The notes beneath the pieces are model-generated. The model saw only the letters and a list, made by a program, of their open reading frames with translations. It was not told where the DNA came from and did no database searches. Both the position numbers and the translations under genes were made by a program. Positions 1 to 35,180 of a stretch of 35,180 nucleotides of DNA are shown here, in pieces. The stretch is taken from the NCBI GenBank assembly GCA_015222495.1, contig JADFVK010000027.1, positions 1 to 35,180 of the forward strand. The letters are read 5' to 3'. Every line of letters starts with the position of its first letter. The first letter of the stretch is position 1. Origin of the DNA: Pseudomonadota bacterium (GTDB lineage: Bacteria > Pseudomonadota > Gammaproteobacteria > GRL18).

Positions 1-1380
1 ACTTTGGTCCTTGATGAAGCAGATGAAATGTTACGTATGGGCTTTATTGACGATGTAGAATGGGTATTAGATCAATCCCCTGATTCACGTCAGATTGCAT
101 TATTTTCTGCTACTATGCCTACAGTTATTAGACGTATAGCTGAAAAATATCTGACTCAGCCGGAAATAGTAAAAGTTGCTTCAAAAACTATGACGGCATC
201 AACTATTCGTCAAAGATTCTGGCGTGTGTTCGGTTTGCGCAAACTGGAAGCTTTAACACGTATTCTTGAGCTTGAAGATCATGATGCCATGCTGGTGTTT
301 GTAAATACTAAAAATATGACTCTGGAATTAGCTGATCAGCTACAAGCTCGAGGTTTTGCCTGTGAAGCACTCAATGGTGACATTCCACAAAGTGGTCGTG
401 AACGTATTGTAGAGCGTTTAAAGCGTGGTCGTCTTGATGTATTAATCGCCACTGATGTGGTGGCACGTGGTTTAGATGTTGAACGTATCAGCCATGTGGT
501 AAACTTTGACGCTCCGCGTGATGATGAATCCTATGTGCATAGAATTGGACGTACGGGACGAGCAGGGCGCTCTGGTGAAGCCATTTTATTTATTTCCAGA
601 CGAGAAACACGCTTATTAAGATCTATTGAAAAAACCACCCGCCAATCTTTGACAGAAATGGAAATACCATCTGTTAAAAAAATCAATGCCTTACGTATTA
701 GTCGTTATAAAAAATCTATTCTTGCCACTATTGAAAAAATGCAAAATCATAAGGATTTTGAAATATTCTCTAATATTATTAATGAGATTAATGAGGAACA
801 AGAACACATTGATTTGGTGTCAATTGCTGCGGCACTTGCGCATATGGCCAATAATAATAAGTCATTCTTATTAAATGAATCAGAATTCAAACATCTGAAA
901 GAGCAAACACCTTTTGATGCACGCGGTGACTCAGGTGAGCGATCCAGGCGTCCTGATAGGGGACGTGGCGGCGATAGAAAGAAAAAAGCACCACCGGGCG
1001 CAAAAGCTACGCCATTAAAAGATATGCCGGATGTTGCCATGCAGCGCTTCCGTGTGGAAGTAGGCTATGATCATGGGGTTAAGCCGGGTAATATTGTTGG
1101 TGCTATTGCCAATGAAGCGGGCCTGGATAGTAAAATGATTGGTCAAATTGAGATTTTTGATGATTATTCAGTAGTAGATTTGCCTGATGGTATGCCTAAA
1201 GAAGTTTTTAGTGATTTACAAAAAGCCTGGGTTTGTCAGCAGCAATTAAAAATTACGAATCTAAGTCAGTCATCAGGAAAAGGCTCGGCAAGGGATAAGA
1301 AATTTAAAGCTAAAAAGGGAAAGGGCAGAAAAACTAATAACCGTGCCCATCATCAGAGTAGACAAAAGTCTAAAAGCTAG
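1..1380 (+). CDS. deaD: DEAD-box ATP-dependent RNA helicase, DeaD/CsdA-like (5'-truncated by window edge)
   Basis: Frame 1 is open from base 1. VLDEADEML (DEAD box), FSATMP (SAT motif), helicase C-terminal motifs ARGLDVERISHVVNFD and YVHRIGRTGRAGR, DbpA-like RNA-binding domain (RFRVEVGYDHGVKPGNIVGAIANEAGL), basic tail. Confidence 0.95.
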   Translation, partial: TLVLDEADEMLRMGFIDDVEWVLDQSPDSRQIALFSATMPTVIRRIAEKYLTQPEIVKVASKTMTASTIRQRFWRVFGLRKLEALTRILELEDHDAMLVFVNTKNMTLELADQLQARGFACEALNGDIPQSGRERIVERLKRGRLDVLIATDVVARGLDVERISHVVNFDAPRDDESYVHRIGRTGRAGRSGEAILFISRRETRLLRSIEKTTRQSLTEMEIPSVKKINALRISRYKKSILATIEKMQNHKDFEIFSNIINEINEEQEHIDLVSIAAALAHMANNNKSFLLNESEFKHLKEQTPFDARGDSGERSRRPDRGRGGDRKKKAPPGAKATPLKDMPDVAMQRFRVEVGYDHGVKPGNIVGAIANEAGLDSKMIGQIEIFDDYSVVDLPDGMPKEVFSDLQKAWVCQQQLKITNLSQSSGKGSARDKKFKAKKGKGRKTNNRAHHQSRQKSKS

Positions 1381-1718
1381 AAAATATCTTCTTCTTCACC
1401 CATGAAGTTGACATAGTCACTTCTGATCTTTTGTCGTTTCAATAGTTTTTCCTGAGCGGCAGAGGGGAGATCAGTTAATAAGAAGACATGTTTATCTAAT
1501 AGCACGCTAATTAAGTCTTCTAACACACGAATAAAATCAGCATCTGACTGGAGTAATAATTGACTTTGCTCTTCTGCATCAGAATTATTAAGTAAAGGGA
1601 TTTTTAGAAAATTGATAATTTCCTGACTATCTACCTTTAACTCTTCTAAAGCTTCTGCTTGCTGATCAGCAAATAGAGCAATAATGTTATTATTCTGATC
1701 TCTTTGTACAAATGGCAT
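1377..1718 (-). CDS. Small conserved hypothetical protein (113 aa)
   Basis: ORF MPFVQRDQNNNIIALFADQQAEALEEL..., last gene of the minus-strand pepA-holC-valS-DUF349 run. Confidence 0.8.
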   Translation of the reverse strand: MPFVQRDQNNNIIALFADQQAEALEELKVDSQEIINFLKIPLLNNSDAEEQSQLLLQSDADFIRVLEDLISVLLDKHVFLLTDLPSAAQEKLLKRQKIRSDYVNFMGEEEDIF

Positions 1719-1735
1719 AAAACCCCCCCTGAAGT

Positions 1736-4723
1736 TTATGAAATGAGTTGTTTAAAACGATTTTCTAGTTCTTTATTCTTAGTATAATTGCCTAATTTAT
1801 ACCATTCCTTCAGTATTTCAAAGGTATTTATCTGTTGCTTTTGTCCCATATTATGATTTAGCAATTCAACTTGTTTTTGCATACGTGCTTGTTCATCAGC
1901 AGCGGGAGAATCTTTGCCAATAAGAATTTCATATTTAAGACAAAACTCCTGTTTAAATTTTAACTCATCTTCTTTAAGCTCAGTAATTTTTTCTGTAGAA
2001 GGTGCAGCTTGAAGTATATCAAGAGCCTGTTGGAAGCGTGTGAAGAGCTCTGACTCAATGCTATGAGACAATCCTTTAATGGACTGCCATTGTTGATTAA
2101 CTTGTTCATAAAACTCAGTATATTCGTCCTCACTCATGTTACTTTGTTGTTCAACATGAGTACAGATTTTTGCTTTTTCTTTAATTTTTTCTAAGACTTC
2201 CAGGTGTTCATCAGCCAGTAATTGATCGATTTTTTTAAAGTATTCGTTTTCAGCCAGACTAAAACGTTGATTAAGTGATTTACCTGCCGATTTTGACCGG
2301 GAGTATAGATCTGACCAGATGTTTTTTATATCTGTAAAGGCTAATTCAAGATCTTTTCTCTTCAGTGGTTGAAGGTTTAATGCTTCCAAGTTCTCACAAA
2401 TAGCTTCTTTTTCACGAATCAGCTCATCATTTTTACTATTCTTCTCATCTATTCCTTGCTGTCTTTTATCAAAAATAACATCACAGGCAGCACGGAATTT
2501 TTTCCATAGCTTATTACGTTGGTGAGGAGAAATAGGACCGATTTTTTTCCATTGCTGTTGATATTTTTTAGCCTGATGAATAGCATTGCCTAAATCATCT
2601 TCTATCTGTGTATGTAATGCCTCAACATTAACAATTAAATCCTCAAATAATTTTTGGTTTATTTCCCAGCCTTTATGTAATTCAGTACGAATAATTTGCA
2701 TACTTTCATCAAATCTTTGACTAATTTTTTTATGTGCTTTTCTATCAACAAAGCCAATAGCCGACCATTCTTTTCGTGCCTGCCTACTGATTTTATCTAC
2801 CTGAATCCAGTCTGTATTAGAATCTGAATCATGTGTGCTTGTTTCTTTACCAGGCCAGTCCATTGTCTTGATATAATTTTCAAGTTGTTCGCAGAGTGAC
2901 TCTTTTTGTTGTAAATTGTTAATACGATCTTTATCCTGCTGTTCAATAAACGGGCTACAAAGTTCATATGATGCATTACAACTATCATTAAATTTTTGCC
3001 ATAAATCCTCTGCAGTAGGACTGTGCATATTTTTCCATTGTAGGCGAAGTTCTTTAACTTGGGCGGTAATATCCTTATATTCTGAGGCTAGTATATTGCT
3101 GTCTTTATACTGATTTAAGAGCTGTTCTGCTTTAATAATCAGGTTTTCACGTTCATGATCATGAGCCCAACTTTTCCAGGATGAAAGTTCCCCCAATTCT
3201 GACTGAAAAACTCTTAAGTCATTATGGTAAGAACTCTTTTCATGTGAGGATAAATAATGGCTTTTATCAATGAGCGTATTGAGTGAATTTAGTAATTTTG
3301 TTGCTTTTGACGTAAAACCTTCTTTGATATGGACTTTAATCTGTTCGATATCAGTGTTAATTTGCTGTTTTAGTTGTTTTGTTTTGTCGAGTTGGCTGCT
3401 TATTTTTTCATCAATAAGTTGACAAATAGATGAAAACTTTTGTTTATACTCACCCAGTACATCCATAGAATCTGAGCTATGTTCAAGCTGTTGATTAAAC
3501 TTTTTTTGTAGTGTTGAGACTGTCTTCTGTAGAATAAAACCTGAGCTTTTAGCAATTGATTCAGCTTGTGATATGAGTGTTTCAACTTTCTCAATATGAG
3601 CTTTCTCAATATGAGCTTTATCATTATTAGAATTACTATCAGTACTAGACTCAGCTAGCTCAAGTATGGCGTAAAATTGGTTATTATAAGAATCAACGAG
3701 ATTTTTATCCTGTAATGACTGTATTTTATCATCCCATTCACGGCCTAGCTTTAGAATATTTTTTTCTTTCTCGCCTACTGCCTCATTATGTGTAATGGAT
3801 AGGGCTTCCTGTTGATTACTTTCTTGTTCGATCAAAACCTCACCCACAGCTATGGATAGTTGATTTAATAACTTTTTAAGCTCTAAAACAATTTCATTTT
3901 CTTTATTAGAATTATCTTTTAACTTAATGAAACTATTGTTTATTTTTAACTTTATATCAGTGAAACGTTGGCTGGTCTCAGGATTTGAAAAGTTACTAAT
4001 TTCCTCCCAGCGCTTAACATAATTATCAAAGGTGGATTTTTCCTGTTTTAGACGGTTACGCTTATATAATTTTTCTAATTTGTCACAAACATCAAGGACT
4101 TCTTTAGATAATAAAAGAGGACGCTCTTCATCTTCAATAATAATATCCAACTTAGACTTAACAATTTTGTAAACTCTTTTATCTTTACGGCGAGAGCCTG
4201 ATGCAACACGTTCTAAGGTAGAACGTTTATTAATTTGCTGTGCTGCCAACTGTCTGACTTTGGAGCTGTCATCACTAAGGGCTATATCACCCAATAATGC
4301 TTCACGACTTACTTTTGAAATAGCCATTTCGCGTAAAGCAGGTTCATCTGCATTAGCTGCAACAAACTCAAGTAAGGCTGAATGACGACTTCCGTGAATG
4401 ATTTGCTCGCGAACTTGATAATCTGGAATAGGATGCTTCATCCCACAAAGCAGTTGAAATAAACGAGTTTGAGTTGCTTTTTTAACTGCTTCACTACTGC
4501 ATTTTAATAAAATAGTCTGCAGTAAATCCAAATCATTAAGCTTATTTACAGCAATAGCACGAATGCCTTCATCAGTATCATTCATGGCAATTTTAGTTAA
4601 AGAATCCTGGTCGCTGACAGGAAGTTCCTGCACGGCTTTTTTACGTGCATCAGGATTTCGACTCTTTAATTTATTGCTGCTAAAAGTTTTATTAAATGCC
4701 TGTGTTAATTTTTTTAAAAACAT
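1736..4723 (-). CDS. DUF349 domain-containing protein with HEAT-like N-terminus (995 aa)
   Basis: Long charged coiled-coil protein with repeated W-K-x-I/W-x-F-type units (QWKKIGPISPHQRNKLWKKFRAACDVIFDKR, EWSAIGFVDRKAHKKISQRFDE) typical of DUF349. Confidence 0.85.
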   Translation of the reverse strand: MFLKKLTQAFNKTFSSNKLKSRNPDARKKAVQELPVSDQDSLTKIAMNDTDEGIRAIAVNKLNDLDLLQTILLKCSSEAVKKATQTRLFQLLCGMKHPIPDYQVREQIIHGSRHSALLEFVAANADEPALREMAISKVSREALLGDIALSDDSSKVRQLAAQQINKRSTLERVASGSRRKDKRVYKIVKSKLDIIIEDEERPLLLSKEVLDVCDKLEKLYKRNRLKQEKSTFDNYVKRWEEISNFSNPETSQRFTDIKLKINNSFIKLKDNSNKENEIVLELKKLLNQLSIAVGEVLIEQESNQQEALSITHNEAVGEKEKNILKLGREWDDKIQSLQDKNLVDSYNNQFYAILELAESSTDSNSNNDKAHIEKAHIEKVETLISQAESIAKSSGFILQKTVSTLQKKFNQQLEHSSDSMDVLGEYKQKFSSICQLIDEKISSQLDKTKQLKQQINTDIEQIKVHIKEGFTSKATKLLNSLNTLIDKSHYLSSHEKSSYHNDLRVFQSELGELSSWKSWAHDHERENLIIKAEQLLNQYKDSNILASEYKDITAQVKELRLQWKNMHSPTAEDLWQKFNDSCNASYELCSPFIEQQDKDRINNLQQKESLCEQLENYIKTMDWPGKETSTHDSDSNTDWIQVDKISRQARKEWSAIGFVDRKAHKKISQRFDESMQIIRTELHKGWEINQKLFEDLIVNVEALHTQIEDDLGNAIHQAKKYQQQWKKIGPISPHQRNKLWKKFRAACDVIFDKRQQGIDEKNSKNDELIREKEAICENLEALNLQPLKRKDLELAFTDIKNIWSDLYSRSKSAGKSLNQRFSLAENEYFKKIDQLLADEHLEVLEKIKEKAKICTHVEQQSNMSEDEYTEFYEQVNQQWQSIKGLSHSIESELFTRFQQALDILQAAPSTEKITELKEDELKFKQEFCLKYEILIGKDSPAADEQARMQKQVELLNHNMGQKQQINTFEILKEWYKLGNYTKNKELENRFKQLIS
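3586..3615. repeat. 15-bp perfect in-frame tandem duplication (CTTTCTCAATATGAG x2)
   Basis: Direct reading; encodes the duplicated pentapeptide in KAHIEKAHIEK of the DUF349 protein. Confidence 0.95.
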
Positions 4724-4734
4724 ACTTCTATTAC

Positions 4735-7524
4735 CTAGATATTTTTAAGTTTCTCTAACTGCCCAATTAAATTTTTAAGCTTGTCCTGGGTTTCAGCTAA
4801 TTTTTGACGCTCATGAGCAACCACATTTTCAGGTGCACGACTGATAAAATTTTCATTGGATAGTTTACCTTCTAATTTCACTGCAAAGCCTTGATTATAC
4901 ACAATTTCTTTATTGAGACGCTCCTTTTCAGCAGCGATATCTATAATGCCGGCCATAGGAATTAGAATTTTCATATTGCCAACCAGGGCAATTGCTGATT
5001 CAGGAATATTATCACTATTATTAAGCCAGGTAATACTTTCCAGTTTTGCCAGAGTTTTCAGCATAGCTTCATTATTTATGAGTCTTTGCTGGTCTTCATC
5101 AGAGCCATTATCTAGTAAAATATCTAACTTTTTACCCGGTTTGATATCATATCCGCTACGGATCTGACGCACACCCAGTACAAATTGCTGTAACCAGTTC
5201 ATTTCCTGCAGGGCATTATTGTCGATATTAGCTGTATCTGCTGAAGGAAAAGCCTGCAGCATAATGGTATCTTGCTGCACACCCGTTAATGGTGCTACTT
5301 TTTGCCAGATTTCTTCAGTGATATAGGGCATGATTGGATGACTGAGTCTTAGTAAAGTTTCTAATACAGTGACCAGAGTATGGCGGGTTCCACATTGTTT
5401 TGCTGCATTATTCTGAGTATCTTCCTGATTAGAACTGAGAACAGACTTTGATAACTCAAGATACCAGTCACAATATTCATTCCAGGTAAATTCATAGATT
5501 GCCTGGGCGGCTATATCTAAACGATAAGTATCCAGAGAATCAGCTACAATTTTTTTAGTTTCCTGTAAGCGTGAGATGATCCACTTGTCTGCTAATGAGT
5601 AATCCATTTGAGAATTGGCTTCAATGCCGCAATCATGACCCTCAGTATTCATCAATACATAGCGTGATGCATTCCAGAGTTTATTACAGAAGTTTCTATA
5701 GCCTTCAATACGACCCATATCAAACTTGATATCACGACCTGTAGTGGCCTGAATTGCAAAGGTAAAACGTAAGGCATCAGTACCAAAAGCCGGTATACCG
5801 TCTTTGAACTCTTTACGGGTTTGCTTTTCAATTTTTTTCGCCATTTGCGGCTGCATCATGCCCTTGGTGCGTTTATTAACCAAAGTTTCCAATTCAATGC
5901 CGTCAATCAGATCAATAGGATCTAAAACATTACCCTTTGATTTTGACATTTTATGACCATGAGAATCACGCACTAAGCCATGTACATAAACTTCTTTAAA
6001 AGGAACTTCTCCAGTAAATTTCAGTCCCATCATTATCATACGGGCCACCCAGAAAAAGATAATATCAAAGCCTGTGACTAAAACATTTGTAGGGTAGAAG
6101 GTTTCCAGTTCCGCTGTTTTTTCCGGCCAGCCAAGAGTAGAAAAAGGCCATAAGGCAGATGAGAACCAGGTATCCAGGACATCATCATCCTGTTTAAGCA
6201 CAAACTCTTTATCTAATTGATGTTTTTCTCTAACGGCGGCTTCATCATGACCTACATAAACATTGCCTTCATCATCATACCAGGCAGGAATTCGATGTCC
6301 CCACCAGATTTGGCGGGAAATACACCAGTCTTCGATATTATTCATCCATTCATAATAGGTGTTTTTCCAGTTATCCGGTACAAATTTAATATCACCATCC
6401 TGGACTGCCTTAATGGCAGGCTCTGCAAGCGGAGCAACTTTAACATACCACTGATCTGTTAAATAAGGTTCAATGACTGCACCGGAACGATCGCCACGTG
6501 GTACCATTAATTTATGATCTTCAATTTTGATTAATAAGCCGGCTTCCTCTAAATCTTTAACGATGGCTTTACGTGCAACATAGCGATCCATACCACGGTA
6601 TTTTTCCGGGGCATCATCATTAATTGCCGCATCGATAGTGAGTATATTGAGAATAGGCAAATCATGGCGTTTACCCATTTCATAGTCATTAAAATCATGA
6701 GCAGGTGTAATTTTTACACAGCCGGTACCAAATTCAGGATCAACATAATCATCAGCAATAATGGGGATTTCACGATCCGTCAAAGGAAGTTTGATAGTTT
6801 TGCCAATCATGGCCTGGAAGCGTTCATCATCAGGGTGTACGGCAACAGCAGAATCACCTAGCATAGTTTCAGGACGTGTCGTAGCAACTGTAATATCACC
6901 ACTGCCATCACTTAATGGGTAGCACATATACCAGAAGTGTCCATTTTCTTCTTCTGAAATGACTTCCAGATCGGATACTGCAGTATGTAATACTGGATCC
7001 CAGTTAACCAGACGTTTACCACGGTAGATTAAATCTTCTTCATAAAGACGTACAAAAACTTCTTTAACCGCTTCTGATAATCCATCATCCATGGTAAAAC
7101 GCTCACGCTCCCAATCAAGAGAGGCGCCCATACGGCGTAATTGTTGTGTGATCGTATTACCAGAATGTTCTTTCCAGTCCCATATTTTCTCAATAAACTT
7201 TTCACGCCCCAGATCATGACGTGTTTTACCTTCTGCATTAATCAGACGCTCAACCACCATTTGGGTTGCAATACCAGCATGATCAGTACCCGGCTGCCAA
7301 AGGGCATTCTCTCCCTTCATACGATGATAACGGGTCAGAGCATCCATTATAGTATCCTGAAATGCATGTCCCATATGTAACCTACCCGTAACATTGGGTG
7401 GGGGAATCATAATGCAATAGGATGGATTTTCTGTTGCATCCGAAGACGCAGAAAAATAGCCATTATTTTCCCAGGTTTCGTACCAGCGTTGTTCAATTGT
7501 GTGAGGTTGGTATGTTTTTTCCAT
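4735..7524 (-). CDS. valS: Valine--tRNA ligase
   Basis: [15 protein letters not shown] (HIGH-class signature), KMSKSKGN (KMSKS), [22 protein letters not shown] editing domain, C-terminal coiled coil. Confidence 0.98.
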
Positions 7525-7639
7525 AGCGGAGATTAGCTCTTTTATACTCGGTGATAATTAACCCGTTATTATAGTAGTATCTTGCTATGAAAGGTATTTA
7601 TTTTAGATAATTAATTACAAAATAATAGTGTTATCGTAC

Positions 7640-8107
7640 TTACAAATCATATTTATTTAATTTACAATTTTTCTGTTGGTATAATCGATAGGAATTTCTG
7701 GCAACTTCTTTGGCTTGAGGATTTTTATCCACTAGTTCAGCAATACGTTTAAATTGCTGGTGAAGAGGAGGAGGGCTGGTATTTAGATTAATTAATAAAT
7801 CAGTATTAGATTGTTGTGAATTAATTTGATCGGTAATTAGTACCGGATAATCAAAATCAATATTATTTAATAATTTACTTGAGGTGTTATCATTATCTTC
7901 TTGATTTAATAAGTTTTTATGAGGGATAAAACTATCTGCTTTAAAATTCCATAATAAACTGTCTATTTTTTCTGCCTGTTCGAATGATTGTGTATAAATT
8001 ATCACATTCATACTATTTTTCAGAGCTTTTTCACATAATTGGCAACAAACTACATCAATGTTTTTTGTGGAATCATCAGCTAAAATATAAAAGTCGATCT
8101 GGTTCAT
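7640..8107 (-). CDS. holC: DNA polymerase III chi subunit-like (HolC)
   Basis: MNQIDFYILADDS...CQLCEKAL...NVIIYTQSFEQAEKIDSLLW...DSFIPHKNL pattern; position between pepA and valS. Confidence 0.9.
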   Translation of the reverse strand: MNQIDFYILADDSTKNIDVVCCQLCEKALKNSMNVIIYTQSFEQAEKIDSLLWNFKADSFIPHKNLLNQEDNDNTSSKLLNNIDFDYPVLITDQINSQQSNTDLLINLNTSPPPLHQQFKRIAELVDKNPQAKEVARNSYRLYQQKNCKLNKYDL

Positions 8108-8121
8108 AATTTAAAACCTTA

Positions 8122-9630
8122 TTAAGATATTTTTTCTGCAGAATGATAATGATTGATTATATACTGACTGAGTAAGGATACGGGGCGTCCGGTTGCGCCT
8201 TTTTTGGTGCCTGATTCCCATGCGACTCCAGCAATATCAAGATGAGCCCAATGATATTTCTTGCAAAAAGCAGATAAAAAAGTTGCTGCGGTGACTGCAC
8301 CGGCTTCTTTTCCACCAATATTAGCCAGATCAGCAAAATTACTTTTCAGTTGTTCCTGGTATTCTTCCCATAAAGGCATTTCCCAAACACGATCACCGCT
8401 TGTTTTTCCGGCATTACTTAGATCATGTCCCAGTGGCTTATGATTAGTGAATAGTGCAGCTGGATGTTTGCCTAAAGCAACAACACAGGCACCAGTTAAG
8501 GTGGCCACATCAATCACCACATCGGGTTTGAATTTTTCACAATAAGTCAGAGCATCACATAAAATAAGACGACCCTCAGCATCAGTGTTGAGAATTTCGA
8601 TAGTAGTACCGGAGAGACTGGTGACAATATCACCGGGTTTTGTTGCCTGACCATTAAGTAAGTTTTCTGTGGCGGGTATGATAGCGACGACATTGGTTTC
8701 AAGATGTAGTTCAGCAATAGCATTCATGGTACCTAAAACTGTCGCTGCACCACACATATCATATTTCATTTCATCCATACCAGCGCCTGGTTTTAATGAA
8801 ATACCACCAGAATCAAAAGTCACACCCTTACCAACCAAACAAACAGGGGGAGTAGCAGGATCACCGCAGAGATAACTCATCACAATTAATTTTGCTGCTT
8901 GACGACTGCCTTTGGACACAGAAAGGAAAGCATGCATTCCCAGTTCTTCCAATTCTTTTTCATCTAGTATTTCAGCACTTAAGTTGGCATATACACGGCT
9001 TAATGCAATGGCACGATCGGCAAGATAAGTTGGTGTACAAATATTGCCGGGCATATTACTTAAGTCTTTAGCTAGTTTGATTCCCTGAGTAATGGCCATT
9101 CCTTCACGCACAGCCTGCTCTCCATCAGCTAAATCTCTTCTATTGGCAACAGCAAGAACAATTTTCCGCAAAGGTCTGCGAGTGGTGTCTTTTTTACTCT
9201 TTAATTGATCAAACTGATATAAGGCATTTTGAGCAGATTCAATAGAATGTCTGATACGCTGACTAATATCGCAGGTTTTTACCTGTAATTCTGTTAAATA
9301 GAAAACAGACTCCATGGAACCTGTTTCATTTAAAATACTGACAGCATGCGAGATAATTTTTCTATATCTTGTGAAAGTTAAGTCACGCTCTCGACCACAG
9401 CCCACTAATAAAATACGATCACAAAGTGTATTGGGAATATTATGTAAAAGCAGAGATTGGCCTGACTTTCCTTCCAGATCGCCACGTCGGATCAAACTGG
9501 ATATATATCCACCGGTGGCTTTATCTAACTTTTGTGCTGAAGGGCTTAAGCGTCTGGGTTCAAATATTCCGACAACAACACAGGCTGTGCGTTGTTTTTC
9601 CGGACTACCACTTTTTACATTAAATTCCAT
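8122..9630 (-). CDS. pepA: Leucyl aminopeptidase (M17 family)
   Basis: VGKGVTFDSGGISLKPGAGMDEMKYDMCGAA and NTDAEGRLILCDAL M17 signatures. Confidence 0.98.
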   Translation of the reverse strand: MEFNVKSGSPEKQRTACVVVGIFEPRRLSPSAQKLDKATGGYISSLIRRGDLEGKSGQSLLLHNIPNTLCDRILLVGCGRERDLTFTRYRKIISHAVSILNETGSMESVFYLTELQVKTCDISQRIRHSIESAQNALYQFDQLKSKKDTTRRPLRKIVLAVANRRDLADGEQAVREGMAITQGIKLAKDLSNMPGNICTPTYLADRAIALSRVYANLSAEILDEKELEELGMHAFLSVSKGSRQAAKLIVMSYLCGDPATPPVCLVGKGVTFDSGGISLKPGAGMDEMKYDMCGAATVLGTMNAIAELHLETNVVAIIPATENLLNGQATKPGDIVTSLSGTTIEILNTDAEGRLILCDALTYCEKFKPDVVIDVATLTGACVVALGKHPAALFTNHKPLGHDLSNAGKTSGDRVWEMPLWEEYQEQLKSNFADLANIGGKEAGAVTAATFLSAFCKKYHWAHLDIAGVAWESGTKKGATGRPVSLLSQYIINHYHSAEKIS

Positions 9631-9827
9631 ATAGACTCCATAATTGCTCCATTTAAGGAGTATAATTACTCTGTTTTTTGTTATAATGGCAAGTCTAGCT
9701 CAAAAAATTAAAAAAGCTATTAAAAATATAAAAAAAAGCTTATCTTTTTAAGCTATATAGATTATTTAACAGATAATTAATGATATTAACTCATTATTAT
9801 TAAAAATAAAAAATGGCAGAATAAATA

Positions 9828-10952
9828 TTGATCATACGAGATTATATAATTAAGGAAATTTTAAGATCATTTTTAGGTGTTTTTATAATATTGTTTCTAA
9901 TTATTTTGAGTACTCAATTAATCAAATCTTTAAGCCTTGTTGCTAAAGGCCAGATTTCAGTTGATTTTCTTCTTGCTTTGATTAGTTATAAAAACATTGA
10001 AAGTCTCACTTTGCTGGTTCCTCTTGCGCTGTTTATTGCTGTTTTATTAGCCATTAGCCGTCTTTATAAAGACAGTGAAATGATTGCCTTATCTTCCTGC
10101 GGTGTTGGCCCTGTTAGTCTTTTAAAATCAGTTATGATTATTGTTGTGAGTTTTATTTTTTTTGAAATGGGACTGGCATTGATAATTGCTCCCTGGGCCA
10201 GTTCAAATATTCAAATTGCACAAGAAGAATATCAGGCTAAGGCTGTTATGGAATTTATTGAAGCAGGACAGTTTAACTTTTCAAGTGATGCAAGTCGTGT
10301 ACTTTATGCCGAATCTTTTTCAGATAAATCTCATTTGGACAATGTCTTTCTTTATATCGATAATAATGATAAAAACAAGAATGATAGAAGTAGCGTATTA
10401 GCTTCTAAAAATGCCAGTTTTATTATAGATCCACGTAATGGTAGTCGTTATATTGTTTTTAATGAAGGTCATCGCTATGATGGTAGCCCGGGGTCCCTTG
10501 ATTATAGACATGTTCGCTTCAAAGATTATGGCGTATTATTAGAAGGAAAAGCTATTGGCAAAATTTCTTTTGAACGCAAGGCTCTTTCATTAGATATTCT
10601 TTTAAGTTCAGATAATCTGAAACATAAAGCAGAGTTACAATGGCGTATTTCTCAGGTTTTAATGATGATTATTCTTGCCATGTTAGCAGTTCCTTTAAGT
10701 AAAAGTAGACCAAGGCAAGGACGTTATGGAAAGATGGCCATTGCTATTTTACTTTATGTTGTTTATTCTAATTTACTACTAGTAGCATTAAATTGGATGA
10801 AAAAAGGAAAGGTGGAGCCCTATATTGGTCTTTGGTGGGTGCATTTCATTTTTATGGTATTATTTCTTGTTTTATTTTTATATCAAATGGGTTGGTTTAA
10901 TTCGTTGAAAAAAAGAAGACAGGATGAATTTGAAGATTTAGTAAGTACATAG
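9828..10952 (+). CDS. lptF: LPS export ABC transporter permease LptF
   Basis: TTG start; MIIRDYIIKEILRSFLGVFIILFLIILSTQLIKSL..., YjgP/YjgQ-type permease with N-terminal and C-terminal TM segments. Confidence 0.9.
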   Translation: MIIRDYIIKEILRSFLGVFIILFLIILSTQLIKSLSLVAKGQISVDFLLALISYKNIESLTLLVPLALFIAVLLAISRLYKDSEMIALSSCGVGPVSLLKSVMIIVVSFIFFEMGLALIIAPWASSNIQIAQEEYQAKAVMEFIEAGQFNFSSDASRVLYAESFSDKSHLDNVFLYIDNNDKNKNDRSSVLASKNASFIIDPRNGSRYIVFNEGHRYDGSPGSLDYRHVRFKDYGVLLEGKAIGKISFERKALSLDILLSSDNLKHKAELQWRISQVLMMIILAMLAVPLSKSRPRQGRYGKMAIAILLYVVYSNLLLVALNWMKKGKVEPYIGLWWVHFIFMVLFLVLFLYQMGWFNSLKKRRQDEFEDLVST

Positions 10953-10980
10953 GAGCTTGTCCATTCTCGGACAAGCTCCT
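10951..10980. repeat. Perfect 12-bp inverted repeat, 6-nt loop (AGGAGCTTGTCC-ATTCTC-GGACAAGCTCCT)
   Basis: Direct reading. It overlaps the last two bases of the lptF TAG stop codon and is GC-rich compared with its surroundings. Possible terminator or REP-like element. Confidence 0.85.
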
Positions 10981-11033
10981 AGACAGATTTATTTTGTGTG
11001 ATACAAAGTATATAAGAGATATAAAAGGAAAAA

Positions 11034-11522
11034 ATGAATACGAAGTTGAAATCAATAGTTTTAGTATTGGGTGCTATCACCATGCAATCTTTATTTGTTC
11101 AAACTGTTATGGCAAATAAATGTATTGACCTGGTTGAAGAAAAAGATTTTTATGGTGCAGCCAATGTTTGTGAAAATTTAGCAAAAAAGAATGATCGCAG
11201 TGCACAATTTACCCTGGCTACTTTATATTATGATGGTAAGGGTGTTATGGAAGATAATGCACAAGCATTAAAATGGTTTCGTAAATCTGCTGAGAATAAT
11301 TATAGTCAGGCTCAATATAACCTTGCCATCATGCTGGCAAGTGGAATTGGTATTGATGCAGATCTAGTTGAAGCCTATGCCTGGTTGAAAATTTCACAAA
11401 GTAATGGCTATGGTCCTGCAACAGATTCTATCAAGCAAATGGGTGCAGAATTATCCTCCAGTGAGAAAAAACAAGCTGATAAAAAAATGGCAGAGTTAAG
11501 GAAAGAATTTAAGCTTCAATAG
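11034..11522 (+). CDS. Sel1/TPR-repeat protein, probably secreted
   Basis: N-terminal signal-like sequence (MNTKLKSIVLVLGAITMQSLFVQTVMA); Sel1 units AQFTLATLYYDGKGVMEDNAQALKWFRKSAENNYSQAQYNLAIMLASGIG. Confidence 0.85.
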   Translation: MNTKLKSIVLVLGAITMQSLFVQTVMANKCIDLVEEKDFYGAANVCENLAKKNDRSAQFTLATLYYDGKGVMEDNAQALKWFRKSAENNYSQAQYNLAIMLASGIGIDADLVEAYAWLKISQSNGYGPATDSIKQMGAELSSSEKKQADKKMAELRKEFKLQ

Positions 11523-12100
11523 AGCTTTTGTTTCTTTTGGTTCTTTGGCCTGGGAATTTTAACGATACAGGTATCAGAAAATATATCTTGTAAGCTTCTC
11601 TTTTTTTTATCCACTAGAACCCATAAAAGTCCTGAAAATCCGATTAGAAATACAGCATAGATATAGGGTGAATCATTATAAGGAGTTTTTAAAAGTTTAG
11701 AATAGATAAATAATGAAATTATCCATGGTGTACCGGCAATTAAAAAGCGTAATAAAGAACGTGTCCAGTTGATTGCATTTCCCTGTGTGGTTTGCAATCT
11801 GAGTGACCAGCTGCGTAAGCCTAAAGTCTGACCACCATGAGTCCAGAACCAGGCAAAAAAGAACCAGCTGAAGATAAACATATAAGTGTAAAAGACAGGG
11901 CCTGTAAATTCACTACTGCTGAGATTCTCCTTTTGACTGGAGTCCACCTGAACTATCATTTGGGCAGGTATCATATATACAATGCCTGCCAATAACCATA
12001 CAGCACACAAAAGCATTGCATCATAAAGCCAACAGCCCAGTAAACTTAAAAAAGAAGCAGCTGGAAAATTGCTATTAGAAATTTTTTCTTTATTAGTCAT
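11516..12100 (-). CDS. RDD family membrane protein
   Basis: Multi-TM protein with R-D-like core (LLGCWLYDAMLLCAVWLLAG, THGGQTLGLRSWSLRLQ), typical RDD pattern. Confidence 0.85.
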   Translation of the reverse strand: MTNKEKISNSNFPAASFLSLLGCWLYDAMLLCAVWLLAGIVYMIPAQMIVQVDSSQKENLSSSEFTGPVFYTYMFIFSWFFFAWFWTHGGQTLGLRSWSLRLQTTQGNAINWTRSLLRFLIAGTPWIISLFIYSKLLKTPYNDSPYIYAVFLIGFSGLLWVLVDKKKRSLQDIFSDTCIVKIPRPKNQKKQKLY

Positions 12101-12245
12101 ATAAAAGTGAATTATCCCAAATATAAAATATTGCTTTAAAATAGACTTATCTATTTTACTTTTTTTATCAAATTTTAAATAGTCACTATCTTAACTATTT
12201 GTTAAAATGTGTGATTACCCATTCTTTTATGAGAGAGACAAATTA

Positions 12246-15200
12246 ATGCTAATTCTGCATGGTAAATCCGCTTTATCCACTTTCCGAATTGAAAAACTTT
12301 TACGTCAATTACAGGCAACAATGCCTGATATTAAAGCTGTCACAAGCCAATATATTCATTTTATTGAATCAGAAGAAGTAATCAGTCAGTCAGTTGAGTT
12401 GGTATTGGAGCGTATTTTAATTTATGGGGAGCATTCTTCTCTGAACAAATTGAGTACTGCTGATAATGAAATTTTAGAAATTCTAGTCATTCCACGCATT
12501 GGTACTATTTCACCATGGGCTAGTAAAGCAACAGATATTGCACATAATTGCGGGCTTGAGAAAATCACACGTATAGAACGTGGTATTTTATATCGTATTG
12601 CCTTAGCTAAAGGTTGTAGCATCAGTGACCAGCAAAAACAACAACTGCAGTCACAACTCCATGATCGCATGGTTGAAGTGTGTTTATCAGAGTTAGATCA
12701 AGCTCATGCATTATTTGATGCACATACTCCCAAGCCCTATAAATCAATTGAGATTTTAGAGCAGGGAAAATCAGCCTTAATTAATGCTAATTCAGAATTA
12801 GGATTAGCGCTTGCAGATGATGAAATTGACTATCTGGTGGAAAGTTTTAAAAACTTAGAACGTAACCCCAGTGATGTTGAACTAATGATGTTTGCACAGG
12901 CTAATTCAGAACATTGTCGGCATAAAATTTTTAATGCAGACTGGACAATAGATGGTGAAAAGAAAGAAAAATCACTTTTTTCCATGATTAGAAATACCTA
13001 CCAGGAAAACTCTAAGGGTATTTTATCTGCCTATAGTGATAATTGTGCGGTGATGCGTGGTTTTAATATTCAGCGTTTCTACCCTGATAGTGTAACTGCA
13101 CAATATACCTATACTCAGGAAGATAGCCATATATTAATGAAGGTTGAAACACATAATCATCCTACGGCAATTTCTCCCTTTCCCGGTGCAGCGACAGGTT
13201 CTGGTGGTGAGATTCGAGATGAAGGAGCGACCGGACAGGGTTCTAAACCAAAGGTAGGTTTGTGTGGTTATTCAGTTTCAAATTTAAAAATTGCAGAATC
13301 TATGCAGCCCTGGGAGACAGATTATGGTAAACCGGATCGGATTGTTTCAGCATTAGATATTATGCTGGAGGCACCTATTGGTGCTGCGGCATTTAATAAT
13401 GAATTTGGTCGTCCTAATATTTGTGGTTATTTTAGAACTTTTGAAGAAAAAGTAAAAACTGGTGCAGATACTCAGGAAGTTCGAGGTTATCATAAGCCTA
13501 TTATGCTGGCGGGTGGTTTGGGTAATATTAAAGCGGAACATGTGCTTAAAGGTGAAATTCCATCCGGCTCAAAGATTGTTGTTTTAGGTGGGCCGGCAAT
13601 GTTAATCGGTCTGGGTGGTGGTGCTGCATCTTCGATGAATTCAGGTAGTAGTTGTGAAGATCTTGACTTTGCTTCAGTACAGCGGGGTAATCCGGAAATG
13701 GAGCGTCGCTGTCAGGAAGTGATTGATCGTTGCTGGCAATTGGGTAGTCAAAATCCAATTCTGTCTATTCATGATGTGGGAGCCGGGGGGATTTCTAATG
13801 CCTTACCTGAATTAGTTAATGATGCCGGAAAGGGTGCTGTTTTTGAATTAAGAAAAGTGCCAAATGATGAATATGGTATGTCACCCATGGAAATCTGGAG
13901 TAATGAATCACAGGAACGTTATGTGATTGCAGTAGGTGTTGATAAAATAGAACAATTTGAAAAGCTTTGTCAACGAGAGCGAGCCCCTTATGCCATTATT
14001 GGTGAGGCCACCAAGGAGCAACACTTAAAACTGACAGATGAGTATTTTGATAATACGCCTATTGAGATGCCTCTTGAAGTACTATTAGGCAAGCCACCTA
14101 AAATGTCGCGTGATGTTGAGCATATTAATATTGAACAAAATGAATTTAATATCAGTAATATTGATCTTAATGAAGCAATAGAACGAGTTTTACATCTGCC
14201 AAGTGTGGCTGATAAAACCTTTTTAGTCACTATTGGTGATCGTTCAGTGACCGGGCAGGTGGTACAGGAACAAATGGTAGGCCCCTGGCAAATACCTGTA
14301 GCTGATGTTGCTGTAAGCTGTAGTGGTTTTCAGGAAAATACTGGTGAGGCAATGTCTATTGGTGAGCGCACTCCTATTGCTCTTATCGATCAGGCAGCTT
14401 CGGCAAGGATGGCAGTTGGAGAAGCTTTGACAAATATTGCCGCGGCTAATATTAAACACTTGTCTGATATTGTTTTTTCAGCTAACTGGATGGCACCAGC
14501 AGGCCATGATGGTGAAGATGCAGGACTATACGATGCTGTGCAAACTATTGGCATGGAACTTTGTCCTGAATTAGGTATTACTATTCCGGTGGGTAAAGAT
14601 TCAATGTCGATGAAATCAGTCTGGAATGATAATGGCGTAGATAAGTCTGTGACTGCTCCTTTGTCTCTTATCTTGTCAGCATTTGCTAGAGTAGAAGATG
14701 TACGTCTGACTCTGACACCTGAAATTAGAATGAATCAAGGTGAAACAGAACTTCTGTTAATTGATTTAGGCGCTGGTAAAAACCGCCTGGGTGGTTCTGC
14801 TCTGGCTCAGGTTTATAAACAAATAGGTTGTACTTGTCCAGATTTGGATGATACTAAAACTTTTAAATCATTTTTTAATTTCATACAAACATTGAATAGT
14901 CAAAATAAAATTTTATCCTATCATGACCGTTCTGATGGTGGTTTATTTACAAGTTTGGTTGAAATGGCCTTTGCAGGACATTGTGGTTTAAATATTCAAC
15001 TGGATAAACTTTGTCATGATAAAAATCAAATAGCTGAAGTTTTATTTAATGAAGAATTAGGTGCTGTTATTCAAATCAGAAAAGCAGATCATGATGCAGT
15101 GTTTGAAATCATTAAGTCTATGGACCTATATGCCATTACACATGTAGTTGGGGTTCCGCAAAAGTCTCAGGCAATACAATTTTCTCTGTCTGATAATATT

Positions 15201-16172
15201 ATTATTGATAAATCACGTATTGATTTGCATCGCTCCTGGTCTGAAACATCTCATCAGATGCAAAAACTAAGAGATAATCCCAAGTGTGCACAACAGGAAT
15301 ATGATACGATTTTAGATCAGGAAAACTCAGGTCTGCATAATGAATTATCTTTTGATGTAAATAATGATATCAGTGCGCCGTATATTAGTACAGGTGTGAA
15401 GCCAATTATGGCAGTGCTTCGAGAGCAGGGTGTTAATGGGCATGTTGAAATGGCTGCAGCTTTTGAACGGGCCGGTTTTGTGACACAGGATGTACACATG
15501 TCAGATATTATATCCGGTCGTGTTTCTTTGGAAAAAATGAAAGGTATGGTTGCCTGTGGTGGATTTTCTTATGGCGATGTTCTTGGTGCCGGGGAAGGCT
15601 GGGCAAAATCTATTTTATTTAATCAACAGGCTAGAGATCAGTTTCAGAAGTTCTTTTCTCGAGAGGACACTTTTGGCTTAGGTGTTTGTAATGGTTGTCA
15701 GATGATGTCTAATTTACATGAGTTGATACCCGGCACTTCACATTGGCCTCATTTTGTCAAAAATGAATCTGATCAGTTTGAGGCTCGTACTGTTATGGTG
15801 GAAGTATTACCATCATCTTCACTATTTTTTAAAGGTATGGAAGGCTCCAGAATACCTATAGCAGTGGCTCATGGTGAGGGAAGAACAGAATTTAATCCAG
15901 CAAACTCAGCCACAGAAGTATTACAATCAGGCTTGGTGGCTTTACGTTATGTCAATAATGAAGGGCTAGCTACTGAAAACTATCCTTATAATCCTAATGG
16001 TTCTGAGTTGGGTATTACTGGTTTAAGTAGTGAAGATGGACGTTTTACAATTATGATGCCGCATCCTGAGCGGGTATTTCGTTCTATACAAAATGCCTGG
16101 CAATCAGATCATGTGACTGAAGATGCCGCCTGGATTAGAATGTTTAGAAATGCCCGGGTCTGGGTTGATTAA
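12246..16172 (+). CDS. purL: Phosphoribosylformylglycinamidine synthase
   Basis: [20 protein letters not shown]-like segment ([21 protein letters not shown]), [45 protein letters not shown]-terminal glutaminase GVCNGCQMM. The ORF track starts at 12207; ATG at 12246 ([14 protein letters not shown]) fits known PurL N-termini better and has GAGAG upstream. Confidence 0.97.
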
Positions 16173-16174
16173 CT

Positions 16175-16214
16175 ATATTGTCATCCCCGAATTTTTTATC
16201 GGGAATGACAATAT
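16175..16214. terminator. Hairpin between convergent purL and tolC-like genes (16-bp stem, 8-nt loop)
   Basis: ATATTGTCATCCCCGA-atttttta-TCGGGAATGACAATAT. The one mismatch is C-A on the + strand and becomes a G-U wobble in minus-strand RNA. Confidence 0.7.
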
Positions 16215-16261
16215 CACGGCAGGATACGGAGTGATGGGTTTTTAAAATACTTCTTAACTAT

Positions 16262-17596
16262 TTATTTCATTAACCAGCCATTGACTGTTTCTAAGTCAAT
16301 TCTGGCTAATTCTCCAGAAGCTTCTTTTAGTCTTAAGGTATTTAAAATATAGATATAACGGGAATTAGAATATTCCTGTTTGGCACGATAAAGTTCACTT
16401 TGTACATTAAGTACATCAACAATGGTACGGGTACCCACTTCAAAACCGGCTTCCGTGGCTTTTAATGCACTAATATTGGAAACAACCGCCTGTTTTAAAG
16501 CTTTAACACGACTCACTTCTGAGATGACATTTAAGTAACTGCTACGGGTATTTTTTACAGTAGAGTTTCTAATCTCATCATGGCGATCCATACTGGTTTG
16601 ATAATCATATTGCGCCTGACGGGTTCTCGATACAATAGCATTACCTTCGTAAATAGGTATTGATATATTGACCCCAATACTGCGGTCATGAGATTGAGGC
16701 GAGATTTGGTTAAAATCATTACTTGAATTGCTTTTTCCATAGCCATAAGAGGCTGTTAAACCTAATGTAGGGTAATGATCGGAACGTCGTAATTCAATGT
16801 TCTCCTTTTGTGCGGCTGCCTGATCTGTTACTGCCAGCAGGGTGTAGTTGCCGACTAATGCCTGATCCACCCAATGCTGAATCTTAGCTGGTGCTGGTGG
16901 GTCAAGTGGGATTTTTTCAGCTAACATGGTCACTTCATCAATATATTGACCCGTCAGTTCACGTAAATTTTCTTTGGCAATTAATAACTCATTTTCTGCA
17001 GAAATGACACTCGCATTGGCACTGTCATAACCGGCCTGTGCTTCATGTACATCAGTGATAGCAATAATACCGACTTCGTAGCGCCGTTTAGCCTGATCTA
17101 ATTGACGTGAAATTGCCTTACGTTCTGCCTTTGAAAAGCCGACGGTATCAATTGCAGATAGTACGCCGAAGTAGGCATTAGCCGTACGAATAATTAAATC
17201 CTGCTGTGCTGCACTGAGATTGGCATCCGCCTGACTGATATTAAGATTAGCAATTCTATAATTGACATAATTTCGATTGTCAAAAATACTTTGATTCAGG
17301 TCAAAACTATAATTATGTCTATTGTAGGAATTACTGGGTCTGCCTGCCGCATCATTGTTTACAGCAACCGTTTCAGCATAAGCATCCACTTGTGGTAAGA
17401 ATCTTGCGAAAGCCTGTACTTCACCCTCACCAATAGACTGTCTATCAGAAACAACTTGTTTTAGAACAGGATCTGTCTCATAGGCCATGGTATAAATCTG
17501 AAGTAAGTTTTCAGCATAAGAGGAACTTGCCATTAAGAAGCTACAGGAAACGGCATAGCCTAGTACGGATAATTTTTTAGTGATAGATTTATTCAA
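16262..17596 (-). CDS. tolC: TolC-family outer-membrane efflux protein
   Basis: Signal peptide, then ENLLQIYTMAYETDPVLKQ..., YEVGIIAITDVHEAQAGYDSA and EVGTRTIVDVLNVQSELYRAKQEYSNSRYIYILNTLRLKEASG, typical TolC repeats. Confidence 0.93.
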   Translation of the reverse strand: MNKSITKKLSVLGYAVSCSFLMASSSYAENLLQIYTMAYETDPVLKQVVSDRQSIGEGEVQAFARFLPQVDAYAETVAVNNDAAGRPSNSYNRHNYSFDLNQSIFDNRNYVNYRIANLNISQADANLSAAQQDLIIRTANAYFGVLSAIDTVGFSKAERKAISRQLDQAKRRYEVGIIAITDVHEAQAGYDSANASVISAENELLIAKENLRELTGQYIDEVTMLAEKIPLDPPAPAKIQHWVDQALVGNYTLLAVTDQAAAQKENIELRRSDHYPTLGLTASYGYGKSNSSNDFNQISPQSHDRSIGVNISIPIYEGNAIVSRTRQAQYDYQTSMDRHDEIRNSTVKNTRSSYLNVISEVSRVKALKQAVVSNISALKATEAGFEVGTRTIVDVLNVQSELYRAKQEYSNSRYIYILNTLRLKEASGELARIDLETVNGWLMK

Positions 17597-17768
17597 TGTA
17601 GTATGACTCTGGTTAGTTTTTGGATTGCTTTTCTGCTTATTTATTATTCAAACACTTAATTTAAAAGTTTCTAAGAACGTGTGGAAACTGATATTGTGTT
17701 GAAAGTGTATGAATAATAACTGATTTCAGATAAACTTTATAGTTTTTTTCTACGGATAATTTACAGAA

Positions 17769-18842
<1,074 letters not shown>

Positions 18843-18888
18843 TTAAAATATAGCAATTATTTATTTCCTAGCATAAAGACTTATTATT

Positions 18889-21303
18889 TTGGCAACAGCA
18901 GCAAAAAAGAAAAAACTTCCTCCTAAAAGAACTTCTAAGAAGAGTTCAAAGGATAAATCAGATAAGAAACCACTTTCAGCAAAGGTCATCAGAGGCCTTA
19001 AGGAAAGTGCTTTCTTTATGTTTATCGCAATAAGTTTGTATTTGTTTATTGCACTTTTTACCTATTCCCCACAAGACCCCGGTTGGTCACACAGCATTGC
19101 TGAATCTGTCGATCCTGTAAGGTTACACAATATCAGCGGGAAGTTTGGAGCATGGTTCTCAGATCTTTTTCTCTATTTATTTGGCTATTTGGGCTTTCTT
19201 TTCCCGGCAATGATTTTTTATAGCGGTTGGCTAATTTATCAGGGTAGAAATGAGACAGATGTGTTTAATGCCTGGCACTTTGCATTACGCAGTCTGGGTT
19301 TTATTATGGCGGTGATTATGGGGACCGCTTTATCTACTATGCACTTCACCGATCCTTCAGTCATTTTTCCGCTTAATTCAGGTGGCATTTTGGGTCAGGT
19401 CATGTCGGAACAATTACAACCATTGTTTAGTTTCGTGGGTGCCACTTTATTATCCTTAACTCTTTTTCTTATAGGTATTACGCTATTCACCGGTTTGTCC
19501 TGGTTATGGTTAATGGATAGCCTTGGCGGTATCACACTAGAGTTTAATCAATGGTTAATTGATCGCTGGTATCAATGGCGTGATAATGTGGCCAGAAAAA
19601 ATGCAGAAAAAGAAAAGTTGAAGTTATCGGCATTAACTTTTCCTGTACATGATGTGCAGTCTAAGAACATTTTACCTAAAATTAAAAAATCGATAACTAA
19701 AGAATCTGAACTATCAGATGCCCCACTAAGAATAGAACCACGATTTAGCGGCAGTGAAAAAAGTAAGCGTGTCAATGCAGACAAACAAACAAAATTATTT
19801 CATCATGATGCCATTGACGGTTTGCCCTCTCTGTCCTTATTAGATGAAGCGCAGCCCTCGACTCATGTCACTTCACCGGAATCTCTGCAGCAAACATCAA
19901 GACTCATTGAAGAAAAACTGGCGGATTATAATATTCAGGTCAAGGTTGAATCTGTGAGCCAGGGGCCGGTTATTACCCGTTTTGAATTACAATTAGCCCC
20001 AGGGGTAAAAGTAAGTCAGGTGACTAATCTTTCCAAAGATCTGGCGCGTGCCATGTTGGTGGTGAGCATTCGTGTGGTGGAAGTCATTGCGGGTAAATCA
20101 ACCGTAGGGATTGAAATTCCCAATGAACACAAGGAAATTGTATATTTCAGTGATGTTTTAGGCTCTAAAGAATTTTCTGATACTAAGGCCAGTATTCCTC
20201 TTGGGCTGGGTCATGATATTGCCGGTCACCCGGTGGTGGCTGATTTGGCCAAAATGCCGCATTTATTAGTAGCGGGAACCACAGGATCGGGTAAGTCGGT
20301 AGGGGTGAACTCTATGATCCTCAGTATGATTTTTCAATTATCTCCAGATCAATTACGTTTAATTATGGTGGATCCAAAAATGCTGGAATTATCCATCTAT
20401 GAGGATATCCCACATTTATTAGCTCCGGTTGTAACCGATATGAAAGAGGCTGCTAATGCCTTGCGTTGGTGTGTGGCTGAAATGGAACGTCGTTATAAAT
20501 TAATGGCGGCCATGGGGGTTCGTAATCTGGCTGGATATAACAAAAAAATTGAAGCCGCTATTGATGCAGGTGATCCTATTAAGGATCCATTATTTACAGC
20601 GAACCCATTAGCACCTGAACAAGAAGCGCAGGAGCTTGAAACCCTGCCATTTATTGTCATTGTTATTGATGAATTTGCAGATATGATGATGATTGTGGGC
20701 AAAAAAGTGGAAGAACTGATTGCTCGCTTAGCACAAAAAGCTCGGGCTGCAGGCCTACATCTTATTATTGCCACACAGCGCCCCTCAGTTGATGTTATCA
20801 CTGGTTTAATTAAAGCCAACGTACCCACTCGTATTGCTTTCCAGGTTTCATCTAAAATTGATTCCAGAACGATTCTGGATCAAATGGGTGCAGAAAACTT
20901 ATTGGGACATGGTGATATGTTATTTTTACCTCCTGGAATGGGCTATCCACAACGTATTCATGGAGCCTTCGTTTCTGATGAGGAAGTTCACGCGGTTGTT
21001 AATGATTTAAAAAGTCGCGGCAAGGCTGAGTATATTGATGAGATTTTGTCAGGGGAGGGTGTAACAACCGGTGGCGTCATACCCGGCGATGCTGATCCGC
21101 AAAGTGAAACCGATCCACTTTATGATCAGGCTGTTGCGATTGTCACTGAATCCCGCAGAGCCTCAATTTCCGGCTTGCAACGTCGTCTGAAGGTAGGTTA
21201 TAACCGTGCCGCAAGGATGGTGGAAGACATGGAGTTAGCAGGGGTGGTAAGTTCCGTGCAATCCAATGGACAAAGAGAAGTGATAGCTCCACCACCTGTT
21301 TGA
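18889..21303 (+). CDS. ftsK: DNA translocase FtsK
   Basis: N-terminal multi-TM domain, [19 protein letters not shown] Walker [11 protein letters not shown] Walker [26 protein letters not shown]-terminal gamma winged-helix. Apparent TTG start. Confidence 0.96.
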
Positions 21304-21420
21304 TCATCCATTTATACAAAACTGATCTATTTTCTAGGTTGAAGAACAAGAGTAATCTGACTAAACCAATAAATTTCTGAACAATCGGTACAATTAACAT
21401 GATGGTACGGTTATCTCTTG

Positions 21421-21510
21421 AGTAACAAAAAATTAGCACAAATAATTTAAAGCTATTTTTATATTACTTAAAATCATTCGTGCCAATTTTTTTGGCTGTG
21501 GGCACTCCTA
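21421..21510 (-). repeat. 90-bp structured repeat, copy 1 (divergent stem)
   Basis: agtaacaaaa...ATTACT...TTGGCTGtgggcactccta; stem AAAAAATTAGCACAAAT / ATTCGTGCCAATTTTTT. Directly abuts copy 2. Strand given is the inferred RNA strand. Confidence 0.8.
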
Positions 21511-21600
21511 AGTAACAAAAATTTATCCACCATCATTTTATAGAAATATAACGTTACTATAAATGATGGTGGCTAAATTTATGTTGGCTGAAGGCTCTTG
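21511..21600 (-). repeat. 90-bp structured repeat, copy 2
   Basis: agtaacaaaaatttatccaccatcattttatag...gttactataaatgatggtggctaaatttatgttggctgaaggctcttg; near-identical to copy 3 and same length. Confidence 0.92.
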
Positions 21601-21605
21601 AGAGA

Positions 21606-21923
21606 TTATCTATTTTGTTCACAATTTAAAATCTGAATTTGTGTCTGGAGTTTATCAATTTCTTTTTTTAAATCAAGTACCAGAGCAGCACCTGACAGAT
21701 TAATTCCGAGATCCCGTTGCAGATGTTTTACTGCCAGAGCCTGTTTCAGACAAGGGGAAGAGAAATGATAATGGATTGTATCCTTTTTTAATGGTTCAAT
21801 AATACCTTCATCAACCAGTTCTAAAATCCATTCAGCATGTACATGACAAGCCTTACTTAATTCGACCAGAGTTAAAGTCAATTGTTCATCATAAACAACC
21901 GTCTCAATTATTTGTGTTGTCAT
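21606..21923 (-). CDS. cbpM: Chaperone modulator CbpM-like
   Basis: 105-aa MerR-like/CbpM protein (LTLVELSKACHVHAEWILELVDEGIIEP...) immediately downstream of cbpA on the same strand. Confidence 0.87.
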   Translation of the reverse strand: MTTQIIETVVYDEQLTLTLVELSKACHVHAEWILELVDEGIIEPLKKDTIHYHFSSPCLKQALAVKHLQRDLGINLSGAALVLDLKKEIDKLQTQIQILNCEQNR

Positions 21924-21926
21924 TGA

Positions 21927-22889
21927 TCATACTCCCATTTTTTCACGTGGATTAAAGGCAAGTTCTTGCTCCATTTTTTGATAGAATGCTTTGGCGTGTT
22001 CTGTGTCCCCTGGAGGCAGGGCAATTCTAAGTACAACATATAAATCACCGGGGATTTTACCTGGAATACCCCGATCTTTTAAACGCAGCTTACGCCCGGA
22101 TTTTGAATCAGAGGGTATTGTTAAATCAATATGACCAGCAGGTATCGGGACTTTTATCTTTGCCCCCAGAATCGCTTCCCAGGGTGTAATAGGCAGCTCC
22201 AGATAAACATCACTTCCTTCTACCTTATAGAGTGAATGTGAATTAAATTCAATTTCCAGATAGAGATCACCTGGTTTGCCTCCACTTGGACTGATAGAGC
22301 CCTGACCTGTAAGGCGAATTTTCTGGCCCTGATGAACGCCCTTGGGTATGCGTACATTCAGTGTTTTGTTTTTGGTAATAACATGACCTTGTGGATCAAC
22401 TTCCGGCACACGTAATATAATGGAACGATTCGTTCCTTGATAACTGTCTTCTAAATCAATCAACACTTTTGCATGATGATCCTGACTGGGTGTCCCTCCC
22501 TGGTTATAAAAATTCGAGCCTCTTTGCTGAGGATTGTCTGGCTCAAATTGCTGTCCAAATAGGTTTTCAAAAAAATCACTGAATTGAGAGGTGTTTTCAT
22601 TAGTGAAACCACCGCCACTGAATTCAAAACCAGCATCCCAGTCAGGAGGAGGAGTAAAATTTTGCCCTGCTTTATAATTGGCTCCTAATTGATCATAAGC
22701 AGCACGTTTTTCAGGATCTTTTAATACTTCATAAGCTTCACCCATTTCTTTAAACTTAGTTTCTGCATTGGGTTCACTACTGACATCGGGATGATATTTT
22801 CTGGCCAACTTTCGATAAGCACGCTTAACTTCTTTTTGCGTTGCATCTTTTTTCACATCAAGAAGCTGATAGTAATCTTTATATTCCAT
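21927..22889 (-). CDS. cbpA: Curved DNA-binding protein CbpA, DnaJ-class
   Basis: J domain with HPD (YRKLARKYHPDVS), G/F linker, DnaJ C-terminal domains (GDLYLEIEF, GGKPGDLY, GRKLRLKDRGIPGKIPGDLYVVL). Confidence 0.95.
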   Translation of the reverse strand: MEYKDYYQLLDVKKDATQKEVKRAYRKLARKYHPDVSSEPNAETKFKEMGEAYEVLKDPEKRAAYDQLGANYKAGQNFTPPPDWDAGFEFSGGGFTNENTSQFSDFFENLFGQQFEPDNPQQRGSNFYNQGGTPSQDHHAKVLIDLEDSYQGTNRSIILRVPEVDPQGHVITKNKTLNVRIPKGVHQGQKIRLTGQGSISPSGGKPGDLYLEIEFNSHSLYKVEGSDVYLELPITPWEAILGAKIKVPIPAGHIDLTIPSDSKSGRKLRLKDRGIPGKIPGDLYVVLRIALPPGDTEHAKAFYQKMEQELAFNPREKMGV

Positions 22890-23041
22890 AAGTTATTCAC
22901 CACTAAAAAAATATGAGGGTTCGAACTATAATATAACAATATTCATAAATAAACTAAATATAAGCGAAGTCATATTGATTAGCATCTAAAAAAATACTAG
23001 TGGAGCAGTTTAGTCCGCAGGTCATGAACGCTGTCAAAACT

Positions 23042-23611
23042 CTAAAATGGAAACATTCTTGTGGGTGAAGGCATACGATTAACATCTTGCACCATGATGC
23101 TTAACTTCTTATTAAGGTTTTTCATCTGTTTATTTATATTATTAAGATTATAATTAACATCTCCTATACTTTTATCAAACCCATGAGCATCAGATTGTAG
23201 AAGATGAATAGTATCAGAAATATTTAAGAGTGTTCCTGCCAGATTTTCCTTTTGCTTTAACGAGTGGCTGATAGACTGGGCATGATTAGAGAACCCATGA
23301 ATTCCCCCTTCAACTTTACTCATACTGATTTGCATTTTTACAACTGCATCACTCATGACAGAAATATTTTTTGTCATCTCTTCCATATATTCATTCATTT
23401 TACTCATGTCATTCTTTTGTGACCATGCAAGAAATATGACACTGATAGAAAGCAAAATGATTGCAACGACTCCAAAACTGATCATATAAGAAGCTCTACG
23501 ACTAACTTGAAGGTTTTGCTCCGCTTGTGATTTCACTGCACATTCAAATTGAAACAGAGTATCTTCAACCATATCAGTGATGTTTCTTGCTTCCTGTGTA
23601 TTAGAGTTCAT
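23042..23611 (-). CDS. Hypothetical single-TM coiled-coil protein
   Basis: One TM (ASYMISFGVVAIILLSISVIFLAW) followed by a coiled-coil-like region. ATG at 23611 with GAGG upstream preferred over the GTG at 23623 used by the track. Confidence 0.7.
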   Translation of the reverse strand: MNSNTQEARNITDMVEDTLFQFECAVKSQAEQNLQVSRRASYMISFGVVAIILLSISVIFLAWSQKNDMSKMNEYMEEMTKNISVMSDAVVKMQISMSKVEGGIHGFSNHAQSISHSLKQKENLAGTLLNISDTIHLLQSDAHGFDKSIGDVNYNLNNINKQMKNLNKKLSIMVQDVNRMPSPTRMFPF

Positions 23612-23819
23612 TTTATTCCTCACTTAATAACTTATTTAATGATTATTACACAGTTTTTAAGTTAATGAGAGTTATAGTTAAGTTTGGTGTTTAAGAACGG
23701 GCTGATATTCTGTCATCTTTTGGGAACGGAGCTATGACCTGTAATTCTGTGACAAAGCTATGATGAACTAACTACTCTGTAAACCGCATGGGTGAGAAAG
23801 TGACGAAGGTAATTAGGTT

Positions 23820-24053
23820 TTAAAAATGTTCTTCTACTCTAATTGTTTTAATACCAGCCGATTGAAGTAGTTCAGTAGCATGGTCAAGTGTATGATAAAG
23901 TTTTTCCATGCCACTATTATCAGTCAAAGCAATCATATCACCATCAACTTTGTGAAATAATATGCGCCAACCATTTCCATTTGGTGATGCTTCAATAATT
24001 GCTTCTGTAATAGCTTTGTTATGAAATCTTACTGCTGCGCTGTCTATATCCAC
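23820..24053 (-). CDS. Small hypothetical protein (77 aa)
   Basis: ORF MDIDSAAVRFHNKAITEAIIEASPNGNGWRILFHKVDGDMIALTDNSG..., plausible soluble alpha/beta composition. Confidence 0.65.
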   Translation of the reverse strand: MDIDSAAVRFHNKAITEAIIEASPNGNGWRILFHKVDGDMIALTDNSGMEKLYHTLDHATELLQSAGIKTIRVEEHF

Positions 24054-24464
24054 TTTATTATTCCCTATAAGATGTAATTAATACTTTTTATATAAATAAT
24101 AGCAGAACCTATGAAAATTTCTAGCCATAGTAAAAATAATTAAACTTCTTGTAAGTGATAATGGGGAAGGATGCTTAAATTTTATTCTGATTTTCTCAGC
24201 TTATTCCTAAGCACACAGGAATAATACAAAATTCCTCTAATCACATAATTAATAGTTTGAGGTGAAGAACGTTTTGATAAGCGTTCAAATTTAATTCGTT
24301 TAAATTATTACAGTTTTTCATCATAGGTAGGGCCGAAAGTGATACTCTTATATTTGTGAACCTGTATTTGTTAATCATATAAAATTAAATCAGTACTTAC
24401 AATTGGGGAAATACCTATTTATAAATTAGGAATATTTTTCTGCCATTTAATAACTAAGCATATT

Positions 24465-26105
24465 TTATAAAATACAGGTTTTTTCTTTAAGCTTTACATT
24501 CAAAATTGAGTGATTTAATGAGTAATCCACAGCTAGATCAATTAGGTGAACGCCCTCAGTTTGCAGACAAGTTTCTAAAATATTGCAAAACTGTTCACAG
24601 CTTTCGGGTCTATATCCATTAGCACCATAGCTTTGTGCATATTTTACAAAATCAGGATTATTATAATCCAGGCCATAATTATCAAATCCAAGACCTTGCT
24701 GTTTCCATTTTATCATGCCAAATGCATTATCATTGAGAATAATCACAATTAGATTTAAATTTAATCTAATTGCCGTTTCCATTTCCTGAGAATTCATCAT
24801 AAAGCCACCGTCACCGCAAACAGCAATGACTTTCTTATCTGGATTGATTAATTTTGCTGCAATGGCTGAAGGCAGGCCTGCTCCCATAGTCGCAAGAGCA
24901 TTGTCTAATAATAGAGTGTTGGGCTGGTAGCAGGGATAGTTACGGGCAAACCAGATCTTATAAACGCCATTATCCAAAGTCACAATACCATCATCTGGTA
25001 ATTGTTGACGAATAATACTAACCACTCTTTGTGGTAAAACAGGGAAACGATTATCTGTAGAATACTTAGAGAGGTTAATATCTACTTCTTGCTTTATTTT
25101 ATTAAAATAACTGAGATCCCAGTTGCTATTGTCTTCAACCTTATCAGCAATACGCCTTACTGAAGTTGAGATATCACCGACAACATTAAGTTGTGGGAAA
25201 TAAACATCATCTACCTGATTGGGGAAAAAATTAACATGAACAACCTGCTTGCCACCTTCTTCCATAAGAAACGGTGGTTTTTCCATAATATCATGTCCCA
25301 CATTAATAATCAGATCAGCTCTATTAATAGCACAATGTAGAAAATCATGATCTGATAAAGCAGCAGTCCCTAAAAATTGTGGATGCCTTTCATCTACAAC
25401 ACCTTTGCCCATTTGGGTGCTGAAAAATCTAATTCCAGTGGTTTCAATAAAGTAGGAGAGAGCTTCATGAGTTTGTTTTCGATTAGCACCCGCACCAATT
25501 AATAATAGTGGCATTTTTGCAGATTCAATCATTTTTGCTGCTTTTTGAATGGCCAGTTCATCGGCATCAGGCCGTTTGTAATGGATGACATCAAAAAGTC
25601 TTTGTTTAACTTCTTCTGCTGCAACATCTTCAGGCAATTCAATATGTACTGCACCGGGCCTTTCCTCCATTGCTATACGAAAAGCTTCTCTTATAGAAGA
25701 CGGGATATGATTGGCATTGACAATTTGTCGAGTATATTTGGTGATGGGTTTCATCATCTGTACTATATCAACTATTTGAAATAACCCCTGCTTACTTTTA
25801 TTAATAGGCTTTTGCCCAGTGATCATCATCATTGGCATACCGCCTAATTGGGCATAAGCTGCTGGTGTGACAAAATTAGTTGCACCAGGTCCTAGGGTGG
25901 ATAAACAAACTCCGGGTTTGCCAGTCAACCTGCCGTAGGTAGAGGCCATAAAACCAGCACCTTGTTCATGACGAGTGAGTATGAGCTTGATCGATGAGCC
26001 TTTTAAAGAATCAAGAAAGTCGAGATTTTCTTCTCCCGGTATACCAAAAATATATTCAACCTGTTCATTTTCTAATGCTTTTACTAATAAGTCTGATGCT
26101 TTCAC
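24465..26105 (-). CDS. Acetolactate synthase large subunit-like ThDP-dependent enzyme
   Basis: FGIPGEENLDFLDSL, HEQGAGFMASTYGRLTGKPGVCLSTLGPGATN, ThDP motif CGDGGFMMNSQEMETAIRLNLNLIVIILNDNAFGMIKWKQ. Confidence 0.92.
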   Translation of the reverse strand: MKASDLLVKALENEQVEYIFGIPGEENLDFLDSLKGSSIKLILTRHEQGAGFMASTYGRLTGKPGVCLSTLGPGATNFVTPAAYAQLGGMPMMMITGQKPINKSKQGLFQIVDIVQMMKPITKYTRQIVNANHIPSSIREAFRIAMEERPGAVHIELPEDVAAEEVKQRLFDVIHYKRPDADELAIQKAAKMIESAKMPLLLIGAGANRKQTHEALSYFIETTGIRFFSTQMGKGVVDERHPQFLGTAALSDHDFLHCAINRADLIINVGHDIMEKPPFLMEEGGKQVVHVNFFPNQVDDVYFPQLNVVGDISTSVRRIADKVEDNSNWDLSYFNKIKQEVDINLSKYSTDNRFPVLPQRVVSIIRQQLPDDGIVTLDNGVYKIWFARNYPCYQPNTLLLDNALATMGAGLPSAIAAKLINPDKKVIAVCGDGGFMMNSQEMETAIRLNLNLIVIILNDNAFGMIKWKQQGLGFDNYGLDYNNPDFVKYAQSYGANGYRPESCEQFCNILETCLQTEGVHLIDLAVDYSLNHSILNVKLKEKTCIL

Positions 26106-26138
26106 GGTAATGCCTTTTTATTTTTCTTAAATATAAGC

Positions 26139-27770
26139 TTATGTAATACAAATACTTTCACCATCCACATTTGCAAAGCAATGCTTGGCATTAAAACTAT
26201 CCGCATTGGCTTCCTGCATTTCTTGCTCAAAACTCTCTGGATAGGGTGCTTGAAGTAAGCTGCCTGTGATTAAATATGGAAACACTTGATCGTAGCGTAA
26301 AGTTTGAGTGGCGCTGACACGGCGATGAATATGTGAGCGGTTTAATGATTTTGTTTGATTTAACCCCGCTGCGGCTAGAAGTTCACGGACACTTTGAATC
26401 GTTTCATGGTGATAATTAGCCACTCTGTACTTTTTATCTTTCACCACCAATCCCCTGGTGAATTTATGGTTTTGAGTCGTTATACCAGTGGGACATTTAT
26501 TTTTATTGCATTCAAAAGATTGAATACAACCTAAGGCCAACATCATTCCTCGAGCGCTATTACATATATCAGCTCCCAAAGAAAGATTTTTAATAATATG
26601 AAATCCAGAGATAACTTTTCCACTGGCAATTACTTTAATCTCTTTTTTCAGCTTAAAGCCCATTAAACAATCCACCACAAAGGCTAAGGCATCTCTTAAG
26701 GGTACTCCTACTGAATTAGAGTACTCTAAAGGTGCAGCTCCGGTACCACCTTCACCACCATCAATAGTAATAAAATCAGGTTTTATTCCTGTTTTTAACA
26801 TGGCTTTACAAATGGCCACAAACTCACTACGTCTGCCCAGGCATAGTTTAAAACCAATGGGTTTTCCTGCTGATAAGTCACGTAATTTTTTAATAAACAG
26901 CATCATTTCAAGTGGATTTGAAAAGGCACTATGGGTAGGTGGTGAGTCAACTTGTGTATAGGCTTCAGTATTTCTTATTTTAGCAATTTCCGGGGTGTTT
27001 TTTGAGGCGGGTAAGATGCCTCCATGACCAGGTTTGGCACCTTGTGATAATTTGATTTCAATCATTTTTACATTATCAAGCAATGCATTTTGTTTAAACA
27101 AATCATCTGAAAACAGGCCTTCTTTAGATCTGCAGCCAAAATACCCAGTACCGATCTGCCAGATTAAATCACCCCCAGGCTGAAGATGATAGGGGCTAAT
27201 AGAGCCTTCACCTGTATTATGTGCAAAATTATCAATTTTAGCACCACCATTAAGTGCTAAAATAGCATTCCCACTGAGTGCACCAAAGCTCATGGCAGAA
27301 ATATTGAGGATACTGGAAAGATAAGGTTTTTGGCAGTCTTTACCACCGATTTTAACTCGAAGGTCACGTTCTATAGACGTTTCATTTAATGCTGACAGGG
27401 AATGATCCATCCACTCATAACCCACTCGATAAACATCGATTTTTGTACCCAGTGGTAGAGTATCCAGTTGTTTTTTTGCACGTTGATAAACTAATGAGCG
27501 AAACATTCGGTTGGTAGGTTCACCTCCTGTTTCAGGCTCGACAAAATATTGATGCATCGGGCCACGTAAAGCTTCCATAATCCAGCGCCACCGCGCCATC
27601 AAGGGATAATTTCTCCATAATGAATGTTTTGTTTGAGACATATCATAAAAACCAAGCAATACTAATGGCGTTATTAAAATGTAAGTCCAAAGGAATAATG
27701 GCCAGAAATTAGCAAGGATGGCTATGACTAATAGAATTATAATAGAATACAAGATAAATGTTTGACGCAT
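26139..27770 (-). CDS. FMN-binding glutamate synthase family protein, N-terminal membrane anchor
   Basis: GltB-like FMN barrel (SQGAKPGHGGILPASK, FITIDGGEGGTGAAPLEYSNSVGVPL), CIQSFECNKNKCPTGITTQ Fe-S-type cysteines, N-terminal TM pair. The track start at 27818 is a TTG inside a repeat; ATG at 27770 with AGGAG 7 nt upstream is preferred. Confidence 0.9.
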   Translation of the reverse strand: MRQTFILYSIIILLVIAILANFWPLFLWTYILITPLVLLGFYDMSQTKHSLWRNYPLMARWRWIMEALRGPMHQYFVEPETGGEPTNRMFRSLVYQRAKKQLDTLPLGTKIDVYRVGYEWMDHSLSALNETSIERDLRVKIGGKDCQKPYLSSILNISAMSFGALSGNAILALNGGAKIDNFAHNTGEGSISPYHLQPGGDLIWQIGTGYFGCRSKEGLFSDDLFKQNALLDNVKMIEIKLSQGAKPGHGGILPASKNTPEIAKIRNTEAYTQVDSPPTHSAFSNPLEMMLFIKKLRDLSAGKPIGFKLCLGRRSEFVAICKAMLKTGIKPDFITIDGGEGGTGAAPLEYSNSVGVPLRDALAFVVDCLMGFKLKKEIKVIASGKVISGFHIIKNLSLGADICNSARGMMLALGCIQSFECNKNKCPTGITTQNHKFTRGLVVKDKKYRVANYHHETIQSVRELLAAAGLNQTKSLNRSHIHRRVSATQTLRYDQVFPYLITGSLLQAPYPESFEQEMQEANADSFNAKHCFANVDGESICIT

Positions 27771-27810
27771 ATCCATGCTCCTGTCAAAAAAACTTTTTAT
27801 GAACTCTCTA

Positions 27811-27900
27811 AGTAACAAAATTTATCCACCATCATTTTGTAGAAATTTAATGTTACTACAAATGATGGTGGCCAAATTAATGTTTGGCTGAAGGCTCTTG
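27811..27900 (-). repeat. 90-bp structured repeat, copy 3
   Basis: agtaacaaaatttatccaccatcattttgtag...gttactacaaatgatggtggccaaattaatgtttggctgaaggctcttg; same length and orientation as copies 1 and 2. Confidence 0.92.
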
Positions 27901-28062
27901 TATTCTAGTCTAGTATGTTTACTATAGATTTCAAATAAAAATATTATTACAAGAATTTAATGTTTCTGTCATACACTGGCCATGCATGGCTAAGATTACT
28001 TGAAAAAAAATATTTAAACCCTATCTTTTTACTATGTTATTTTAAGACAATAGGATTTAAGT

Positions 28063-28662
28063 ATGAGTAATAGTATGTTTGAACAAGTTGTTGAGTTGAT
28101 TAAGTCTGCAAATAGTGAAGATCCTAATCAGGAAAGTGATGGTGAAAAGTCCTGGCCTAAGGAGCTTTTATATACTTATAGAATGGCTGATATGCTCGAA
28201 CGCTATTCACCTGATGCCGATGATGTTATGAAGCTGGCTATTCAGGCCCAGCATATCCAACGTTGGCAATCCCCACGAAATGCCTACCCCATGAATAAGA
28301 AAGGATACCATCAATGGCGTACCAACTTATATCAATTTCATGCTGATACTCTGGCTACACTTATGCAAACAGCAGATTATTCTAAAACAGATATTGATCG
28401 TGCAAAACAGGCAGTAGGCAAGAAATCCCTGAAGAGTAATCCGGATACGCAATTGTTAGAAGATGTCAGTGCTCTGGTTTTTATTGAATATTATATGCAG
28501 GCTTTTGTAGATAAGCATCCGGAATATAATGAAGAAAAATGGATTAGCATTATTTTACGTACCTGGAATAAAGTTTCTGAAACAGGGCAGAAGTTTGCAT
28601 TATCAGGTGCGCTTAAATTACCAGAACCTTTAATTCCCATCATTACAAAAGCTATTAGTTAG
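28063..28662 (+). CDS. DUF4202 family protein
   Basis: ELLYTYRMADMLERYSPDADDVMKLAIQAQHIQRWQSPRNAYPMNKKGYHQWRTNLYQFHA pattern; metal-binding HD-like composition. Confidence 0.85.
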   Translation: MSNSMFEQVVELIKSANSEDPNQESDGEKSWPKELLYTYRMADMLERYSPDADDVMKLAIQAQHIQRWQSPRNAYPMNKKGYHQWRTNLYQFHADTLATLMQTADYSKTDIDRAKQAVGKKSLKSNPDTQLLEDVSALVFIEYYMQAFVDKHPEYNEEKWISIILRTWNKVSETGQKFALSGALKLPEPLIPIITKAIS

Positions 28663-28691
28663 ACTTGATAATTATTCCTTAGTCTAACTAA
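28655..28691. terminator. Perfect 11-bp inverted repeat between convergent genes (TTAGTTAGACT / AGTCTAACTAA, 15-nt loop)
   Basis: Direct reading. It spans the DUF4202 stop codon (TAG 28660-28662) and lies just before the 3' end of the minus-strand gene. No strong U-tract. Confidence 0.65.
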
Positions 28692-28701
28692 CCCTGATAA
28701 A

Positions 28702-29220
28702 TCAAGTGCGTTTTTTTCTTCGCTTTCTGTCCGGGAGTTTGAAATTAATAATGGACTTAACAATTTCATTATAAGGAATAGAATTTAAATCATTATATTT
28801 TGTTATAGCCTGCTCAACTGTAGCACAAACATTTTTAATGGGAGCCTGTTGTTTTGACTGTTCACCAAATTTAGCATCCTCATCATTAAGCACAGCGGTT
28901 TGTGTTAAATTTTTATTATCTAATAATTGTTGTAAGCCAAATAAACCACCGGCCTGTACTTTAATTTCTTTAGCGTGTGGTAGTGGACCATCGGCCTGAG
29001 TGATTTGTAGGGAAAAGCGGGCATTACTGCGTAATTGTTCCAATAGCTTTAGACAGAGTGACTGACTATTCTCTGATTGACAGGCATAGGCTTCACGTTC
29101 TGCTAAAAATAATTTTTCAGCCTGATCACAATGTCCGTAACGGAGTAATAAAAGCTTTTCAAAATAACATCGGTTTGGATTCATCTGTTTATAAACAGCA
29201 CGATATTCATTTTCATCCAT
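28702..29220 (-). CDS. Conserved hypothetical protein (~172 aa)
   Basis: MDENEYRAVYKQMNPNRCYFEKLLLLRYGHCDQAEK..., basic C-terminus LPDRKRRKKRT. ATG at 29220 preferred over the track start at 29238. Confidence 0.75.
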   Translation of the reverse strand: MDENEYRAVYKQMNPNRCYFEKLLLLRYGHCDQAEKLFLAEREAYACQSENSQSLCLKLLEQLRSNARFSLQITQADGPLPHAKEIKVQAGGLFGLQQLLDNKNLTQTAVLNDEDAKFGEQSKQQAPIKNVCATVEQAITKYNDLNSIPYNEIVKSIINFKLPDRKRRKKRT

Positions 29221-29225
29221 ATGTG

Positions 29226-29468
29226 TTACTTTTCCCACTCTCTTAAAATCGGCTGTTCACGCACTTCAGAGAGTTTTTCTTCAGCATCCAGAGGATTATC
29301 AGCAAAAATGACTTTTAATGTATCTGTTGCCTCATGTTCTGGATTTTGGCGTTGTTCTCTGGCAAAATTGCGAGCTTCTTTATAATTTTCAAATTCGTTT
29401 AATAGTTCCATGGGTTTGACTAAGTTAGCAATAGTCGGTGAAATTTTATAGACATAGTAGGCAGCCAT
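29226..29468 (-). CDS. Small conserved hypothetical protein (80 aa)
   Basis: MAAYYVYKISPTIANLVKPMELLNEFENYKEARNFAREQRQ..., directly upstream of the ~172-aa gene. Confidence 0.75.
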   Translation of the reverse strand: MAAYYVYKISPTIANLVKPMELLNEFENYKEARNFAREQRQNPEHEATDTLKVIFADNPLDAEEKLSEVREQPILREWEK

Positions 29469-29525
29469 ATATTGTATCCTATTAGGTTGAGTGATTTTAT
29501 CTTATAATCAGGATATGGTGTTGAA

Positions 29526-30248
29526 ATGTCAGTATTTAAAGGTTTTAGTCATGATGTGATTAAATTTTTAGAAGAAATTAAATATAATAATAATAAACTC
29601 TGGTTTGATCAGCATTATGATTTCTATCAGAGAGAAATCTTAGAAGTATCCAGAGATTTAGTTGAAGCAATGGGTGAATCTTTAGCTGAGTTGGCACCAG
29701 GGATTAATATTATCCCCAAGGTCAATGGTTCTATTTATCGATTTTCAAGAGATGCACGTTTTAGTAAAGATAAAACGCCCTATAAAACACATTTATCTTA
29801 TTTGTTCTGGCAGGGGACATTAAAGCGAACTCGTTGCCCAGGGTTTTATTTATCTATTCGTCCCGAATACATTCAGATTGGCGTTGGTATTAATCATTTT
29901 ACTGCGGAATATCAAACTGCTTGGAGAGAACAATGTGCTCATCCTGATAAGGATAAAGATATAAGGTTAATAATTGAAAAACTATCCAAAGCCGGGGCAA
30001 TATTTAATGGTGAACAATTAAAAAGAATGCCAAAGGGGTATTCTACAGAACTTTTAAACCAGGACTTAATTCGTTACAAAGGTTTGAAATGTTATTTTCA
30101 ATTGCCCTTGCCGGAACAAGTTTATGCGAATGAGTTTGTCGCATATTGCTTATACTATCAACGGCAATTAATCCCCTTGTTTGAGTGGATGGTGATGATT
30201 TTAAGTCAGTTCTCTATAGAAAATGATAGCAATAATAACTTTAAATAA
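29526..30248 (+). CDS. DUF2461 (TIGR02453-type) family protein
   Basis: FLEEIKYNNNKLWFDQHYDFYQREIL...RFSRDARFSKDKTPYKTHLSYLFWQ...PGFYLSIRPEYIQIGVGI signature. Confidence 0.9.
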   Translation: MSVFKGFSHDVIKFLEEIKYNNNKLWFDQHYDFYQREILEVSRDLVEAMGESLAELAPGINIIPKVNGSIYRFSRDARFSKDKTPYKTHLSYLFWQGTLKRTRCPGFYLSIRPEYIQIGVGINHFTAEYQTAWREQCAHPDKDKDIRLIIEKLSKAGAIFNGEQLKRMPKGYSTELLNQDLIRYKGLKCYFQLPLPEQVYANEFVAYCLYYQRQLIPLFEWMVMILSQFSIENDSNNNFK

Positions 30249-30278
30249 TAACATTGAATGTAAGGTTAAATCTTTAGT

Positions 30279-33239
30279 ATGAAGTATAAACATAAGCTTT
30301 TTATAAATTTGGTATTATTTATCAGCTTTATTGAAATACTGGCATCTTCTTTTAATATCTATATTTCTTATCAGGATAGATTGGAATTTCTTTCTGAACG
30401 TGCTCACCTTCTGGTTAATAGCCAGGCTATAGCACTAAAAACACCTCTTTTAAATCAGGATAAACAAGCGATTAACAATATTCTTGAAGGCCTATCAGCA
30501 GATCCAGGTTTTATTCAAGCACAGATCCTTAATCGCGATAATAGTGAAGTTGCATCCATTACATTTAAACAAGTAATTAATGCTGAGAATATAATTTATG
30601 TTGATGCCGATATAAGCTCGCCAAAGGATGATGCAAGTCTTATTGGAAAACTATCTATAGACTTTTATTATGACAGTTTTTCTCAATATATATTGCAACG
30701 TATCATGAATAATTTTGTAGAAATTATTATTTTACTCTGTTTGAATATTTCATTGGTTTTCTTTGTGCTTAGATGGGCAATCAGGCCTATTGAAGAGTTA
30801 TCTGAAGCTTTACAGCGTATTTCAGAACATGATTTTAAAACTACCATCCCATTATTAGAACGTAATGATGAATTAGGAGATATTGCACGTGCTGCTAATG
30901 TATTTAAAGATAATGCCCTTCAGTTGGATAATTTACAAGATTCAATTCAACAAAAAATTTATGCTCATACCAAGACTTTAGCAAAAGAGAAAAAGCAGGC
31001 AGAACGTGAAAATCGTATAAAAAGTAAGTTTCTTGCCAATATGAGTCATGAAATACGTACCCCCCTAAATGCAATCATCGGATATGTTCAACTGGCAAAA
31101 GCCTCTGCAGAAAATGAAAAACAAAAAAATCATTTGAATACTATCTTCATCTCAGCTCAGTCTTTGCTGAATATTATTAATGATATTTTGGATTTTTCAA
31201 AAATTAAGGCGAATAAACTTGATATTGAAGAAACAATTTTTGATTTAAAAGAAATTTCAAATCAGTGTTTGGTTCAGTTTATAGATAAGGCAAGTATCAA
31301 TAATATTGAACTACTGGGGATGATACCAGCTAATCTTCCTAAAAAACTAAAAGGTGATCCTCTTAGGTTGGCTCAGGTATTAAATAATTTATTATCTAAT
31401 GCAATAAAGTTTACAAAAAAAGGTGAAGTGAGTTTATACATCGAACCAACATATCAGGATATGGAAAATATTCGCTTGAGGTTTAGTATTCGTGATACAG
31501 GAATTGGTATTGAACATTCGAAGATTAATAAGTTATTTAAAGCTTTTGAACAGGCAGATATTTCCACGACAAGAGAGTATGGGGGAACTGGTCTGGGTTT
31601 ATCAATTTGCCACCAATTGATAAAGCTTATGGGGGGAGATATGCATGTTGAGAGTCAATTTGGTCAGGGATCTACCTTCTCTTTTATATTACCTTTTAAT
31701 ATTCCAGAACTTTCATCCTTGTCTGAGGAAAAAAATGTTCAGGCTATATCAGATTTAAAAATTCTTATTATTAACCAAAATAAGCAGGCATGTTTTGCCT
31801 ATAAAGAGTTTTTTAGAGAATTGTCAATAACCAGCAATTATGTCGGATCATTAACAGATGCCATTATGCAACTTGGAGATGCTCCTGAAAAAGAAAGTCA
31901 ATATGATTATTTATTGCTTAATGATTACTTTGAAAATGAAGATATTTTTACTTTTATGAAACAGATACGTTCAATGGAATATTTTTCTTATTTAAAAATT
32001 ATCTTACTCACTTCTCCTCACTATTATAAACAAACTCAAGAACTATTGGTTAAAGAAGAAATTCATGTGGATGATGTTTTACTGAAACCAATTAATACCG
32101 GGAAACTTTATAATTGCCTGCATCATCTTCCTAATAAAATGCTGACATCATTAGAGCCCAGTGATGAGTTTTGGGTGCCTACAGAGAAGCAAATACAATT
32201 AATATCAGGTGCTGAAGTACTATTAGTAGAGGATATTGATATTAATCGGGCACTGATTATTGAAATTTTAAGTGACTGGAAACTCAATATCACGACTGCT
32301 GTTAATGGTATTGAGGCGCTTCAATGTGTTAAAACTCATCAATATGATTTAGTTTTAATGGATATACAAATGCCGGAAATGGGTGGTTTTGAGGCAACGC
32401 AAATTATTCGTGAAGAGCTAAAATTGGAAAAATTACCCATTATCGCTATGACAGCAATGGCGATGATTGGAGATAGGGATAAGTTATTAGCTTCTGGCTT
32501 GAATGACTATGTGAGTAAGCCGATAGATATCAAAATATTGTTTGATGTATTGTTCAAATGGATAGAACATAGGAAAAATATTGATATGAAAGAAATTCAT
32601 ATCAATACGAATGTAAAAAATAAAGTAATTGATAAAGCGGCTATAGATATTCCGGAATTTAACACGATTGATATCAAAAAAGGATTGGCTAATACCGTTG
32701 GAAATAAGAAGTTATACCGGGAACTATTATTAAAATTTAAAAAACGAATTGATGATGATGTCTTTAAATTACCAGGATATATAGATAAAGATGATTTAGT
32801 GGCATTTAAGCAATTGATACATAATATTAAAGGAATTTCAGGTAATTTGGGGGCATCTAAGCTTGCTAAAATGTCACTATTATTAGAGAAAAATGCTGAT
32901 ATAAGCTCTGATAGTGAAGAACTAAAACAATTTATGGAAGAATGTAATCATATTAGTAGTGAACTCTCAGTATTAGAAGGACCGACGTATAATCAAAAAA
33001 ATATTCAGCAGCTTGATATTGTTCTTGTGACTCAGTTAATAAAAGAAATTAATAAACTTATTTTAAAAAATAGCTTTAAAATAGATGATACAATACCTGT
33101 TCTGCATAAGGCATTAAATGGACATTGCCAAACAATATTTGAGATATTGCATGCAGCGGTTGAGCAATATGATTTTAATCATGCAAAAACCATTATGAAA
33201 CAATTGGAGTCCTGTATAAAAGCTTCGAATCAGGAATAA
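30279..33239 (+). CDS. Hybrid sensor histidine kinase: TM-periplasmic sensor-TM-HAMP-HisKA-HATPase-REC-REC-Hpt
   Basis: FLANMSHEIRTPLNAIIGY (H257), IRDTGIGIEHSKINKLF and GGTGLGLSICHQLI, REC2 YDLVLMDIQMPEMGG (D695), Hpt HNIKGISGNLG (H848). Confidence 0.93.
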   Translation: MKYKHKLFINLVLFISFIEILASSFNIYISYQDRLEFLSERAHLLVNSQAIALKTPLLNQDKQAINNILEGLSADPGFIQAQILNRDNSEVASITFKQVINAENIIYVDADISSPKDDASLIGKLSIDFYYDSFSQYILQRIMNNFVEIIILLCLNISLVFFVLRWAIRPIEELSEALQRISEHDFKTTIPLLERNDELGDIARAANVFKDNALQLDNLQDSIQQKIYAHTKTLAKEKKQAERENRIKSKFLANMSHEIRTPLNAIIGYVQLAKASAENEKQKNHLNTIFISAQSLLNIINDILDFSKIKANKLDIEETIFDLKEISNQCLVQFIDKASINNIELLGMIPANLPKKLKGDPLRLAQVLNNLLSNAIKFTKKGEVSLYIEPTYQDMENIRLRFSIRDTGIGIEHSKINKLFKAFEQADISTTREYGGTGLGLSICHQLIKLMGGDMHVESQFGQGSTFSFILPFNIPELSSLSEEKNVQAISDLKILIINQNKQACFAYKEFFRELSITSNYVGSLTDAIMQLGDAPEKESQYDYLLLNDYFENEDIFTFMKQIRSMEYFSYLKIILLTSPHYYKQTQELLVKEEIHVDDVLLKPINTGKLYNCLHHLPNKMLTSLEPSDEFWVPTEKQIQLISGAEVLLVEDIDINRALIIEILSDWKLNITTAVNGIEALQCVKTHQYDLVLMDIQMPEMGGFEATQIIREELKLEKLPIIAMTAMAMIGDRDKLLASGLNDYVSKPIDIKILFDVLFKWIEHRKNIDMKEIHINTNVKNKVIDKAAIDIPEFNTIDIKKGLANTVGNKKLYRELLLKFKKRIDDDVFKLPGYIDKDDLVAFKQLIHNIKGISGNLGASKLAKMSLLLEKNADISSDSEELKQFMEECNHISSELSVLEGPTYNQKNIQQLDIVLVTQLIKEINKLILKNSFKIDDTIPVLHKALNGHCQTIFEILHAAVEQYDFNHAKTIMKQLESCIKASNQE

Positions 33240-33256
33240 AATTTAAAATTTCTTTT

Positions 33257-34240
33257 ATGGAAAAAATTATTAAAAATAAGTTACTTCTGGTTGATGATGA
33301 ACCAATTAATATCCGGCAAATAGGAAGTTTACTTGAGTCTGATTATGATATTATTGTGGCGACAAATGGCCAACAGGCAATAAATTTGGCTAATTCAGAA
33401 CCTCAGCCAGCTCTTATTTTACTGGACATTGTCATGCCGATGATGGATGGCTATGAAGTTTGTCAGCAGCTCAAAAATAATTCTAAAACTATTCATATTC
33501 CAGTGATTTTTCTTACTTCAAACCATAAAGAAGAAGATGAAGCTAAAGGTTTGGAATTAGGTGCTGTTGACTATATTATAAAACCATTTCGTCCCTTGGT
33601 TGATTTCAAGCGTATTAAAACACATATCATATTGCATAATGAAAAAAGGCATCTATTGGAGCAGTTTGCTGATACACTTCCATTTGCCACTTTTGTTGTG
33701 GATGAGAAATTTCAGATAAAATCATATAACTCATTATCAAAAAAATTGCTGGATGATCCGCAAAGCAATTTCACTTTGAGAAACAATAAGCTGCTTTATA
33801 CTGAACAGACCTCTTTGCTTGCAGATCTTATTAAGAATATTCAAAGTAGTGACAAAGACTCATTAACTAATAATATTAAAATTATAAAAAGTCCTACACA
33901 AAACTATCGTATTTTTATCACACCTTTAAGTTATGAAAAAAATATCCAGGATGATTTACCCAATAATACCGAAAACCAATATATTATTCATATTAATAAA
34001 TATAAAGATGTACTTCAAATAGAATCACAATTAAAAGAAATATATGATTTAACCAGTGCAGAAGCACGTTTAGCAAATAGCATCATAAATGGACTGACAC
34101 TAGAAGAAATTGCAGAACAGGGTGATTTGAAATATAGTACACTGAAAAGCTATCTAAAAATAATTTTTCAAAAAACCGGAACAAAAAAACAACATGAATT
34201 GGTTTCAACAATTTTAAGAAACTTTACATGTACTTTATAA
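33257..34240 (+). CDS. Response regulator, REC - PAS-like - LuxR-type HTH
   Basis: LLLVDDEPINIRQIGSLLES, LILLDIVMPMMDGYEVC (D57), IIKPF; PAS-like middle segment FATFVVDEKFQIKSYNSLSKKLL; C-terminal LTSAEARLANSIINGLTLEEIAEQGDLKYSTLKSYLKIIFQKTGTKKQHELV. Confidence 0.88.
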   Translation: MEKIIKNKLLLVDDEPINIRQIGSLLESDYDIIVATNGQQAINLANSEPQPALILLDIVMPMMDGYEVCQQLKNNSKTIHIPVIFLTSNHKEEDEAKGLELGAVDYIIKPFRPLVDFKRIKTHIILHNEKRHLLEQFADTLPFATFVVDEKFQIKSYNSLSKKLLDDPQSNFTLRNNKLLYTEQTSLLADLIKNIQSSDKDSLTNNIKIIKSPTQNYRIFITPLSYEKNIQDDLPNNTENQYIIHINKYKDVLQIESQLKEIYDLTSAEARLANSIINGLTLEEIAEQGDLKYSTLKSYLKIIFQKTGTKKQHELVSTILRNFTCTL

Positions 34241-34279
34241 AACAATTTAGATTCATTTTTTATTATTCAGAACTTTAAT

Positions 34280-35083
34280 ATGAAAACATACGATACACAG
34301 CTAAGTAAGCTCACTCTTATAATTATCACTACTCTAATACTTATTCCTAAAAGTATTTATGCAGAAGATGTGAGTTTTATTCCCAGAGCCTGGGTAGGTG
34401 TTGCTGATTATGAATATAAGCAAGATGCAAGAAAAGGTGCTATGCCTGATGGTAGTGATTTTCCGGAAGTAAAATTTAATGTCACATTTCTAATGACAGG
34501 TTTAGGTTTGACCAGTATTTATGATCGTTATTATATTGACCTATCCTACCAGGATTCTTCTGATGAAAGTGATAGCTTTTCAAGTGGCGGTTTCTATGAA
34601 AAGTTTCATGGCAGTCGAAGAGATTATTCCACAACACTGGGAATGAAGGTGTTGGATAATCGGGGTAATATCTATATTGGTTATAAAAATGGTAAAACTT
34701 CAGGCCGGGGAAGTTTAGGAACGCATTTAACGTTTAAGGAGGATGGTCCCTTTATTGGGGCAAGTTATGGCTGGCTTATAGCTGATAAAGGTTTTCTATC
34801 AATTAATGCTGCCTATGCTGACCTGGATGGTCACTTAAAAGAAGAACCCGGAACCTCTTACCCGGCAGGTTTAGGAATGGATGCAGATAGTACTACAACG
34901 GGTTTAAGCTATGGTATTTCATGGACAGGTATGATCTTACCAACTTTGGGATACTCTATAGGATTTGATGCTAATAACTATAAATTTGATGATTTAAAGG
35001 ACAACTCTACTGATTTAGCGTTACCTGATAAAATTGAAGAAACCTTGTATACAGGTAAGCTGTCAATTTTTTATCGTTTTTAG
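34280..35083 (+). CDS. Putative outer-membrane beta-barrel protein
   Basis: Signal-like N-terminus ending IYAED, alternating aromatic/hydrophobic strands, C-terminal strand LYTGKLSIFYRF with terminal Phe. Confidence 0.75.
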   Translation: MKTYDTQLSKLTLIIITTLILIPKSIYAEDVSFIPRAWVGVADYEYKQDARKGAMPDGSDFPEVKFNVTFLMTGLGLTSIYDRYYIDLSYQDSSDESDSFSSGGFYEKFHGSRRDYSTTLGMKVLDNRGNIYIGYKNGKTSGRGSLGTHLTFKEDGPFIGASYGWLIADKGFLSINAAYADLDGHLKEEPGTSYPAGLGMDADSTTTGLSYGISWTGMILPTLGYSIGFDANNYKFDDLKDNSTDLALPDKIEETLYTGKLSIFYRF

Positions 35084-35180
35084 CACTATATATCTCAACA
35101 AAAAATCTATTTGTTTCACTCAATATATTAATAATTTTAAAATATCCTAGGGATAACCCTCGTTTGGGGGTATTTTGAAC

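What the first reader, a model, noticed from the sequence alone, without database searches (positions are those of the whole stretch)
21421..21600. Tandem pair of exactly 90-bp elements with conserved ends but different stem sequences
Units 21421-21510 and 21511-21600 are both 90 bp and begin AGTAACAAAA. Each carries (A/G)TTACT at internal positions 43-48 and ends with TTGGCTG...GGC.CTC. Between these anchors the sequences differ strongly. Even so, each unit folds into a long stem centred at about position 39-40: AAAAAATTAGCACAAAT/ATTCGTGCCAATTTTTT in unit 1, and AAATTTATCCACCATCATTTTATAG/CTATAAATGATGGTGGCTAAATTT in unit 2. Conserved ends, fixed length and a replaced but still self-complementary stem suggest selection on structure. 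The pattern matches no REP, BIME, attC or CRISPR repeat that I recognise, so the family may be undescribed.
Basis: partly seen in the sequence, partly recalled or inferred. Interest (0 to 1): 0.78.

Follow-up and report, generated by a model that had tools for sequence, protein, structure and literature searches.

The report
Interlocking mobile hairpin repeats
The two 90-base units are copies of an apparently undescribed family of short, hairpin-forming mobile DNA, present in up to about 130 copies per genome in a group of marine bacteria that includes a clam symbiont; it comes in two types whose ends fit each other, so copies line up head to tail.

Summary
Window 21421-21510 and 21511-21600 are two adjacent ~90-bp hairpin units; a third lies at 27811-27900. 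A covariance model finds about 55-58 copies in the incomplete source genome, about 130 in a complete congener (symbiont of the clam Taylorina), and copies in 16 of 24 genomes of the bacterial family. None were found in 33 other families of the class, in phages, plasmids, viral contigs or Rfam.

The stem is kept by compensatory change: 15 of 25 pairs change on both sides; 0 of 500 shuffles reach that. Orthologous sites in congeners lack the units, so they are insertions. Two types exist: type 1 left halves follow CTCTTG (60/63), type 2 follow CTTCTA (35/38; p=4e-20). The right-hand junction mostly carries the next unit's left end. All 24 adjacent pairs are head to tail; there is no gene-strand bias.

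Best explanation: a non-autonomous mobile palindrome, probably moved as folded single-stranded DNA by an HUH/Y1-type transposase cutting at CT, as in REP systems. It is not a REP by membership (no GTAG foot, 90 nt, no REP transposase beside it, no inverted arrangement). Family and mobility are well supported; the enzyme and exact ends (within about 4-6 nt) are inferred.

The parts
21421..21510 (+).
   Evidence: Sequence; model matches 21415-21510; type and borders
21511..21600 (+).
   Evidence: Sequence; model match 21505-21602, 102 bits; fold z=-6.6
27811..27900 (+). Third copy in the window, a single type 2 unit, between a glutamate-synthase-like gene and a DUF4202 gene
   Evidence: 91% identical to unit 2; model match 27805-27902, 92 bits; fold z=-5.7
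21415..21420 (+). Left border CTCTTG of unit 1 (type 1 border)
   Evidence: Same hexamer class before 60 of 63 type 1 left halves
21505..21510 (+). Junction CTCCTA between units 1 and 2 (type 2 border, variant of CTTCTA)
   Evidence: CTTCTA-like hexamer before 35 of 38 type 2 left halves
21595..21600 (+). Right border CTCTTG of unit 2, followed by non-repeat DNA
   Evidence: Commonest right border of type 2 units next to genome DNA is CT followed by CTTG or CTTA
21463..21468 (+). Conserved loop motif ATTACT of unit 1 (GTTACT at 21553-21558 in unit 2), complementary or nearly so to the 5' foot AGTAAC
   Evidence: Sequence; conserved in the 34-copy alignment; not supported as a covarying pair

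Best explanation
A family of non-autonomous mobile palindromes. Shown: hundreds of ~90-bp units in one bacterial family, inserted between genes, with a long stem kept by compensatory change, in two types with different stems and different border sequences, arrayed only head to tail. Inferred: each unit moves as one strand folded into a hairpin. A trans-acting HUH (Y1, IS200/REP-like) transposase cuts at a CT on each side and joins the strand into another CT site. A type 1 unit (CT|CTTG-AGTAAC...GGGCACT|) prefers sites like CTTCTA, which is how a type 2 unit begins. A type 2 unit (CT|TCTA-AGTAAC...GGCT|) prefers sites like CTCTTG, which is how a type 1 unit begins. Each type therefore offers landing sites for the other at its own left end, giving alternating head-to-tail arrays. 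Deletion between neighbouring units through the shared loop then gives the observed hybrids.
For: Copy number and dispersal. Absence at orthologous sites in congeners, clearest at truA: empty TGAACTTTTAATGATGCG in G006 (L138), filled in the source genome (L013). Stem covariation specific to the true register. Type-specific left borders and junctions that follow the downstream unit. 24 of 24 neighbouring pairs head to tail, no gene-strand bias. CT at both borders of most units, as for TnpA_REP, which cuts at C|T 5' or 3' of a folded hairpin (PMC8266576). Intact Y1/HUH genes in G006, G005, G009 and others. Hybrids explained by deletion through the loop.
Against: No Y1 gene of the genus has a unit within about 1.5 kb, and the only Y1 gene found in the source genome has a degenerate HUH motif, though that genome is 76% complete. 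Presence of intact Y1 genes does not track copy number: G013 and G001 have them but no units; G012 has units but only the degenerate type. Exact ends are not settled: reconstructed pre-insertion sites do not separate the two boundary readings, and the empty site L160 slightly favours the other one. No excision intermediate was seen.
Confidence: 0.6

Rival explanations
1. A MITE of an ordinary DDE insertion sequence: a short inverted-repeat element moved as double-stranded DNA with a target-site duplication, whose parent IS was not found.
For: Short, non-coding, nearly palindromic, high copy, intergenic.
Against: Left and right borders of a copy differ systematically instead of repeating each other (CTCTTG left, CTTCTA-like right for type 1 and the reverse for type 2). 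The feet are asymmetric: about 15 unpaired nt on the 3' side. Of 44 left ends in G006, 30 loci were read and none starts a long autonomous element.
Confidence: 0.2
2. A structured RNA or transcription terminator that serves the neighbouring genes, copied along with them.
For: Strong covarying hairpin, sometimes with a T run; always between genes.
Against: Scattered at unrelated loci and absent at orthologous ones. No strand bias: 21 same strand, 19 opposite, 13 divergent, 5 convergent. No Rfam family.
Confidence: 0.07
3. A recombination site moved by a tyrosine integrase or by IS110: an integron attC-like array or a bridge-RNA element with a CT core.
For: Head-to-tail arrays of imperfect hairpins recall attC arrays (own knowledge); CT at both borders recalls the IS621 core (PMC11208160).
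Against: No genes lie between adjacent units, and copies are scattered. The IS110 model PF02371 is absent from G000, G005, G006 and G009. The foot RNTAAC and loop GTTACT do not fit the attC consensus RYYYAAC/GTTRRRY as I recall it. Integron integrase was not searched.
Confidence: 0.05
4. Same family, other boundary: the unit is AGTAAC...CTTCTA (type 1) or AGTAAC...CTCTTG (type 2), inserted 3' of a fixed target hexamer in the manner of IS200/IS605, with the right end part of the element.
For: Left hexamers are nearly invariant. The near-identical empty site L160 keeps CTTCTG and differs by one base from the site reconstructed this way, if the unit is taken to end in GACTGTT.
Against: The last four bases on the right vary with what follows and match flanking DNA of congeners at L075 and L011. 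Overall pre-insertion scores are nearly equal (2830 against 2854).
Confidence: 0.3

Closest known systems
REP / BIME / REPIN elements with RAYT (TnpA_REP) transposases
   Same: High-copy intergenic palindromes, non-coding; hairpin kept by selection; CT flanking the hairpin; probably moved in trans as single-stranded DNA
   Different: Foot is RNTAAC, not GTAG/GTGG; about 90 nt rather than 20-65; neighbours always head to tail rather than mostly head-head or tail-tail; no unit beside any Y1 gene
IS200/IS605 family ends and derived MITEs
   Same: Hairpin close to the ends, flanking short target motif, no target-site duplication seen
   Different: One long hairpin spans the whole unit; no IS200-type element in the genus carries the unit; IS200 ends do not match the model
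Prokaryotic MITEs of DDE insertion sequences
   Same: Short, non-coding, inverted-repeat, mobile
   Different: No target-site duplication seen; two types with reciprocal borders
Atypical hairpins of TnpA_Y1 subclass 2.6 / class 3 and TIRtrons (PMC6006769, PMC3733652)
   Same: High-copy hairpins that lack a GTAG foot, linked to Y1 enzymes
   Different: Those were defined by hairpins flanking the Y1 gene; here no such linkage was found

Membership tests
REP / RAYT system | GTAG or GTGG tetranucleotide 5' of the hairpin foot | tested here: not met
   Foot is RNTAAC (AGTAAC, AATAAC, ACTAAC) in the 34-copy alignment; definition from PMC6006769
REP / RAYT system | Size about 20-65 nt | tested here: not met
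   Units are about 88-98 bp, some about 130
REP / RAYT system | Copies beside the cognate tnpA_REP gene | tested here: not met
   No model match in 30 Y1 loci, up to 1.5 kb each side
REP / RAYT system | Cleavage at CT 5' and 3' of the hairpin | tested here: inconclusive
   CT at nearly all left and right borders, but cleavage itself cannot be tested here
REP / RAYT system | Dimers mainly in inverted orientation (BIME, REPIN) | tested here: not met
   24 of 24 neighbouring units head to tail
IS200/IS605-derived MITE | Ends shared with an IS200/IS605 element of the genome | tested here: not met
   No unit in the fetched IS200-type loci of G004, G006, G007, G009 and G011
DDE MITE | Target-site duplication | tested here: inconclusive
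   Left and right borders differ, but most empty sites are too diverged to read base by base
IS110 (bridge RNA) element | IS110 recombinase in carrier genomes | tested here: not met
   PF02371 absent from G000, G005, G006, G009
Integron attC | RYYYAAC/GTTRRRY ends and gene cassettes between sites | tested here: not met
   Foot and loop motifs differ; no genes between adjacent units. Consensus from own knowledge; integrase not searched
Any Rfam family | Match above the gathering score | tested here: not met
   No match; relaxed hits far below cut-offs

The most novel reading that the evidence does not exclude
Two mutually dependent mobile hairpins: each type's left border is the other type's preferred landing site, so the pair grows alternating head-to-tail arrays and spreads as a cooperating system, with target choice written in the element itself and the enzyme supplied by an unlinked single-strand transposase.
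Probability: 0.3. Interest if true: 0.6.

Novelty: new variant of a known kind. Interest (0 to 1): 0.42.

Why it matters
How small palindromic repeats spread in bacteria is only partly understood, and most studied cases use GTAG-type REPs. A high-copy family with another foot, a larger size, two types with reciprocal borders and strict head-to-tail arrays gives a natural test of whether target choice is encoded in the repeat. It also shows an apparently recent expansion in one lineage that includes an animal symbiont, and it probably explains why several contigs of the source assembly break at these repeats.

Tried and rejected
ftsK-cbpM synteny across the genus as an empty-site test: downstream order is not conserved, so useless. 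IS110 as the mover: recombinase absent. Host terminator: no strand bias and few convergent gene pairs. Local hairpins beside three Y1 genes (one each in G006, G009 and G005): none resemble the unit. Reconstruction of pre-insertion sites to fix the boundary: scores of competing models nearly equal. Foot-loop pairing AGTAAC/GTTACT: complementary in most copies and changed together in the G009 copies (AATAAC/GTTATT), but AATAAC copies in other genomes keep GTTACT, so not supported as a covarying pair. Weak model hit at 34174-34273 looks like chance. Autonomous long element: 44 left ends found in G006, 30 of those loci read; almost all start an ordinary-length unit (some are hybrids or lack a normal right foot), L257 and L260 also show remnants, L263 starts a long-loop unit, and none starts a transposon.

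Full report
Observation. The two units are present at the stated coordinates and share the stated anchors. Unit 2 and the third copy at 27811-27900 fold far better than shuffles; unit 1 does so only on the minus strand. The gathering-score Rfam search is empty, and relaxed matches are far below their cut-offs.

Extent. The window is contig C99 of a 2.28-Mb, 76%-complete genome with 39 BLAST matches to the pair. Several contigs of that assembly begin or end inside a unit. A covariance model from 20 copies finds 58 copies there, 133 in G006, 40 in G005, 23 in G009 and 15 in G007, and fewer or none in the rest of the genus. At a stricter cut-off, 16 of 24 genomes of the family and 3 of 4 genera have it. 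A DNA search of 33 further families of the class, one genome each, found none; it is less sensitive than the model. G006 and G009 can be named from matching contig lengths: G006 is the gammaproteobacterial symbiont of Taylorina sp. (JAHXIV01), and G009 is isolate S010_5 (WFNB01). A study of lucinid clams reports four Thiohalomonadales symbiont species of family SZUA-152, one of them from T. solomonensis (PMC9938160); that G006 is this symbiont is my inference. The window's own genome is in the same genus by the tools' placement.

Structure. On 34 diverse copies and 25 pairs, 79.5% of cells pair against 69.8% in shuffles. 15 pairs have a change on both sides (0 of 500 shuffles), and the covariation score is 0.190 against 0.066. 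Sliding the partner by 1-3 columns destroys the signal. Part of this contrast lies between the two types, and within the first 20 copies most of it did, but divergent members of type 2 (for example L112, L114, L116) also carry matched changes. Relatedness of the copies means the shuffle counts are not exact probabilities.

Types and borders. Of left halves, 60 of 63 type 1 follow CTCTTG-like and 35 of 38 type 2 follow CTTCTA-like hexamers (p=4e-20). Types were assigned by similarity to consensus arms and a few are uncertain; copies are related, so the p-value overstates independence. After a type 1 unit the border is TCTA or CCTA when a type 2 unit follows (15 of 17), CTTG in 3 of 4 cases when a clear type 1 unit follows, and a loose YNYA-like tetramer when genome follows. 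After a type 2 unit it is CTTG before type 1 (3 of 3) and CCTA before type 2 (2 of 2). The simplest reading is that the four bases before AGTAAC belong to the downstream unit and that the insertion point is the CT before them. Read this way units 1 and 2 of the window are 21417-21506 and 21507-21596, again 90 bp each. A competing reading, that the unit is AGTAAC...CTTCTA placed after a fixed target CTCTTG, is not excluded: reconstructed pre-insertion sites score nearly the same. The G005 empty site L160 fits the competing reading slightly better, whereas the right flanks at L075 and L011 fit the preferred one.

Mobility. Orthologous intergenic sites in congeners lack the unit at many loci. The clearest is truA, where the empty site reads TGAACTTTTAATGATGCG. 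Most other sites are too diverged to be read base by base. All 24 pairs of neighbouring units are head to tail. Hybrids with a type 1 left half and a type 2 right half, and the reverse, are explained by deletion between adjacent units through the shared loop ATGTTAC.

Mechanism. Units show no bias to the strand of neighbouring genes (21 same, 19 opposite, 13 divergent, 5 convergent), which argues against a terminator or mRNA role. Asymmetric feet, a maintained hairpin, and CT at both borders recall the REP transposases, which cut folded single strands at C|T on either side of the hairpin (PMC8266576). Y1 genes exist in the genus, with intact HUH motifs in G006, G005, G009 and others, but none is flanked by these units. 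The one found in the source genome has a degenerate HUH motif. The link to a Y1 enzyme is therefore inference. IS110 was not found in the four richest carriers.

Comparison. By membership this is not a REP: the foot, size, orientation and gene association fail. It may work like one. It was not found in phages, plasmids or viral contigs at the sensitivities used. The held literature gave no paper describing it, but that library is partial and ISfinder was not available, so 'undescribed' is provisional.

Verdict. A real, mobile, structured repeat family with an unusual two-type organisation; mechanism plausible but unproven.

Noticed in passing
L263 (G006:C4:174173), L113 (G012:C97:46773-46911), G006:C48:18780, G006:C49:15381: Long forms of about 130 bp with a second hairpin (AGGTAGAGTT...ACTCTACC) in the apical loop, seen on both type 1 and type 2 backgrounds; origin unknown (sequence read for L263 and L113, length only for the other two).
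   Followed up: partly
L028, L084, L099, L240, L246: Hybrid units with halves of different types; the left border follows the left half. Fits deletion between adjacent units through the shared loop.
   Followed up: yes
Source genome contigs C147, C155, C157, C158, C207, C211, C291: Contigs begin inside a unit, so the repeat family probably fragments this assembly.
   Followed up: no
L013, L024, L104: Units end 0-4 bases before the likely ATG start codon of the next gene; effect on expression unknown.
   Followed up: no
L032:1429-2271 (G000:C8): Y1 transposase-like gene whose HUH motif is replaced by DSYQ; a related long Y1 class occurs in most congeners, so it may be a domesticated protein.
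   Followed up: partly
G005:C76 and G005:C333 (L160, L177): Two 93%-identical stretches in one assembly, one with and one without a unit: strain mixture or duplication.
   Followed up: partly
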